Source of the DNA: Rhodanobacteraceae bacterium
GTDB lineage: Bacteria > Pseudomonadota > Gammaproteobacteria > Xanthomonadales > Rhodanobacteraceae
DNA length: 64,000 bases
Assembly (NCBI GenBank): GCA_004299555.1
Contig: SCQU01000004.1
Location: 1 to 64,000, forward strand
Direction of reading: 5' to 3'
The notes below the pieces were generated by a model that saw only the letters and a program-made list of their open reading frames with translations, did not search any database and was not told where the DNA came from. The position numbers and the translations under genes were made by a program. This document shows, piece after piece, positions 1-64,000 of this stretch. Each line of letters opens with the position of its first letter. Position 1 is the first letter of the stretch.

Positions 1-398
<398 letters not shown>

Positions 399-624
399 GA
401 TGTTGCGACAACCCGAAGGCTGCCTATTTTGAGAAGAGTCCAAAGCCTGAACTGCAATTCATCGCTGAATTACTAAATTCAAAGGTTTGGACGTCTTGCA
501 TCGATGAACTTTCATCCACCTGCAAGCCGCCCACACAAGTCACCTGTGCACACTGTCAAGGAACCGTTGCGGTGCGTCACCTCGCGGTTTCGCGTCTCGA
601 AGCGTTTCGCCTCGTGAGCCGCCC
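399..624 (-). promoter_or_regulatory. rrn leader with boxA-like element
   Basis: Transcribed spacer between the rrn promoter and the 16S 5' end. On the minus strand 544-561 reads CCTTGACAGTGTGCACAG, followed by a GTGTGGGC stretch. This resembles the boxA/boxC antitermination region of gammaproteobacterial rrn leaders. The boxA identity is a judgement by resemblance and position; the same TTGACA could instead act as a -35 box. No protein gene is seen here. Confidence 0.55.
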
Positions 625-652
625 ATTGTAGCGAAGCTTCGGGGCCTGTCAA
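625..652 (-). promoter_or_regulatory. sigma-70 rrn P1-type promoter
   Basis: On the minus strand a perfect -35 TTGACA (647-652) is followed by a 16-nt spacer and -10 TACAAT (625-630), then a GC-rich discriminator (GGGCGG) as expected of a stringently controlled rRNA promoter. The upstream flank (653-680) is rich in short A tracts and could serve as an UP element. The start site would lie near 618, about 220 nt before the 16S 5' end. Confidence 0.88.
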
Positions 653-807
653 CAACTTTCGCAAAAGTTTTTGCGACCCGAAAGCTCCCCCCGAACGGCG
701 CTCAGCACCGTGGGGCCGTCAAGGATAGCGCGCAACTTTGGGCATTGGAAGAGCAATCGTGCGGACCCGCACTACACTGCGGTTTCCTTGCCCTGCGGAC
801 GCCTCCC

Positions 808-1275
808 ATGCGCCATTTCTCCCTGTTTGCTGCAGCGATCGGCCTTGCCCTGTGTTCCACCGTGGCTTGGACCGCGGTACCCGCCACGCCAGCCGCGGCC
901 AGCGTCGTCCTGCACGGACGCGAGTTCACGGTCGAGGTGGCAACAACGCCGGCTGAACAGGCCCACGGCCTGATGGACCGCACCTCCATGCCACTCGATC
1001 ACGGCATGCTGTTCGTGTTCCCAGACTCCTCGCCGCGCACCTTCTGGATGAAGCACACGCTGATTCCGCTGGACATGCTGTTCTTCGACACCAACCGCAG
1101 GCTGGTCAGCATCCAGGCCGACGCAAAGCCTTGCAGGTCAGATCCCTGTGCGCTGTATCCCAGCCGGGTGCCGGCGCGCTACGTGCTGGAGCTGAATGCC
1201 GGCACCGCGGCGCGGCTTGGGCTGCGGGACGGCGACGCGATCACGTTTTCCGCCGGCATCTCCGGCGCCCAGTGA
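808..1275 (+). CDS. DUF192 family exported protein
   Basis: A 155-residue protein. It starts at the ATG at 808 because a typical signal peptide follows immediately (MRHFSLFAAAIGLALCST, cleavage near residue 25). The body carries the DUF192 signature: 'TPAEQAHGLMDRTSMP', 'GMLFVFP', 'FWMKHTLIPLDMLFFD', then 'YVLELNAG' and 'GLRDGDAI'. DUF192 proteins are small secreted beta-rich proteins of unknown biochemical role. The gene is rightward, its 5' end facing the rrn promoter, and no obvious operon partner is seen. An upstream ATG (745) would bury the signal peptide and is less likely. Confidence 0.9.
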   Translation: MRHFSLFAAAIGLALCSTVAWTAVPATPAAASVVLHGREFTVEVATTPAEQAHGLMDRTSMPLDHGMLFVFPDSSPRTFWMKHTLIPLDMLFFDTNRRLVSIQADAKPCRSDPCALYPSRVPARYVLELNAGTAARLGLRDGDAITFSAGISGAQ

Positions 1276-1385
1276 AATACGCCGTCGGCGAGGTGTACGC
1301 AGGTGAAGTTTGCCGGCAACGGCACCAGCGGTCCGGGTGCACCGGTATCAAACCAACGATCGTCAAATGGGACGAACTCGAACAT
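1179..1385 (-). CDS. possible small protein downstream of rubredoxin (uncertain)
   Basis: A 68-codon reading frame on the minus strand, beginning 'MFEFVPFDDRWFDTGAPG', lies just downstream of the rubredoxin gene and overlaps the last ~100 bp of the DUF192 gene antiparallel. Its N-terminal 45 codons fall in otherwise gene-free DNA and read like protein (aromatic- and Asp-rich, few rare codons). The C-terminal third lies opposite DUF192 and looks like shadow sequence. No family is recognised. It could be a real short gene or chance. Confidence 0.25.
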   Translation of the reverse strand: MFEFVPFDDRWFDTGAPGPLVPLPANFTCVHLADGVFHWAPEMPAENVIASPSRSPSRAAVPAFSSST

Positions 1386-1473
1386 GGCTGCGGCTCCCCG
1401 CGTCGGCGACGCATCCATGCAAGCACACGCGCATGGTCAACGGATGACGCAATTGGGGCAACCGCATGGCAAC

Positions 1474-1680
1474 TCAGTCGTCGGCCTCGACCATTTCAAA
1501 GTCTTCCTTGGTCGTACCGCAATCGGGGCACGTCCAGGTCTCGGGAATGTCTTCCCATCGCGTGCCGGGTGCGATGCCCTCTTCGGGCAGACCCGCTTCC
1601 TCGTCGTAGATGAAGCCGCATACGACGCACATGAATTTGCGATAGGTCACAAGGGTTTCAGCGGGAGCACTCATGGGCAA
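1474..1680 (-). CDS. rubA: Rubredoxin
   Basis: A 68-residue one-iron electron carrier. The four Fe ligands are visible as two CxxC knuckles: C18-V-V-C21-G and C51-P-D-C54-G, spaced as in the family. The core motifs 'GFIYDEEAG' and '[16 protein letters not shown]' are typical. Rubredoxins pass electrons between reductases and oxygenases or peroxide/superoxide scavengers. It is divergent from hemL with a ~210-bp gap, in which no other gene is seen. An alternative start two codons in (1674) is equally acceptable. Confidence 0.96.
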
Positions 1681-1891
1681 CTGCAGTCATGGATGACGGG
1701 GCTATTGTGACAAGTTGCGCGCCCACAGGAAAGCGAGTATTTGACGCAGGTCAGAGTGTGGGCCCAGCGTCCGGGCGGCTCGAACGCGGCTGGCGATCGC
1801 GCACGTCACGTCGGACAATGGCAGCCTTGCGCGCCGCGTTGCACGATTTTCGACGGCACCGCGCCGCCACTCCCAACCCCACGGTACCGGC

Positions 1892-3178
1892 ATGACCAGC
1901 AACCTCGAACTCTTCCGCCGCGCGCAGCAGGTGCTGCCCGGCGGTGTTGATTCACCCGTGCGCGCGTTCCAGTCCGTAGGCGGCGAGCCCTTCATCGCGG
2001 CGCGCGCGGACGGGCCGTACCTGTGGGATGTCGAGGGCAAGCGTTACATTGATTACGTCGGCTCGTGGGGGCCGATGATCGCCGGCCACAACCACCCGCA
2101 CGTGCGTGAAGCGGTCGAGCGCGCCGTCCGCAACGGGCTGTCCTACGGTACCCCGTGCGCGGCCGAGGCCGAACTGGCCGAGGCCATCCACGCGCTGATG
2201 CCGGCTATCGAGATGCTGCGTTTTGTCAACTCCGGCACCGAGGCCACCATGTCCGCGCTGCGGCTGGCGCGCGGCGCAACCGGGCGCGACCGCTTCGTGA
2301 AGTTTGAAGGCTGCTACCACGGCCACGGCGACTCGTTTCTCGTCAAGGCCGGATCCGGCGCGTTGACGCTCGGGGTACCCGATTCGCCGGGCGTACCCAA
2401 GGCGCTGGCGGACCTGACGATCACCCTGCCCTACAACGACATCGACGCCGCCCGCGCGTTGTTTGACGCCATGGGCAAAACCCTCGCCTGCGTGATCGTC
2501 GAACCGGTCGCCGGCAACATGAACTGCGTGCCACCACGGCCCGGCTTCCTGCAAACGCTGCGCGAGCTGTGTTCGCGCGACGGCGCATTGCTGATTTTCG
2601 ACGAAGTGATGACCGGATTCCGGGTGTCCCTCGGCGGTGCGCAGGAGCTGTACGCCGTCACGCCCGACCTCACCACGCTCGGCAAGGTCATCGGCGGCGG
2701 CATGCCGGTCGGCGCCTACGGCGGACGGCGCGACCTGATGCAGCAGATTGCACCGGCGGGGCCGATCTACCAGGCCGGCACGCTGTCCGGAAACCCGGTC
2801 GCCATGGCGGCGGGACTGGCGACGCTCGACCTGGTGCGTGAACCTGGCTTTCACGAGCGCCTGGCGCTGCAAACCCGGTCGCTGTGCGATGGCCTCGTCG
2901 CCTGCGCACGCGAGGCCGGCGTGCCATTCTCGGCCAACCGCGTGGGCGGCATGTTCGGCCTGTTCTTCAACGCCGACAAGGTCACGACCTTCTCCCAGGC
3001 CATGGCCTGCGACCGCCAGGCATTCGGGCGCTTTTTCCACTCAATGTTGGATGGCGGCGTGTACTTTGCGCCCAGTACCTTCGAAGCCGGGTTCATGTCG
3101 ACCGCACACACCGACGCGACCATCGCGGCCACGCTAGAAGTTGCGCGCAGGGGATTCGCGGCGGCGGCGCGCGTCTGA
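1892..3178 (+). CDS. hemL: Glutamate-1-semialdehyde 2,1-aminomutase
   Basis: A 428-residue PLP enzyme that isomerises glutamate-1-semialdehyde to 5-aminolevulinate, the committed C5-pathway step of tetrapyrrole synthesis. Visible signatures: N-terminal '[20 protein letters not shown]', the PLP/substrate region '[15 protein letters not shown]', '[19 protein letters not shown]', '[11 protein letters not shown]', and the Schiff-base lysine K265 in '[15 protein letters not shown]', the same number as in E. coli. Full family length, no damage. The gene converges on the glyoxalase gene with only 3 bp between stop codons. Confidence 0.98.
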
Positions 3179-3181
3179 GCA

Positions 3182-3604
3182 TCACCAGACGCCGGAATTT
3201 TTCATCGACACCCACGGCTCTGCCGGTGGCAACGGGTCCCCCGCCTGCAGCAGTTCGATCGAGATCAGGTCGGGCGAGCGCACGAACGCCATGTGGCCGT
3301 CACGCGGCGGCCGGTTGATCGCGACGCCCATCTGCGCAAGCCGCGCGCAGGTCGCGTAGATGTCCTCGACGCGGAAGGCGAGGTGTCCGAAGTTGCGCGC
3401 AGTGCCATAGTCCTCGGTCGAATCCCAGTTGTAGGTCAGTTCAAGCTCGGCATCGGGACTTTCCGGCGCCGCCAGGAACACCAGGGTGAACTTGCCGGCG
3501 GGCACGTCGCGGCGACGCACCTCGTGCAGGCCCAGGCCCTCGCAATAGAAGCGGAGGTTTGCGTCAAGATCGCGTACGCGCACCATGCTGTGCAGGTATC
3601 GCAT
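3182..3604 (-). CDS. gloA: Glyoxalase I (lactoylglutathione lyase)
   Basis: A 140-residue VOC-fold metalloenzyme that converts the methylglyoxal-glutathione hemithioacetal to S-lactoylglutathione. It starts at MRYLHSMVRV, with GGAGA 9 nt upstream. The four metal ligands of the E. coli-type enzyme can be placed: H5 (MRYLH), E55 (in 'ELELTYNW'), H74 (in 'NFGHLAF') and E117 (in 'SIELLQ'). It lacks the longer insertions of eukaryotic forms, fitting the Ni-type bacterial class. The 5' end is divergent from the PLP enzyme (91-bp shared promoter region). Confidence 0.92.
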   Translation of the reverse strand: MRYLHSMVRVRDLDANLRFYCEGLGLHEVRRRDVPAGKFTLVFLAAPESPDAELELTYNWDSTEDYGTARNFGHLAFRVEDIYATCARLAQMGVAINRPPRDGHMAFVRSPDLISIELLQAGDPLPPAEPWVSMKNSGVW

Positions 3605-3695
3605 GTCATTGTCTCCAGGTTCGCGGCGCCGCCTGGCGGCCATTGGGCTATCGTGGTCGCAGCAACCCTGCCAACGCAAGTCTGGAGGCAACAAA

Positions 3696-4817
3696 ATGGC
3701 GCCGAAATTCGCCACGCTCGCCGTACACGCCGGTGCCGAACCCGACCCGGAAACCGGCGCGGTCACACCCCCGATTCACCTGTCGACGACGTTCGTGCAC
3801 GCACCGGGAAACCCGCCGCAGGCATTCACCTACCAGCGCGCGGACAACCCGACGCAACGCCGGCTCGAAACGGCGCTGGCCGCCCTGGAAGGCGGCGCAC
3901 GCGCGCTCGCATTCGCGTCGGGCATGGCTGCAATCGCCGCGGCGCTGGATACACTGCAAGCAGGACAGACCGTCGTGGTGCCGCAGGACTGCTACGTCGG
4001 AACCCGCGGTTATGCGAGCGACGTGTTGCCCACGCGCGGCGTCAACGTTGCGACCGTCGACACCACGGATCTCGAGGCGGTCGAACACGCGTGCAGCCAG
4101 GGCGTCGCCCTGCTGTGGGCCGAATCGCCGTCAAACCCGCGCCTGCAGGTAAGTGACCTGGCCGGGCTGGCCCGCATCGCGCACGCCCACGGCGCGCGCA
4201 TGGTGTGCGACAACACCTTCGCGACGCCCGCGCTGCAGCGCCCGCTGGAGCTTGGTGCCGACGTCGTGATGCATTCAACCACCAAATATTTTGGCGGCCA
4301 CAGCGACGTGCTCGGCGGCGCGCTGGTGTTTGCGCACGACGATGACTTTGCCGCCCAGGTTGCGCAACGCCGCGTGTTGACCGGCGCCACGCTGGCGCCG
4401 TTCAGCGCCTGGCTGACCCTGCGCGGTTGCCATTCACTGCCGGCACGCATGGCGCTGCACTGCGCGAACGCGCACAAGGTCGCGGTGTTTCTTACCAACC
4501 ACGCCGCGATCGAGCGGGTGAATTACCCGGGCCTGCCCGGCCACGCAGGACACACCATCGCGGCCCGGCAAATGCGCGATTTCGGCGCGATGCTGAGCAT
4601 CGAATTGCGCGGTGGGTACGCCGCGGCCGTGGCGGTGGCGCGGAAAACAAAGATCTTCACCAACGCAACGTCGCTCGGCGGCTGCGAATCGCTGATCGAA
4701 CACCGGGCGTCGGCGGAAGGCGAACACACCCAGGCGCCGCCGGCACTGGTGCGCCTGTCGGTCGGACTGGAAGACGCCGACGACCTGATCGCCGATCTCG
4801 CCCAGGCGCTCGGCTGA
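3696..4817 (+). CDS. Trans-sulfuration PLP enzyme (cystathionine gamma-synthase / beta-lyase family)
   Basis: A 373-residue Cys/Met-metabolism PLP enzyme. The start at 3696 has a good GGAGG-like site (CTGGAGGCAACAAAATG). Family motifs: 'TPPIHLSTTFVH', 'YQRADNPTQRRLETALAALEGG', 'FASGMAAIAAALD', the Asp region 'CDNTFATP', and the PLP lysine K197 in 'HSTTKYFGGHSD'. The closing 'VRLSVGLEDADDLIADL' is typical. The family includes MetB, MetC and gamma-lyases; the sequence alone does not tell me which, so no symbol is given. Confidence 0.9.
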   Translation: MAPKFATLAVHAGAEPDPETGAVTPPIHLSTTFVHAPGNPPQAFTYQRADNPTQRRLETALAALEGGARALAFASGMAAIAAALDTLQAGQTVVVPQDCYVGTRGYASDVLPTRGVNVATVDTTDLEAVEHACSQGVALLWAESPSNPRLQVSDLAGLARIAHAHGARMVCDNTFATPALQRPLELGADVVMHSTTKYFGGHSDVLGGALVFAHDDDFAAQVAQRRVLTGATLAPFSAWLTLRGCHSLPARMALHCANAHKVAVFLTNHAAIERVNYPGLPGHAGHTIAARQMRDFGAMLSIELRGGYAAAVAVARKTKIFTNATSLGGCESLIEHRASAEGEHTQAPPALVRLSVGLEDADDLIADLAQALG

Positions 4818-4876
4818 TTGACCGCCACCGGCGCGGCGCCGGCACCGGTCCGTGGCGGGGATACGGTGCCCGGCGC

Positions 4877-4969
4877 CTGTATCACGCGCTTTACACCTGC
4901 GGCTGCGCGCCACGGGGCGCGCGCTGCTTCGGATCGAGCCCAATCGCCGCACGCCGGCTGTATCACGCG
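4877..4969 (+). promoter_or_regulatory. Candidate enhancer sites for fap operon 1
   Basis: The 12-mer CTGTATCACGCG occurs twice, at 4877-4888 and 4958-4969, 81 bp apart. A third partial copy (ATCACGCGT) lies just downstream near 4977. They lie 70-160 bp upstream of the -24/-12 promoter at 5038, where a sigma-54 activator would bind. The adjacent activator genes make them plausible operator sites. Not tested; the same 12-mer was not seen upstream of the second operon. Confidence 0.45.
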
Positions 4970-5037
4970 TGCAACAATCACGCGTCGGCTGACCCCCGGC
5001 ATGTTTGCAACTTGTTGAAAACATGACCGATTGCTAG

Positions 5038-5054
5038 TTGGCATCGGATTTGCG
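5038..5054 (+). promoter_or_regulatory. sigma-54 (-24/-12) promoter of fap operon 1
   Basis: TTGGCATCGGATTTGCG: the invariant GG (5040-5041) and GC (5052-5053) are separated by exactly 10 nt, as RpoN promoters require. Transcription should begin near 5065. This rules out the ATG at 5061 and points to the ATG at 5088 as the first gene's start. The equivalent site of the duplicate operon (12726) is an even better match. Confidence 0.85.
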
Positions 5055-5087
5055 ACAGGTATGGCCCCGGCTTCGAGTTCGGTTGCC

Positions 5088-5597
5088 ATGCTGCCAGGAC
5101 AAACCCGCCGTCCGTTCCGCAAGTCCTTGGTGCAGGCGTACGCCGCGGGTCTGCTGCTCGCGGCGCTGGCGGCCCCAACCCCGCTGCACGCCGCCGATGC
5201 CCACCAGGCCGTCCACGCCAAGCCAGGCGAAATCGTCCTGTTGCGCACGGTGCCCACACGGCCGGCGGTGCGACGGGCACCGCCGGGCATGGCACTGATC
5301 GTAGACACCAAACCCAACAGCCAGCTGGATCCCGCGCTCGGCAGCATGGAGCTGAGTGACCGTGAAGCCGGCGCCATCAGCGCGCCGGTGCGCGGCGCCA
5401 CGGGGGCGGTCCTGGCAACGCTTGCTGCCCGCCCGGCGCTCGCCGTCCCGGGCGGGGCGCAAGGTCAATCCACCCCGCGCGGCGCCGCGACGGACACGAC
5501 TCCGCTCAGCGTGGTCGGCAACGCAACGCGCGGGGTGGGCTCAAGCATCACCGGCGCGCTGCAGGCGCTGCCGTTCGGCAAGCCGGGCGGGGGCTGA
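5088..5597 (+). CDS. Exported protein at the fapA position, copy 1
   Basis: A 169-residue exported protein opening the first amyloid operon. A basic N-terminus and hydrophobic stretch ('AYAAGLLLAALAAPTPLHA') form a signal peptide ending near residue 36. The mature part has 'KPGEIVLLRTVPTRPAVRRAPPGMALIVD', a low-complexity middle, and a Gly/Ser-rich tail ending 'ITGALQALPFGKPGGG'. Its place before the FapB-like gene corresponds to fapA of Pseudomonas, a periplasmic chaperone-like protein, but I see no convincing similarity, so function is by position only. The tail is nearly identical in the duplicate (12775). The stop is 2 bp from the next gene. Confidence 0.75.
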   Translation: MLPGQTRRPFRKSLVQAYAAGLLLAALAAPTPLHAADAHQAVHAKPGEIVLLRTVPTRPAVRRAPPGMALIVDTKPNSQLDPALGSMELSDREAGAISAPVRGATGAVLATLAARPALAVPGGAQGQSTPRGAATDTTPLSVVGNATRGVGSSITGALQALPFGKPGGG

Positions 5598-5599
5598 GG

Positions 5600-6244
5600 A
5601 TGAGCGCCGCGCGTGCCGCCACGCTTCTCGCGTTGTCGCTGCTCCTCGGCAGCCCGCTCGCGCGCGCCGCACCGGGCGACAGCTACGCGGCCATGTTGGC
5701 CTACCTCACCGCCAGCCAGATCAGCGGCAGCGCGCTGAATGGCAGTGCGGGCGCCATCGCGCTCAACCTTGCCGCCGGTGACCAGAACCAGCAGGCCAAC
5801 CTGCGTGCGCTCGCCGTTGGCAACCAGGCGTCCGTGCAGATTCATGCGACGCAGCAACAGCGCGGCAACCAGGCCAACCTGCCCGGCATTGCGATCGCCG
5901 GGATCGGCGGCCGGGCGCTGGGCAACGCCGCCGGGCTGATATCGATCAACCAGGCGAGCGGCACCGCCAACGCGCAATTGAACACCGCCGGCATCACGCT
6001 GGCGCAACAGGGCATGCGCGCAACGCCGGCCGACCAGTGGCTGGCCGGCGTTTGTGCGTGCGCGCAAGAAGCAACGCCCGCGGGCCCGGATCCGCAAGGT
6101 TCCGGCACCCGCTTGTACTCGGCCACGGTTGCAGCCGGGGCAATGCATGGAATGCAGGGCGTCGTGCAACTCAACCAGATCGCGGGTTCGAACAACGTCA
6201 CGGCCAACCAGCTCAGCATCGAGGCTGGCCCGACGCCGCGGTAA
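5600..6244 (+). CDS. fapB: FapB-like minor amyloid / nucleator protein, copy 1
   Basis: A 214-residue exported protein (signal peptide about 1-23, '...SPLARA'). It has three spaced amyloid-type repeats with the Fap hallmark of Asn/Gln ladders after Gly: 'GAIALNLAAGDQNQQANL' (about 51-68), 'GLISINQASGTANAQLN' and 'GVVQLNQIAGSNNVTANQL' near the C-terminus. In Pseudomonas FapB nucleates FapC fibrils on the cell surface. Assignment rests on the repeats, length and position between the fapA-position gene and FapC. A CAC motif ('GVCACAQEA') lies before the last repeat and is kept in the duplicate copy. Confidence 0.8.
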   Translation: MSAARAATLLALSLLLGSPLARAAPGDSYAAMLAYLTASQISGSALNGSAGAIALNLAAGDQNQQANLRALAVGNQASVQIHATQQQRGNQANLPGIAIAGIGGRALGNAAGLISINQASGTANAQLNTAGITLAQQGMRATPADQWLAGVCACAQEATPAGPDPQGSGTRLYSATVAAGAMHGMQGVVQLNQIAGSNNVTANQLSIEAGPTPR

Positions 6245-6267
6245 CCAACGTCAAACAGGAGACACCC

Positions 6268-7470
6268 ATGAACGTAGCAATGAAGAGAACCATGCTCGCG
6301 GTCGCGGTCGGGCTGATCTGCACCTCCGCGGCGTATGCACAGGACTCCGGTGAACAGGGCTTCAGCCAGAGCTACTCGCTCAACCAGAGCAGCACGCACA
6401 AGTCGAAGGTCGTGTTCAACAAGAAGATGAAACTGAGCACCGACATCGAGATCAGCGGCAAGCCGAAGGTCAAGGGCACCATCAAGGTCGACTCGGCGGC
6501 CACCGCCATCGTCGACAACGCCCAGAAGAACCACAACAACGCCGGCGAGAATGAACTCCTCGACAACGGCGCCAGCATTGGCAACAACGTCGGCAGCAAC
6601 GCCTCCGGCAACCTCGGCTTCAACGTTGGCGCGGGCGACAACAACCAGCAGGACAACGCGGCTGCGCTGGCGGCGACCGATGCGAGCTTCGTGTTCGGGA
6701 TGGCCGATGGCGAGGTATTCGTCAACCAGCTCGACCACAACAACGAGACATTGAACGCGGGCGTGACCAACAGCGCCACGGTCAGCGGCAACGCGTTCAA
6801 CGCGGCCTCCGGCAACCTCGGCGTCAACGTGACCTCGGGCAACAACAACCAGCAGAAGAATGCGCTGGCGGCCGCGGTTGCGACCACCGACTACGCGCAG
6901 GCATCGGTGGATTCGAGCCAGTACTCGAAGGGCAACCAGACCGCAAACACGGGCTACGTCCAAGACGTCGCCACTGAGGTCGCCGTGGAGCTTAGCGGCA
7001 GTGCGAGCGGCACCTACTCGGGTGCTTCACGCGGCAACGCCTACCAGGCCAACGATATCTACCCGGATATGTGGAACGGCGACATCCACAAATCGGGTAC
7101 CCAAACGGGTCACTTCGACCTGGACGGCTCGGCGCAGGGTGCGGTGCTGGACCCGTACAAGGCCGGTCAAACCAACAGCACCGGCGACCCGATCGGCGGT
7201 CTCTCGTTTGACACCAACGCGCAGGAAATGGGTGACATTGCGCTCAACGACATCGCGCTCAGCGGGTACGTGTATGCGCTGACGCCCATCGTCGTCTATG
7301 CCACCAACACGGCGAGCCTCTCCGGCGCGGCGTTCCAGAACGCTTCCGGCAACATCGGCGTCAACGTCTCGGCGGGTACCGGCAACCAGCAGGCCAACAG
7401 CCTGGCGATGGCGGTCGCGCAACCTGCGCCGCCAGCGGGCGGTGGCGGCACCGGCGGTGGCGAACCGTAG
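6268..7470 (+). CDS. fapC: FapC-like major functional amyloid subunit, copy 1
   Basis: A 400-residue protein with a clear signal peptide (1-24, 'CTSAAYA') and start at 6268 (AGGAGACACCC before ATG). Three repeats with the consensus A-S-G-N-(L/I)-G-x-N-V-x-(A/S)-G-x-x-N-Q-Q-x-N lie at about 112-136, 180-204 and 359-384. They are separated by two linkers, as in the R1-L1-R2-L2-R3 plan of Pseudomonas FapC. The C-terminus is Pro/Gly-rich ('GGGGTGGGEP') and lacks the CxxC pair of Pseudomonas FapC. Expected to be secreted through FapF and to form extracellular cross-beta fibrils in biofilm. Followed by a strong hairpin. Confidence 0.9.
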   Translation: MNVAMKRTMLAVAVGLICTSAAYAQDSGEQGFSQSYSLNQSSTHKSKVVFNKKMKLSTDIEISGKPKVKGTIKVDSAATAIVDNAQKNHNNAGENELLDNGASIGNNVGSNASGNLGFNVGAGDNNQQDNAAALAATDASFVFGMADGEVFVNQLDHNNETLNAGVTNSATVSGNAFNAASGNLGVNVTSGNNNQQKNALAAAVATTDYAQASVDSSQYSKGNQTANTGYVQDVATEVAVELSGSASGTYSGASRGNAYQANDIYPDMWNGDIHKSGTQTGHFDLDGSAQGAVLDPYKAGQTNSTGDPIGGLSFDTNAQEMGDIALNDIALSGYVYALTPIVVYATNTASLSGAAFQNASGNIGVNVSAGTGNQQANSLAMAVAQPAPPAGGGGTGGGEP

Positions 7471-7523
7471 TCTGGCCCAAGCGGCGTGTCCGGGTACCCC
7501 CTGCCTGGACCCGCTGCTTTGCC

Positions 7524-7551
7524 CTCCCGGCCCGCGGCAGCGGGCCGGGAG
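7524..7551 (+). terminator. Intercistronic hairpin after fapC, copy 1
   Basis: A perfect 12-bp stem (CTCCCGGCCCGC / GCGGGCCGGGAG) with a GGCA loop, followed by TCTTTCTCCC. The weak T run suggests a partial terminator or an RNA-stabilising structure rather than full termination, because fapD-F follow without their own visible promoter. The duplicate operon keeps it at the same place (15253-15278). Confidence 0.75.
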
Positions 7552-7575
7552 TCTTTCTCCCAAGGAACCCATGCC

Positions 7576-8286
7576 GTGTCACGCTTCCCTCCCGCACGCC
7601 TGATCCTGTCCTTGCTGGCCGGCATCGTCTGCACCGCAGGGATTGCCCACGCCGCCGGGATCGCTTTTGCGGCGGTGCTGCCCAACGGCAAGCTGTACCG
7701 CGCGCCGGTTGAAAGCATGCAAGCGGCGCGCTTTCGCAACATCGTGCGCCAACACACCGATTTCAGTTGCGGCGCGGCGGCGCTCGCCACGCTGCTGAAG
7801 TATGGCTACGACCTCAACGTCGACGAAGCCACCGTGCTCGCCGGCCTCATGGGCGTCGCCGACCCCGAACAGGTGCGCAAGCAGGGGTTTTCGTTGCTGG
7901 ACATCAAACACTACGTGGACGACCTCGGCCTGCGCGGGCGTGGTTACCGCATTACCGAAACGCGTCTGCTCACGGTCCGCGTGCCGACGATCGTGCTGAT
8001 CCAGACCAACGGCTACCGGCATTTCGTGGTGCTGAAGCTGATCGACCACGGCCGCGTCGAGATCGCGGACCCCGCGCTTGGCAACACCAGCATGTCCCTT
8101 GCGCAGTTCATGCAGGTGTGGCCGTCGCGTGCGCTGTTCGCCGTAATCGGCAGCGGCTTTGACCGCAACACCGTGCTGCTGCAACCGCAGCGCACCCCGA
8201 GCGCCCGCGAGCTCTACGCGCGCTCGGGGCCACTGACCGACTCGGAATTGCTGGACTTTGGCTTTACCAGCGCGGATTTGTTTTGA
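7576..8286 (+). CDS. fapD: FapD-like C39-family peptidase, copy 1
   Basis: A 236-residue exported papain-like cysteine peptidase. The catalytic set is visible: C65 in 'TDFSCGAAALATLL', H149 in 'YRHFVVL' and D165 in 'EIADPALGN'. I choose the GTG at 7576 (AAGGA 9 nt upstream): it gives a signal peptide ('LILSLLAGIVCTAGIAHA') and exactly the same length and catalytic numbering as the ATG-started duplicate at 15301. FapD is required for amyloid export or processing in Pseudomonas and probably works in the periplasm with FapE and FapF. Confidence 0.9.
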   Translation: MSRFPPARLILSLLAGIVCTAGIAHAAGIAFAAVLPNGKLYRAPVESMQAARFRNIVRQHTDFSCGAAALATLLKYGYDLNVDEATVLAGLMGVADPEQVRKQGFSLLDIKHYVDDLGLRGRGYRITETRLLTVRVPTIVLIQTNGYRHFVVLKLIDHGRVEIADPALGNTSMSLAQFMQVWPSRALFAVIGSGFDRNTVLLQPQRTPSARELYARSGPLTDSELLDFGFTSADLF

Positions 8287-8305
8287 GATCCGCAGGAAAT
8301 CGACC

Positions 8306-9121
8306 ATGCACACCCGAACCCACAAATCATTGACCCTCGCAATCGTTGCCACCCTGCTCGCGGCCGGCGGTGGATACGCCACGGCCGCCTCCGCGGCCCC
8401 CGCGGTGCCATCCAACCGCACGGCATCGATGCTGCAGGAGATCCCCGACCCGGAGCTCGCCACCATGCGCGGCCGCTTCATCATCGGCAGCAACACCGTC
8501 GCCTACTTTGGCGTGACCATGGCCTCGTCCTGGGTCACTTCCAGCGGTCAGACCCTGACCGGCGCTGCGGTGCTCGGGATGCATTTTGGTGCCGGCTCGA
8601 CGCCGGTGATCACCTTCACGCCGACCATGAACATCGTGCAAGGCGCGGCGATTCCCGCCGCCAGCCCGGGCGGTGTCGTGCGCTCGGTGGATGGATCGGG
8701 CCTCGCCAGCGTCAACGGCCTGCTGCAGGGCATCCAGGTCGCCGGTGATGGCAACCGGGCGGTCAATGTGACGTCGCTGCGGATCAGCCAGGGCGCCGAT
8801 ACCGGAAGCGCCGCCGCAGCGGCCCCCGCCAGCGCACCGGGTACCATGCAGATGACCTCCGGCGACGCGCGCGTCGCGATTGCGTTCAACCCGGACGACG
8901 GCGTCGAGATGACCCTTGGCATCGTCGGCCAGGGCCTCGTTTCACAGTGGATCCGCAACAGCGGCGTCGGCCAGCTGGTGCAACTGACCGCCGATGGCCA
9001 GTCGGTCAGCAACCAGCTGCAGCTCAACCTTGTGCTTGGCAGTGCAGCCGCATCCAGCCAGGCGCTGCACGCGGCGTCGGCAGCGCTGCTGCAGGCACGC
9101 GCGGTCGGCGCCGGCGGCTAG
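8306..9121 (+). CDS. fapE: FapE-like amyloid accessory protein, copy 1
   Basis: A 271-residue exported protein (signal peptide about 1-32), start at 8306 with AGGAAA upstream. The mature region holds 'IPDPELATMRGRF', 'YFGVTMASSWVTSSG', 'NGLLQGIQVAGDGN' and 'GLVSQWIRNSGVGQLVQLTADG', all kept in the duplicate. Position between the C39 peptidase and the outer-membrane barrel matches fapE, whose product is a minor fibril-associated component in Pseudomonas. The phrases 'RGRF...TVAYFGV' and 'GLVSQ...LQLNLVLG' are the most conserved parts. The family call rests mainly on synteny. Confidence 0.75.
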   Translation: MHTRTHKSLTLAIVATLLAAGGGYATAASAAPAVPSNRTASMLQEIPDPELATMRGRFIIGSNTVAYFGVTMASSWVTSSGQTLTGAAVLGMHFGAGSTPVITFTPTMNIVQGAAIPAASPGGVVRSVDGSGLASVNGLLQGIQVAGDGNRAVNVTSLRISQGADTGSAAAAAPASAPGTMQMTSGDARVAIAFNPDDGVEMTLGIVGQGLVSQWIRNSGVGQLVQLTADGQSVSNQLQLNLVLGSAAASSQALHAASAALLQARAVGAGG

Positions 9122-9242
9122 ACGGCCATGCCACGCCCATGCGCACCGCAAACCCACCCGGGCCTGCCTCCTTCCCGGGTCCAACCCTCGGCGCGGACGC
9201 AGCCCACGCCTCCACCACCACAGCCATCACCGGGAGCGGACG

Positions 9243-10661
9243 ATGAACCAGCTGACAGGCAACGCACGCACCACCGGCCAACGCCATGCTCCATGCCGCG
9301 GCGGACGCCTTCTCAAGCCCATGGCGCTTGGGATCGCCACCGCGCTCCTCGGGACGCTCGCACTGCCGGCCGCGGCACAACAGGCCGCCGCTGCAGACGC
9401 CGCACCGGCCGCAACCGCGGACGAAGCGGCCGAAGCGCAAACACTGGCGCGTGAACTTGAAGCCCTGAAAAGCAGTTACGCCGCGGAAGTACGGCGCCTG
9501 CGCGACATCGACGTTCGCGTGCAGGCCCTGCAGGCGCGCCTCGCCGGCAAGACCACACTGGGATCGGCTGCGCCCGGGAAACCGGCCGCCCCGTCCAACC
9601 AGACACCACCAGCAGAAGCTGAAACCTACGCCGGCACCCAGGCCGAGGCCAGGCAAAGCATCAAGCCGCAGCGGAGCGTCGAAGACGTCCTGCAGCAGGA
9701 ACACGCGCTGTTCAATCGGCCGCTGACCCTCGAGGCCGGCATCACCTACGGCCATTACGACCGCCGCGAACTCACGCTGAACGGGTTTCTGGCGCTGGAC
9801 GCGATTTTCCTTGGCAACATCGCCATCCAGGGCATCAAGTCGGACTCGCTGACCTACGATTTCGCCGCACGTTACGGCGTGACGCCGCGCCTCACCCTCA
9901 ACGTGGACGTACCATTCATCCAGCGCTGGACCAATTACCAGAAAGGCGGCGCCGGCGGTTCCGCCGCAGCCCTGGCCGAGGAAAACACCACCGATCCCCC
10001 CCACGTTGGCGACATCAACGCCAGCGCCAATTTCCGCCTGTTCGCGGAAACCCCGAGCCGCCCGGACGTGGTGCTGACCGGTGGGTTCGTCGCGCCGACG
10101 GGGCGTGCGCCGTACGGCATCGACGTGCGCACCATCGAGGCCGGCGACAACACCAGCGACAGCAACGGCAACAACGACAACAATTTCGTCCGCTTCGCGG
10201 TGCCTTCGCAGCAGGCCACCGGCAACGGCCTGTGGGCGGTCAACATCGGCGCGTCGGCGGTCAAGACCATGGACCCGGCGATCGTGTTCGGCAGCGTCGG
10301 CTACCAGCATTATTTCCAGCGGCACTTCGGCGACGTCGACACCAGCCCGGACACGACCACCCCCGGCCGGGTGGAACTGGGTGACAATTTCACCTTCGGC
10401 GCCGGCCTGGCCTTTGCGTTCAACGACCGCACCAGCATGAGCCTGTCGTTTGTCGACAAGATCGTGCGCGAGGCCAGGATCAAGATCGACGGCCAGGCCT
10501 CGCAGCCGATCATCGGCAGCCTCGGCAATATCGGCACCCTGAACGTGGGTCTCACCTACGCGTTGACCCCGCACCTCACCTGGGTCACGCTGCTGGGCGT
10601 TGGCCTGACGCCAGACGCGCCGGATTTCACCCTCAACGTCAAGCTGCCGTACCAGTTCTAG
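9243..10661 (+). CDS. fapF: FapF-like outer-membrane amyloid secretion channel, copy 1
   Basis: A 472-residue protein: signal peptide about 1-46 ('LGTLALPAAAQ'), a predicted coiled coil at about 62-101 (heptads through 'LARELEALKSSYAAEVRRLR'), a Pro-rich linker, then from about 160 an outer-membrane beta-barrel ending '...NVKLPYQF' with a terminal Phe. This is the FapF plan: a coiled-coil helical plug joined to a trimeric 12-strand barrel that exports FapC. Start at 9243 (GGGAGCGGACG before ATG). The 29-bp leader at 9218-9246 is identical in the duplicate (16971-16999). About 120 bp separate it from fapE. Confidence 0.88.
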   Translation: MNQLTGNARTTGQRHAPCRGGRLLKPMALGIATALLGTLALPAAAQQAAAADAAPAATADEAAEAQTLARELEALKSSYAAEVRRLRDIDVRVQALQARLAGKTTLGSAAPGKPAAPSNQTPPAEAETYAGTQAEARQSIKPQRSVEDVLQQEHALFNRPLTLEAGITYGHYDRRELTLNGFLALDAIFLGNIAIQGIKSDSLTYDFAARYGVTPRLTLNVDVPFIQRWTNYQKGGAGGSAAALAEENTTDPPHVGDINASANFRLFAETPSRPDVVLTGGFVAPTGRAPYGIDVRTIEAGDNTSDSNGNNDNNFVRFAVPSQQATGNGLWAVNIGASAVKTMDPAIVFGSVGYQHYFQRHFGDVDTSPDTTTPGRVELGDNFTFGAGLAFAFNDRTSMSLSFVDKIVREARIKIDGQASQPIIGSLGNIGTLNVGLTYALTPHLTWVTLLGVGLTPDAPDFTLNVKLPYQF

Positions 10662-10921
10662 GGCTGGACTGGCCAACGGGAGTCTTCATCATGTGCGCCC
10701 AGGCGGGGATCCCGCGAGCGCGCGCAACGCGTCGACCCGCACAGGCACCGAAGCGGGGTGGAACCCGGCATCGCATCCAAGTTCAGGCACGGCAAGCCAA
10801 ACCGGAACCTCCCGGACGCGTGGCCATGCGCGCCGCACGGCCATGGCCAGGTTCGCTGGGCCGGGACCAAGCGACCAAGACCTCATCACTGAAGCGAGGC
10901 CGACCGCATCGAGTACCTGCC

Positions 10922-12337
10922 CTACGCAGCCGAATCGGTCTTGAGCCCGTATTTCCGGCACAACCGGTACAAGGTAACGCGTGAGACATGCAGTCGGCGG
11001 GCACATTCGCTCATGTTGAAGCCGCTCGCGCGCAGCTGTTCGACGATCGTCTCGCGATCGGTCTGCGCCCGCGCAGCCTGCAAGTCCGCTGTCCCCGCGG
11101 CGTCCACCGCCAGCCCCAGGTCGGCTGGCACCAGCAATCGCGCACCCGCCGTCACCGCCGCGCTGTGGACGCGATTGATCAGCTCGCGCACGTTGCCGGG
11201 CCACGCGTACGCGGTGATGGCCTCGCGTGCAGCCGCCGAGAATTTGCGGCGCGGCACGCCGTGCGCCGCACAAAACTCATCCAGAAAATGCTGTGCCAGC
11301 AGCGCGGCATCCCCGTCCCGCTCGCGCAGGGGCGGCAACGGCACGTGCAGGACATTCAGGCGATAGAACAAGTCTTCGCGAAACCGCCCCTCGCGCACGG
11401 CGCGCTCAAGGTCGACATGGGTCGCGGCGATCACCCGCGCATCCACCTGGATCGGTTGCGTGCCACCGACGCGTTCGATCGTGTGCGCCTCCAGGAATCG
11501 CAGCAGGTTGCACTGCGCCTCCAGCGGCAGATCCCCGATCTCGTCGAGAAACACCACGCCGCCCGCGGCGGCCTCGATGCGGCCGATCATGCGCGTGCTG
11601 GCACCGGTGAACGCACCCCGCTCATGCCCAAACAGTTCCGACTGCACCAGGTTTTCCGGCAGCGCACCGCAGTTGATCGCCACGAACGGCCCGGCATGGC
11701 GGGCCGAGCGGGCGTGGATCGCACGCGCGGCCACGTCCTTCCCGGTGCCGGTTTCGCCGGTCAGCAGTACCGGCATGTCGAACCCGGCGAACTTGCACAG
11801 GCGTTCGCGCACGGCGGCCATGGCGGTACTTGCGCCCACCATGCCCAGATCCGCATCCGCCGGTACCCTCGCCTGCCGCGCAAACGGCAACAGTCGCGTC
11901 TTGCCCCACGCGTGCCCAAGCGATGCGATCAGGTTCGCCGTGCGCAGCGGCGTAATCAGGAAGTCGAAGCAATGGTCGTGGATCAGCTCGCACGCGCGTG
12001 GCCGCTCCAGCGCCTCCATGGAGGCCACCGCCAGCCACTGCATCTCGGGATGGGCGCCAATCAAGGCCTCGATTTGCGTGACCTGCTGGTCTTCGCCAAG
12101 GCCGCAATCGACCACCGCCACCGCCGCGCCCGATCGGCCGACGGCCGCCGCCGCGGAATCGCCAGCGGGCAGCCGCGACACCTGCCAACCGGCTTGCGTC
12201 AACTCGCGCGCCACGCCGGCATCAAGCTCACCGATCCAGGCCAGCTTGCGCACCAGAGGCACCGATCTACCCCGTCCGGCCGCCATTCTGGCAAAAAACG
12301 ACCGAATGCCATCCTTGCCCAACCGCGATCCGCTCAT
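10922..12337 (-). CDS. sigma-54-dependent transcriptional activator, copy 1
   Basis: A 471-residue bacterial enhancer-binding protein. Residues ~30-150 form a receiver-like domain; its key acidic residues are unclear, and 'CELIHDHCFDFLITPL' is reminiscent of FleQ/VpsR-type regulators that respond to cyclic di-GMP. The AAA+ domain has Walker A GETGTGK (194-200), the sigma-54 contact loop GAFTGA (241-246) and Walker B 'VVFLDEIG' (261-268). A Fis-type helix-turn-helix ends the protein ('NMSECARRLHVSRVTLYRLC'). It is convergent with operon 1 and divergent from operon 2, so it is the likely activator of one or both. The 260-bp gap before fapF holds no gene or obvious terminator. Confidence 0.93.
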   Translation of the reverse strand: MSGSRLGKDGIRSFFARMAAGRGRSVPLVRKLAWIGELDAGVARELTQAGWQVSRLPAGDSAAAAVGRSGAAVAVVDCGLGEDQQVTQIEALIGAHPEMQWLAVASMEALERPRACELIHDHCFDFLITPLRTANLIASLGHAWGKTRLLPFARQARVPADADLGMVGASTAMAAVRERLCKFAGFDMPVLLTGETGTGKDVAARAIHARSARHAGPFVAINCGALPENLVQSELFGHERGAFTGASTRMIGRIEAAAGGVVFLDEIGDLPLEAQCNLLRFLEAHTIERVGGTQPIQVDARVIAATHVDLERAVREGRFREDLFYRLNVLHVPLPPLRERDGDAALLAQHFLDEFCAAHGVPRRKFSAAAREAITAYAWPGNVRELINRVHSAAVTAGARLLVPADLGLAVDAAGTADLQAARAQTDRETIVEQLRASGFNMSECARRLHVSRVTLYRLCRKYGLKTDSAA

Positions 12338-12418
12338 GGCTTCGCTCTAGCCCTTCCCCCTCGCAACGGGGGCGTCAACTCCATGGGTGCCACAGTTACA
12401 AAACGTGTCCGGAGTCAC

Positions 12419-12448
12419 AGTATACACATAACACGCTTGACATCGCAA
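12419..12448 (-). promoter_or_regulatory. Possible sigma-70 promoter of activator copy 1
   Basis: On the minus strand, TTGCGA (12443-12448), an 18-nt spacer and TATACT (12419-12424) precede the activator start codon by ~80 nt. This is the most AT-rich part of the intergenic region. Prediction only. Confidence 0.35.
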
Positions 12449-12564
12449 CACTTATATGCTCAGCGATCGGATAATGCATAGGGTTGACCCGGCACCACCA
12501 TTGGCCTCCAGCGCGGCCGGTACGGGCTTCACGGCGTCATCGTCCATCTCGCGAGCGCCCACCT

Positions 12565-12662
12565 GTCCCGCCAGGGTGACACATCCGTGGCACGCGGCAT
12601 AACCCACGGCACGCCTGGCGTTGCGCCTGAATCCGTCAGGCCGGGTGTCACCCTGACGGGAC
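12565..12662. promoter_or_regulatory. Long-spaced inverted repeat upstream of fap operon 2
   Basis: The 18-bp arms GTCCCGCCAGGGTGACAC (12565-12582) and GTGTCACCCTGACGGGAC (12645-12662) are reverse complements with one mismatch, their centres 80 bp apart. They lie 65-160 bp upstream of the sigma-54 promoter at 12726. The position and symmetry fit paired activator-binding sites with a looped intervening segment. Confidence 0.55.
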
Positions 12663-12725
12663 GGTTGCGCACCCGCGGTACGCCCACTTGAATTGCAACC
12701 CACTGAAAGCATGACGTTTTTTGCC

Positions 12726-12742
12726 TTGGCACCGGACTTGCG
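12726..12742 (+). promoter_or_regulatory. sigma-54 (-24/-12) promoter of fap operon 2
   Basis: TTGGCACCGGACTTGCG is an almost perfect RpoN promoter: GG at 12728-12729 and GC at 12740-12741 with 10 nt between. The predicted start near 12753 leaves a short leader with a GGAGA site before the ATG at 12775. Confidence 0.9.
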
Positions 12743-12774
12743 TTGTAGATGGCTCCGAAATGGAGACCGGCACC

Positions 12775-13308
12775 ATGCGCAACCAGCAGCCCCCCGCCAT
12801 CGGGCACCCCGCACGCCGCCAAGCGCCACGCTACGCCGGCTGGTGTGCAGGCCTGGCGGCCGTGCTGCTTGGGTCACTCGTGTTCCCGGCCACGCTGCAT
12901 GCGGCCGACGCCCACCAAGGCGTACACGCCAAGCCTGGTGAAATCGTGTTGCTGCGTGCAGTGCCGACCCGGCACGCGGTGCGGCGGGCGCCGCCGGGCA
13001 TGGCGCTGCTGGTCGATCCGACGCCAAACGCGCAGCTCAACGCCGCGCTCGGCGACATGGAACTGAGCGATCGCGAAACCGGCGCCATCAACGCCCCGGT
13101 GCAGGCCGCCACCCGTGTGCTCGGGGCCACGCTCGCACCCAACTCGATACCCGCCGCCACGCACGGATCCGGCAGTCATCCCACCCCGCGCGGAACCGCG
13201 ACGAACACGACTCCGCTCAGCGTGGTCGGCAGCGCAACGCGCGGGGTGGGCTCAAGCATCACCGGCGCCCTGCAGGCCCTGCCGTTCGGCAAACCGGCGG
13301 GAGGCTGA
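12775..13308 (+). CDS. Exported protein at the fapA position, copy 2
   Basis: A 177-residue paralogue of the protein at 5088. Signal peptide around residues 20-42 ('GLAAVLLGSLVFPATLHA'), then 'AKPGEIVLLRAVPTRHAVRRAPPG', a variable middle, and the conserved tail 'TTPLSVVGSATRGVGSSI...LPFGKPAGG'. The final ~90 bp match copy 1 with about four differences, while the middle is largely diverged. The start is set by GGAGA 9 nt upstream and by the promoter at 12726. Function unknown; it may be a periplasmic partner of the amyloid subunits. Two bp separate its stop from the FapB-like gene. Confidence 0.75.
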   Translation: MRNQQPPAIGHPARRQAPRYAGWCAGLAAVLLGSLVFPATLHAADAHQGVHAKPGEIVLLRAVPTRHAVRRAPPGMALLVDPTPNAQLNAALGDMELSDRETGAINAPVQAATRVLGATLAPNSIPAATHGSGSHPTPRGTATNTTPLSVVGSATRGVGSSITGALQALPFGKPAGG

Positions 13309-13310
13309 CC

Positions 13311-13955
13311 ATGAACGTTTCCGGCGCGCGCCTCCTTTTCGTCCTTCCACTGCTGCTCGGCGGCGGCGCGTTCAACGCGGCCCACGCCGACGATTACAGT
13401 TCCATGCTGGCGTACCTGACCCACAGCCGCATTGACGGCAGCGTGCTGAACGGCAGTTCCGGCGCGATCGCCCTGAACGTGGCCGCCGGCGACCAGAACC
13501 AGCAGGCCAACCTGCGCGTCCTCGCGGCCGGCGACACGGCGGCGGCATACATTCGCGCCCACCAGCAGCAACGCGACAACCGCACCGAGGCACCGGCCGT
13601 AGCCCACGCGAGCATCGGCGGCGGCGCGCTGGGACGCGTCAGCGGCCTCGTCTCGATCAACCAGGCGAGCGGCACCGCCAACGCGCAATTGAATACCGCC
13701 AGCGTCGTGCTGGCACCACCGGGCATACGCGAAGCGTCATCGAACCAATGGTTCGCCGACGTGTGCGCGTGCACGCAGCAAGCGGCATCCGTGGTACCGG
13801 GTTCACCTGAATCCCGCCCGCGGACGCGCAGCGCTGCGGTAGAAGGCGATGCCCTGCGCGGAGCGCAGGGCATCGTGCAACTCAACCAGATCGCGGGCTC
13901 CCACAACCTCACTGCCAACCATCTGTCAATCGACCTTGGCGTGACGCCGCGGTAA
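13311..13955 (+). CDS. fapB: FapB-like minor amyloid / nucleator protein, copy 2
   Basis: A 214-residue exported protein (signal peptide about 1-26), exactly the same length as copy 1. The repeats 'GAIALNVAAGDQNQQANL', 'GLVSINQASGTANAQLN' and 'GIVQLNQIAGSHNLTANHL' are retained, as is the 'DVCACTQQA' cysteine pair. A 41-bp stretch over the second repeat is base-for-base identical to copy 1, including silent positions, although flanking codons differ. Expected to nucleate the copy-2 FapC. Confidence 0.8.
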   Translation: MNVSGARLLFVLPLLLGGGAFNAAHADDYSSMLAYLTHSRIDGSVLNGSSGAIALNVAAGDQNQQANLRVLAAGDTAAAYIRAHQQQRDNRTEAPAVAHASIGGGALGRVSGLVSINQASGTANAQLNTASVVLAPPGIREASSNQWFADVCACTQQAASVVPGSPESRPRTRSAAVEGDALRGAQGIVQLNQIAGSHNLTANHLSIDLGVTPR

Positions 13956-13980
13956 CCCCCAAAGCAAAGGAGATTCAACG

Positions 13981-15207
13981 ATGAAAGTCACACTGAAACA
14001 AACCATGCTCGCCGTCGCGATCGGACTGTTCTGCACATCCGGCGCGTACGCCCAACGCGGCGGCAACGAGGGCGGTGGCCACGATCCGGGCACGCAGGAG
14101 ACGGCCGGCGACTTCAGCCAGAGCTACGCCCTCGACCAAAGCAGCACCCACAAGTCGAAAGTCGTGTTCGACAAGAAAATGAAGCTGCACACCGACATCG
14201 ACGTCAGCGGTTCGCCCACGGTTGCCGGCAAGATCAAAATCGATTCCGCCGCGGTCGCGATCGTGGACGATCGTCAGAAGAACCACGACAACGCAGCGGC
14301 AAACTCGCTGCTGGACAACGGCGCCAGCATCGGTGATGGCGTCGCCAGCAACGCCTCCGGCAACCTGGGCTTCAACGTCAGTGCGGGCGACAACAACCAG
14401 CAGGACAACGCCGCGGCACTGGCCGCAACCGATGCCAGCTTCGTGTTCGGCATGGCCGACGCCGAAGTGTTCGTCAACCAGCTGGGCCACAGCAACGTCA
14501 CCGCGAACTCCGGTGTCGCCAACAACGCCGGTATTGGCGGCGCCGCGTTCAGCGGGGCGTCGGGCAACCTCGGCGCGAACGTGACCTCGGGCAACAACAA
14601 CCAGCAGAAGAACGCGCTGGCCGCCTCGGTTGCAACCTCCGACTACGCACAGGCGTCCGTCGATTCCAGCCAGTATTCGGCCGGCAACCAGACCACCAAT
14701 GCGGGCACCGTCGAGTCCTACACCGACAGCGTTGATGTTGCGCTGTTCGGCACGCTCAGCGGCACCTACAGCGGTGACTCGCGTGGCAACGCCTACCAGG
14801 CCAACAACTACTACCCGGACAGCTGGACGGGCACCGCTCACCGGGCGGGCAGCCAGACCGGCCACGTCGACTTCGACGGTGAGGCCCAGGGTGCGGTGTT
14901 GAACCCGTACCGCACGGATCAGACCGGCGCGACTGGTGAGCCGATCGGTGGCTTCGCGTTTGATACCGACGCGCACGAGATGGGCGACATTGCCCTGAAC
15001 GGCGCGATGACCGGCACGGTCACGACCACGCAATACATCGTGGCCATGGCCAGCAACAACGCCAGCCTGTCGGGCGCCGCCTTCCAGAACGCGTCCGGCA
15101 ACATCGGCGTCAACGTCTCGTCCGGCACGGGCAACCAGCAAGCCAACAGCTTGTCGCTGGCGGTCGCCCAGCCCGGGATGGGCGGTGGCGGTGCAGGCGG
15201 CGAATAA
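13981..15207 (+). CDS. fapC: FapC-like major functional amyloid subunit, copy 2
   Basis: A 408-residue protein with signal peptide 1-24 ('CTSGAYA'). A Gly/His-rich insert after cleavage ('RGGNEGGGHDPGTQE') is absent from copy 1. Three amyloid repeats are kept ('ASGNLGFNVSAGDNNQQDN', 'ASGNLGANVTSGNNNQQKN', 'ASGNIGVNVSSGTGNQQAN'), with linkers of similar length. Repeats are much more conserved between the copies than linkers, as expected if repeats form the cross-beta core. The C-terminus is Gly-rich ('GMGGGGAGGE'), again without CxxC. Upstream AAGGAGA supports the start. Confidence 0.9.
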   Translation: MKVTLKQTMLAVAIGLFCTSGAYAQRGGNEGGGHDPGTQETAGDFSQSYALDQSSTHKSKVVFDKKMKLHTDIDVSGSPTVAGKIKIDSAAVAIVDDRQKNHDNAAANSLLDNGASIGDGVASNASGNLGFNVSAGDNNQQDNAAALAATDASFVFGMADAEVFVNQLGHSNVTANSGVANNAGIGGAAFSGASGNLGANVTSGNNNQQKNALAASVATSDYAQASVDSSQYSAGNQTTNAGTVESYTDSVDVALFGTLSGTYSGDSRGNAYQANNYYPDSWTGTAHRAGSQTGHVDFDGEAQGAVLNPYRTDQTGATGEPIGGFAFDTDAHEMGDIALNGAMTGTVTTTQYIVAMASNNASLSGAAFQNASGNIGVNVSSGTGNQQANSLSLAVAQPGMGGGGAGGE

Positions 15208-15252
15208 CCCGCCAATCCGCGGCGTATCGCTCTGCTACGCCGCACTTCACGC

Positions 15253-15278
15253 TCCCGGCCCGCGCAAGCGGGTCGGGA
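15253..15278 (+). terminator. Intercistronic hairpin after fapC, copy 2
   Basis: An 11-bp stem (TCCCGGCCCGC / GCGGGTCGGGA, one G-U pair) with a GCAA tetraloop, at the same place as the hairpin at 7524. The loop and several flanking bases have changed while pairing is maintained, which argues for a selected RNA structure between the amyloid gene and the export genes. Confidence 0.75.
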
Positions 15279-15300
15279 ATCGCCCGGAGGAATCGACGCC

Positions 15301-16011
15301 ATGGCCGCACCCCGCCTTGCCACCCTGACGCTTGCGCTGCTGTTTGGCATGGGCTGGACGGGCGCCGCGACACAGGCGGCCGAAGTGAGTTTTGCCGGCG
15401 TGCTGCCGAACGGCCAAATCTACAAGGCGCCGGTGGAAAGCATGCAGGACGCGCGCTTCCGCCACATCGTGCGCCAGCAAACCGACTTCAGCTGCGGAGC
15501 GGCGGCGGTCGCCACCCTGCTGCGCCATGCCTACGGACTCAACGTCGACGAGCCGACCGTGGTCGCCGGCCTGATGGGCGTGGCCGATCCGGACGTCGTC
15601 CGCACCAATGGTTTTTCGATGCTGGACATCAAACGGTACGTGGAGAGCCTGGGGCTGCGCGGGCGCGGCTACCGCATCACCGAAGCGCGCCTGCTCGCGG
15701 TACGCGTGCCGACCATCGCCCTGATCGAACTCAAGGGCTACCGCCACTTCGTGGTACTCAAGCGCATCGGGAACAACGTGGTCGAGATCGCGGACCCCGC
15801 GCTCGGCAACACCAACATGTCCATTGACGAATTCGTGCAGGCATGGCCGTCGCGCGCGTTGTTCGCGGTAATCGGCAGCGGCTTTGACCGCAACACCGTG
15901 CTGCTGGACGCGCACCGCACCCCAAGTGCGCGCGCGCTTTACGCCCGCTCGGGTCCCCTGACCGACGCGGAATTGCTCGACTTTGGTTTCACCAGTGCGG
16001 ACTTGTTTTAG
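15301..16011 (+). CDS. fapD: FapD-like C39-family peptidase, copy 2
   Basis: A 236-residue exported cysteine peptidase, start ATG at 15301 with GGAGG upstream. Signal peptide about 1-27. Catalytic residues C65 ('TDFSCGAAAVATLL'), H149 ('YRHFVVL') and D165 ('EIADPALGN') match copy 1 in number. The C-terminal part ('FAVIGSGFDRNTVLL', 'LLDFGFTSADLF') is nearly identical in the two copies, in DNA as well as protein. Role: export or maturation of the amyloid, periplasmic. Confidence 0.9.
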   Translation: MAAPRLATLTLALLFGMGWTGAATQAAEVSFAGVLPNGQIYKAPVESMQDARFRHIVRQQTDFSCGAAAVATLLRHAYGLNVDEPTVVAGLMGVADPDVVRTNGFSMLDIKRYVESLGLRGRGYRITEARLLAVRVPTIALIELKGYRHFVVLKRIGNNVVEIADPALGNTNMSIDEFVQAWPSRALFAVIGSGFDRNTVLLDAHRTPSARALYARSGPLTDAELLDFGFTSADLF

Positions 16012-16030
16012 GAACCGCAAGGAATCGATC

Positions 16031-16852
16031 ATGAAAATTCGGATCTCCCTCACCCTTGCGCTGGCCCTCGGCGCCGCGCTGGCCGCCGCTTCCGCGGGCC
16101 ACGCACAGGCGCTGCCAACGATGACGGGCGCACCCGCATCGGCGCCCTCGCCGCTGCAGCTGATACCCGACCCGGAGCTCTCGGCCATGCGCGGCCGCTT
16201 CATGCTGGGCAACAGCACCGTGGCGTACTTCGGGGTCAGCATGACGTCCTCGTGGATCACCACCAGCGGCCAGGCGCTCAACGGCGGCGTGACCCTTGGC
16301 ATGAACTTCAGCGACGGCGGTACCGGCGCGCCGCAAATCACCTTCACGCCGACGATGAACATCGTGCGGGGCACGCCGGCGTTGCCAGGCAACGCCGATA
16401 CGGCGACGCGCTCGGTGGACGGCGCGGGCCTCGCCAACGTCAACGGCCTCATGCAGGGCATCCAGGTCGCGGGCGATGGCAACCGTGCGCGCAACGTCAC
16501 CGCGCTCAAGGTCACCCACGGCCAGGCCGGACCCGCCGCAAACCATTCCACGGCAAACAGCGCACCGTTTGCCACGCAACTGTCGGCTGACGATGCCCAG
16601 GTCGCCATCACGTTCGATCCCGCCCGAGGCCTGTCGCTGAGCCTCGGCGTCAAGGACCAGGGACTGGTGTCGCAGTGGATTCGCAGCGGCAGCGTTGGCC
16701 AGCTGGTGCAGCTGACCGCGGATGGCCAGTCGGTGCAGAACCAACTGCAGCTCGACCTCGTGTTGAACGACGCAGGGCTGCGCAACCCGGCACTGCAGGA
16801 CGCCTCACGCGCCCTGCTGCAGTCGCGCGGGTTGGGTGCCGGCGGCTATTGA
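16031..16852 (+). CDS. fapE: FapE-like amyloid accessory protein, copy 2
   Basis: A 273-residue exported protein (signal peptide about 1-26, 'ASAGHAQA'), start at 16031 with AAGGAA upstream. Conserved with copy 1: 'IPDPELSAMRGRFMLGNSTVAYFG', 'FTPTMNIV', 'RSVDGAGLANVNGLMQGIQV', 'GLVSQWIRSGSVGQLVQL'. The Ala/Ser-rich segment near residues 170-190 is the least conserved. Family call by synteny with fapE; mechanism unknown. Confidence 0.75.
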   Translation: MKIRISLTLALALGAALAAASAGHAQALPTMTGAPASAPSPLQLIPDPELSAMRGRFMLGNSTVAYFGVSMTSSWITTSGQALNGGVTLGMNFSDGGTGAPQITFTPTMNIVRGTPALPGNADTATRSVDGAGLANVNGLMQGIQVAGDGNRARNVTALKVTHGQAGPAANHSTANSAPFATQLSADDAQVAITFDPARGLSLSLGVKDQGLVSQWIRSGSVGQLVQLTADGQSVQNQLQLDLVLNDAGLRNPALQDASRALLQSRGLGAGGY

Positions 16853-16995
16853 GGCCCCCACAACGACTAGCGGATGGCGTGGACCGGGACTGACCGGAGC
16901 GTCCGCCCGCCGTCGCGTAACGCCCGGCCTTGCCGGACCTTTCAGAGCGTGAACACAACTCGCGCACCACCCACAGCCATCACCGGGAGCGGACG

Positions 16996-18387
16996 ATGAC
17001 CCAGTCAAGCAACCATCCACGCGTCATTCCAGGACCCGCAAGCACCACGCGGGTTCCGTCGCGGCGCAAGCCGCTGGCGCTCGCCCTGACGGCAGCGCTC
17101 CTGTATGGAGTGGCGCTCCCGGCCGCAGCGCAGGCCACCGCGACCGAACCCGCGTCCACATCCTCCGCCCAATCCGCCGAGGTGCAGGCGCTGGTACGGG
17201 AACTGGACGCGCTCAAGAGCAGCTATGCATCAGAGGTACGGCGCCTGCGGGAGATCGACGTGCGCGTGCAGGCGCTGCAGGCGCAACTGGCCGGCAAAAC
17301 CACGCCCGGCGCAACCGCGCCGGCCGCGCCAGGCGCGCAACCGCCCACACCCGCCGGCGCAGGGCAGGTCGAGTCCGGGACCTACGCGGGCAGCCCGGCC
17401 GAGGCCGCGCGCAGCAGCCAGCCCAAGCGCAGCGTCGAGGACGTGCTGCTACAGGAGCACGCCCTGTTCAACCGCCCCCTCACGCTGGAAGCCGGCGTGA
17501 CCTACGGCCATTACGATCGCAAGCAGCTCACCCTCAATGGGTTCCTTGCCCTCGATGCCATCTTCCTTGGCAACATCGCGGTCGAGGGCGTGAAATCGGA
17601 CTCCCTCACCTACAACCTCGCCGCGCGCTACGGCCTCAACCCGCGCCTGACGCTGAACCTGGACGTGCCCTTCATTGAACGCTGGACCAGCTATCAAAAG
17701 GGCGGCGCCGGCGGCTCGGCGGCCGCGTTGGCCGAGGAAAGCACCCACGACGCGCCGGCCATCGGCGACGTCAACGCCAGCGCCAACTTCCGCCTGTTCG
17801 CGGAAACCCCGACGCGCCCCGACGTGGTGTTGACCGGCGGCATCACTGCGCCGACCGGGCGCGCGCCGTATGGCACCGACACCCGCATCATCGAACGCGA
17901 CGACGATGATTTCATCCGCTTCGCGGTGCCCTCGCACCAGGCCACCGGAAACGGCGTGTGGTCGGTCAACGTCGGCGCCTCGGCGGTAAAGACCATGGAC
18001 CCGGCGATTGCGTTCGCCAGCGTCGGCTACCAGCACAACTTCAATGGCCGGTTCGAGGACCTTGACACCAGCCCCGACACGATCACGCCCGGCAGTGTGC
18101 GTCTCGGCGACGTCTACACCTTCGGCGCCGGCGTGGCCTTCGCATTCAACGACCGCACCAGCATGAGCTTGTCGTTCGTGGACAAGATCGTGCGCGAGGC
18201 CAGCATCAAGATCGACGGTCAAGAGTGGAAACCGATCATCGGCAGCCGCGGCAACATCGGCACGTTCAACCTGGGCGTCACCTACGCGCTGAGCCAGCAC
18301 CTGACCTGGGTGACCATGCTCGGCGTTGGCCTGACCCCGGACGCCCCGGACTTCACGCTGAACGTCAAGATTCCGTACCAGTTCTAG
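16996..18387 (+). CDS. fapF: FapF-like outer-membrane amyloid secretion channel, copy 2
   Basis: A 463-residue protein with the same plan as copy 1: signal peptide (cleavage near 42, 'GVALPAAAQA'), coiled coil ('LVRELDALKSSYASEVRRLR'), Pro/Gly linker, then a beta-barrel beginning near 'LTLEAGVTYGHYDRKQLTLNG' and ending '...NVKIPYQF'. Barrel strands are highly conserved; variable stretches correspond to probable extracellular loops (for example the Asn/Asp-rich loop near residue 300, shorter here than in copy 1). The 143-bp gap after fapE ends with the 29-bp leader shared with copy 1. Confidence 0.88.
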   Translation: MTQSSNHPRVIPGPASTTRVPSRRKPLALALTAALLYGVALPAAAQATATEPASTSSAQSAEVQALVRELDALKSSYASEVRRLREIDVRVQALQAQLAGKTTPGATAPAAPGAQPPTPAGAGQVESGTYAGSPAEAARSSQPKRSVEDVLLQEHALFNRPLTLEAGVTYGHYDRKQLTLNGFLALDAIFLGNIAVEGVKSDSLTYNLAARYGLNPRLTLNLDVPFIERWTSYQKGGAGGSAAALAEESTHDAPAIGDVNASANFRLFAETPTRPDVVLTGGITAPTGRAPYGTDTRIIERDDDDFIRFAVPSHQATGNGVWSVNVGASAVKTMDPAIAFASVGYQHNFNGRFEDLDTSPDTITPGSVRLGDVYTFGAGVAFAFNDRTSMSLSFVDKIVREASIKIDGQEWKPIIGSRGNIGTFNLGVTYALSQHLTWVTMLGVGLTPDAPDFTLNVKIPYQF

Positions 18388-18395
18388 GCGGCAGG

Positions 18396-19919
<1,524 letters not shown>

Positions 19920-20168
19920 CGCTTTAGCCCTCCTCGCTCCTGCAGGGCCCTCTCACCCGCCCAAAAGCCATCGAGTCCAGACTAACACGTCACCCGCATC
20001 ACCGCTTGCGCAGCGGCCGGCTGACTGGCGCACGGGACTGTCCTCCCCAAAGACACCGCACCACCGATCGCGCGGCACCGCGGCGTTCAGCTTGCGACGT
20101 CGTCCGGTGCAGGAAGGCGTTTGCACGCCACGATGGCAAAAGCCCGCACGCCGCCCCGCGGGGTTGCG

Positions 20169-20843
20169 CTACGCAGCGCCGGTTTTTGCCGGCCCATTAC
20201 CAATGCGGAACCGGCACGCCGGGGCGCCATGCAGCATGCACTGCGTCCGTTGCACCGGCCGTCCGGTGGCGGCGCTCATGAACGCCAGGTCGAACCGGCA
20301 CACGTCCGGATGCGCGCGCGCCAGCTGATGGAATACGCAGTTGAATGCCGCGACTTCGGTGTGGCCGTCCGCCTCGACGACCTCGGCTTCATAGCCAAGG
20401 CTGTCCAGCTGTTCGGCCAAGAGTTTGGTGGCGGCTTCGGGGTCCGCCGCGGTTGCGATCCGCATGGCCGCATCCTCGCCCAGTCGCGTCCCCATGTCGG
20501 CCAGCATGACCTGTACCGCCTGCGTGCCTGCATGCGCATAGAGGTATTCAAGCATGCGCTCTGCGATCAGTGCGTAGTTGCGCGGAAACAGCTCGCGCCC
20601 CGCAGGCAACAATACGAAACACGCGCGCGGCCGCCCGCCGCTCGGCAGGGATTGACCGCGTGCGATGAACCCGCGTGCCATCAACGCGGCCAGGTGCTGC
20701 CTGACCGCGTTGTGGGTTACGCCAAGCGTCTTGCACAGATCCTCGACGGTGACGCCCTGCGGCGACAGCAGCAGCCTGCGCAGCAATTTTTGCTGTGTAT
20801 CACCGAGCTGGCGCAGGGCGCTGGCGCGTTTCATGCGGATCAA
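20169..20843 (-). CDS. Helix-turn-helix regulator of the COG2345 type with cysteine cluster
   Basis: A 224-residue regulator. The N-terminal winged HTH reads 'GVTVEDLCKTLGVTHNAVRQHLAAL' (about 30-54) followed by a wing ('SGGRPRACFVL'). The C-terminal half has cysteines in 'FNCVFHQLARAHPDVCRFD' and 'QCMLHGAPACRFRIG', arranged like the Fe-S cluster-binding cysteines of SufR-like COG2345 regulators. I infer a redox or Fe-S sensing repressor; the cluster is not proven. Its start overlaps the stop of the upstream exported-protein gene (ATGA), so the two are co-transcribed. The ATG at 20834 is an alternative start. Confidence 0.8.
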   Translation of the reverse strand: MIRMKRASALRQLGDTQQKLLRRLLLSPQGVTVEDLCKTLGVTHNAVRQHLAALMARGFIARGQSLPSGGRPRACFVLLPAGRELFPRNYALIAERMLEYLYAHAGTQAVQVMLADMGTRLGEDAAMRIATAADPEAATKLLAEQLDSLGYEAEVVEADGHTEVAAFNCVFHQLARAHPDVCRFDLAFMSAATGRPVQRTQCMLHGAPACRFRIGNGPAKTGAA

Positions 20844-21502
20844 TCCACCTTGTGCGGAAACTGCTTGGCAATGCCATCGGACAATGCATCGGCGATCATG
20901 TTCATGTGCGCCTGCATTTCGGTCCAGGACTTTGCCTGTTCCGCCGCCGGGGCGTTGGACATCATCTCGTCGATCTGCGTCTTGTGGTCGTTGACGTGCA
21001 TCATCAACGCACCCTGCAGCGACGCTTCGGTCCAGTTCGGGTTGGCGCCGGCCAGGAACTTCGCGATCGCGGTGGCATTGCTGGCCAGATCGTTCATGGC
21101 CTTCTGCTCACCCGCGGTGTTGCCGGCCTTGGTCGTATCGGTCAGCGCCTTGACCCCGCCCCAGTGGCCGGCCAGCAACTTCAGCAGGCCATCACCGGCC
21201 GGCTTGCCATAGAAACCCGCGACCGCGTTCGCGATCTGCTTGGCATTGGCAACCACGGCGCTGGCGGCCTTGGCCGCGCCGGCCTGGTTGCCGGCATGTA
21301 CCGCGAGCGCGTACTCACGGGTGGTAACGATGTGGCCATGCCACAACCCACGCAACGCGGCGTGCAGTTTGGGCGCGGCGGGGGCAACGGTGGTTGCGGA
21401 CGCTGCCGCAGCGGCCGGCGCGGGCTGGGCCAGCGCCGCGGGTGCGGCCGCGCTGAAGGCAAGCCCAAGCGCAAGCGCGCAGGCAATCGAAAGTGGTTTC
21501 AT
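20840..21502 (-). CDS. Exported helical protein of unknown function
   Basis: A 220-residue protein with a classical signal peptide (1-25, 'LGLAFSAAAPAALAQ'), an Ala/Pro linker, and an Ala-rich helical body including 'LHAALRGLWHGHIVTTREYALAV', 'AVAGFYGKP', 'LAGHWGGVKAL' and 'MHVNDHKTQIDEMM'. The conserved His/Trp/Tyr residues in helices suggest a four-helix bundle, possibly ligand- or metal-binding; this is inference. I do not recognise a named family. Four-bp overlap with the downstream HTH regulator makes a two-gene operon, so the regulator probably controls it. Confidence 0.75.
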   Translation of the reverse strand: MKPLSIACALALGLAFSAAAPAALAQPAPAAAAASATTVAPAAPKLHAALRGLWHGHIVTTREYALAVHAGNQAGAAKAASAVVANAKQIANAVAGFYGKPAGDGLLKLLAGHWGGVKALTDTTKAGNTAGEQKAMNDLASNATAIAKFLAGANPNWTEASLQGALMMHVNDHKTQIDEMMSNAPAAEQAKSWTEMQAHMNMIADALSDGIAKQFPHKVD

Positions 21503-21560
21503 GCGGAATCTCCTGATGGTCTATCGCCGACTGGCGATGGATGCATCATCGCCATTTCGG

Positions 21561-21585
21561 ACACATACGCAATTTGTATATGTGT
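21561..21585. promoter_or_regulatory. Palindromic operator candidate upstream of the exported-protein/HTH operon
   Basis: ACACATA (21561-21567) and TATGTGT (21579-21585) form a 7-bp inverted repeat with an 11-nt AT-rich centre, about 60 bp upstream of the operon start codon. It is in the only AT-rich stretch nearby, where the leftward promoter must be. A likely autoregulatory site for the HTH protein. Confidence 0.5.
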
Positions 21586-21638
21586 AAAGTGTACACGAAG
21601 TCACATTACACCCAGCCGTTCAGGTTTGGCCAACGCGA

Positions 21639-22229
21639 TCAGGGCTTCTGGAAGCGGGGCATCGCGTCGCGCAACATCGCCAGCCGCTCCAGCGGATCGG
21701 TGGTTTCCAGCAGCCCCTGGCGTTCGTGGTCATCCAGGGGCAGCAATTCGGCCAGCCGGAACCCCACCCAGCTCGCATCGTCGTAGCGCTCACGCGGGCC
21801 GTTGCGCCAACTCAATCCGGCCTGTTCGGCCAGGCGTTCCAGAATCGCCGGCAACAGCGAAAACTCGACCGGCACCTCGACCCGCGCCTCATCCGGCCAA
21901 TGGCGTATCTCACCCACCGCAAGCCCGTTGTTGCGCACGCGCGACCGGTGCACCCGAAACCTGGTACCACCAGTCACCGTGATTCCCAGCACGCCGTCGG
22001 GCAAGGTGTCAAAATCGACGATGCGCGCCAAAGTACCGACCGCCGCGGGCAGCGCCGGCTCGCCCACTTCCTGCCCCCGCATGATCAGGCAAATCCCGAA
22101 CCGGCCATCATCGCGCGTACATTCACGCACCATGTCAAGGTAGCGCGCCTCGAAAATGCGCAAGCCCAATACGCCACCGGGGAACAGTACGGTGTTGAGC
22201 GGGAACAGTGGAATCTCGCGGCGTTTCAC
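21639..22229 (-). CDS. LON-substrate-binding-domain protein
   Basis: A 196-residue protein made only of the N-terminal (LAN/PUA-like) domain of Lon protease: 'IPLFPLNTVLFPGGVLGLRIFEARYLDMVREC' at the start, then 'FGICLIMRGQEVG', 'VGTLARIVDFDTLPDG' and 'GLLETTDPLERLAML'. It has no ATPase or protease domain. Stand-alone members are common in proteobacteria with no settled role. It lies 9 bp after mpl on the same strand and is probably the last gene of the adk-mpl operon. Confidence 0.92.
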   Translation of the reverse strand: MKRREIPLFPLNTVLFPGGVLGLRIFEARYLDMVRECTRDDGRFGICLIMRGQEVGEPALPAAVGTLARIVDFDTLPDGVLGITVTGGTRFRVHRSRVRNNGLAVGEIRHWPDEARVEVPVEFSLLPAILERLAEQAGLSWRNGPRERYDDASWVGFRLAELLPLDDHERQGLLETTDPLERLAMLRDAMPRFQKP

Positions 22230-22238
22230 GCCCCGAGT

Positions 22239-23711
22239 CTAGCCTGCGCGCAAGGCCTGAAGGAACCGCCGCGGCGCATTCTCGAACCCGCCATTGGACA
22301 TGAATACGACGTGGTCACCCGGACGCGCCGCGGCCGCCACGGCGGCAACGAGGTCGGCCACCGACGCCGACACCCTTCCCCGGCCCGCCATGGCGTTGGT
22401 GACGCGGTGCGCGTCCCACGGCAGCCCAGGCCGCTGCAACAGCCAGACCCCATCGGCCACCGCCAGCGACGGCGCCAAGCCGGCAAGGTGTGCGCCCGAG
22501 CGCATGGAGTTTGAACGCGGCTCCAGCGCAACCAGGATGCGCGCGGCGCCAACCTTCGCGCGCAACCCCGCAAGCGTCGTGGCGATGGCGGTCGGGTGAT
22601 GTGCAAAGTCGTCGTAAACGTGGATGCCCTTCACCTCGCCCAGCCGTTCCAGCCGGCGCTTGACGCTCTGGAATGTTGCGAACGCCGGCAGCAACGCTTG
22701 CGCATCAACGCCCGCCGCGTGCGCGGCCGCCAGCGCCGCCAGCGCGTTCATCACGTTGTGGCGACCGAGCAGCGCCCAATGCACCTCGCCGACCAGCTGG
22801 CCCTGGTGCGTCACCCGAAACGCGGCACCGTCGGCTTCAAGCAGCGCTCCGCGCCAGTCACCCGCGTCGATGCCGAAGGTTTCAACCGGTGTCCAGCAGC
22901 CCATCGCCAGCACTTCGGCCAGCCGCAGGTCTTCGGCGTTGACGATCAGGCGTCCGTTGCCCGGCACCGTCCGCACCAGATGGTGGAACTGGCGCTGGAT
23001 CGCCGCGACGTCGGGAAAAATGTCGGCGTGGTCGTACTCCAGGTTGTTGAGGATCGCGATCCGTGGACGGTAGTGGACGAACTTGGAGCGCTTGTCAAAG
23101 AATGCGGTGTCGTACTCGTCGGCTTCAATGACAAAGGGCGTCTTCCATTCTCCCTCCGGGAGAAGGTGGCCCGAAGGGCCGGATGAGGGTACGAACGCGC
23201 GTGATCCGACATCCGGCGTGACCGAACCCTCACCCCTGCCCCTCTCCCGGGGTTGATTAGTACCAAGGCGCGCCGACACCCCGAAGTTCTCGGGTACGCC
23301 GCCGATCAAGAATCCTGGCGTCAACCCGGCGGCATCCAGCAGATGCGCCAGCAAGCTGCTGGTGGTGGTCTTGCCGTGGGTGCCGGCCACGGCCAGCACC
23401 TCGCGCCCGCGCAACACGTTCTCGCCCAGCCACTGCGGGCCGGACAGGTACGGCAGACCCGCATTCAACATGTACTCGACGGACGGGTTGCCGCGTGACA
23501 GCGCATTGCCGACAACGACAAGGTCCGGCGCGGGCTTGAGGTGCTCGGCTGACCAGCCTTCCTCAAGGGCGATGCCGAGTCCGCGCAACTGGTCACTCAT
23601 CGGCGGATAGACGTTGGCATCGGAGCCTTCGACCGTGACGCCGAGCGCGCGCGCCAGCGCCGCGATGCCGCCCATGAAGGTGCCGCAGATTCCAAGGATG
23701 TGGATACGCAC
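22239..23711 (-). CDS. mpl: UDP-N-acetylmuramate:L-Ala-gamma-D-Glu-meso-DAP ligase, with in-frame repeat insertion
   Basis: A 490-residue Mur-ligase-family enzyme of murein recycling that joins the released tripeptide to UDP-MurNAc. GTG start at 23711 with GAAGGAG 8 nt upstream; motifs 'RIHILGICGTFMGGIAALAR', ATP loop 'VAGTHGKTTTSSLLAHLL', 'FVIEADEYDTAFFDKRSKF', 'HHPTAIATTL'. About 41 extra residues ('[12 protein letters not shown]...LLPEGEWK') split 'GVSARLG' from 'FVIEADEYD', which are nearly adjacent in E. coli Mpl. They are encoded by a family-A palindromic repeat and keep the frame. The insertion lies in a surface segment before the Mg/ATP-site glutamate; activity may persist but is untested. 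Confidence 0.94.
   Translation of the reverse strand: MRIHILGICGTFMGGIAALARALGVTVEGSDANVYPPMSDQLRGLGIALEEGWSAEHLKPAPDLVVVGNALSRGNPSVEYMLNAGLPYLSGPQWLGENVLRGREVLAVAGTHGKTTTSSLLAHLLDAAGLTPGFLIGGVPENFGVSARLGTNQPRERGRGEGSVTPDVGSRAFVPSSGPSGHLLPEGEWKTPFVIEADEYDTAFFDKRSKFVHYRPRIAILNNLEYDHADIFPDVAAIQRQFHHLVRTVPGNGRLIVNAEDLRLAEVLAMGCWTPVETFGIDAGDWRGALLEADGAAFRVTHQGQLVGEVHWALLGRHNVMNALAALAAAHAAGVDAQALLPAFATFQSVKRRLERLGEVKGIHVYDDFAHHPTAIATTLAGLRAKVGAARILVALEPRSNSMRSGAHLAGLAPSLAVADGVWLLQRPGLPWDAHRVTNAMAGRGRVSASVADLVAAVAAAARPGDHVVFMSNGGFENAPRRFLQALRAG
23139..23262. repeat. Family-A palindromic repeat inside mpl
   Basis: Contains TCTCCCTCCGGGAGA (hairpin), then GTGGCCCGAAGGGCC, GGATGAGGGT, a unique ~35 bp, and CCCTCACCCCTGCCCCTCTC. 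The same modules recur at ~46.8, 49.8, 52.5, 56.6, 62.5 and 63.0 kb. Here the element is ~123 bp, a multiple of three, without stop codons in the mpl frame. Confidence 0.85.
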
Positions 23712-23724
23712 GCCGTCGACTCCT

Positions 23725-24285
23725 TCAGGCCGCGCCGATTGCCGCCGCCGCAAGGCCGGTGACGACCCAATCGACCAGCAGCAACAACAGGAACCCCAGC
23801 ACCGCGCCGGCAAGCGACACCTCGAGCGCGCGCCGAAGAATGCGGATCCACACGCACAGCTGCCATACGCCCAGCGCAAAAACGGCCATCAGCACCAGCA
23901 CATTGGCCCCGGTCAAGGCCGGTGGATGACCGGGATGCTGCAGGATTTCCTCACGCAAGGCGCGCAGCGGCAGGAACAGCGCCAACGCATCGGTGACGAT
24001 ACCGAAAACCAGATACACCGCGGCGAGCGCGGTCAGGGTCTGCACGAACCGCGCCGACTTGTCGCGCGAGCGCAGCAGGACAAACACCCCGCCGACCACC
24101 GCCAGACTACCCGCCACGGCCGCCGCGACCAGCCCGGGCCTCGCTCCATTGTGCAGGTTGAACGCAACTTGCAGTGTGCCGGCGGCGATCAACAGTGCAA
24201 TCAACGCACGCGGCGCATACGGCACGTCTTCCGGCCCACGCCGGAAGCGGCACAAGTCGATCAGGCTGGTCAGCAGGTGCGGCAA
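23725..24285 (-). CDS. Multi-spanning membrane protein between adk and mpl
   Basis: A 186-residue hydrophobic protein with about five predicted membrane segments (for example 'ALIALLIAAGTLQVAF', 'LVAAAVAGSLAVVGGVFVLL', 'FVQTLTALAAVYLVFGIV', 'GANVLVLMAVFALGVWQL', 'LAGAVLGFLLLLLVDWVV'). The cytoplasmic N-terminus 'RRGPEDVPYAPRAL' is typical of small Yip1/DUF-type proteobacterial membrane proteins. The likely start is the TTG at 24285, 2 bp after the adk stop, implying translational coupling; a GTG further in is possible. The stop is 13 bp before mpl. Function unknown. Confidence 0.7.
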   Translation of the reverse strand: MPHLLTSLIDLCRFRRGPEDVPYAPRALIALLIAAGTLQVAFNLHNGARPGLVAAAVAGSLAVVGGVFVLLRSRDKSARFVQTLTALAAVYLVFGIVTDALALFLPLRALREEILQHPGHPPALTGANVLVLMAVFALGVWQLCVWIRILRRALEVSLAGAVLGFLLLLLVDWVVTGLAAAAIGAA

Positions 24286-24287
24286 AC

Positions 24288-24863
24288 TCAGGTACTGGCG
24301 CGCGCGTGCAGGGTGGCAAGGATGCGGTCGCCGATCGCGTCGATCGGGCCGACGCCATCGATTTCCGTCAGCAATCCGCGCTGCGCATAGAAACCCGCGA
24401 CCGGCGCGGTCTGCTCGGCATACACCGCGAGGCGCTTGCGCACGGTTTCCGGATTGTCGTCGGCCCGGTGCTCCTGCTCGAAGCGGAGTTCGCAGCGCTT
24501 GACGATCGCGGCATCCGGCACGTTCAACTTCACCACCGCCTGCAACGGCCGGCCCACGCGCGAAAGCAACGCGTCCAGCGCGGCGCATTGGGTAAGGTTG
24601 CGCGGATAGCCATCGAGAATGAAACCCGGCCGGGTATCGGCCTGCGCCAGACGCTCTTCCAGCAGGCCCAGCACGATGGCATCGGATACCAGCTGGCCCG
24701 CTTCCATCACGGCCTTGGCCTTAAGCCCCAGCGGCGTGCCCGCCTTGACCGCCGCCCGCAACAGGTCGCCGGTCGAGATGTGTGCCAGCCCGAGCTCCGC
24801 CTTCAGCCGTTTGGCCTGGGTGCCTTTGCCCGAACCGGGGGCGCCAAGCAGTACGATGCGCAT
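24288..24863 (-). CDS. adk: Adenylate kinase
   Basis: A 191-residue enzyme interconverting ATP + AMP and 2 ADP. P-loop 'GAPGSGKGTQ' at 7-16, AMP-site motif 'HISTGDLLR', 'GFILDGYPRNLTQC', and the compact LID 'RCELRFEQEHRADDNPETVRKRL', which lacks the zinc-binding long LID, as in Xanthomonas-type short enzymes. Start at 24863 with AAGGAA upstream. First gene of the leftward adk - membrane protein - mpl - LON-domain run, divergent from the PPi-PFK gene. Confidence 0.97.
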   Translation of the reverse strand: MRIVLLGAPGSGKGTQAKRLKAELGLAHISTGDLLRAAVKAGTPLGLKAKAVMEAGQLVSDAIVLGLLEERLAQADTRPGFILDGYPRNLTQCAALDALLSRVGRPLQAVVKLNVPDAAIVKRCELRFEQEHRADDNPETVRKRLAVYAEQTAPVAGFYAQRGLLTEIDGVGPIDAIGDRILATLHARAST

Positions 24864-24984
24864 GCCGTTCCTTTTCCGACCCGCCAAATTGCGGAGCCTT
24901 GCGTTGCCGAAATCCCGCATGGGACGGGGTACGCTAGCTTCCGCCGAGCCGCCCCGTCAACGCCACGCATCACGCCGACCGCAC

Positions 24985-26262
24985 ATGCACGCGACATTGA
25001 AACCTGCAGGAAAACTATTGTACGCCCAGTCCGGCGGCGTCACCGCCGTCATCAACGCGACCGCTGCGGCCGTCATCGAAACCTGCCGCCAGCACCGGGT
25101 CACCGCCTACGCCGCACGCAACGGCATCCTTGGCGTCCTGCGCGAGGATTTGATCGATACCTCGAAGGAATCGCCGGCCGCCATCCGCGCGCTCGCGCAC
25201 ACGCCGGGCGGCGCCTTTGGCTCGTGCCGCGTGAAGCTCAAGGCGCCGGAAGTCGATCACGCCAGGTACGCGCGCCTCATCGATGTCTTTCGCGCGCACG
25301 GCATCCGCTGGTTCCTCTACAACGGCGGCAACGATTCGGCCGACACCGCGCTGAAGCTCTCGCAACTTGGCAAGACCATGGGCTACGACATCCGCTGCAT
25401 CGGCGTGCCGAAAACGGTCGACAACGATCTTGCGGTCACCGACTGCTGCCCGGGGTTTGGCTCGGTGGCCAAGTACACCGCGGTCAGCCTGCGCGAGTGC
25501 GCGCTGGACGTGCGCTCGATGGCCGACACCTCGACCAAGGTGTTCGTGATGGAAGTCATGGGCCGCCACGCGGGCTGGATCGCGGCCTCTGCCGGCCTTG
25601 CCGGCACCACGCGCGATGACGCGCCGCACATCATCCTGTTCCCGGAACGCGCGTTTGATACCGACACCTTCCTCGCCCGGGTAGCCGCAACGGTCAGCCG
25701 CGTCGGCTATTGCGTCGTCGCCGCCAGCGAAGGCATCAAGTACGGCGACGGCCGTTTCGTCGCCGACGCCCACGCCGGCACCGACGCCTTCGGCCACACG
25801 CAGCTTGGCGGCGTCGCACCCGCGCTGGCCGGCATGCTGCGCGAGCGGTTGCATTTGAAAACGCACTGGGCGATGCCCGACTACCTGCAGCGCTCGGCGC
25901 GGCACATCGCGTCCAGGACCGATCTCGAACAGGCGCAAGCCGTCGGCCGCGCCGCGGTGGAACTGGCGCTGGCCGGCACCAACGCCGTCATGCCCGTGAT
26001 CGAGCGCGTCAGCGACGCGCCGTACCGCTGGAAAATCGCGACGGCGCGCCTCGAGCAGATCGCCAACCGCGAGAAAAAACTGCCGCGGTCGTTCATCACC
26101 CGCGACGGCTTCGGCATCACCGCCGCCGCGCGCCGCTACCTCGCGCCGCTGATCCGCGGTGAAGCGCCGCCGCCTTACGGCAAGGACGGCCTGCCCGACT
26201 ACGTCACGCTGAAAAACGTTGCCATACGCAAGCAACTGCCGGCGTGGGACGCCGCCCGGTAG
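24985..26262 (+). CDS. pfp: Pyrophosphate-dependent 6-phosphofructokinase
   Basis: A 425-residue PfkA-superfamily enzyme. The phosphoryl-donor loop is 'GGNDS' (114-118), with Asp where ATP enzymes have Gly, and the catalytic loop is 'PKTVDNDL' (142-149), with Lys where ATP enzymes have Gly. Both are diagnostic of PPi use. It reversibly makes fructose 1,6-bisphosphate from fructose 6-phosphate and PPi, saving ATP and allowing gluconeogenic flow. Further motifs: 'VMGRHAGWIAA', 'GYCVVAASEGI'. It lies near the H+-pyrophosphatase, pyruvate kinase and aldolase genes. Starts at the ATG at 24985, divergent from adk. Confidence 0.96.
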   Translation: MHATLKPAGKLLYAQSGGVTAVINATAAAVIETCRQHRVTAYAARNGILGVLREDLIDTSKESPAAIRALAHTPGGAFGSCRVKLKAPEVDHARYARLIDVFRAHGIRWFLYNGGNDSADTALKLSQLGKTMGYDIRCIGVPKTVDNDLAVTDCCPGFGSVAKYTAVSLRECALDVRSMADTSTKVFVMEVMGRHAGWIAASAGLAGTTRDDAPHIILFPERAFDTDTFLARVAATVSRVGYCVVAASEGIKYGDGRFVADAHAGTDAFGHTQLGGVAPALAGMLRERLHLKTHWAMPDYLQRSARHIASRTDLEQAQAVGRAAVELALAGTNAVMPVIERVSDAPYRWKIATARLEQIANREKKLPRSFITRDGFGITAAARRYLAPLIRGEAPPPYGKDGLPDYVTLKNVAIRKQLPAWDAAR

Positions 26263-26279
26263 AGGCGGATCAACGCGCG

Positions 26280-26396
26280 ATGCTTCCCCTTCGGAACGAA
26301 GGGAGTCGCGCTGCCTGCGGCAGGCAGCGGGGGGATGTGAACCAAGACGCGAAGAGCCATCCCCGTCAATCCCCCTTCCTGCGGAAGGGGGAAGTC
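26280..26396. repeat. Family-B palindromic repeat pair
   Basis: Two family-B modules between convergent genes: CCCCTTCGGAACGAAGGGAGTCGC..., a CTGCCTGCGGCAGGCAG hairpin with GGGGGGATG, then CCCCCTTCCTGCGGAAGGGGG. The second hairpin abuts the stop of the next gene and could double as a terminator. Confidence 0.8.
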
Positions 26397-26397
26397 T

Positions 26398-27237
26398 TCA
26401 GGCACGATCGAACAAGGCATTCATCTCGCTGTGTTGCGCGGCACCGGCAAAACCGTCGAAGCGGCCCGCGGCAAGGTCCCGCGCCGCGCGCAGGAATGCA
26501 CCCCACGCGGCGCCCGCCAGGGCTCCGCCCACGCTGATCCGGCGCACCCCCAGCTTGGCAAAGTCGGCCAGGGTGTAGGCGCCGGGATGCCCGACCAGCA
26601 CGTTGACCGGCTTGGGCGCGACCGCGGTGACGATCGCGCGGATGTCCTCGGGCTTGCTGGCGCCCAGCGCGTAGAGGCAATCGGCGCCCGCAGCGGCGTA
26701 GGCCTTGAGCCGCCTCAGGGTTTCCGGCAACGGGTCGGCACCACCGGTGATGAAGCACTGCGCGCGGCCAACCAGCATGACGTCCTCGCCGGTCGCGTCG
26801 ATCGCCTCGCGCGCCGCACGGATACGCGCCACGGCTTCGTCGAAGTCATACAGCGGCTGCACCGGATCGCGCCTGGAATCCTCGATTGAAAGCCCCGCCA
26901 CGCCGGTTTCGACGCAAGCGCGCACGTTCGCCTTCAGCTGCACCAGATCGCGCGCGTGACCGTCCTCGAAGTCGGCGTTGACCGGCAACTCGGTGGCCGC
27001 GACCAGCGTGCGGAAGTGCGCCAGGACCGCGTCGGCATCCATGCTGTCGTCGGGCTGCCCGATCGACCACGCACAAGCGGAACTCGTGGTCGCCAGCGCC
27101 TTGAAGCCGAGCGACGCCAGCAGCCGTGCCGAACCCACATCCCAGGGATTGGGAATGATGAAACAGCCAGATTCGTGCAATTTGCGGAACGCCGCCCGCC
27201 GGGCGGCAAAACGGGACGCGTGCATGCCAAAGTCCAA
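26398..27237 (-). CDS. Isocitrate lyase / PEP mutase family protein
   Basis: A 279-residue TIM-barrel protein of the ICL/PEPM superfamily. Motifs: '[38 protein letters not shown]', acidic metal-site residues in '[11 protein letters not shown]', '[13 protein letters not shown]', '[11 protein letters not shown]', and '[29 protein letters not shown]'. It lacks the KKCGH catalytic loop of true isocitrate lyase, so it is more likely a PEP mutase/oxaloacetate-type C-C lyase of unknown substrate. Convergent with pfp and divergent from hppA. Confidence 0.88.
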
Positions 27238-27386
27238 TGAGCGGCCGCCTGACGGGCCAAGCCGCCATTGTAGGCCAGCCCCGCGGGCGCGCCCTGATCC
27301 ACAACAGGTCCCGCTTGGGTCGCATGGCAGCGACCGTTATACTTGCCGGAATGCCCGTTGCGGGTCAGTGCCTAAGGGGTTTCCCG

Positions 27387-29465
27387 ATGCTGGAACAGTA
27401 TGGTGTATGGATCGCGCTTGCCTGCGCGGTCGTGGCGATCCTGTACGGGATCATTTCCGCCGGCTGGATCATGAAACAGCCCGCCGGCAACGAACGCATG
27501 CAAGGCATTGCGCACGCCATCCAGGTCGGCGCCAAGGCCTATCTCAACCGTCAGTACACCTACATCGCCGTCGCCGGTGTGGTGCTGTTCCTGCTGATCG
27601 GGTTCCTCATCAGCTGGCCCACGGCGATCGGGTTTGCGATCGGCGCGATCCTTTCCGGCGCCACCGGCTACATCGGCATGAACGTGTCGGTGCGCGCCAA
27701 CGTGCGTACCGCCGAGGCCGCGCGCAGCGGTATCGGCAAGGCGATGAACGTCGCGTTCCGCGGCGGCGCGATCACCGGCATGCTGGTCGTCGGCCTGGCC
27801 CTCCTGGGTGTCACCGGTTACTGGATGCTCCTCAACCGGTTCGGCCTGACCGGTGAAGCCGGCCTGCACGCGCTGGTGGGCCTGGCTTTCGGCGCTTCCC
27901 TGATCTCGATCTTCGCGCGCCTGGGCGGCGGCATCTTCACCAAGGGCGCCGACGTGGGCGCGGATCTCGTGGGCAAGGTCGAAGCCGGCATCCCCGAAGA
28001 CGACCCGCGCAACCCGGCGGTGATCGCCGACAACGTGGGCGACAACGTCGGCGACTGCGCCGGCATGGCGGCGGACCTGTTTGAAACCTACGCCGTGACC
28101 GTGGTCGCCACCATGCTTTTGGGCGGATTGGCCTTTGCCGCCAACCCCAACGCCGTCCTGTACCCGCTGATCCTCGGCGCGGCCTCGATCATCGCCTCGG
28201 TGCTCGGCACGTTCGTGGTCAAGGTCAAGGAAGGCAGCTCGATCATGGGCGCGCTGTATCGCGGCGTATTCGCGTCCGCGCTGCTGTCGGCCATCGCGTT
28301 CTGGTTCATCACCCACGCGCTGTTCCCGGAGGGCCTTTCCAGCGAGACCGCCTCGATTTCCGCCAACAACCTCTTCTATTGCGCGGTGATCGGCCTGATC
28401 CTGACCGGCCTCATCGTGTGGATCACCGAGTACTACACCGGCACCAACCACAAACCCGTGCAGCACATCGCCAAGGCATCGACCACCGGCCATGGCACCA
28501 ACATCATTGCCGGCCTCGGTGTCTCGATGAAGGCGACCGCCTGGCCGGTGCTGGCGATCTGTGCCTCGATCTGGTTTGCGTATTACTTTGGCGGCCTCTA
28601 TGGCATCGCCGTCGCGGTGACCGCAATGCTGTCGATGACCGGCATGATCGTTGCGCTCGACGCCTACGGCCCGATCACCGACAACGCCGGCGGCATCGCC
28701 GAAATGGCGGAACTGCCGGAAGCAGTCCGCGGCATCACCGACCCGTTGGACGCCGTCGGCAATACCACCAAGGCGGTGACCAAGGGTTACGCGATCGGCT
28801 CGGCGGCGCTGGCGGCCCTGGTGCTGTTTGCCGACTACACCAACAACCTCGACGTGGCCGGCAAGGCCAAGGCGCTCGCTGCGGGAACCACATACTCGAG
28901 CTTCACCTTCGACCTTTCCGACCACATGGTGATCATCGGCCTGCTGATCGGCGGCCTGATCCCGTACCTGTTTGGCGCGATGGCGATGGAAGCCGTCGGC
29001 CGCGCCGCGGGCGCGGTGGTGGAAGAAGTTCGCCGCCAGTTCCGCGAGATCAAGGGCATCATGGAAGGCACCGGCAAGCCGGACTACTCGCGTGCGGTGG
29101 ACATGCTGACCAAATCCGCGGTCAAGGAAATGATCATCCCGTCGCTGCTGCCGATCGTGGTACCGGTCCTGGTTGGCCTGATCCTCGGCCCCAAGGCGCT
29201 CGGCGGCGTGCTGATCGGCACCATCGTCACCGGCCTGTTCGTGGCGATTTCGATGACGACGGGCGGCGGCGCGTGGGACAACGCCAAGAAGTACGTCGAA
29301 GACGGCCACTTTGGCGGCAAGGGTTCCGAGGCGCACAAGGCCGCGGTCACGGGCGATACCGTGGGCGACCCCTACAAGGACACCGCGGGCCCGGCGGTGA
29401 ATCCGCTGATCAAGATCATCAACATCGTGGCCCTCCTGATCATCCCGCTGCTGGCCCTGCACTGA
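27387..29465 (+). CDS. hppA: Proton-translocating membrane pyrophosphatase, K+-independent type
   Basis: A 692-residue integral membrane pump with about 16 predicted membrane helices; hydrolyses cytoplasmic PPi and exports H+ (running backwards, makes PPi). Substrate-site motifs: '[56 protein letters not shown]' (given in part), '[16 protein letters not shown]', '[21 protein letters not shown]'. K462 in '[10 protein letters not shown]' replaces the Ala of K+-dependent enzymes, marking the K+-independent subclass, which pumps protons. Start at 27387 (CTAAGGGG upstream). Followed by a strong terminator. PPi-PFK lies 1.1 kb upstream, so both PPi users sit together. Confidence 0.97.
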
Positions 29466-29490
29466 TCGGCCGCGGCCACGCGTCCAACGA

Positions 29491-29518
29491 AAGCCCCGCC
29501 TCGCGCGGGGCTTTTTTT
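29491..29518 (+). terminator. Rho-independent terminator after hppA
   Basis: AAGCCCCGC / GCGGGGCTT stem (9 bp) with a short CTC-type loop and a run of seven T, 25 bp after the hppA stop. Confidence 0.93.
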
Positions 29519-29613
29519 GCAGCCGCGAACGTAAAACGCCGCGCGCCGCTGGCCGCGCACCGGTCGGTTGCCCGCGACCGGCTACCCGCCGCGGCGTGTG
29601 CTAGCGTTATGCG

Positions 29614-31092
29614 ATGAAGACCGCTTCGCGCCGCACCCGCATCGTTGCCACGCTTGGCCCCGCCACCGACGCGCCTGGCATGTTGGAACGCGCCCTGCGC
29701 GCGGGCATCGACGTCGTGCGCCTGAACCTGTCCCACGGCACGCCCGAAGACCACCTGCGGCGCGCGCGGCAAGCCCATGCCATCGCCGCCCGGCTCGGCC
29801 GCGAAGTCGGCGTTCTGGCCGACTTGCAAGGCCCGAAAATCCGCATTGACCGCTTTGCCGATGGCCCGATACAACTTGAGCCGGGCGCCGCCTTCACCCT
29901 GGATTGCCGTGCCGGCGCGCCCGCCGGCGACGCGACCCGCGTGGGCGTGAGTTACCTTGGCCTGCCGGGCGACGTCAAGGCGGGCGATCATCTGTTGCTG
30001 GACGATGGCCTGGTCGAACTTGAAGTCACGGGTGTGGACGGCACGGCGATCCACTGCACCGTCGTCATCGGCGGCCAGCTTTCGGACCGCAAGGGCCTCA
30101 ACCGCAAGGGCGGCGGGCTGTCGCTGAACGCGCTGTCGGACAAGGACCGCGCCGACATCAAACTGGCCGCCGAGCTCAAGGCCGACTTCCTTGCGGTGTC
30201 ATTCGTGCGCTCGGCCGCCGACATCGTCGAGGCCCGCGCCTTGCTGCGCGAAGCCGGCGGCGACGCCTGGCTGATCGCCAAGATCGAGCGCGCCGAAGCC
30301 ATCGGCAAGCTGGAAGAAATCATTGACGCGTCCGACGCCGTGATGGTCGCGCGCGGCGACCTCGGCGTTGAAATTGGCGACGCCGAATTGCCGGGCCTGC
30401 AAAAAAAGATCATCCGTGAGGCACTGGCGCGCAATCGCGCGGTCATCACCGCGACCCAGATGCTGCAGTCGATGGTGGAATCGCCGATTCCCACCCGCGC
30501 CGAAGTGCTGGACGTCGCCAACGCGGTGATCGACGGCACCGATGCGGTCATGCTGTCGGCCGAATCGGCGGCCGGCAAACACCCCGACGCCGCCGTCGCC
30601 GCGATGGCGCGCATCTGCCTGGGCGCCGAACGCCAATTCGAGGCGCGCGAAAAAATCTCCACGCGTACCCACCGGCTGGATCGCAGCGACCAGGCCATCG
30701 CAATGGCGGCCATGTTCCTGGCCACGCAAATGCCGGTACGCGCGATCGTGGCGCTCACCGAGTCGGGCACCACCGCGCAATGGCTGTCGCGCTACCGCTC
30801 GTCGGTGCCGATCTATGCGCTCACGCCAAGCGCCGAGGCGCGCCGCCACATGCTGCTGCTGCGCGACGTGAAACCCATGCCCTTCGCCGCCGAGCGCACG
30901 CCCGTCACGGTGGTGCGGCAGGTGATACGCGACGCCGTGTGCCAGCTGTTCGCAAGCGGCGATCTGGCCGAGGGCGACCGCGTCCTCGTCACCCACGGCG
31001 ATCACACCGGCCGCGGCGGCGGCACCAACTCGCTGAAACTCCTCAGCGTCGGCGCGAACGGCATCGCGGAAAGCTTGAGGGATTTGCAATGA
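29614..31092 (+). CDS. pyk: Pyruvate kinase
   Basis: A 492-residue glycolytic enzyme converting PEP + ADP to pyruvate + ATP. Motifs: 'RRTRIVATLGPATDAPGMLERALRAG', 'VVRLNLSHG', 'ADLQGPKIRI', 'DLKLAAELKADFLAVSFVRSA'-type region, K in 'LIAKIERAEA', 'VMVARGDLGVEIG', and 'ITATQMLQSMVESPIPTRAEVLDVANAVIDGTDAVMLS' (given in part). A C-terminal PykA-type allosteric domain follows ('VRAIVALTESGTTAQWLSRYR'). Its stop overlaps the next gene's start (ATGA). Confidence 0.97.
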   Translation: MKTASRRTRIVATLGPATDAPGMLERALRAGIDVVRLNLSHGTPEDHLRRARQAHAIAARLGREVGVLADLQGPKIRIDRFADGPIQLEPGAAFTLDCRAGAPAGDATRVGVSYLGLPGDVKAGDHLLLDDGLVELEVTGVDGTAIHCTVVIGGQLSDRKGLNRKGGGLSLNALSDKDRADIKLAAELKADFLAVSFVRSAADIVEARALLREAGGDAWLIAKIERAEAIGKLEEIIDASDAVMVARGDLGVEIGDAELPGLQKKIIREALARNRAVITATQMLQSMVESPIPTRAEVLDVANAVIDGTDAVMLSAESAAGKHPDAAVAAMARICLGAERQFEAREKISTRTHRLDRSDQAIAMAAMFLATQMPVRAIVALTESGTTAQWLSRYRSSVPIYALTPSAEARRHMLLLRDVKPMPFAAERTPVTVVRQVIRDAVCQLFASGDLAEGDRVLVTHGDHTGRGGGTNSLKLLSVGANGIAESLRDLQ

Positions 31093-31670
31093 TCCGACTC
31101 CCGCGGCACGGCAAAAACCATCGCGCCCAGTCCCCCATCCGGCGGAGGGGCGAAGACGACTGCACACCGCCGCAGCGTTTTGCCGCCGTCGCTACGAAGG
31201 GGGCCGCCCCGCGGCGGCGGGGCGACGCGCGGCTCCGGACTTGCCTGGCACTGATGGCCATGGCCCTGGCCGGCACTGCCACCGCCGCGGTGCCGCCCAA
31301 CATCCAGGCCGTCCAGCCCAGCCAGCTCGACCATTACTGGGTGATGACCAACACCGCGCTCGAGGTCGACGTCCCCAACATGGGGACCAACCTTGACAAG
31401 CCGACCTGTTCGGCGGTCACCTACGTGATTGGCTCGGATGGCGTGACGCGCGACATCGTCGTGCGCAAGACCATTCCGGCCGGCGACCTTGCAAGCGTCG
31501 CCGCCAGCGCGGTCAAGGACATGCACTACGCCCCCGGCGCCGACAACGCGGTGCGCGCGCCCGTATTCACCTACCTCATCGTGCCGTTCAACCTGCCGGC
31601 CGACAAGGCCGCGCGCAAGCGCATCACCGACGCCTGCAGCCTCAAAGGATTCCCCGACGGCTATCGGTGA
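31089..31670 (+). CDS. Exported protein with TonB-C-like domain; N-terminus extended by a repeat
   Basis: A 193-residue frame overlapping the pyk stop by 4 bp. Residues ~95-165 ('CSAVTYVIGSDGVTRDIVVRKTIPAGDLASVAASAVKDMHYAPG', given in part) look like the TonB C-terminal fold found in small periplasmic proteins. A hydrophobic signal-like stretch ('CLALMAMALAGTATAA') begins only near residue 52. The ~45 residues before it come from a family-B repeat (31128-31235), so the element appears to have landed between start codon and signal sequence. Translation may instead begin further in. Function unknown. Confidence 0.6.
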   Translation: MIRLPRHGKNHRAQSPIRRRGEDDCTPPQRFAAVATKGAAPRRRGDARLRTCLALMAMALAGTATAAVPPNIQAVQPSQLDHYWVMTNTALEVDVPNMGTNLDKPTCSAVTYVIGSDGVTRDIVVRKTIPAGDLASVAASAVKDMHYAPGADNAVRAPVFTYLIVPFNLPADKAARKRITDACSLKGFPDGYR

Positions 31671-31880
31671 CCAACCCCCTCTCCGGGGTACTTGTTCAGG
31701 AGCCGCCAGCAACCATCCGCGGTACCGGTGCCGGTATGACCACCCATGGCCGCCCGCTACTCGCGCCATCCATGGCGCTCGCCGTTCGGGCCGCCTGCGG
31801 CGTTCGGGTGCGCTCCCAGCGCGCCTCGTCGAAGCCGTGCGCAATGCCGCCGGCATCGCGCACGCGCCGGCTTCTCACCC

Positions 31881-31886
31881 TATACT
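31881..31886 (+). promoter_or_regulatory. Possible -10 element of the aldolase gene
   Basis: TATACT lies 33 bp before the ATG at 31919. No convincing -35 is found 16-18 nt upstream. The rest of the 248-bp gap (31671-31918) shows no gene. Confidence 0.3.
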
Positions 31887-31918
31887 TGGCAGTCCACATC
31901 CTGCAGCGGAAGTTCGCC

Positions 31919-32929
31919 ATGAGCATCGACCAGATGGAAGCCGTCGCGCAGGCGATGGTCGCGCCCGGCAAGGGCATCATCGCGATCGACGAATCCACCG
32001 GCACCATCAAGAAGCGCTTCGACGCGGTCGGCGTGCCCGACAGCGAAGAGCATCGCCGCGCCTACCGGGAAATGCTGCTGACGGCGCCAGGTTTGGCCGA
32101 GCACATTTCCGGCGCCATCCTGTACGACGAAACGATCCGCCAGGCGACCAAGACCGGCGTGCCATTCACCAAGGTCATGAAGGACGCCGGCATCATCCCC
32201 GGCATCAAGGTCGACAAGGGCGCCAAACCGCTGGCCGGGTTCCCGGGCGAGCTGGTTACCGAAGGCCTGGATGGCCTGCGCGCGCGGCTGGATGAATACG
32301 TGCGCCTGGGGGCCGAGTTCGCCAAGTGGCGCGCGGTCATCACCATCGGCGAGGACATGCCGTCCAGCACCTGCATTGACGCCAATACCCACGCGCTGGC
32401 GCGCTACGCCGCACTGTGCCAGGAAGCGGGGCTGGTGCCGATGGTCGAACCCGAAGTCCTGATGGACGGCGACCACGACATTGAAACCTGTTACGAAGTC
32501 ACCGAAGCCACCCTGCGCTCGCTGTTCGCCGCGCTGTATGAGCACAACGTGATGCTCGAAGGCACCATCCTCAAAGCCAGCATGGTGGTCTCGGGCAAGG
32601 ATTGCACGGAGCAGGCCGACGTGGAGGAAGTCGCCGAATCCACGATCCTGTGCCTGAAGTCTTCCGTGCCCGCGGTGTTGCCGGGCGTCGTATTTCTGTC
32701 CGGCGGGCAGAGCGATGAAGACGCCACCGCGCACCTCAACGCGATGAACCAGCTGGGCCCGCACCCGTGGCCACTGTCGTTCTCGTACGGGCGTGCGATG
32801 CAGCAGGCCGCATTGCACCTGTGGTCCAAGGACATGAAGGGCAACGTCGCCGCCGCACAAAAGATCGTGGTTGAGCGCGCGCGCGACAACGGCCTCGCGG
32901 CACTCGGGCAGTGGAAGAAAGTGGCCTGA
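31919..32929 (+). CDS. Class I fructose-bisphosphate aldolase
   Basis: A 336-residue Schiff-base aldolase cleaving fructose 1,6-bisphosphate to two trioses. Family motifs: 'MVAPGKGIIAIDESTGTIKKRF', 'ILYDETIRQ', 'GIIPGIKVDKG', 'KWRAVITIGEDMPS', 'GLVPMVEPEVLMDGDHDI', the active-site lysine K219 in 'LEGTILKASMVVSGK', and 'VVFLSGGQSDEDATAHLNAMN'. Close to the eukaryote-like class I type rather than the metal-dependent class II. Start at 31919 with CGGAAG upstream. With pfp and pyk it completes a glycolytic block. Confidence 0.96.
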   Translation: MSIDQMEAVAQAMVAPGKGIIAIDESTGTIKKRFDAVGVPDSEEHRRAYREMLLTAPGLAEHISGAILYDETIRQATKTGVPFTKVMKDAGIIPGIKVDKGAKPLAGFPGELVTEGLDGLRARLDEYVRLGAEFAKWRAVITIGEDMPSSTCIDANTHALARYAALCQEAGLVPMVEPEVLMDGDHDIETCYEVTEATLRSLFAALYEHNVMLEGTILKASMVVSGKDCTEQADVEEVAESTILCLKSSVPAVLPGVVFLSGGQSDEDATAHLNAMNQLGPHPWPLSFSYGRAMQQAALHLWSKDMKGNVAAAQKIVVERARDNGLAALGQWKKVA

Positions 32930-32979
32930 AAACGCGGTCGTTCGCGATCGACCCCGGTAGCCGAATGGGGACGCGTATC

Positions 32980-33441
32980 CCTCCTTCGGTACGCAACGGG
33001 CCACCGCACCGGGGCGGGTGTCTTGCGTGCAAAACCCGCAACAGCCATCCCCCTCAATCCCCCTTCCTGCGGAAGGGGGAGGCGTACGGGCGCAATACCC
33101 ACCTCATTCCGCAGGAACGGGGTCGCGCGCCAGGTGTGATGCCCACCCCACCGCAGGAAGCAGGAAGTGCGCCGCGGCTGATGCTCCCTCCGCAGGAAGG
33201 AGACGTGCGGCAGGCGTGATGTCCGCCCCCTTCCGCAGAAAGCAGGAAGTGCGTCGTGGCTGATGCTCCCTCCGCAGGAAGGGGACGTGCGCCAGACGCA
33301 ATGTCCACCCCTTCCGCAGAAAGCAGGAAGTGCGTCGTGGCTGATGCTCCCTCCGCGGGAAGGAGGGTCGCACGCCAGACGCGATGCTTACCCCCTTCCG
33401 CAGGAAGGGGGTCGCGCGCAGCGCGGGGGGATGCGGGGCAG
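32980..33441. repeat. Family-B repeat array (~81-bp period)
   Basis: Between the aldolase and metF genes. A block around 'GATGCTCCCTCCGC' recurs at 33181, 33263 and 33344 (spacing 82 and 81 bp), each with a GCAGGAAG half-hairpin and 'AGCAGGAAGTGCG'. It is bracketed by full modules (CCCCCTTCCTGCGGAAGGGGG near 33060; CCCCCTTCCGCAGGAAGGGGG near 33390, followed by TCGCGCGCAGCGCGGGGGGATG). No credible gene here. Confidence 0.85.
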
Positions 33442-33465
33442 CCGTTGCAGCCGGATACAGTTCTC

Positions 33466-33487
33466 TATATCTTGATGAAAAGATATA
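33466..33487. promoter_or_regulatory. Palindromic operator candidate upstream of metF
   Basis: TATATCTT-GATGAA-AAGATATA, a perfect 8-bp inverted repeat with a 6-nt centre, in an AT-rich island 16 bp before the metF start codon. Placement suggests repression of metF. Methionine-cycle repressors such as SahR (ArsR family) bind AT-rich palindromes of this kind in proteobacteria; the identity of the regulator is a guess. Confidence 0.6.
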
Positions 33488-33502
33488 TGACCGCCGGATG
33501 CC

Positions 33503-34327
33503 ATGATTCCGCTCTCGCTGGAGTTCTTTCCGCCCAAGACCGACGAGCAGCGCGCCCAGCTTGAGCGCGCGCTGCCGAAACTGAAAGCGCTGGCGCCGGA
33601 GTTCGTCAGCGTCACCTTTGGCGCCGGCGGCTCCACCCTCACCCAGACGCCGCTCACGGTGCAGCACCTGCGCGCAAAGCACGCGCTGGAAGTCGCGCCG
33701 CACGTGTCGTGCATGGGTGGCTCGCGCGATGAAATCCGCACCTTGCTCGCTAACTACCGTGCGCTTGGCTGCACGCGCATCATCGCGCTGCGCGGTGACC
33801 TGCCGTCCGGCATGGCCTCACCGGGCGATTTTCGTTATGCCTCGGAACTGGTGGACTTCATCCGCCGCGAGCACGACGGTTACTTCCACGTTGAAGTTGC
33901 GTGCTATCCCGAATGCCATCCGCAGTCGGACCACGCCGTGGCCGACATGCGCCACTTCAAGGCCAAGGTCGAGGCCGGCGCCGATGGCGCGATCACGCAG
34001 TATTTTTTCAACGCCGACGCCTATTTCCGTTTCGTCGACGACGCGCGCAAGGCCGGCATCACGATCCCGATCGTCCCCGGTGTCATGCCCATCAGCAACT
34101 TTGCGCAACTGCGGCGCTTCTCCGACCTCTGCGGCGCGGAAATCCCGCGCTGGATCGGCAAGCGCATGGCGGCGTTCGGCGACGACGCCGAAGCCGTGCG
34201 CGAGTTCGGGGCCGAGGTGGTGGCCAGCATGTGCCGGCGGCTGCTGGCCGGCGGCGCGCCCAGCCTGCACGTCTACACCTTGAACCGCGCCCGCGCGACC
34301 GCGGCGGTCATGCAGCGGCTGGCCTAG
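33503..34327 (+). CDS. metF: 5,10-methylenetetrahydrofolate reductase
   Basis: A 274-residue FAD-dependent TIM-barrel enzyme that supplies 5-methyl-THF for methionine synthesis. Motifs: 'LSLEFFPPKT' with the catalytic Glu near residue 7, 'FVSVTFGAGGST', 'APHVSCMGGSRDEI', 'IIALRGDLPSG', 'EVACYPECHP', 'GADGAITQYFFNADAYFRFVD', 'IPIVPGVMPISNFAQL'. Full bacterial length. Controlled, I infer, by the palindrome just upstream. Confidence 0.97.
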   Translation: MIPLSLEFFPPKTDEQRAQLERALPKLKALAPEFVSVTFGAGGSTLTQTPLTVQHLRAKHALEVAPHVSCMGGSRDEIRTLLANYRALGCTRIIALRGDLPSGMASPGDFRYASELVDFIRREHDGYFHVEVACYPECHPQSDHAVADMRHFKAKVEAGADGAITQYFFNADAYFRFVDDARKAGITIPIVPGVMPISNFAQLRRFSDLCGAEIPRWIGKRMAAFGDDAEAVREFGAEVVASMCRRLLAGGAPSLHVYTLNRARATAAVMQRLA

Positions 34328-34364
34328 GAGACCGGCCGGATGCCAGTCCAACTAGACTGGCGCC

Positions 34365-34928
34365 ATGCGGTTTTCGGCCTGGCACTGTTGCTGTCTGCTC
34401 GCGCTGCTGGCGTGGGCGCCGCTCGTACACGCGCAAACCGCGGTGTACCGCTGCCTCGGCGCCCAGGGCGAGCCGGTCTTTTCGGGCGAACCCTGCGGGA
34501 CGCCGGCACCACCGGCCGGAACGCGCGCCGGCGCCGCGTCGCCCAGCGCGCCCTTCAAAGGCGTTTGCGCGGGCTCGCCCACGGCGCTCAAAGATGCCAT
34601 CGCCGGCGCATTTGCCCGCCACGATGTCAACCATCTGGCCGGCCTGATCCTCTGGCGCGGCATGGGTACGGGCTCCGCGCACGCCACGCTCGGATCCCTC
34701 GCCGCATGGCTGCAGCAACCGCTGGCCGGCATTACCCTCGCGTACGCCGGCGGCCCGCTGCCAGCGCAGCCGGATCAGACACCCGGTGCCGCGACGCCTT
34801 CGCGGTCGACCGCGACAGCGGCCCGCGGCCGCCTGGTCGGGGTCAGCATTGCAACCGCCGGGAACGACGCCAGCACGCGCGACTTCGGGGTGATGGAAAT
34901 GGGCGGTTGCTGGTGGCTGACGTTCTGA
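34365..34928 (+). CDS. Secreted protein with DUF4124-like N-terminus
   Basis: A 187-residue protein with signal peptide (1-23, 'LLALLAWAPLVHA'), followed by 'TAVYRCLGAQGEPVFSGEPCG', which matches the DUF4124 pattern (a short periplasmic domain opening with a Tyr-Arg/Lys-Cys and a second Cys ~13 residues on). The rest ('GVCAGSPTALKDAIAGAFARHDVNHLAGLILWRGMG', given in part) ends 'GVMEMGGCWWLTF'. Role unknown. It sits 37 bp after metF and may share its transcript. The 151 bp after it hold no gene. Confidence 0.75.
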   Translation: MRFSAWHCCCLLALLAWAPLVHAQTAVYRCLGAQGEPVFSGEPCGTPAPPAGTRAGAASPSAPFKGVCAGSPTALKDAIAGAFARHDVNHLAGLILWRGMGTGSAHATLGSLAAWLQQPLAGITLAYAGGPLPAQPDQTPGAATPSRSTATAARGRLVGVSIATAGNDASTRDFGVMEMGGCWWLTF

Positions 34929-35079
34929 GCGTACGGTTCGACCCGGCACGGCGGGGCGCCGCCACCACCCGCGTGCAGGAGCATCCAGCGCGACTGCACG
35001 CCCTGCCACAGTCCGCCGCGTCCCGCGTGCTAGCATCGCCGGTATCCACAACACCCATCGCGCCGCATCCCCGATCCCC

Positions 35080-35868
35080 ATGTTGAAACTGCCCGGCCTG
35101 CTCGGCCTTTCCCTGTTCGCACTGAGTGCGTGTTCGCCTCCCGCGCCGCCCGCCACCACCGCAGCACCGGCGCCGGCCAGCACGGTCACGCCCGCGATAC
35201 GCCAGGCCGTCGCCACCGCGGTCAGCGCCATGGTGCCCGGCGTCAGCGCGCAGTCGATCACCCCAACGCCGATCGCGGGCCTCTACCAGGTGATCGCGCA
35301 AGGCCAGGTGCTGTACATGACCGCCGACGGACGCTACGTCATCCAGGGCAACGCCTACGACGTCAAGACCCGCACGCCGCTCACCCGCAATGCGATGGAC
35401 CGGTTGCGCCGCGATGCGATCGCCAGGCTCGAGCCCGGGCAGATGCTCCGCTTCGCGCCAAAGCACCCGAAATACACGGTGACGGTGTTCACCGACGTCG
35501 ACTGCCCGTACTGCCGCGCGTTCCACGCCAACATCGCCGCGGTCAACCAGCTCGGCATCGCGGTTGATTATCTGTTCTGGCCACGCACCGGACTTAATAC
35601 GCCATCGGCGCAGAAGGCCGTGGATGTCTGGTGCGCCAGGGACCCCAAAGCCGCCATGACGGCCGCATTCGAGGGCGCCACGCCAACGCCCGCGACCTGC
35701 GAAACGCCCGTCGCCCGCGACTTCAAGCTCGGCGTGGATCTTGGCGTCGACGGTACCCCCACCATCATGGCCGACAACGGCGTCGTACTCGGTGGCTACA
35801 TCGATCCGCAGGAACTGCTGCGGCGGCTGGAAGCCGTCCACGCCCCGCAACGAGGCGACCGGGGATAG
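35080..35868 (+). CDS. dsbC: DsbC-like periplasmic thiol:disulfide isomerase (lipoprotein)
   Basis: A 262-residue protein with a lipoprotein signal (LSAC, Cys18 as lipidation site). The N-terminal dimerisation domain reads 'VPGVSAQSITPTPIAGLYQVIAQGQVLYMTADGRYVIQGNAYD' (in part), and the thioredoxin-fold domain has 'VTVFTDVDCPYCRAFH' (active-site C142-P-Y-C145) with the cis-proline loop 'GVDGTPTIM'. DsbC normally has CGYC and is soluble; CPYC and lipidation are common variants in Xanthomonadales. It reshuffles wrong disulfides of exported proteins such as pilus components. Confidence 0.93.
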   Translation: MLKLPGLLGLSLFALSACSPPAPPATTAAPAPASTVTPAIRQAVATAVSAMVPGVSAQSITPTPIAGLYQVIAQGQVLYMTADGRYVIQGNAYDVKTRTPLTRNAMDRLRRDAIARLEPGQMLRFAPKHPKYTVTVFTDVDCPYCRAFHANIAAVNQLGIAVDYLFWPRTGLNTPSAQKAVDVWCARDPKAAMTAAFEGATPTPATCETPVARDFKLGVDLGVDGTPTIMADNGVVLGGYIDPQELLRRLEAVHAPQRGDRG

Positions 35869-35911
35869 CTGATAAAATGGTCGGCCCACCCCGGCCACGG
35901 TTGCCAACGCC

Positions 35912-38900
35912 ATGATCGTTCTCGACGGGCGCAGTGCGCTGTCGGATTTTCGTCTTGACCGCTTGAACCAGCGCGTCGCCGCCATCGCCCCGGGCGTCCG
36001 TGTCCATGGCGTGCGCCACGTGTACTTCATCGCGTCGGACGCGCTCCTGCCGCCCGCTGCGTACAAACGCCTGGCTGAGGTGCTGGATGCGACCGAAGCG
36101 CCGCCCGCCGATGCATCACTCTGGGTGGTGCCGCGACTCGGCACGCTGTCGCCATGGTCGACCAAGGCCACCGAAATCACCCGCCACATCGGGATTCCAC
36201 TCGCGCGGGTCGAGCGCGGCACCGCATTCCTGCTGGACGGCCTGCCGGGTGCGGCCGATCCGGCGTTCGCCGCGATCAGCCGCGCGTTGCACGACCCGAT
36301 GACCCAGTCGGTATTGCTGACGCTCGCCGACGCGGCGCAGGTGTTTGCCTCCGGCCCGGCCGGCGCGCTGGCAACCGTCGCGCTCGGCGCCAATGCTGCG
36401 GCTGCGCTGCAACGCGCCAACGCTGAACTCGGACTCGCGCTCAGCGACGATGAAATCGACTACCTCGCCGCCAACTACGCCAAGCTCGGCCGCGATCCGA
36501 CCGACGCCGAACTTGTGATGTTCGCGCAGGCCAACTCCGAACACTGCCGGCACAAGATCTTCAACGCCCGCTTCACGGTCGACGGCGTGCCACAGGATGC
36601 GAGCCTGTTCGACCTGATCCGGCACACCCACAAGGTGTCCCCCGCCTACACCTTGTCGGCGTACCACGACAACGCCGCGGTGATCCAGGGCGAGGCCGGT
36701 GCGCGCTTTTTCGCCGACCCCGACGGCGTCTGGCGCGCGCATCAGGAAGCCATTCCCTACGCGATCAAGGTTGAAACCCACAACCACCCGACCGCGATTT
36801 CCCCCTGGCCGGGCGCTGCCACCGGCTCCGGCGGAGAAATCCGCGACGAAGGCGCCGTGGGCCGCGGCGGCAAGCCCAAGGCCGGGCTGGTCGGGTTTTC
36901 GGTCTCGCACTTGCGCATTCCCGGCCTGCCGCGGCCGTGGGAAAGCGAGCGCCCGCTGCCGCCGCGCGTTGCCAGCGCGTTTGAAATCATGCGCGATGGC
37001 CCGCTGGGCGCCGCCGGCTTCAACAACGAATTCGGGCGCCCCTGCCTCGCCGGCTACTTCCGCACGTTCGAGCTGGAAACCGGCAAGCCGGGCATGCGCC
37101 ACGGCTATGACAAGCCGATCATGCTGGCTGGCGGCATCGCCAACATCCGGCCGATGCTGGTGCAGAAAAACCACCTGGTACCGGGTGACGCGGTGATCGT
37201 GCTCGGCGGTCCCGCCATGCTGATCGGCCTTGGCGGCGGCGCGGCCTCGTCGATGGCGGCCGGCGCTTCCAGCGCCGAACTGGACTTTGCATCGGTGCAA
37301 CGCGACAACCCCGAGATGCAGCGGCGCTGCCAGGAAGTCATCGACGCCTGCGCCGCCGCGGGCGACGCCAATCCGCTGGTCGCAATCCACGACGTCGGGG
37401 CGGGCGGCCTGTCCAACGCGATTCCAGAGCTCCTGCACGATTCCGGCGTGGGCGGCGAGATCGACCTCGACGCGGTGCCGCTGGATGATCCGCAACTCTC
37501 GCCCATGCAGATCTGGTGCAACGAAGCGCAGGAACGCTACGTCATGGACGTACACCCGCACGACCTTGCGCGGTTCCAGGCCCTCTGCGAGCGCGAGCGC
37601 TGCCCGTTTGCGGTGGTCGGAACCGCAACGGCGCGCGAACGGCTGGTGGTGACGCGGGGCGGGCACGCGCCGCACGCCAATCCTCTCGCGCGAACAGGAA
37701 AAAGGCACGGGCGCACCACCGTCATCGACATGGAACTTGCGATGCTGCTCGGCAAGCCGCCACGCGTCGAGCGCGACGCGACCCGCGTCAAGCCGCAGCT
37801 CGACATCGTGCCGGACCTCACCGGGATCGTGCTCGATGACGCGATTGATCGGGTCCTCAGGATGCCGGCCGTCGCCGACAAGGCCTTCCTGATCCACATC
37901 GGCGACCGCAGCGTGGGCGGCCTGTGCGCACGCGACCAGCTGGTCGGCCCATGGCAGGTGCCGGTCGCCGACTGTGCGGTGACGCTCGCCGACTTCGAGG
38001 GTTACCAGGGCGAAGCGATGGCGATCGGCGAGCGAGCGCCCACCGCCGTGCTGGACGGCGCGGCTTCCGCCCGGTTGGCACTCGGCGAGGCGATCACCAA
38101 CGTGATGGCAGCTCCTGTCGACCGGCTCGATCAGATCCGCCTGTCCGCCAACTGGATGGCCGCGATCGGCCATGCCGGCGAGGACGCCGCGTTGTACGAC
38201 GCGGTCAAGGCCGTATCGCTGCAGCTCTGCCCCGCGCTTGGCATCTCGATTCCGGTCGGCAAGGATTCGCTGTCGATGCGCACGCTGTGGCAGGACGGTG
38301 ACCGTGAACAGCGCACCATCGCGCCGGTTTCATTGATCGTCAGCGCGTTTGCGCCAGTCGCGGATGTACGCCAAACGCTGACGCCGCAGATCCGCCTCGA
38401 TGCGGGTCCCAGCGAACTCTGGCTGCTCGACCTCGGCGCGGGCCGCGACCGGCTGGGCGGTTCGATCCTGACCCAGGCCTACGCGCGCGGCGGCGGCATG
38501 CCGCCGGACTTCGAGGCACCCGAACACCTGCGCAGCCTGTTTGACACCCTCCGTGCCGCCCGCGCGCAAAACCTGCTGCTCGCGTACCACGACCGCTCGG
38601 ACGGCGGCGTCATCGTGACGCTGCTGGAAATGGCGTTCGCTGGTCACTGCGGCCTTGAAATCAAGCTGGACGGCTGGGCCGACAACGCGTTGCGCGCGCT
38701 GTTCAACGAGGAACTTGGCGCGGTGGTGCAGGTGCGAACCGGCGACCACGACGCCTTCGCCGCGCTCGCTGCAGCCAACGGCCTGGCCGATGTGACGCGC
38801 GTGATCGCGCGACCCAGGACCAAGCTCGGAATCAAGCTCTACAGCGGCGATGACGCCATCGCCAAGTGGAACTGGAAGAAACTGATCGGCGCATGGCACG

Positions 38901-39817
38901 AAACCAGCCACGCGATGCAGCGCCTGCGCGACAACCCAGCCAGCGCCGATGCCGAGCGCGACTGGCGCGTGAACGATGACGACCCGGGCGTGAACGCAAG
39001 GCTCACCTTCGATCCGGCCGAAGACACCGCCGCGCCCTACATCGCCAAGGGCGCACGCCCGCGCATTGCGGTGCTGCGCGAGCAGGGCGTGAACGGCCAG
39101 GTGGAAATGGCCGCCGCGTTCACGCGCGCCGGGTTCGAAGCCATCGACGTCCACATGAGCGACCTTGTCGCCGGGCGTCACCAGCTGGCCGGCTTTGCCG
39201 GCTTCGCGGCCTGCGGCGGATTTTCCTACGGCGACGTGCTCGGCGCGGGCCGCGGCTGGGCGGCGTCGATCCTGTACCAGGATGACCTGCGCCAGCAGTT
39301 TGCCGATTTCTTCGCCGATGAAACCAAGTTCGCGGTCGGCATGTGCAACGGCTGCCAGATGCTGTCGCAATTGAAATCCATCATCCCCGGCGCCGAACAC
39401 TGGCCAAGCTTCCACCGCAACGCGTCGGAACAATACGAAGCCCGCCTGGTGACGCTCGAAGTGCTGGACGCCGGCTCGATCCTGTTCCGCGGCATGGCCG
39501 GCTCACGCATTCCAATCGTCGCCGCACACGGTGAGGGCCGCGCGGTGTTCGCCGCCGGCGACCAGGCCGGCAAGGGCACCGCGTGCATCCGCTTCGTCGA
39601 CAACCGCGGCAAGGCAACCGAAACCTTTCCCTACAACCCGAATGGCTCGCCCGAGGGCCTTGCCGGTTTCACCGCCGCATCCGGACGCGTCACCATCATG
39701 ATGCCGCACCCCGAACGCGTATTCCGCACCGCGCAGATGAGCTGGCACCCGCGCGAATGGGGCGAAGACTCACCCTGGATGCGGATCTTCCGCAACGCGC
39801 GGACGTTTGTGGGATAG
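35912..39817 (+). CDS. purL: Phosphoribosylformylglycinamidine synthase
   Basis: A 1301-residue large-type PurL catalysing step 4 of purine synthesis (FGAR + Gln + ATP to FGAM). Domains in order: N-terminal PurS-like region (1-150), linker, two FGAM synthetase/AIRS halves ('[14 protein letters not shown]', '[29 protein letters not shown]', '[14 protein letters not shown]'), and the C-terminal class I glutaminase from ~1045 with '[16 protein letters not shown]', nucleophile C1145 in '[10 protein letters not shown]', and '[10 protein letters not shown]'. Full length, no repeat insertion despite its size. Probably its own transcript, starting 43 bp after dsbC. Confidence 0.98.
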
Positions 39818-39892
39818 GCCTGGCCGCACCAGCCGCCGAGCGCCCACCCGCTTCGATACATGAGGGACGCACCCACCGCCAGGCGCTCACCC

Positions 39893-39936
39893 CCTTCGGC
39901 ACGAAGGGGGTCGCCGCGCAGCGGCGGGGGGATGGC
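39893..39936. repeat. Single family-B palindromic repeat
   Basis: CCCCTTCGGCACGAAGGGGG followed by TCGCCGCGCAGCGGCGGGGGGATG, between convergent purL and the Rieske gene, ending at the latter's stop. May act as a terminator for one or both genes. Confidence 0.8.
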
Positions 39937-39937
39937 G

Positions 39938-40279
39938 TCACGCCCGCGACACCACTCCATCGCGCACCTGCACGTGTACCGCGACCAGCGACTGCCCGCG
40001 ACACGGGCCGGCAACGCACAACCCCGCCTCATGCAACGCGAACGTCGCGCCATGCACCGCGCAGGTCAGCTTGCTGTCTTTCACCAGAAACAGCCCCGGG
40101 GCGTAGTCCATGCGGCGGCCGGCGTGCGGACACACGTTCAACCACGCCTGCACCGAGTTCCCGTGGCGCGCCAGCAGCAACGGCTCCCCCTCCGGATCGG
40201 GCGGGTCAACGCCCAGCACACCGCCGTCGGGAATGTCGTCCAGACGGCACAGGATTTCAGGCACGGCACTCACGTCCAT
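39938..40279 (-). CDS. Rieske [2Fe-2S] domain protein
   Basis: A 113-residue single-domain Rieske ferredoxin. Cluster ligands: C50-P-H52 in 'LNVCPHAGRRMDY' and C73-x-x-H76 in 'LTCAVHGATF'. Such stand-alone proteins deliver electrons in oxygenase systems or act as assimilatory-nitrite-type small subunits; no partner gene is adjacent. Start at 40279 (GGGAG upstream). Divergent from the small membrane protein. Confidence 0.92.
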   Translation of the reverse strand: MDVSAVPEILCRLDDIPDGGVLGVDPPDPEGEPLLLARHGNSVQAWLNVCPHAGRRMDYAPGLFLVKDSKLTCAVHGATFALHEAGLCVAGPCRGQSLVAVHVQVRDGVVSRA

Positions 40280-40356
40280 CGGCAACTCCCGGCACTTGCA
40301 ACGGCGGCCAGCCGGCCGCATGGTGAGTGTGTCATTCTGCCACACGGTTTCCGCTG

Positions 40357-40623
40357 ATGCGCATCAACTACGCTCTGCCTACACTGCCCCGCCACCCGCT
40401 GTTGCGCGCGCTGGTGCTGGTGGGCGTGACGGCGCTTGTGATCGGGCTGGTGACCGTGGGGCTGGCCGTCGGCGCGGTGGTACTGGCCGTAGCTGCCGTA
40501 ACGCTGGTGCTGCGCCGCTGGCTGGTGCGGCGCGCGGCCCGGCAAGGCGATGCGTCAGTTATCGAAGGCGAGTACACCGTGGTCGACCCGCACCCCCGTG
40601 CGCGCCTGCCGGGGAGTGAATAG
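40357..40623 (+). CDS. Small single-pass/hairpin membrane protein
   Basis: An 88-residue protein. A long hydrophobic stretch (about 17-52, 'LVLVGVTALVIGLVTVGLAVGAVVLAVAA', in part) could form one or two membrane helices, followed by a basic segment 'RRWLVRRAARQ' and an acidic tail 'VIEGEYTVVD'. The tail motif is common in short proteobacterial inner-membrane proteins. No function known. Downstream DNA is repeat array. Confidence 0.7.
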   Translation: MRINYALPTLPRHPLLRALVLVGVTALVIGLVTVGLAVGAVVLAVAAVTLVLRRWLVRRAARQGDASVIEGEYTVVDPHPRARLPGSE

Positions 40624-40670
40624 GCACACGGACAGTACCCGCTGCCGCGCACCCTGCAACGGCATCCCCC

Positions 40671-41325
40671 TCGATCCCCCTTCCTGCGGAAGGGGGAAGA
40701 CAAGCCGAAACCGCCCGATTCCCTTCCTGCGGAAGGAGAAAGCGACCAGGTGGCGCACCGTTTCCCACCCCTTCGGTACGAAGGGGGTCGCGCCGAAGGC
40801 GCGGGGGATGCGCTACGCGCGACGCGGCAAGAGGGATTCCGCCACCCGCGAAAGCAGCACTCACCCCCTTCCAGGGGAAGGGGGTCGCGCCGAAGGCGCG
40901 GGGGATGCGCTACGCGCGACGCGGCAAGAGGGATACCGCCACCCGCGAAAGCAGCACTCACCCCCTTCCAGGGGAAGGGGGTCGCGCCGAAGGCGCGGGG
41001 GGATGCGCTACGCGCGACGCGGCAAGAGGGATGCCGCCACCCGCGAAAGCAGCACTCACCCCCTTCCAGGGGAAGGGGGTCGCGCCGAAGGCGCGGGGGA
41101 TGCGCTACGCGCGACGCGGCAAGAGGGATGCCGCCACCCGCGAGAGCAGCACGCACCCCCTTCCAGGGGAAGGGGGTCGCGCCGAAGGCGCGGGGGGGAT
41201 GCGCTACGCGCGACGCGGCGGGAGGGATACCGCCACCCGCGAAAGCAGCACTTACCCCCTTCCAGGGGAAGGGGGTCGCGCCGAAGGCGCGGGGGGATGC
41301 GCTACGCGCGACGCGGCGGGGGAGC
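40671..41325. repeat. Family-B tandem array, five-plus units of 97-99 bp
   Basis: The phrase ATGCGCTACGCGCGACGCGG recurs at 40808, 40905, 41003, 41100, 41199 and 41297, spaced 97, 98, 97, 99 and 98 bp. Each unit has a hairpin CCCCCTTCCAGGGGAAGGGGG, then TCGCGCCGAAGGCGCG and a G run of 4-7. Unit-length differences are in the G run, consistent with slippage. Units are otherwise nearly identical, so expansion is recent. The array ends 4 bp before the stop of pilE. Confidence 0.95.
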
Positions 41326-41328
41326 GAC

Positions 41329-41754
41329 CTACCAGCACGACCCGTTCGAGTTTTCCGCGGTCTTGGTCGGATCCGGCTGCTTGTTGCCCGTGTTGTCGAT
41401 CGTCAGCGACCCGCACTTGTCGCCGACCTGTGCGTTGATCGGCACCGCGGTTGCCACATACGCCTGCGGCGCCGTGCCCGCGGCGGCGATGGTCACCGAG
41501 TAATCGTTGTTCTCCGCGATCGCGGGTGAAGTCTTGTAGCCCAGCTGGGTCAGGTCGGCCGTGTAGTGGTTGTAGTCGGTGTAATAACGCTCTTGCGCCT
41601 GCGCAATGTGCATCAGGATTTTTTGCCCATCAGCGCGGCGCGCGCGAAACGTGTAGCGCCCCCACCACGGCACCGCGATGGCCGCAAGGATGGCGATGAT
41701 CGCAACCACGATCATCAGCTCGATCAAGGTAAAACCGCGTGTACGTCGGATCAT
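41329..41754 (-). CDS. pilE: Type IV pilin-like protein of the minor pilin operon
   Basis: A 141-residue prepilin. Short leader, cleavage G^FTLIELMIVVAIIAILAAIA with Glu5, then 'VPWWGRYTFRARRADGQKILMHIAQAQERYYTDYNHY' (in part), which is characteristic of the PilE/ComP-like minor pilin at the end of this operon. A C-terminal disulfide pair is likely ('GDKCGSLTI...NGSCW'). Starts at 41760 or 41775 (the latter overlapping the pilY1 stop, ATGA) are possible. Last gene of fimT-pilV-pilW-pilX-pilY1-pilE. Confidence 0.92.
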   Translation of the reverse strand: MIRRTRGFTLIELMIVVAIIAILAAIAVPWWGRYTFRARRADGQKILMHIAQAQERYYTDYNHYTADLTQLGYKTSPAIAENNDYSVTIAAAGTAPQAYVATAVPINAQVGDKCGSLTIDNTGNKQPDPTKTAENSNGSCW

Positions 41755-41774
41755 CGCCATTGTCCCTGTCGCCA

Positions 41775-44700
41775 TCACTGATTCTGCTGGATCTCGCTCC
41801 ACGAACGCCGCCGCCAGAGCGGCAGATCCGGTGCAAACAGGCCGCCACTCTTGAGCAGCCCTGTCAGGACCAAGCCCCTGCCACCACCCACCTCAGACAG
41901 GATCGGCAAGGTGCCACTGGTTTGCGCCTGGCTGATGCGGGCACCCGCGATGGGCCAGCCACCCAGTGAGGACACGCCCCCGGGGGCACCGGTTCCTGCG
42001 TCAAGCACCATGATCGCACCCGAGGTAGTCGGGCTGCAGGGGTCGCTCGTGGCGCCTCCGGTGATCAGGGTCTCCATGACGACCTCATTGGCCGCAAAAA
42101 TGGCCGCCGGCGTTACCACCACCCGCTCCCCGGCATTGGCCTGTTTGCCGGCTACCTCAACGTCGAGGTTGACGTACCAGCCGCCCGACTTGCTGGAATC
42201 GGCCAACGCGGTTGGGGGGTGGCTCGGGTCACTGGAGTTGCAGGTGTCGTCGACACCACCCGTGATGCAGCGAAGCGTCTCGCCATCGGCGGCAAGTTCC
42301 TCATGCAGATAGTTCTGCGTCAGGCCGTTCACCCCTGATCCGCCGAGAACCACGACATCGCTGGCGGGCGTCGCTTTGCCCGGGTCGCGATCGCGCACGC
42401 CGTAGATCGACTGCACGGTGCTGTTGCTGTTGTCGCCAACGCCCAGGAACTTGCCGGTGCCAAACACCACCATGAAGCCATTGCTCACCGGGTCGGGGAA
42501 CAGGCGCGGCATCGTGGTGATTGGCTGCGCCGCCGGGATCCCGGCCTGGGGCGCGGCGGCCTGATACACCAGCGAAACCGTCCAGTCACTCGGGCCGCTG
42601 CCGCCCAAGGTGAACTTCCACAGGTTGCCCTCGACGTCACCGGCGTAGGCCACGTTGTCAACATTGTTGCCCGACAGGCTGCCCAGGACAGGTGTCGCCA
42701 GCCCAAAGCTGGTCACGCCCGGAAGGTCAGGGGTTTTCAGCTCGGCCAGCAGCGTGCCGGTTTGTGCATCCAGCACAAACAACGCGCTGTATGGTTTGCC
42801 GTCGACTTTCCCAGGATCCGTATTGGGCGCCTGCGCGGCGATCGCGGCGCAGCTGTTGGGGTTGGTCGGCGGAAGGTTCGGCGCCGTCGGGATGTCGGGG
42901 GTGCCGCAATCGGGGAAATATCCGCTCGACACCAGAACCACCCACGAACCATCGTTGAGCCGCCCGATGTTCGGCTGCGGTATGGTATAGCCCAGATCCG
43001 TGGCCTTGCAGTTTCCACTGGCCGAGGTACCGACGATCGACACGCAGGCGCTCGGCACCGCCATGTCCGAATCGAACTCCCACAACACGTTCGCTTGCGT
43101 GAACGATGACGGATTGGTTACATCCAGTGCGTACACACCACGGCCGCCAAGCCCGACGCTCCCGGTCAGGATGGTGTGCCATTTGCTGTCGGTATTGGAC
43201 GCTCCGGATTCGCCAAAGAACACATCACGCGACACCGGGGTCGCGTCCACGGTCGGCCGGTACTGGAAGTCGCTGGTGCTGGTCAGGTTGCCAAGGTTGG
43301 CATATACCGCCCGCGGAACGAACGCCCACGCTTCCTTGCCGGGGTTGGTACCGTAATCCCAAGTAGCGCAACCGGTCCCATCCGGCTTGTACGCGGTGCA
43401 TTTGGGCGCGGGCGCGTCGAACGCGTGCAACATCCCGTCATTTGCCGCAACGTACACCATGCCCTGGACGCTGGACTGCTGCATCTGAAACGCATCGTAG
43501 GACTGCGCCCCGGTGGCCAGCTCAGGGGAAGCGGCAGGCCAGTTGCTGCTGTAGTCGTTCTCGGCACCGTCGATGTAGACAGGTGACGCGTTGATGATCG
43601 CACCCAGGATGCTTGAGCGGGTGCGGAAGCCCGTGCTCGTACCCTCGTACTCGCTGTCACCCAGAAGGTACTTGATGCGGTTGGCGAGCGTGTCGTCGCC
43701 CCCGCCAGGCGCGGGCGATTGCAGCTCTGCCAGTTCAGTCGAATCGAATGCATTCGGCGCTACCGCACCCGCTGCCGCTGCCGCCGTGTTGAACACGAGC
43801 CCGACGCCGCTACCCGAACCGTTGTACGCGTCGGTATAAACCTTCCGCCCGGTGTAACCGCTGCCGTGGAAGTCGGTGTTCAGCAGTGTGTCGGGGTCCG
43901 TTGGCCACACCGATGCCCCTGGGGTACCGTCGGTATTCAGCGCCACAACCTTGAACGACCCGCTCCAGTCACCGGTGTTGTAACCGGTCTCGAAGGTCAA
44001 CGCACCAGCCGTCAACACGCTGGCATTTACGGCCGATGGAGTTGGCGGCACGTTGCGTGCATTGATGTCGGAAATGGCCTTGGAGAACCCTTTGGCCAAC
44101 TCCTGCGGGCTCTTGGCACTGAAGAAATCGCCGTGGCCATTGACCGCAGCGTGGGCGAGGTCCGCGATGTTGTTGATGCTGTTGCTGCCCGGAGTCGGCC
44201 AACTGAAGCCCGGGATCGCCGCACCACCTTGCGCCCATGCAAAAATCTGCGGAACCGTGGTACCGGCGGGCTGGATGCCCTGCGGCGTAAAGCCAAGGCC
44301 CATCGTGAAGGTGGTCATGTGCTGCCAGAACGCCGGATCCTGCGGGCTGGGCGCGACCTCATTGGGCATTCCGGACAGATCATTCGCCCAGTAATACATC
44401 GCCACATCCGCCAAGGTGTCGCTGTAGGTGTCAGAGAACGGCGCCGCAGCCACATACCCTGTGACCGTATAGGTCTTGCCGGCAGGCGGCGTATAGACCG
44501 GACCATTCTTGCTGTCGACGTTGCCCACCCCGGGCGAACCGCCATTCCAGAAACCGTCGGTCGTCAGAATCGCGTACGACGCGCGACAGGCAAACTGCGT
44601 GGTGCTGCCCGCGGTATACCCAGGGTCGCTGGAAAGCGTACTCCATGGCTGGGCCGTCTGGTAATACTGTCCGACCGCCGCCAACGCCAACCGCAAAGGC

Positions 44701-45857
44701 GTTCCCTGCTTGGGCGGGACCAACGTCGAGATCCAATCCCAGAAATTTGCCTTTTGCGTACCGCCGGAACCATCACCAAACGGCTCGACCTCGGCAAGTG
44801 TCTTGCCATTGAACGATGCAGTAGGCGATGGCAGCTCTGAATTATTGCCGCCATTGATCGAACCAAACCCGAATCGGTACTTGGGCGACAACGTTTCGAA
44901 TGCCGTCATCAAGCCACTCTTGGCCATCAGGATGCGGGTGTGATAGTACGAAAACCAATTGGCGACATTTTGCCGGGTCGCCGCGCTTTCGTCACACACG
45001 TCACTGGCGAGGCCCACGGCGGCGCAATCGCCTGCGGTTTCTGCCACATAATGCCGGATATAACCACCGGCCGGGTTGGTTACGGTGTAGGTAAAGAAGG
45101 AAATACCCGGATAGCACTTGTCCTTGTTCAAGCTGCCATTGTAGTCATATACGTCTGACACGCTGCTGCAGCGGCTGACGTAAAAATCTCCATTGCTGAT
45201 ATCGTAGAAGTTGAACGCAATGCTGGGTTGGCTGGTGAAATAGCAGTACCCGTCGTATTTGCCGGAAGCCGAGCTTCCAGACGGGCAGGAGTTGCTCGGC
45301 GTGTAGCTCGAGGCGCCGACCTTCGCGACCGCAATGGAATACTGGACCGGCGTACCGCTGTAATTCCCGTCACTTGAGTCATACCGGCCCCGGTAGGTAC
45401 CCAGGTCGACCGCGGCGCTCGAAGAATCGAATCCATTGACCAGCGCGGCGCTGAAGTCCGACGCGGCATTCAGGGTTCCATCTGCCTTGGGCGGCAGCGT
45501 ATAGGTCACCGTGGGGTTGTAATAAACGCCGTTGACGTCGGAATCGATCAAGCCTTCCGTGCTGGTATCACTGAGGTAACCATAGTCGGGCATGACATCC
45601 CAGCGCATCGACCCCGAATCGTCCAGCATCAGCATGATGTTGGGCGGCACCGCCACGGTGTCCTCGGGTGGCGTCGGGCTGAGCTCGGTACATCCGTTGT
45701 TGTTGTTTTCCGTGCAGGGCAGCGGCGTCCCGCCCGCGGGCTGTGCATGCGCGCGCGGCAGCAGCAGGAGCGGGGCGGTCAGGCAGGTGACCAACGCCAG
45801 TGCCAGCACCATGGCGGCAGGGCGGGAAGCAAGAACGGTTTGGCGTGGCATGGACAT
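41775..45857 (-). CDS. pilY1: PilY1-type pilus tip adhesin / assembly factor
   Basis: A 1360-residue exported protein (signal peptide about 1-38). Just after it comes a von Willebrand A domain with the MIDAS 'DDSGSM' in 'PPNIMLMLDDSGSMRWDVMPDYG' (in part). The C-terminal half is the PilY1 beta-propeller: 'FVAANDGMLHAFDA'-type blade ('VYVAANDGMLHAFDAP'), 'FGESGASNTDSKWHTILTGSVGLGGRGVYALDVT' (in part), 'DNVAYAGDVEGNLWKF'. Works with minor pilins in pilus priming, adhesion and surface sensing. Start at 45857 (GGGGAAAACCGC upstream). Not interrupted by repeats. Confidence 0.95.
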   Translation of the reverse strand: MSMPRQTVLASRPAAMVLALALVTCLTAPLLLLPRAHAQPAGGTPLPCTENNNNGCTELSPTPPEDTVAVPPNIMLMLDDSGSMRWDVMPDYGYLSDTSTEGLIDSDVNGVYYNPTVTYTLPPKADGTLNAASDFSAALVNGFDSSSAAVDLGTYRGRYDSSDGNYSGTPVQYSIAVAKVGASSYTPSNSCPSGSSASGKYDGYCYFTSQPSIAFNFYDISNGDFYVSRCSSVSDVYDYNGSLNKDKCYPGISFFTYTVTNPAGGYIRHYVAETAGDCAAVGLASDVCDESAATRQNVANWFSYYHTRILMAKSGLMTAFETLSPKYRFGFGSINGGNNSELPSPTASFNGKTLAEVEPFGDGSGGTQKANFWDWISTLVPPKQGTPLRLALAAVGQYYQTAQPWSTLSSDPGYTAGSTTQFACRASYAILTTDGFWNGGSPGVGNVDSKNGPVYTPPAGKTYTVTGYVAAAPFSDTYSDTLADVAMYYWANDLSGMPNEVAPSPQDPAFWQHMTTFTMGLGFTPQGIQPAGTTVPQIFAWAQGGAAIPGFSWPTPGSNSINNIADLAHAAVNGHGDFFSAKSPQELAKGFSKAISDINARNVPPTPSAVNASVLTAGALTFETGYNTGDWSGSFKVVALNTDGTPGASVWPTDPDTLLNTDFHGSGYTGRKVYTDAYNGSGSGVGLVFNTAAAAAGAVAPNAFDSTELAELQSPAPGGGDDTLANRIKYLLGDSEYEGTSTGFRTRSSILGAIINASPVYIDGAENDYSSNWPAASPELATGAQSYDAFQMQQSSVQGMVYVAANDGMLHAFDAPAPKCTAYKPDGTGCATWDYGTNPGKEAWAFVPRAVYANLGNLTSTSDFQYRPTVDATPVSRDVFFGESGASNTDSKWHTILTGSVGLGGRGVYALDVTNPSSFTQANVLWEFDSDMAVPSACVSIVGTSASGNCKATDLGYTIPQPNIGRLNDGSWVVLVSSGYFPDCGTPDIPTAPNLPPTNPNSCAAIAAQAPNTDPGKVDGKPYSALFVLDAQTGTLLAELKTPDLPGVTSFGLATPVLGSLSGNNVDNVAYAGDVEGNLWKFTLGGSGPSDWTVSLVYQAAAPQAGIPAAQPITTMPRLFPDPVSNGFMVVFGTGKFLGVGDNSNSTVQSIYGVRDRDPGKATPASDVVVLGGSGVNGLTQNYLHEELAADGETLRCITGGVDDTCNSSDPSHPPTALADSSKSGGWYVNLDVEVAGKQANAGERVVVTPAAIFAANEVVMETLITGGATSDPCSPTTSGAIMVLDAGTGAPGGVSSLGGWPIAGARISQAQTSGTLPILSEVGGGRGLVLTGLLKSGGLFAPDLPLWRRRSWSEIQQNQ

Positions 45858-45948
45858 TGCGGTTTTCCCCGCTGTTTCCCTGGTTTCTGTACTGTGTTTA
45901 CCGTTGAATGTCGCAGCGCGACAGTTCAACGCAACCGCAGCTCGTTGA

Positions 45949-46614
45949 TCAATGATTATGGACTTGGGCGTCAAACGTACTTTGCACTACGCGCACAACG
46001 TTCTGCGTGCCACCCGTTGCGCGTGCGGTAATTCGGTAAGCGTGCATAATGATCGAGTTGGCTGCACCGCCAGTGCCGGTGGTACCACCCTCGCCTTGGG
46101 TTCCGGCGTAATGCACCTGCCCCATGTCTTCGATGATGTAGCGCGGATTCTCGGCTACATTCGGGCTGGCCGTGTAGTCGTTGGCAACCGCGAGGCTGGT
46201 GTAGCCACTGCCTGCTGCGCCCTTGTACTCAATGCCGGTGGTCAGCCATTTATTGTCGCCGGTACGAAATTCGGTGACGGCTCCACTGGCGGTATACGGC
46301 GCCGACTCCGGATTGTATTCAACGCACCCGGTCGTGGCATTGACTGCATCCGTGCCACAGATGAACGTGGCGCTGACATTCACGGTCGTGTTCCATATTT
46401 GCCATTCGGCGCCACGCAGGGCGGTGTTGCCACTCATGACCGCAAGTTGCGCGCTGCGGGTGGCGGCCACCATGCGTTGCTGCAGCAGCGAGCCGGAAGA
46501 CGCGGCAATGGCAATGAGCGTCAACAGCACCAGGAAGATCAGCGCGATCACCAGCACCACGCCTTGTTGCGCGGCGCGGCGCGGGAATTTGGGCTGTCGG
46601 AGCAGTGCGGTCAT
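45949..46614 (-). CDS. pilX: PilX-type pilus assembly protein
   Basis: A 221-residue protein with the PilX N-terminus: 'RAAQQGVVLVIALIFLVLLTLIAIAASSGSLLQQRMVAATR' (in part), a pilin-like helix without Glu5, as in PilX. It is followed by 'ALRGAEWQIWN' and a C-terminal domain ending '...VVQSTFDAQVHNH'. Second-to-last before pilY1 (91-bp gap). Its start follows a 300-bp repeat-filled gap after pilW, unusual within this normally tight operon. Confidence 0.9.
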   Translation of the reverse strand: MTALLRQPKFPRRAAQQGVVLVIALIFLVLLTLIAIAASSGSLLQQRMVAATRSAQLAVMSGNTALRGAEWQIWNTTVNVSATFICGTDAVNATTGCVEYNPESAPYTASGAVTEFRTGDNKWLTTGIEYKGAAGSGYTSLAVANDYTASPNVAENPRYIIEDMGQVHYAGTQGEGGTTGTGGAANSIIMHAYRITARATGGTQNVVRVVQSTFDAQVHNH

Positions 46615-46639
46615 GGCGCGCCACCAAGTGTCAGGGGTA

Positions 46640-46880
46640 TCACGCGGCATCCCCCCGCCGCTGCGCGTCGACCCCCTGCGTGCCGAAGGAGGTGAAGTCC
46701 ATGCGTGCCGTGCGCGGCGTACCGCTCGTGCCGAAGGGGATGAAGTCCATGTGTCGCGCGAGAACCCCTCGCCCTCCGGGAGAGGGTGGCGCGTAGCGCC
46801 GGGTGCGGGTTCGAGACATCGCGCAAGGCACGGACCCTCACCCCTGCCCCTCTCCCGAAGGGCGAGGGGTTCAGCATTTG
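46640..46880. repeat. Mixed family-B and family-A repeats between pilW and pilX
   Basis: First GGCATCCCCCCGCCGCTGCG and two decayed CGTGCCGAAGG(A/G)G(G/A)TGAAGTCCATG copies, then family A: CCCTCTCCCGAAGGGCGAGGGG, CCTCCGGGAGAGGGTGGCGCG, CCCTCACCCCTGCCCC. It separates two genes of one operon, so it is transcribed. Confidence 0.85.
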
Positions 46881-46918
46881 GCGGATGCGCGGTTGCAAGG
46901 ACATGTCCATGGCGATCA

Positions 46919-48298
46919 TCACGGGTTGAAGTTGCGCAACGACACCAGCGTGGTGAACTCACGCCGCAGCAACTGCTTGGGGAAACCCTGATCCGTGTCG
47001 GGCTGGATGGCATGCGCGGACGGCGGCGTAGGCGCGGCGCCGCCATCAGGCGTGTAGATGTAATTCATTTCCTGCGGCGTCAGGGTGTAGAGCGGCGTCT
47101 GGCCGTCCATCAGGACGTGAACCTCGATGGTCTGCACCGCGCGCCACAGGCAGCCGTGGGCCGGATCGAAGGGCATGCCGCCCGGGATTCCTACGGGTGG
47201 CGTGCTGGAGATGCCGGGCGGACACGTCAGCGAGTTGCCAGCCGCATCGATGCCGGTGTCAACTTCACCGGCCGTCAGGAATTCGGTGTCGCCGTTGCCA
47301 TTGATGACGCCATAGAAGAAATTGAGCCGTTCGACGCCGCGCACCAGTGGTTGCGGGTTGCCATTGACATCCTTGACCAGCTCACCGGTGGTGTGATCAC
47401 AAGGATTACTATCATCGGTGCACACCACCCTGAGGTAATAGGTCACCGTCTGGAAATCATTGCCGAAATCAAACACCCGGGGCGCCGCGCTTCCGGTGAT
47501 GTCGTTCGGTTGCGCGTAGTTGCCGGGGCTGCCGGAACCCAGCACGGTCAGGGTGTTGCCGCTGGTACTCACGGCGTAGACCCCCGCGTTGGAGCAATTG
47601 GCCAGCATCGCCAGGCCACCTGCAAAATTGCTGATCGGCGGCTCGCCCGCGCTGGTGATCGGATTGATCGTGACGGTGGTGGTGGTGCCGGTCACCGTGA
47701 GGTGGCTGCCGGCGTCGGTGGCCGGCGTGATGGCCCAGCCGGAGCCTGGTTTCAGATAGCGGATGGTGAGCACATCGGCGCCGACCACGCGGTCGCCCAC
47801 GGCCTTGCCCATCGCAGGAATAGGATCAGGGGCGCTGGCCAGTGATGCCAGCGACGGCGTGCAGGGTGCGGTGGCCGTACAGTCATAGCCACGCATGAAG
47901 ACCGCCGACGGCAACGAGTAGGGCCCCGTCGGATCGGGCATCGTGGCGCTGCTGAGGGTGTCATCCGGAAACGACAGCGGCGTTTCGGAATACACCGTCG
48001 GCGAACTGAACGGATCAAGGTACAGCCCGGAGCCCGCAGGGGCGGCTTTACCACCCGAGTTGCTGCAGTAAACCCCGTTGGCGTTGGCCAGATCGGTACG
48101 CAGGCTGTGGATCGCGAAGCGGCCTTCTTCCTGCAGCGTCGCCATCTGCTGCTGCACCTTGTTGCTGCTGGAAGTAGACGTGAACACCGTGATGATGCCG
48201 GCGGCGACGATCAGCGCCATCACCAGCGCGATCATCATTTCGATCAGCGACAGGCCGGCCATGCGGTGGCGGGATCCCGCATTCGCGCGCCATGGCAT
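46919..48298 (-). CDS. pilW: PilW-type minor pilin, leader probably rewritten by a repeat
   Basis: Prepilin with cleavage site G^LSLIEMMIALVMALIVAAGIIT (Glu5 present), then '...NKVQQQMATLQEEGRFAIHSLRTDLANANG' (in part), typical of PilW; about 450 residues. The frame is open back to an ATG at 48448 that overlaps the pilV stop (ATGA), the usual junction in this operon. The intervening ~45 codons ('CPSASPSAALPAEGG...SAGRGSLRSSGG') are a family-B repeat. Either the leader is now ~65 residues, or translation uses the ATG at 48298 supplied by the repeat (15-residue leader). I list the shorter form. Confidence 0.88.
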   Translation of the reverse strand: MPWRANAGSRHRMAGLSLIEMMIALVMALIVAAGIITVFTSTSSSNKVQQQMATLQEEGRFAIHSLRTDLANANGVYCSNSGGKAAPAGSGLYLDPFSSPTVYSETPLSFPDDTLSSATMPDPTGPYSLPSAVFMRGYDCTATAPCTPSLASLASAPDPIPAMGKAVGDRVVGADVLTIRYLKPGSGWAITPATDAGSHLTVTGTTTTVTINPITSAGEPPISNFAGGLAMLANCSNAGVYAVSTSGNTLTVLGSGSPGNYAQPNDITGSAAPRVFDFGNDFQTVTYYLRVVCTDDSNPCDHTTGELVKDVNGNPQPLVRGVERLNFFYGVINGNGDTEFLTAGEVDTGIDAAGNSLTCPPGISSTPPVGIPGGMPFDPAHGCLWRAVQTIEVHVLMDGQTPLYTLTPQEMNYIYTPDGGAAPTPPSAHAIQPDTDQGFPKQLLRREFTTLVSLRNFNP

Positions 48299-48415
48299 CC
48301 CCCCGCTGCTGCGCAGCGACCCCCTTCCTGCGGAAGGGGGTGGTGCCAGTACGCCGCGGTGGAACGCCTTGCTCCCCCCTTCCGCAGGAAGGGCGGCCGA
48401 GGGGGATGCGCTTGG
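48285..48415. repeat. Family-B repeat at the pilV/pilW junction
   Basis: Two opposed modules: GGCATCCCCCCGCTGCTGCG...CCCCCTTCCTGCGGAAGGGGG and CCCCCCTTCCGCAGGAAGGG...GGGGGATGCGC. Lies in frame within the upstream part of the pilW reading frame. Confidence 0.85.
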
Positions 48416-48444
48416 GCACCGCGCAACATCAGGGCGGGCGCGGG

Positions 48445-48996
48445 TCATGGCTGGAATACCCATTCAAAGGTGTGGGGCTGCTGGCCCTTCTTGGCAGCAT
48501 CGATCGACGCCTGCGTGGCGCCACCGGCCGAGCCGGCTTCGCTCCAGGTCAGGGTCATGGTGCAGGTACCCGCGTATGGAGGGCGCCGGTTCTGCTGGGT
48601 CGGATCAGGCAGGACGTTGACTCCGTTGGTGCTGCACGTGATGTTTCCGGTGGCCGCCGGCAGAAACGTGGTGAGCTGGGTACTCCACTGCTGCATGTCG
48701 TAAGTGGCCAGCTGGGCGGGGGTGCAGCCCGTGGCGCAACTCGCGGTGCCGGTGACGGGGTAATTGCCGTTGTACGCGCCCGCCCACAGCCCCGCCGGAT
48801 TGGCGCCCATGCGATCGGCCATATTGTGCGCAAGAAACGTCGCTTGCGTGCGCAGGTAGGCGACGTGGTTGGACTGGATGGCAAAGATCAGCAAGCCGGC
48901 AAGGCCGATCATGCCGAGACTGAACACCAGCACGGCGATCAGGACTTCCAGCATCGAGAAGCCTTGCTGACGCGGATGGGCGCGATGGAGGGTCAT
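48445..48996 (-). CDS. pilV: PilV-type minor pilin
   Basis: A 183-residue prepilin: leader 'MTLHRAHPRQQG' cleaved before FSMLEVLIAVLVFSLGMIGL (Glu5 present). The body has 'FLAHNMADRMGANPAG' as in PilV, and two cysteine pairs. Start overlaps the fimT stop (ATGA) and its stop overlaps the ancestral pilW start, showing tight coupling. Confidence 0.92.
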   Translation of the reverse strand: MTLHRAHPRQQGFSMLEVLIAVLVFSLGMIGLAGLLIFAIQSNHVAYLRTQATFLAHNMADRMGANPAGLWAGAYNGNYPVTGTASCATGCTPAQLATYDMQQWSTQLTTFLPAATGNITCSTNGVNVLPDPTQQNRRPPYAGTCTMTLTWSEAGSAGGATQASIDAAKKGQQPHTFEWVFQP

Positions 48997-49583
48997 GGGG
49001 TGGGTGCCGCGCAGTTGGAACCGGTGGGTGCCGTCGCACTGGTGGTTTGCTGCACCATCCCCGCCGGCAGCACCTGCAGGAAGTGTGCCGAATCGAAACC
49101 GGAAGAAGAAATGGTGAGGCAGGACGCCGCGACCGCGGCGGTCGAACCCGACGGCGGCGCCAGCGACCCCTGCGGCTGGAACGTCACCGCGGTCACGCTG
49201 TTGCCGTCGATGACGTAGCGCGGCGCGACCGCCGGATAGGTACGCAACACGGTGCCGGCCGGCGCAATCTGCACCTTCCAGCCGTCCTGCCAGCCGCCGG
49301 CGGACGCCGCAACCGCGATGGGAACCTGCCGCGATACGGCTTCGGTGCGTGCAAACTGCATGGCACCGTTGAGGTCGTTGTTGATGCCCGACAGGTTGGT
49401 CGAAATCATCAGGTGCCTGAAACTCGGGATCGCCAGCATGGTCAGCACCACCGCGACCGCCAGCGTCATCATCAATTCAAGCAGCGTGAACCCGCGCTGC
49501 GCGCCGATGCGCGCGCGGCGATGGCCACCCGTCGCGGCAACAGGCCGGTGCAGTTCGATCTTGCTGGACGTTCCCCGCGCCAC
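48993..49583 (-). CDS. fimT: FimT/GspH-type minor pilin
   Basis: About 196 residues. Cleavage 'GAQRG^FTLLELMMTLAVAVVLTMLAIPSF' (Glu5 present), then the GspH/FimT pattern 'NDLNGAMQFARTEAVSRQVPIAV' and 'WKVQIAP'. First gene of the minor pilin operon. The GTG at 49583 with AAGGGG upstream gives a ~31-residue leader; the ATG at 49622 is possible. The region upstream is repeat DNA, so the original start may have been altered. Confidence 0.87.
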   Translation of the reverse strand: MARGTSSKIELHRPVAATGGHRRARIGAQRGFTLLELMMTLAVAVVLTMLAIPSFRHLMISTNLSGINNDLNGAMQFARTEAVSRQVPIAVAASAGGWQDGWKVQIAPAGTVLRTYPAVAPRYVIDGNSVTAVTFQPQGSLAPPSGSTAAVAASCLTISSSGFDSAHFLQVLPAGMVQQTTSATAPTGSNCAAPTP

Positions 49584-49734
49584 GATCCACCCCTTCGATG
49601 CCGATGACGGCGCATGCAGCATCCCGCCTGGGTGACCGCCTGCCAAGCCGTGGCCGACGGGCGGCGCATTGCGACCGATGAGCGGTCGCGCCAGTCGTGG
49701 TTCTCCTCGCCGGCCGGAACGGCACCTTTGGCTT

Positions 49735-50005
49735 TCCCCTCTGCCGCAGGGAGAGGGGTTCAACGGGCCAGTTGGTTTTTCCCTCTCCCGCCGGGAGAGG
49801 GTGCCCCGAAGGGGCGGGTGAGGGTTCGCTACCGCATCGCATCCCAATTCCACGCAAGCAGTAACACTGCGCGCGCGCGTACCCTCACCCCTGCCCCTCT
49901 CCCGCAGGGAGAGGAGTTCAACGGACCAGTTGGCTTCCCTCTCTCCCGCCAGGATGAGGGTTCAACGAGCCAGTTGGCTTTTCCCTCTCCCGCAGGGAGC
50001 GGGGT
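49735..50005. repeat. Family-A repeat cluster
   Basis: At least four family-A pieces between fimT and rmlD: CCCTCTGCCGCAGGGAGAGGGG, CCCTCTCCCGCCGGGAGAGGGTG, CCCCGAAGGGGCGGGTGAGGG, CCCTCACCCCTGCCCCTCTC, with TTCAACGGGCCAGTTGG-like spacers repeated three times. Reaches the rmlD stop. No gene. Confidence 0.88.
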
Positions 50006-51364
50006 TCAATGCGCCAGATCGCCGATCACCTCATCGAGACACGTTTCCCAGGCGGGAAGCGCAACGCCGAACGTCGTGCGCAACTTGCCGGTATCGAGCA
50101 CCGACCACGCCGGGCGTGCGGCCCGGGTCGGATAGTCGGCGGTGCGGATGGCGACGATGCGTGGCGCGTGGGGTGGCATCCCCCCGCGCTGCGCGCGACC
50201 CCCTTCCTGCGGAAGGGGGTGACTGGCATTCCCTGTCGCTGGCGGATGGGAAACGGGGTGACCGGCATTCCCTGTCGTCGGCGGAAGGGAAACGGCGTGG
50301 CCGGCCTCCCCCTTCGCCGGCGAAGGGGGATCGAGGGGGATGTCGGCGCGGTCAAAAATCGCGCGCGCGAAGCCGCACCAGCTCGTCCGGCCACCGGCGA
50401 CGAGGTGGTAGACGCCATCGCGCGCCGGCCCGGCGTCGTCCAGCCACTGCCGCAGCACGGTCACCGTGGTTTTTGCAATCAGGCGCGCAGGCGTCGGCGC
50501 GCCGATCTGGTCATCGACCACCCGCAACTCGTCGCGTTCCGCACCAAGCCGCAGCATGGTACGCAGGAAATTCTTGCCGCGCGCGGCGTACACCCACGCG
50601 GTACGAAAAATCAGGTGGCGCGCACCGCTTTCCTGCAGCGTCACCTCGCCCGCGCGCTTGGAGCGGCCGTAGACGCTGACCGGGCACGGCGCATCGTCCT
50701 CGCGGTACGCGCGCGTCGCATGACCATCAAACACGTAGTCGGTCGAATAATGCACGACGCGCGCGCCATGCCGCGCGGCCCAGGCGCCAATCACACCAAG
50801 CGCATCACCGTTGACGCGCAGCGCGAGGTCAGGCTCGTCTTCGGCCCGATCGACCGCCGTGTAGGCGGCGGCGTTGACGATGACATCGGGCGTGATGCGA
50901 TCGAGCGCGGCGTTCAGCCCTGCAAGGTCGGCAAGGTCGATGCGTTCGCATTCAGCGCCGTTTTCGAGCCAGCCGTCGCGGGTGGCGGGGATGACTTTGC
51001 AGCGCGCCAGCGCATCCCCCCGCTGCTGCGCAGCGACCCCCTTCGTGCCGAAGGGGGTTTTGAATTCCTCTTCCTTCCTGCCGATGGGGGCATCAGATCC
51101 CTCCCCCTTCGCTTGCGAAGGGGGATTGAGGGGGATGGCTTCGTAGCGTTCACGCGCATCCCCCCGCTGCTGCGCAGCGACCCCCTTCGTGCCGAAGGGG
51201 GTTTTGAATTCCTCTTCCTTCCTGCCGATGGCGGCATCAGATCCCTCCCCCTTCGCTTGCGAAGGGGGATTGAGGGGGATGGCACTTCCCGCCAACGCGC
51301 GCAACAGCTCGTACCCCACCTGGCCATTGGCGCCGACGACGAGGATCTTGACTGGTTCGTGCAT
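50006..51364 (-). CDS. rmlD: dTDP-4-dehydrorhamnose reductase with three in-frame repeat insertions
   Basis: A 452-residue frame against ~300 for normal RmlD. Native parts: 'VKILVVGANGQVGYELLRALAG' (Rossmann, in part), 'TPDVIVNAAAYTAVDRAE', 'STDYVFDG', the Y-x-x-x-K 'VYGRSKRAGE', 'FRTAWVYAARGKNFL', 'VVDDQIGAPTPA', 'GVYHLVAGGRTSW', 'LDTGKLRTTFG'. Inserted: two tandem 48-residue copies ('AIPLNPPSQAKGEGSDA...GTKGVAAQQRGDA') after the first helix, and ~58 residues ('IPLDPPSPAKGEAGH...') before 'RIVAIRTADYPT'. No stop or frameshift. Makes dTDP-L-rhamnose with RmlA, B and C if still functional. Confidence 0.92.
   Translation of the reverse strand: MHEPVKILVVGANGQVGYELLRALAGSAIPLNPPSQAKGEGSDAAIGRKEEEFKTPFGTKGVAAQQRGDARERYEAIPLNPPSQAKGEGSDAPIGRKEEEFKTPFGTKGVAAQQRGDALARCKVIPATRDGWLENGAECERIDLADLAGLNAALDRITPDVIVNAAAYTAVDRAEDEPDLALRVNGDALGVIGAWAARHGARVVHYSTDYVFDGHATRAYREDDAPCPVSVYGRSKRAGEVTLQESGARHLIFRTAWVYAARGKNFLRTMLRLGAERDELRVVDDQIGAPTPARLIAKTTVTVLRQWLDDAGPARDGVYHLVAGGRTSWCGFARAIFDRADIPLDPPSPAKGEAGHAVSLPPTTGNAGHPVSHPPATGNASHPLPQEGGRAQRGGMPPHAPRIVAIRTADYPTRAARPAWSVLDTGKLRTTFGVALPAWETCLDEVIGDLAH
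50180..50345. repeat. Family-B repeat inside the rmlD C-terminal part
   Basis: GGCATCCCCCCGCGCTGCGC...CCCCCTTCCTGCGGAAGGGGG, two copies of a GACTGGCATTCCCTGTCG / GACCGGCATTCCCTGTCG phrase 37 bp apart, and CCCCCTTCGCCGGCGAAGGGGG, ending GATCGAGGGGGATG. In frame with rmlD. Confidence 0.88.
51011..51298. repeat. Two tandem 144-bp family-B units inside the rmlD N-terminal part
   Basis: Direct repeats starting at 51011 and 51155 (period 144 = 48 codons), differing at very few bases. Each has CGCATCCCCCCGCTGCTGCG, CCCCCTTCGTGCCGAAGGGGG, a ~50-bp unique core and CCCCCTTCGCTTGCGAAGGGGG ending GATTGAGGGGGATGGC. In frame with rmlD. Confidence 0.95.
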
Positions 51365-51399
51365 GCCTGGGATTACCCGCAAATCACACCATCGTCATT

Positions 51400-51832
51400 C
51401 CGGGGCGACCCGTAGGGTCGAACCCGGAATCGGTGGCGTCAAGTCCATCACGTCGCCGACTGGCACCGGCCCCACCCTGACGCCGGCTTTCTACGCAAAA
51501 GCCACTACGGCGGCATTCGACCGCGCCGCAAGGGTTGCAGGAAGACCGATTCCGGGTTCCGCGCTTCGCGCGGCCCCGGAATGACAACGCACGGCGCAGC
51601 CGCGGAATGACAACGCACGGTGCGGCCCCGGAATGACAACGCACGGCGCGGCCCGGGAATGACAACGCACGGCGCAGCCGCGGAATGACAACGCACGGTG
51701 CGGCCCCGGAATGACAACGCACGGTGCAGCCCCGGAATGACAACGCACGGCGCGGCCCTGGAATCACAAAGCAAGACGCAGCCCCGGAATGACAACGCAC
51801 GGCGCGGCCCCGGAATGACGAGTAGCAGCATA
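51400..51832. repeat. Family-C element plus 26-bp tandem array
   Basis: Starts with a full family-C element (CATTCCGGGGCGACCCG...GGGTCGAACCCGGAATCGG, 51394-51434). From ~51575 to 51825 GGAATGACAACGCACGG recurs every 26 bp, at 51581, 51607, 51633, 51659, 51685, 51711, 51737, 51763 (decayed), 51789 and 51815. The unit contains one arm of family C (CCCCGGAATGAC). Lies between rmlD and rmlC. Confidence 0.95.
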
Positions 51833-51851
51833 GCGACACACGTCAACGCTA

Positions 51852-52445
51852 CTAAAGCGCAGCCGATGCCGGCGCCCTGTACACCGGCAGCCGGTCCGCC
51901 GGCACCTCGGCAAGGTACGGCGCCGTTTCATCCTTCGCCGACAGCAGCGGCGCGGCGACCGGCCAGTCGATGCCGATCGCAGCGTCGTTCCAGCGTACGC
52001 CGGCGTCGGCCGCCGGGTCATACAACGCCGTGCACTGATACATGAACGTAGCCGCACCGCTGACCACGCAAAAGCCGTGCGCGAAACCTTCCGGGATCCA
52101 CAACTGGCGGTGGTTGTCGGCCGTCAGCATCGCCGCGGCCCAGCGGCCGAAGCTGGGCGAGCCGCGGCGGATGTCGACCGCAACGTCGTACACCTCGCCC
52201 TCCAGCACCGACACCAGCTTGCCCTGCGGATGCGGCCACTGGTAGTGCAACCCGCGCAACACGCCTTGCGCCGAACGCGAAACGTTGGATTGCACGAAGT
52301 GCGCGTCGATGCCGATCGACTGGTACTTGCCGGCGTGGAAGCTCTCGAAAAAATAGCCGCGCGCGTCACCATGCACCACGGGTTCAATGACGCACACGCC
52401 CGCAAGATCGGTATCGATGCGCTTGAGTTGGGGTTGTCCGGTCAT
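51852..52445 (-). CDS. rmlC: dTDP-4-dehydrorhamnose 3,5-epimerase
   Basis: A 197-residue cupin-fold epimerase acting on dTDP-4-keto-6-deoxyglucose. Motifs: 'GVCVIEPVVHGDARGYFFESFHAGKY' (in part), 'FVQSNVSRSAQGVLRGLHYQ' with the catalytic His, 'GKLVSVLEGEVYDVAVDIRRGSPSFG' (in part), 'WIPEGFAHGFCVVS'. Starts at 52445. Some ~15 residues at the C-terminus ('VYRAPASAAL') are unremarkable. Not disrupted by repeats, though flanked by them. Confidence 0.96.
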   Translation of the reverse strand: MTGQPQLKRIDTDLAGVCVIEPVVHGDARGYFFESFHAGKYQSIGIDAHFVQSNVSRSAQGVLRGLHYQWPHPQGKLVSVLEGEVYDVAVDIRRGSPSFGRWAAAMLTADNHRQLWIPEGFAHGFCVVSGAATFMYQCTALYDPAADAGVRWNDAAIGIDWPVAAPLLSAKDETAPYLAEVPADRLPVYRAPASAAL

Positions 52446-52942
52446 GCTGCGTATCCATGAATGGATGGCTTTCCATTCTTCCCGCGGAAGAAGGGCGCAT
52501 CGCGCTGCTCTTTCTTTTGCCCGCAGGGCCGGATGAGGGTACGCGCCTGCGTCACGCCGATGCCTCACGCGTAGACGCGTTTGAGTTGGGTTGGTGGGTC
52601 ATGCGATCCGCATCCTGTCAGCGACTGCATCGAGTCACGGTTTTGTTCGCCATTCCGGGGTGAAGCCAATCTCCTGGCTGGTCGCTCTGCGGCACCTGTT
52701 TTTCTCTTGTCATTGCGGGGCGCCGCGCAGCGGCGAACCCGGAATCGGTGCTCAAGCCGCCGCAAAACCGATTCCGGATTCCGGCCTGTGGCCGGTCCCG
52801 GAATGACCAGGAAAAAATGATGCGGCGGCCGGCGCCCCGGAATGACGACAAAGAGTGCCGCCATCGAACCCGGAATGACAACGACGGACTCACAAGCAGG
52901 CCACCGGCCAGCGCGCGAACAGTCCGTCACTGCACGCCACGA
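52446..52942. repeat. Repeat-filled gap between rmlA and rmlC
   Basis: Nearly 500 bp without a gene inside the rml operon. A decayed family-A piece (CCCGCAGGGCCGGATGAGGGT) at ~52519-52540, then family-C elements from 52655: CATTCCGGGG, CATTGCGGGGCGCCGCGCAGCGGCGAACCCGGAATCGG, GATTCCGGATTCCGGCC...GGTCCCGGAATGAC, and single arms CCCCGGAATGAC, GAACCCGGAATGAC. Confidence 0.85.
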
Positions 52943-53821
52943 TCATGCCCCGCCCACCAGCCGCAACAGGTACTGTCCATAGCCGGTCTTGGCCAGCGGA
53001 GCGGCCAGTTCGCGCACGCGCGCGGCGTCGATCCAGCCTTGCTGGAAGGCGATCTCTTCCGGGCAACATACCTGCAACCCTTGTCGATTCTCGACCGTGG
53101 CGATGTAGTTGGCTGCATCCATCATCGACTCGTGCGTCCCGGTGTCGAGCCACGCGTAGCCGCGGCCCAATTGTTCCAGCATCAATGAGCCGTCATCGAG
53201 ATAGCAGCGGTTGAGGTCGGTGATTTCCAGCTCGCCGCGCGCCGACGGCTTGAGGTGCGCGGCAAAATCGCACACGCGCGCATCGTAGAAATACAACCCC
53301 GTCACCGCGTAATTGGATTTCGGCGTGGTGGGCTTTTCTTCCAGCCCGACCACGCGCCCTGACGCATCAAACTCGGCGACGCCGTAGCGTTTGGGATCGC
53401 GCACCAGATAACCAAACACCGTCGCGCCCCGCGCGCGCGTCGAGGCACGCTGCAGGCGTTCGGTCAGGCCGTGGCCAAAGAAGATGTTGTCGCCCAGCAC
53501 CAGCGCGCACGGATCGCCGGAGATGAACTCGCGGCCGATCAGGAACGCCTGCGCCAGGCCATCCGGCGACGGCTGCACCGCGTAGTGGATGCGGATGCCC
53601 CACTGCGAGCCGTCACCCAGCAGGTGCTGGAACAACGCCTGCTCGTGCGGCGTGTTGATCACCAACACCTCGCGGATACCGGCCAGCATCAGGACGGCCA
53701 GCGGGTAGTAGATCATCGGCTTGTCGTACACCGGCAGCAGCTGCTTGCTGATGGCCTGGGTCACGGGGTACAGGCGCGTGCCCGAGCCGCCGGCGAGGAT
53801 GATGCCTTTGTTTGTTGTCAC
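52943..53821 (-). CDS. rmlA: Glucose-1-phosphate thymidylyltransferase
   Basis: A 292-residue nucleotidyltransferase making dTDP-glucose, the first rhamnose step. Motifs: '[36 protein letters not shown]' (in part; activator/nucleotide loop and the Lys that binds sugar phosphate), '[17 protein letters not shown]', '[10 protein letters not shown]', 'RYGVAEFD', '[20 protein letters not shown]', '[14 protein letters not shown]'. Full length and intact. Lies upstream of rmlC after a 497-bp repeat gap. Confidence 0.97.
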
Positions 53822-53889
53822 AGTATCCCTTTACGATTCATAAACCAGCACCGTCGCAGATCAATCGCACAGAAATTAGTTTCGACGCC

Positions 53890-54412
53890 ACCACAGACCG
53901 ATTCCGGGTTCCGTCGCGATAAGGCCGCGACGGCCCCGGAATGACAACCGAGCAGTGGCCATTCCAACGCACCCCGTGTTCCAGTCCGCCATTCCGTGCG
54001 ACCGACACACACAAGCTTGTCCTTCCGCAGTGGCCCGTACACCCCAGCTTGTCATTCCGCGGCGACCCGCACACCCCAGCTTGTCCTTCCGCGGCGACCC
54101 GCACACACCAGCTTGTCATTCCGCGGCGACCCGTACACACCAGCTTGTCCTTCCGCAGTGGCCCGTACACACCAGCTTGTCCTTCCGCAGTGGCCCGTAC
54201 ACCCCAGCTTGTCATTCCGCGGCGACCCGCACACACCAGCTTGTCCTTCCGCAGTGGCCCGTACACTCCAGCTTGTCATTCCGGGGCGACCCGCACACAC
54301 CAGCTTGTCATTCCGCAGTGGCCCGTACACTCCAGCTTGTCATTCCGCAGTGGCCCGTACACTCCAGCTTGTCATTCCGGGGCGACCCGCAGGGTCGAAC
54401 CCGGAATCGGTC
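53890..54412. repeat. Family-C elements and 32-bp tandem array (about 12 units)
   Basis: AGCTTGTC(A/C)TTCCG recurs every 32 bp at 54014, 54046, 54078, 54110, 54142, 54174, 54206, 54238, 54270, 54302, 54334 and 54366. Two unit types alternate irregularly, one with GCAGTGGCCCGTACAC and one with GCGGCGACCCGCACAC. The array ends in a complete family-C element (CATTCCGGGGCGACCCGCAG...AACCCGGAATCGG, ~54373-54411) and begins next to another at 53898-53944. Confidence 0.95.
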
Positions 54413-54432
54413 ATCCGCCGCACCAACGATCC

Positions 54433-54762
54433 TCACTGGCTGATTTGCGACCACAAATCGTTCCAATCGGGATTCGAATCTGCGATCAACCCGATTTTCC
54501 AGGCACGCCGCCACTTTTTCAGCTCCTTTTCCCGCTCAATCGCTTCGACCATCGAACAGAATTGTTCAAAGTACACTAAGCGATGAACGCCGTAGCGTTG
54601 CGTAAAGCCTTCCACCGCGTTGTTGCGATGTTCCCATATGCGCCTCACAAGATCCGACGTTACGCCAACGTACAACGTGCCGTAGGGCTTGGTGGCCAGG
54701 ATATAGACAGCGGGTTCTCGCACGCGTTGTCCCGAACCTAGTGTGACCCCCGTCGACCGCAT
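54433..54762 (-). CDS. GIY-YIG single-domain endonuclease-like protein
   Basis: A 109-residue protein of the small GIY-YIG (URI/COG2827) family. The signature reads 'AVYILATKPYGTLYVGVTSDLVRRIWEHR' (in part), with Y20 and YVG (31-33) standing for GIY...YIG, the arginine of 'LVRRIWEHR', and the acidic residue region 'EAIEREKELKKWRR'. Start at 54762. It lies alone between two repeat arrays, inside the rml operon and on its strand. It may be a passenger or an enzyme acting on the repeats; no evidence decides this. Confidence 0.9.
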   Translation of the reverse strand: MRSTGVTLGSGQRVREPAVYILATKPYGTLYVGVTSDLVRRIWEHRNNAVEGFTQRYGVHRLVYFEQFCSMVEAIEREKELKKWRRAWKIGLIADSNPDWNDLWSQISQ

Positions 54763-54797
54763 CGATACCGAACCGCGCCGGTGCTGGGCCAAAGCAT

Positions 54798-55372
54798 GAC
54801 CGATTCCGGGTTCCGTCGCGACAAGGCCGCGACGGCCCCGGAATGACAACAAAAAGAATAACCGAGTCGCGCAGCGCGGCCACGAATTGGGCGATCATGT
54901 GTCCGCTTCCGTCCGGTCAGCCCGATCGTTTCCCTCTCGTCATTCCGGAGCGACCGGCGGGGTCGAACCCGGAATCGGTCCGCACAGCCCACTCTAACCT
55001 GTCAAAACTCCCCCTCTTGTCATTCCGCGGCGCCCGCACACACTAGCTTGCCATTCCGCGGCGCCCGCACGCATCAGCCTGTCATTCCGCGGCGCCCGCA
55101 CGCACCAGCTTGTCATTCCGCGGCGCCCGCACGCACCAGCTTGTCATTCCGCGGCGCCCGCACGCACCAGCTTGCCATTCCGCGGCGCCGGCACACACCA
55201 GCTTGTCATTCCGCGGCGCCCGCACGCACCAGCTTGTCATTCCGCGGCGCCGCCACACACCAGCTTGTCATTCCGCGGCGCCCGCACGCATCAGCCTGTC
55301 ATTTCCCAGCGCCCCGCACACACCAGCTTGTCATTCCGGGGCGACCCGCAGGGTCGAACCCGGAATCGGTTT
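54798..55372. repeat. Family-C elements and 31-bp tandem array (about 11 units)
   Basis: Full family-C elements at ~54798-54846 and 54939-54980, then ATTCCGCGGCGCCCGCAC recurring every 31 bp at 55022, 55053, 55084, 55115, 55146, 55177, 55208, 55239, 55270, 55301 (decayed) and 55332, closing in a complete element (CATTCCGGGGCGACCCGCAG...AACCCGGAATCGG). Sister of the 32-bp array on the other side of the GIY-YIG gene. Confidence 0.95.
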
Positions 55373-55406
55373 GGCACCCCCTGCGATCCACAACGCATGA
55401 CCATGC

Positions 55407-56459
55407 TCATCCCTGCCCCAGCCGCTGCATCCGGTAGCTGCCATCCAGCACGCGTTGCACCCACGGCTGATTGGCCAGGTACCAGTCCACGGTGCGGGCC
55501 ATGCCTTCCTCAAAACTCAAGGTGGGGCGCCAGCCAAGCGCGCGTTGCAATTTCGACGCGTCGATCGCATAGCGGCGGTCGTGCCCCGGACGATCCTTCA
55601 CAAATTCAATCAGCGCCTCGCGCTTGCGGCCACCAGGCAGCGGACGGCGGGCATCCAGCAACCCGCAGACGGTTTTGACGACCTGAATGTTCTCGCGCTC
55701 GGAATCGCCGCCCACGTTGTAGGTCTCGCCAACAACACCGGCATCCAGCACGCGACGGATCGCGCTGACGTGATCGCCCACGTACAGCCAATCGCGGATG
55801 TTCCTGCCATCGCCGTACACCGGCAACGCCTCGCCCGCGAGCGCCCGCGCGATGACCAGCGGGATCAACTTTTCCGGAAACTGATACGGCCCATAGTTGT
55901 TGGAGCAATTGGTCGTCAGCACCGGCAACCCGTAGGTGTGGTGGAACGCGCGCACCAGATGGTCGCTGGCGGCCTTCGAGGCCGAATACGGCGAATTGGG
56001 TGCATACGGCGTCGCCTCGGTGAACTTGCCGGTGGCGCCGAGCGAGCCATACACCTCATCGGTCGACACGTGCAGGAAGCGAAACCCGTCCCGCGCCGCA
56101 CCGGGCAACGCCTTCCAGTAGTCGCGCGCCGATTCCAGCAGTGCCAGCGTGCCAACGACGTTGGTCTGGATGAAGGCGTCCGGCCCGTCGATCGAGCGGT
56201 CGACGTGCGATTCGGCGGCGAAATTGACCACCGCGTCAGGCTTGTGCGTGGCCAGCAGCGACGCCACCAGCGCACGATCGCCAATGTCGCCTTGCACAAA
56301 GATGTGCCGCGGATGGTCAGCCAGCGACGCCAGCGTGTCACGGTTGCCGGCGTAGGTCAGTTTGTCGAGGTTGACCACGGTCAAGCCATCGGCCACCGCC
56401 CGCAGCACGAAGTTGCCGCCGATGAACCCGGCGCCGCCGGTGACCAGAAGGGTCGTCAT
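55407..56459 (-). CDS. rmlB: dTDP-glucose 4,6-dehydratase
   Basis: A 350-residue extended SDR enzyme. Motifs: '[19 protein letters not shown]' (NAD loop), '[28 protein letters not shown]' (in part), catalytic '[12 protein letters not shown]' and '[14 protein letters not shown]' (YxxxK), '[19 protein letters not shown]', 'DWLYVGDH'. First gene of the leftward rmlB-(GIY-YIG)-rmlA-rmlC-rmlD run. Intact. Confidence 0.97.
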
Positions 56460-56564
56460 GGACCAAGACTCCCACGCGCAAAGACGCCATTTTGCCATAC
56501 GCGGCTTCTGACCCGTGCCACCACCCGCCGGTTGGGGGAGGTGGCACGCAATACCGACAGTCCA

Positions 56565-56835
56565 CGCGCAGCCGTACCCTCACCCCTGCCCCTCTCCCGA
56601 TGGGCGAGGGGTTCCAACTCTTGCTGCCGACGGGCGAGGGGTTCCAACTCTTGCGGCCGACGGGCTAGGGGGGGCCAACGCTTGCGGTCGACGGGCGAGG
56701 GAGCCGACTTTTTCCCTTCTCCCGCCGGGAGAAGGTGGCGCGCAGCGCCGGATGAGGGTCCGTGACCGCGCAGTGTTCCGCCTGCACGCAATACCGGCGG
56801 CCCACGCGTCTGCGTACCGTCACCCTAGAAGAAAC
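56565..56835. repeat. Family-A repeat cluster between rmlB and the pilins
   Basis: CCCTCACCCCTGCCCCTCTC, three tandem copies of a ~36-bp unit GGGCGAGGGGTTCCAACTCT, and CCTTCTCCCGCCGGGAGAAGGTGGCGCGCAGCGCCGGATGAGGGT (written here in modules). The 680 bp between rmlB and the first pilin otherwise contain only the promoter/terminator elements listed next. Confidence 0.85.
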
Positions 56836-56912
56836 GGGAGCAAAGCCGAACCCCCACCCCTGCCCACGCCCCTGGGTGAAAGGTTCCACGGAAAATCCAA
56901 GCCACACACGGT

Positions 56913-56929
56913 TTGGCACGCATCGTGCT
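56913..56929 (+). promoter_or_regulatory. Distal sigma-54 promoter upstream of the pilins
   Basis: TTTGGCACGCATCGTGC: GG at 56915-56916, GC at 56927-56928, 10 nt apart. With flanks it is a near-copy of the proximal promoter at 57075. It is followed only ~45 bp later by a terminator, not by a gene. Confidence 0.7.
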
Positions 56930-56974
56930 GGCATCCACACCGGAGTCGCTTCTGGTCAGGAACAGGGGCTCCGC

Positions 56975-57007
56975 GACGGTCGCGCCGCAGGGCGCGGCCG
57001 TCTTTTG
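56975..57007 (+). terminator. Rho-independent terminator between the two sigma-54 promoters
   Basis: GACGGTCGCGCC / GGCGCGGCCGTC 12-bp stem (one G-U), GCAG loop, then TTTTGT. Oriented rightward, ~45-60 nt after the distal promoter's predicted start. Confidence 0.8.
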
Positions 57008-57074
57008 TCGCGCGTACCCATTCGCGTGGCGCCAATCGTCGACAACCTGCGACGTGCGTCACGTTTGTGCACGG

Positions 57075-57091
57075 TTGGCACGCATCGTGCT
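57075..57091 (+). promoter_or_regulatory. sigma-54 promoter of pilin gene 1
   Basis: TTGGCACGCATCGTGCT: GG at 57077-57078, GC at 57089-57090, 10 nt apart, ~48 bp before the pilin ATG. Type IV pilin genes are classic RpoN/PilR targets. Confidence 0.9.
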
Positions 57092-57138
57092 GTGACAATT
57101 GGTGACACTTTGATTCCGGGAACGGGGGTTCCACCGCC

Positions 57139-57582
57139 ATGCACCCGCACGCCATCCAGCGCGGCTTCACCCTGATCGAACTGATGATCGTGGTCGCGAT
57201 CATCGCGATCCTGGCCGCCATCGCCATTCCGGCGTACCAGAACTACCTGATCCGCACCCAGGTCACCGAAGGCGTGAGCCTTGCCGCTGGCGCCCGGGTC
57301 GCGGTGTGGGACTTTGTTTCCAACACCGGGCGGTTTCCGCCCAGCAACGAATCGGCCGGGCTGGCCAAGGAATCCTCCATCACCGGCAAATACGTGTCGA
57401 AGGTGAACGTCACCGGTGGCAAGATCACGGCCACCTTCGGCAACCAGGCCAACCTCGCCATTCAAGCCGCGAGCCACGATACCCTGGTGTTGTCGCCCTG
57501 GACCAAGGGCGGCAGCATCCTCTGGACCTGCACGCCCAGCACGGTCAGCCCAAAATACCTGCCATCGTCCTGCCGGCCATAG
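57139..57582 (+). CDS. pilA: Type IV major-type pilin 1
   Basis: A 147-residue prepilin. Leader 'MHPHAIQRG', then FTLIELMIVVAIIAILAAIA (Glu5), 'IPAYQNYLIRTQVTEG', and a C-terminal disulfide loop between the Cys in 'WTCTPS' and 'LPSSCRP'. Length and motifs fit group A major pilins. Its own RpoN promoter is just upstream. No terminator follows; a family-B repeat lies there instead. A second pilin with the same plan follows at 57988. Confidence 0.95.
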   Translation: MHPHAIQRGFTLIELMIVVAIIAILAAIAIPAYQNYLIRTQVTEGVSLAAGARVAVWDFVSNTGRFPPSNESAGLAKESSITGKYVSKVNVTGGKITATFGNQANLAIQAASHDTLVLSPWTKGGSILWTCTPSTVSPKYLPSSCRP

Positions 57583-57599
57583 GGCGGGCGCCACTGGCT

Positions 57600-57715
57600 G
57601 GACCCCCTTCCCCAGGAACGGGGTCGACGCGCAGCGCCGGGGGATGTGTCACACCCGCGACGAACGCCCACCCCCTTTGATCTCCCTTCCTGCGGAAGGG
57701 GGAGATAAGGCCCCA
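57600..57715. repeat. Family-B repeats between the two pilins
   Basis: CCCCCTTCCCCAGGAACGGGGTCGACGCGCAGCGCCGGGGGATG (in modules) and CTCCCTTCCTGCGGAAGGGGG. About 130 bp of ordinary spacer follows before the next promoter. Confidence 0.8.
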
Positions 57716-57851
57716 GGTGACGCAACGCGTCACTCCCTGTCAAACAACGTCAACAAATGTAAACTGCGTCCCGTGAAAACTTGTGACGGGGTTCCCATGG
57801 CGGAACCGCCAGTACCGGCTCGATTTTTCACAAGGGGCGCAGCCGCGGGGA

Positions 57852-57868
57852 TTGGCACGAAAGCTGCT
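57852..57868 (+). promoter_or_regulatory. sigma-54 promoter of pilin gene 2
   Basis: TTGGCACGAAAGCTGCT: GG at 57854-57855, GC at 57866-57867, 10 nt apart, followed by TTTCC. The leader to the pilin ATG is ~110 nt. Confidence 0.88.
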
Positions 57869-57987
57869 TTCCTTCAACCCGAGCTTCTGGCTCACTGGCT
57901 CAGCTGGCCAGCGGGTTGGCATCAGGGGCTTGCACTTTGGGGCATTCCCAACCGGTTGACCAGTATCCACACGTGAGGAACACCAAC

Positions 57988-58440
57988 ATGAAATCCATGC
58001 AGAAAGGTTTCACCCTGATCGAGTTGATGATCGTGGTCGCGATCATCGCGATCCTGGCTGCGATCGCCATTCCGGCCTACCAGAACTACCTGATCCGCTC
58101 GCAAGTTTCCGAAGGCGCATCTCTAATGGGCGGTGCGAAGACTGCCTCGTTGGAGTTCTACAGCAACCACGGCTACTGGCCAAATGCCAACTCGTCCGCA
58201 GGCCTTGCAACGGACACGTCGATTACGGGCAAGTACGTGTCAAAGGTAGATGTTGCGAACACCGGTATCATCACCGCGACATTTAGCGACACCGGTCCTC
58301 AAGCGGCGAACAAGGTACTCAACGGTGAAGTCCTTTCGTTCTCACCGGTCTCGAACGGCGGCGGGACGTTCGCGTGGAGCTGCACCAACGCAGCCACGAC
58401 CATCAATCAGAAGTACCTGCCATCCAGCTGCCGCAAGTAA
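57988..58440 (+). CDS. pilA: Type IV major-type pilin 2
   Basis: A 150-residue prepilin. Short leader 'MKSMQKG', then FTLIELMIVVAIIAILAAIA, identical to pilin 1 through 'IPAYQNYLIR', followed by 'SQVSEGASLMGGAKTASLEFYSNHGYWP' (in part) and the Cys loop 'WSCTN...LPSSCRK'. The globular half is diverged from pilin 1 but collinear ('TSITGKYVSKVDV' vs 'SSITGKYVSKVNV'). The short leader and longer 5' UTR look like the canonical pilA; pilin 1 may be the variant. Confidence 0.95.
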   Translation: MKSMQKGFTLIELMIVVAIIAILAAIAIPAYQNYLIRSQVSEGASLMGGAKTASLEFYSNHGYWPNANSSAGLATDTSITGKYVSKVDVANTGIITATFSDTGPQAANKVLNGEVLSFSPVSNGGGTFAWSCTNAATTINQKYLPSSCRK

Positions 58441-58468
58441 TCGCAGCCTCGGCTTCAACGCAGCACCC

Positions 58469-58498
58469 GAAGGGCCGCCTCGCGCGGCCCTTCTTTTT
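58469..58498 (+). terminator. Rho-independent terminator after pilin 2
   Basis: GAAGGGCCGC / GCGGCCCTTC 10-bp stem with a CTCGC loop and TTTTT, 28 bp after the stop. Confidence 0.93.
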
Positions 58499-58571
58499 GC
58501 CTGCACGGCCACGGCACAATGGTGCGCCCCGCTACAATGGGCGTAACGAGTTCAGGTTGCGGAGTTCATTC

Positions 58572-58868
58572 ATGCGCCCTCTGGAACACGATGCCCTGCA
58601 GCCTTTTGCGCGCAAGTATGTGTGGTGGAAAGCCCCTATCGACGCGGTCGCAATGCCGGAGCGAGTGATTGCGCAGGTCATGGACATCGGCGACTGGGCC
58701 GACGTGCGGGCGCTGGAATCAATGGTTGGCCGACCCAAACTGTACGACGTGCTAACCCACGCCGAGGCTGGCCAATTCCACGCAAGATCCTGGGTGTTCT
58801 GGCACTACCGTTTGGGACTTTCCACACTCGAACAAACGCCCCCGTTGCCGACCCGGCAATTCGGATAA
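58572..58868 (+). CDS. Putative antitoxin-like partner of the AbiEii protein
   Basis: A 98-residue protein: 'ALQPFARKYVWWKAPIDAVAMPERVIAQVMDIGDWADVRALESMVG' (in part), then 'LYDVLTHAEAGQFHARSWVFWHYRLGL'. Small proteins with this 'W...P..VIAQVM..GDW.DV..L' pattern commonly precede nucleotidyltransferase AbiEii-type genes. I infer the antitoxin half of a type IV-like pair. Its stop is 2 bp before the next start codon. Confidence 0.7.
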   Translation: MRPLEHDALQPFARKYVWWKAPIDAVAMPERVIAQVMDIGDWADVRALESMVGRPKLYDVLTHAEAGQFHARSWVFWHYRLGLSTLEQTPPLPTRQFG

Positions 58869-58870
58869 CC

Positions 58871-59545
58871 GTGGGCCGTTTCACACCTCGATTTGATATT
58901 CTGCCACCGTCGCAACGACGGCTTTGGCCGCGCTTGGCCGGCGCGGCGCAAATGGGGTTCGTGCTCTACGGCGGCACCGCGATCGCTTTGCGGCTTGGCC
59001 ATCGCACGTCGGTCGACTTCGACTTTTTCAGCCTTCGTGAACTCGACCGCGGTGCCATAGCCGAAGCGCTACCGTGGACCCGCGCCGCGACCGTATTGCA
59101 GGACGCACCCAACACGTTCACCGTGCTGGTTGACGATACGGATACCAACCACGAACCCGTCAAGGTTTCATTTTTCGGGATGCCCGGGTTCGGCCGGATT
59201 GTCGCGCCAGACACGACCGAGGACGGTGCCCTGCAAGTCGCGGCACTCGCCGACTTGATGGCAACCAAGCTCAAAGTGATCCTGCAACGTGCCGAAGCCA
59301 AAGACTATCGTGACATTGCGGCGATGCTGAATGCAGGTACGGATCTTGCCGACGGGTTGGCCGGTGCACGCGCGCTGTACGGGCCCAATTTTCAGCCGAG
59401 CGAAGCGTTGAAAGCCTTGGTCTACTTCAAGGATGGCGATCTCGACAACCTTCCTGACAACGACAAGGCGCGCTTGGTACGCGCGGCGGCAACCGTACAA
59501 GACTTGCCGGAAACACGCCTCTTGATCTCGCCGCTGACTACCTGA
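58871..59545 (+). CDS. Nucleotidyltransferase, AbiEii/AbiGii toxin family
   Basis: A 224-residue protein with the AbiEii nucleotidyltransferase core: 'FVLYGGTAIALRLGHRTSVDFDFFS' (in part), GG-T-A at 34-37 and the paired metal-site acidic residues in 'SVDFDFF', then 'LADLMATKLKVILQRAEAKDYRDIAAML' (in part). GTG start at 58871, coupled to the upstream gene. Such toxins act by transferring nucleotides to tRNA or other targets and serve in phage defence or as plasmid-style addiction modules. Confidence 0.88.
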   Translation: MGRFTPRFDILPPSQRRLWPRLAGAAQMGFVLYGGTAIALRLGHRTSVDFDFFSLRELDRGAIAEALPWTRAATVLQDAPNTFTVLVDDTDTNHEPVKVSFFGMPGFGRIVAPDTTEDGALQVAALADLMATKLKVILQRAEAKDYRDIAAMLNAGTDLADGLAGARALYGPNFQPSEALKALVYFKDGDLDNLPDNDKARLVRAAATVQDLPETRLLISPLTT

Positions 59546-59589
59546 CTGCCGCTGGACGCTGGCGATCGCGTATCCTTGCCCGCCATGTC

Positions 59590-62100
59590 TTGTACTTCCC
59601 TGAATCCGTGACCGCGACCAGACACACCCCTGTTCGGCGACACTGGTTGGCCGTGGTGGGGGGGGTCATCACTCTCGCCGCAATCTTGTTGTTTACATGG
59701 TGGGTGTATCACCCGGGCCTGTCCGGCGATTTCCTGTTCGACGACTTCGGCAGCCTGCCGGTGCTCGGCGCGACGGGGCCCGTCGACAACTGGGCGACCT
59801 TCTGGCGCTACATAACGTCCGGCACTGCCGATCCGACCGGCCGCCCGATTCCGCTGCTGACGTTTTTGATCGACGCCAACAACTGGCCGGCCAAACCGTA
59901 TCCGTTCAAGGTCACCAACGTCATCCTGCACCTTGTCAACGGGGCGCTGCTGGCGTGGGTGCTGTGGTGGCTGGGGCTGGCTTTGGTGAATCGATCCCAA
60001 CGGCCGCCATCGTCTTCACGTTCCGTCATTCCGGGGCTGCCCGAAGGGCAGAACCCGGAATCGGTTACGACGCCTGCCAAAACCGATTCCGGGTTCCATC
60101 CTACGGCTGGCCCCGCAACGACCAGCAGACTGGCCCTCGCGACACGTCGCGCCCGAGTTGCGCAAGCACCCGTCATTCCGGGGCTGCCCGAAGGGCAGAA
60201 CCCGGAATCGGTTACGACGCCTGCCAAAACCGATTCCGGGTTCCATCCTACGGATGGCCCCGGAATGACAAAAGAGAGTGAAACGGCGTCGGCTGGCCCC
60301 GGAATGACAAAAGAGAGTGAAACGGCGTCGGCTGGCCCCGGAATGACAAAAGAGAGTGAAACGGCGTCGGCTGGCCCCGGAATGACAAGCGGAAATGACG
60401 CGGTTTCGGATGGCCCCGGAATGACAAAAGAGAGTGAAACGGTGTCGGTCGGCCCCGGGCACGCGCTGGACCGGCGCACCGCCGCCATCGCCGCGCTGTT
60501 CGGCGCGGGTGCATGGCTGCTGCACCCGTTGCTGGTTTCAACCACGCTCTACATCGTCCAGCGCGAGGCCATGCTGGCTGCGACGTTCGTGCTTGCCGGC
60601 ACCCTGGGCTGGATCGCGTCCCGCCACGCGCTGGCCAGCGGGCACGCCAAGCGCGCGCTCATCGGGATGGCGCTGTCGGCGTGGCTTTGCACCGGGCTTG
60701 CGGTGCTGTCCAAGGCCAATGGCGCCCTGTTGCCGCTGGAACTGCTGCTGGTTGAATGGATCGTGCTGGCGCGGCAGCCGATGCCGGACGCACGCACACA
60801 ACGCTGGCATCGGCGCGGAATCGTCGCGTTCCTGATCGTTCCCAGTGCACTGGTGATCGCCTACCTGCTGTCCCTGCTCCCGGGCGCCATCCACGGCACC
60901 GCCACCGTCCGCGGCTGGACCATTGGCGAACGGTTGCTGACCGAACCGCGGGTGGTGACCGATTACCTGCGGTTGCTGTTCATCCCGCACGCGCATTCGA
61001 GCGGGCTGTTCAACGATGCATTTCCGGTTTCCACCGGTTGGTGGCAGCCGGCTTCGACCCTTCCGGGCCTGGTGTTGATCCTGGCGCTGGTCGGCGCCGG
61101 CTTTGCGCTGCGCAAACGGCACCCGGCCATCGCACTGGCGCTGCTGTTCTACTTTGCGGCGCAGTTGATGGAATCGGGCTGGATTCCACTGGAACTGTAT
61201 TTCGAGCACCGGAACTACCTGCCGGCGATGCTGTTGTTCTGGCCGATCGGCATTGGCCTGGCACGGCTGCGGCACCTGCGCTGGCTGGGCGTGCTGGCGG
61301 CAGCGTGCATCCTGCTGACGCTTGGCGCATTGACCCGCGAGCGCGCAACACTGTGGGGCGACGGCCTGCACCAGGCGCGGGTGTGGGCCGCGATCAACCC
61401 TGACTCGGCGCGCGCACAGGCCAACGCCGCGCTGTATGACCTTGCACACGACCATCCGCGCGTCGCCGCCGCCCGCCTGCGGTTGTCACTGTCCAGGCAT
61501 CCGGATGACATCCAGGCGCCGATCAACCTGATCAGCGCAGAGTGCCGGTTGGGCGGGGTGCAGCCACAAACACTGACCGCGGCGAAGCAGGCGTTGGCGC
61601 ACACGCGCCTCGGCGGCCAAGCGGCGTTCAAGTGGTTCAACGAAGCGCTGGCAATGGCGGGCAAGCACGGTTGCAAGGGATTGGATTTCGCGGCGTTGCA
61701 GGGCACCTTGGACGCCGCACGCGGCAATCGGCACTGGCAAGGCATCCCGGGGCGCCAGCAGGATCTGGCGCATTTGCAAGGCGAGCTCGATCTGGCCGAA
61801 GGCAAGCCGGACGCTGCGCTGGCAGCATTCAATGAGGCGCTGTCCACCGCGTCCAGCCCCGGATCGGCATTGGAACAGGCAGCCTATCTCGGTGCGCACG
61901 GCTACCCCAGGCTTGGTCTTGCCCATCTTGAGTACTATGCGACCCTGCCCCCCGGCCCCAAGCCGACGTTTGGCATGCCGCGCATCCACGCCTGGGTGTT
62001 GCACGAACAAGGCTGGTGGCCGAAGGAAATTGCGTACCTGCGCAAAAACCTTGCCACCGACGCCGCCGCGAAAGCGCGCAACGGCGCCGTCCACCCTTGA
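59590..62100 (+). CDS. GT-C/TMTC-like membrane glycosyltransferase with TPR-like C-terminus and a large repeat insertion
   Basis: An 836-residue multi-spanning protein. The first periplasmic loop carries 'GDFLFDDFGSLPVLG' with the acidic pair D51-D52, as in GT-C protein glycosyltransferases of the TMTC/PMT type; then 'FKVTNVILHLVNGALLAWVLWW' and 'LLVSTTLYIVQREAMLAATF'. The cytoplasmic/periplasmic tail (~600-836) is TPR-like. About 148 residues (144-291) between two membrane helices are repeat-encoded: two 'IPGLPEGQNPESVTTPAKTD' copies and four or five 'GMTKESETASAGP' copies. Pilin glycosylation is a reasonable guess from context. Start is TTG at 59590 or GTG at 59608. Confidence 0.82.
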   Translation: MYFPESVTATRHTPVRRHWLAVVGGVITLAAILLFTWWVYHPGLSGDFLFDDFGSLPVLGATGPVDNWATFWRYITSGTADPTGRPIPLLTFLIDANNWPAKPYPFKVTNVILHLVNGALLAWVLWWLGLALVNRSQRPPSSSRSVIPGLPEGQNPESVTTPAKTDSGFHPTAGPATTSRLALATRRARVAQAPVIPGLPEGQNPESVTTPAKTDSGFHPTDGPGMTKESETASAGPGMTKESETASAGPGMTKESETASAGPGMTSGNDAVSDGPGMTKESETVSVGPGHALDRRTAAIAALFGAGAWLLHPLLVSTTLYIVQREAMLAATFVLAGTLGWIASRHALASGHAKRALIGMALSAWLCTGLAVLSKANGALLPLELLLVEWIVLARQPMPDARTQRWHRRGIVAFLIVPSALVIAYLLSLLPGAIHGTATVRGWTIGERLLTEPRVVTDYLRLLFIPHAHSSGLFNDAFPVSTGWWQPASTLPGLVLILALVGAGFALRKRHPAIALALLFYFAAQLMESGWIPLELYFEHRNYLPAMLLFWPIGIGLARLRHLRWLGVLAAACILLTLGALTRERATLWGDGLHQARVWAAINPDSARAQANAALYDLAHDHPRVAAARLRLSLSRHPDDIQAPINLISAECRLGGVQPQTLTAAKQALAHTRLGGQAAFKWFNEALAMAGKHGCKGLDFAALQGTLDAARGNRHWQGIPGRQQDLAHLQGELDLAEGKPDAALAAFNEALSTASSPGSALEQAAYLGAHGYPRLGLAHLEYYATLPPGPKPTFGMPRIHAWVLHEQGWWPKEIAYLRKNLATDAAAKARNGAVHP
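60019..60460. repeat. Family-C elements and 39-bp tandem array inside the GT-C gene
   Basis: Two ~155-bp copies of family C (CATTCCGGGGCTGCCCGAAG...AACCCGGAATCGG, then GATTCCGGGTTCCATCC), followed by GGAATGACAAAAGAGAGTGA every 39 bp (four near-perfect units and one variant). 39 is a multiple of three, so expansion keeps frame. Whole block in frame with the host gene. Confidence 0.95.
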
Positions 62101-62154
62101 ACCGTGGCCGCCCCGGAATGCCGGTACCATGCAGCCTTTCATTCCTGCCGACCC

Positions 62155-64000
62155 ATGCCGATGCAGTTGAGTAAGCGCGCGTGCCAGTGGCTGCCCTGGC
62201 TGCTGCTGGCCGTCACCGTCCTGGTCACCGCCATCGTGTACTGGCCGGGAACCACCGGGGGATGGGTATTCGACGATTACCCCAACATCGTCGACAACAC
62301 GGCCATCCACATCACGCGCGGCCACGCGACGCTGGTTGCGTGGATCAACTCGGCACTGTCATCGCCCGCGAGCGTGCTGCATCGGCCGCTGGCGTCGCTG
62401 ACGTTCTCGGCCAACTGGTACTTCGGCAACGGCAATCCGTGGCCGTTCAAGGTTACCAATATCGTCATCCACCTGTTGAACGGCGTGCTGGTGTTCCTGA
62501 TGCTGCGGGCGCTGCTGCGGCTGGTGGCGTTGGTTCCCCCTCCGGCCGGGAGAGGATGGGGCGCGGCGCCGGGCGAGGGTTCATGGCTGGCGAACCGTTT
62601 CCGCGGGCTGCGTACCCGCACCCCTGCCCCTCTCCGGATGGGCGAGGGGTTCTCGGCGCGTATTGATGATGCGGGCGCAACCCGTTTGGCACTCATCGTT
62701 TCCGCGGCGTGGATGCTCCTGCCGATCAACCTGATGGCGGTGTTGTATGTGGTGCAGCGGATGGAAAGCCTGTGCCAGGTATTCGTGCTGGCGGGTTTGT
62801 GGGCCTACCTGCACGGCCGCTGGATGATGCTGACGGCGACCGATCCCCGCCGCGATCACCAGGGGTTTTCACTGGCCGTCGGCGGCATCGTGCTGGGTAC
62901 GGCGCTGGGGCTGACCTCGAAGGAAACCGCCGTGCTGCTGCCGGTGTTTGCGTTGCTGGCGGAAGCGGTGGTGATCCGGTTCGGGCGCGGCCGTGCATCA
63001 ATCAGCGCGCGTCTGGCAGCCCCCCTCTCCCCTCGGGAGAGGGGCGGGGGTGAGGGTACGGATACGCGTGTTGCCGAACCGTTGCGCGAGGTCGCACCCT
63101 CACCCGCCCCTGCGGGGCACCCTCTCCCGGCGGGAGAGGGTGAAGCGAGCATCGACAAGCGCATCTGGGCCCTCTTCACCGTCACCCTGTTCATTCCGGC
63201 GGTATTGGGTTTCGCGTGGGTGCTGCGCGGCGTGCTGCGAGCCGGTGCGCTGGCCGGGCGCGACTTCACCCTGGGCCAGCGCCTTTTGACCGAACCCCGC
63301 GTGCTGGTGGACTACCTGCACTGGACGCTGTTGCCAAACCCCGAAGTGCTGAGCCTGTACCACGACGAGATCGTGAAATCGACCGGCATCCTGACGCCCT
63401 GGACCACGCTCGCTGCCATCGTGTTTCTCGCCGCGCTGGTTGCGGTCGCGGTGTGGTTGCGCAACCGCCGTCCACTGGTGTCGCTCGGCATCGGCTGGTT
63501 TTTTGCCGGCAACCTTCTGACCGCAACGATCGTGCCGCTGGAGCTTGTCTACGAACAGCGCATGTACTTCGCATCGATCGGCGTGCTGCTGGCCGCGGGC
63601 GCGTTGTTGCTCGGCCTGCGCTGGAAGCTCGCGTGGCCGCTCTTGCGCGGCTTCCTGGTCGCGGTGGCCCTGTTGTGGTTTGCCGTCGCGACCAACCTGC
63701 GTGCGCAGGAATGGTCCAACCCGCTGCGCCTTGCGGTTGCCGAAGCGCAACGCCACCCCGATTCCCCGCGGGCGGTCTACGAAGCCGGCCGGCTGCTGCT
63801 GATCGCGTCGGACTACCAACCCGGCAAAATCCAGGATGCCGCGTCGAAGTATCTGCGCCAGGCCGCGGCCATCCCGGGTTCCTCGGCGTTGCCGGACCAG
63901 GCCATGATCATGCTGGTCGATCACCACCACCAGGGCGCGGACGCCGGCTACTGGCGCTCGATGATCCACAAGCTGGCGAGCCAGCCGACCCGGCAGGAAG
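62155..64000 (+). CDS. Second GT-C/TMTC-like membrane protein, two repeat insertions, cut by the right edge
   Basis: An open frame from ATG 62155 (or 62161) to the window end, at least 615 codons without a stop. It parallels the previous protein: 'WPGTTGGWVFDDYPNIVDN' (acidic pair near 40), 'NPWPFKVTNIVIHLLNGVLVFLML' (in part), 'NLMAVLYVVQRMESLCQVFVLAG' (in part), 'RLLTEPRVLVDYLHWTLLPNPEVLSLYHD' (in part), 'PLELVYEQRMYFASIG'. Two family-A repeats are read in frame: about residues 128-170 and 290-333. The C-terminus, perhaps TPR-like, lies beyond the window. Function as for its neighbour: probable sugar transfer at the membrane. Confidence 0.85.
   Translation, partial: MPMQLSKRACQWLPWLLLAVTVLVTAIVYWPGTTGGWVFDDYPNIVDNTAIHITRGHATLVAWINSALSSPASVLHRPLASLTFSANWYFGNGNPWPFKVTNIVIHLLNGVLVFLMLRALLRLVALVPPPAGRGWGAAPGEGSWLANRFRGLRTRTPAPLRMGEGFSARIDDAGATRLALIVSAAWMLLPINLMAVLYVVQRMESLCQVFVLAGLWAYLHGRWMMLTATDPRRDHQGFSLAVGGIVLGTALGLTSKETAVLLPVFALLAEAVVIRFGRGRASISARLAAPLSPRERGGGEGTDTRVAEPLREVAPSPAPAGHPLPAGEGEASIDKRIWALFTVTLFIPAVLGFAWVLRGVLRAGALAGRDFTLGQRLLTEPRVLVDYLHWTLLPNPEVLSLYHDEIVKSTGILTPWTTLAAIVFLAALVAVAVWLRNRRPLVSLGIGWFFAGNLLTATIVPLELVYEQRMYFASIGVLLAAGALLLGLRWKLAWPLLRGFLVAVALLWFAVATNLRAQEWSNPLRLAVAEAQRHPDSPRAVYEAGRLLLIASDYQPGKIQDAASKYLRQAAAIPGSSALPDQAMIMLVDHHHQGADAGYWRSMIHKLASQPTRQE
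62536..62655. repeat. Family-A repeat 1 inside the second GT-C gene
   Basis: CCCCCTCCGGCCGGGAGAGG, ATGGGGCGCGGCGCCGGGCGAGGGT, a unique spacer, then CCCGCACCCCTGCCCCTCTC and GGATGGGCGAGGGG. In frame; located in the loop where the neighbour gene holds family C. Confidence 0.9.
63015..63146. repeat. Family-A repeat 2 inside the second GT-C gene
   Basis: CCCCTCTCCCCTCGGGAGAGGGG, GGGGTGAGGGT, a unique ~30-bp spacer, CACCCTCACCCGCCCCTGCG and ACCCTCTCCCGGCGGGAGAGGGT. In frame with the host gene, between two predicted membrane helices. Confidence 0.9.

Follow-up and report, generated by a model that had tools for sequence, protein, structure and literature searches.

In-frame palindromic repeats in the rmlD gene of a Rhodanobacteraceae bacterium and in the same loop of RmlD across its genus

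The rmlD gene and its repeat elements

The window analyzed here, a stretch of 64,000 nucleotides from contig SCQU01000004.1 of an uncultured Rhodanobacteraceae bacterium, carries on its reverse strand the genes rmlD (50006..51364), rmlC (51852..52568, an open frame as listed, with a provisional start) and rmlA (52943..53821). The coding sequence of rmlD, the gene of dTDP-4-dehydrorhamnose reductase, consists of 452 codons plus TGA and contains three repeat elements in frame. We read it from an ATG; a mechanical list of open reading frames places the start at a TTG six codons upstream. The frame is open throughout, from 51364 down to 50006, with no internal stop. This bears out the initial annotation, according to which the repeat units lie in frame without stop or shift, and RmlD is indeed enlarged by about half. 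The product matches TIGR01214 with 302.9 bits, above the curated cut-off of 224.05, the match being split into two stretches; the narrower RmlD model NF007440 (PRK09987) yields 259.4 bits, below its cut-off of 308. The signature residues GxxGQxG, STDYVF and YxxxK, which we take to be the catalytic motifs of RmlD, are present, as had been claimed, and they are invariant among the 11 sequences of the genus. The presence of another rmlD, raised as a possibility with the first description of the gene, was looked into as well: none was found in the 2.98-Mb genome, where the next PF04321 match scores 55 bits against 260 and TIGR01214 matches one place at the threshold used.

All three elements read CATCCCCC...GGGGGATG on the coding strand. 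Element 1, the first in coding order (125 bp, 51157..51281), is followed by a spacer of 19 bp (51138..51156) and by element 2 (125 bp, 51013..51137), which is one base off element 1. Element 3 (166 bp, 50177..50342) has the same ends and a different core – a tandem array of a 39-bp unit in 2.9 copies (50216..50327). A third unit near the C-terminus had been described initially; it exists there, its size being about 55 codons and not about 58. Together with the spacer, elements 1 and 2 form a tandem with a period of 144 bp, for which Tandem Repeats Finder reports 1.9 copies, 99% matches and a score of 541. The two 144-bp units (50987-51130 and 51131-51274) are 94% identical, with one difference in the 125-bp element and seven in the 19-bp spacer. 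Element 1 is open in four of the six frames, and its predicted RNA fold pairs the two ends (-73.6 kcal/mol, z -6.3 relative to shuffled sequences). Terminal inverted repeats, as in a MITE, and two inverted REPs as the dispersed unit, as in a REPIN, are both found in the element; its ends, CATCCCCC and GGGGGATG, bear neither a GTAG nor a CGTC tag. No clear target site duplication was seen in the element flanks read.

Fold and selection of the enlarged protein

In an AlphaFold2 model of the enlarged RmlD, based on 50 aligned sequences, 282 residues have a pLDDT of at least 90. The only segments with a pLDDT below 50 are residues 27-110 and 352-387, both within the inserts; hence structure prediction, proposed at the outset to see where the inserts lie, places them in loop segments of low confidence. 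The modeled core superimposes on the Klebsiella RmlD structure 8ctr with a TM score of 0.93 by target length, and the RmlD core is preserved in the prediction.

The dN/dS ratio of the core between the window's rmlD and its relatives is 0.20-0.31. For the one pair without the window's genome considered here, G005 and G013, both insert-bearing, it is 0.12 and thus below the values of the window's gene. Furthermore, no other rmlD branch within the genus is as long as that of this gene (0.30 versus 0.11-0.24), a feature not seen in rmlA and rmlC. By these comparisons, the rmlD core is under purifying selection, with a constraint that is perhaps relaxed in the window's genome.

The same loop across the genus

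The genus is represented by 16 genomes, the window's genome being G000, and rmlD was obtained from 11 of them. G001, G002, G003, G004 (a single contig) and G007 gave no rmlD at the thresholds used, the protein search returning weak or no matches. The rmlD DNA of G008 is the same as that of the public metagenome-assembled genome Rhodanobacteraceae bacterium FW021_bin.3 (SCQS01000002.1).

Eight of the 11 rmlD-bearing genomes possess a long insert in one and the same loop of RmlD, between the first helix (helix A) and the second strand. Measured from GxxGQ to HYSTDYVF, the segment that spans the loop has 194 residues in G000, 164 in G006, 161 in G011, 151 in G008, 143 in G014, 140 in G005, 134 in G013 and 133 in G012; it has 116 in G015, 115 in G010 and 104 in the insert-free G009. 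Outside the genus, this loop-spanning segment has 90-109 residues (100 measurable of 104 loci). The count of eight leaves out G010 and G015, whose loops of 22-23 residues are not established as repeats. All eight insert-bearing genes keep an open frame, the gene of G006 running off its contig. The neighboring genes are free of such inserts: over the aligned stretches, rmlA has no net insert in any of ten relatives, and rmlC none of more than one codon in ten of ten, with a single-codon difference in one of them. Elsewhere in RmlD, an extra stretch after 'QW' is a recognized repeat in G008; the one at this place in G014 was not recognized as a repeat.

The repeats that fill the loop differ between genomes. 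The inserts of G000, G006, G008 and G014 resemble the CATCCCCC family and match one another (E of 1e-11 or better in five of the six pairs; 8e-14 for G000 and G006), and each of these four genomes contains at least 40 matches to the family at E<=1e-6. At the same threshold, the family has four matches in G011, three in G003, one in G001 and none in the nine other genomes. The remaining loop inserts recur in their own genomes, with 53 matches in G005, 48 in G011, 42 in G013 and 22 in G012, counts that include the rmlD copy itself and self-matches of palindromes. The G005 insert has no above-chance match to the other loop inserts, and no match to it was found in G009, G011, G012 or G013. The inserts of G011, G012 and G013 have only short pieces in common, at best 26 bp at 88% identity (G011 and G012) and 17 bp between G011 and G013. 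A count of five unrelated families was dropped in view of these shared pieces; the comparison points to at least three unlike kinds of repeat, perhaps five. The element of G014 is read in a different frame from those of G000, G006 and G008, which speaks against selection for one particular peptide. In the core tree, the insert-bearing genomes mostly group together, and the insert-free G009 is placed beside the insert-bearing G006 with a support of 0.93.

A dispersed repeat family

Across the 2.98-Mb genome, 72 matches to the 144-bp unit reach E<=0.01, a count that takes in opposite-strand self-matches of palindromes, 40 of 89 candidates having been scored. Because of these matches, the repeats in rmlD are not a product of chance. 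Most matches correspond to the hairpin ends; outside rmlD, one place among the matches listed matches across the core (C28:139827, 77%). The pattern of both ends was found in 17 element-like sequences in the stretches from each of G000, G008 and G014, i.e. 51 in total, some of them just 37-38 bp long and the copies in rmlD counted in. The window's family thus behaves like a REP-type palindromic dimer whose ends lack the GTAG and CGTC tags.

Outside rmlD, the copies examined look mostly intergenic, a statement derived from a codon-composition test together with Pfam scans of the frames that cover repeats. Among 106 repeat clusters (48 from G000, 28 from G014 and 30 from G008), this test tagged four as in-frame intragenic; five further clusters were too close to an end for it. 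The test is insensitive, since it tagged one of five clusters whose place in rmlD is established. When 20 open frames covering copies of the repeat were scanned with Pfam, four showed a domain and 16 none, and in the four the repeat precedes the domain or sits at its end. Owing to these positions, repeats near MacB/FtsX, PilW, AdoHcyase and TGT genes were rejected as in-frame insertions.

A long in-frame repeat insert was found in a second enzyme, a DegT aminotransferase of G008 (C11:5500-8600, positions 1373-1616 of that stretch). Between GLPAP and TRHAYHLF it has 88 residues including a 36-bp array, versus four residues in G012, and the loop is short in G000, G010, G011, G013 and G014 too, so that six relatives are without the insert.

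Some further observations concern single loci. A molybdopterin/iron-sulphur protein of G014 (C1:1259200-1262200, positions 1514-1683) carries an in-frame palindromic repeat. On contig C17 of the window's genome (at about 93.7 kb, positions 1526-1873 of the stretch L066), a candidate frame contains, near its start, a 39-bp (13-codon) unit repeated 8.9 times and bounded by ends of the CATCCCCC family; the frame gave no family match in a Pfam scan, nor in an NCBIfam scan of part of it. The window itself includes a 26-bp tandem array between rmlD and rmlC (51518-51871, ten register positions listed) and a 97-bp array of 5.5 copies (40780-41317) with the same hairpin repeat as the rmlD elements and a period that is not divisible by 3.

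Target preference and mobilization

Immediately ahead of the CATCCCCC end, the motif AAAAGC is present in eight of 19 copies in G014, seven of 22 in G008, three of five in G006 and one of 25 in G000; the background of the shorter AAAGC is 0.0006-0.0008 per position. The insert-free rmlD of G009 reads GAGAAAAGC exactly at the place of the insert, and AAAAGC occurs there. Judging from these occurrences, AAAAGC at the loop site may explain why the loop is filled recurrently. We do not accept it as a proven target: in G011, AAGC also adjoins the end of a different kind of repeat, and the motif may be part of the elements themselves.

The search with a RAYT model revealed no parent insertion sequence for the window's family. 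It returned a single RAYT-like gene, which with 77.7 bits falls short of the cut-off of 80; no CATCCCCC sequence occurs closer to this gene than about 1.4 kb.

Origin of the 144-bp tandem

The initial annotation saw in the tandem pair a sign that units can amplify within a gene in codon multiples. In part, the details agree. The 144-bp period runs from the CATCCCC of the element to a CATCCCC in the host codons of strand 2, and this exact period between two copies of CATCCCC favors a local duplication; the 39-bp arrays within coding sequence agree with local duplication in codon multiples. In addition, 12 of the 19 spacer positions carry the base found in the host sequence that follows element 2, a level of agreement reached by 143 of the 127,964 19-mers of the window. 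The left end of the element would have slipped or recombined with the host CATCCCC just downstream, yielding an exact 144-bp duplication that keeps the frame, and we infer that such slippage or recombination is the most likely origin of the pair. What does not fit is the divergence: with seven of 19 positions different in the spacer and one of 125 in the elements, plain duplication followed by drift is not what one would predict, so two separate insertions are conceivable as well. Either these or gene conversion between the units could explain the greater divergence of the spacer.

Frame-keeping periods were considered as a proof of selection and rejected owing to the small numbers. The periods in rmlD (144 and 39), in L066 (39) and in the DegT gene (36) are divisible by 3 in four of four cases, the one in L066 being a candidate only; among the other arrays listed, this applies to nine of 24.

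Interpretation

Taken together, we consider it probable that dispersed REP-like palindromes landed in a single-copy rmlD and were tolerated in frame in its loops, and that one of these loops has received repeats recurrently within the genus. According to this model, an element with a variable core framed by inverted hairpins at its two ends, CATCCCCC...GGGGGATG, would insert into rmlD. Its copies would persist where the net insertion amounts to whole codons, introduces no stop and lies in a loop that spares the Rossmann core; the enlarged protein would then be translated and presumably keep its activity. The first loop, from helix A to strand 2, would be hit repeatedly, each sister species supplying palindromic repeats from its own genome, in part of unlike kinds. 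Several observations count against this model, namely the long branch of the window's rmlD with a dN/dS above that of the G005-G013 pair, the uneven divergence of spacer and elements, the RAYT-like match below its cut-off without a CATCCCCC sequence nearby, the absence of a clear target duplication in the flanks read, and the 26 bp at 88% shared by the inserts of G011 and G012. Given this last similarity, the sequences suggest rather than prove that the loop inserts are independent of one another.

The same shared piece would be expected if rmlD had received one ancestral insertion in the genus and the repeat had later been replaced, lengthened or converted by others. The CATCCCCC family common to the loops of G000, G006, G008 and G014 and the grouping of most insert-bearing genomes in the core tree point the same way. 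We regard such a single event as rather unlikely, however, since the insert of G005 has no above-chance match to the others and none in G009, G011, G012 and G013, and the G014 element is read in a frame of its own. Moreover, the insert-free G009 stands beside the insert-bearing G006, and therefore at least one loss or a separate gain would be needed.

The long branch and the raised dN/dS are also what a decaying gene would exhibit. An rmlD that is losing its function might still be open by chance, as element 1 is open in four of six frames, and five of the 16 genomes of the genus give no rmlD at all. Yet dN/dS is well under 1, the signature residues are kept, the other rml genes beside rmlD are intact, and the frame remains open in all eight insert-bearing genomes (as far as the contig reaches in G006); decay is therefore improbable in our view. 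Even further from what we would expect is a removal or skipping of the inserts at the level of RNA or translation, leaving a protein of normal size. The very stable fold of element 1 with its paired ends would suit it, but a strong fold is expected of palindromic elements anyway, and such a process needs no open frames, yet the frames seen are open.

Beyond the model of tolerated landing in a loop, one may speculate that the helix A-strand 2 loop is a true landing pad into which unlike palindromes insert time after time, perhaps because rmlD has a favored target next to a loop that tolerates them, and that the disordered segments may have gained a role, e.g. in the regulation or assembly of RmlD. 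We put this forward as a doubtful idea at present.

So far, what bears on mobile palindromes as a source of new protein segments has come from Rickettsia and from scattered cases of intragenic REPs. RmlD, for which no second copy was found, offers eight natural alleles of a single loop with at least three unlike kinds of repeat, and the insert-free sister G009 and the insert-free neighbor genes are built-in controls. Tolerance, frame selection and gain of function can thereby be tested by assaying homologous enzymes in a standard way, and the recurrent, repeat-filled loop of RmlD provides a natural test of selfish DNA turning into protein.

Comparison with known systems

Intragenic REPs are short palindromic repeats inside open reading frames, occurring singly, as dimers or in clusters; some frames are hit twice, clusters encode 43-82 residues, and a roughly shared site of recB is occupied by one REP in X. 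campestris and by a different one in X. oryzae (Di Nocera et al. 2013, PMC3733652). The units in rmlD resemble them as palindromic repeats inside reading frames, including the case of different REPs in one gene. They differ in that neither a GTAG nor a CGTC tag is found at the ends of the window's element, and in that the RmlD loop is filled in eight of 11 genomes by at least three unlike kinds of repeat, with a 144-bp tandem in frame. The Rickettsia palindromic elements (RPE), of about 150 bp, are found in frame inside unrelated genes (PMC10969869). The likeness to the rmlD elements, palindromic and in frame as well, is one of description; the lineage is another one, and the recurrence here concerns one loop of one gene. 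REPINs (see PMC3116915, PMC8266576) are pairs of inverted REPs that a RAYT mobilizes. The window's unit likewise has two inverted hairpins, and the insert of G005 holds GTAGGAGCGGC... and ...CTCCTAC; in contrast to REPINs, no RAYT could be assigned to the family of the window, whose ends are without GTAG. QMITE of Coxiella are short inverted-repeat elements found overlapping reading frames or inserted in them (PMC5896051), comparable to the present element as an inverted repeat in frame, but neither a cognate insertion sequence nor a target duplication was found here.

Among the best-ranked matches listed from the open-licence literature, there is no paper on rmlD with REPs or on intragenic REPs of this case in Rhodanobacteraceae or other Xanthomonads. 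As far as searches of this literature reach, what is new is the recurrent filling of a single enzyme loop with unlike repeats, together with the probable amplification of a unit in frame. In-frame palindromes in genes are a kind already known, and eight occupied loops in one enzyme are a stronger case of it.
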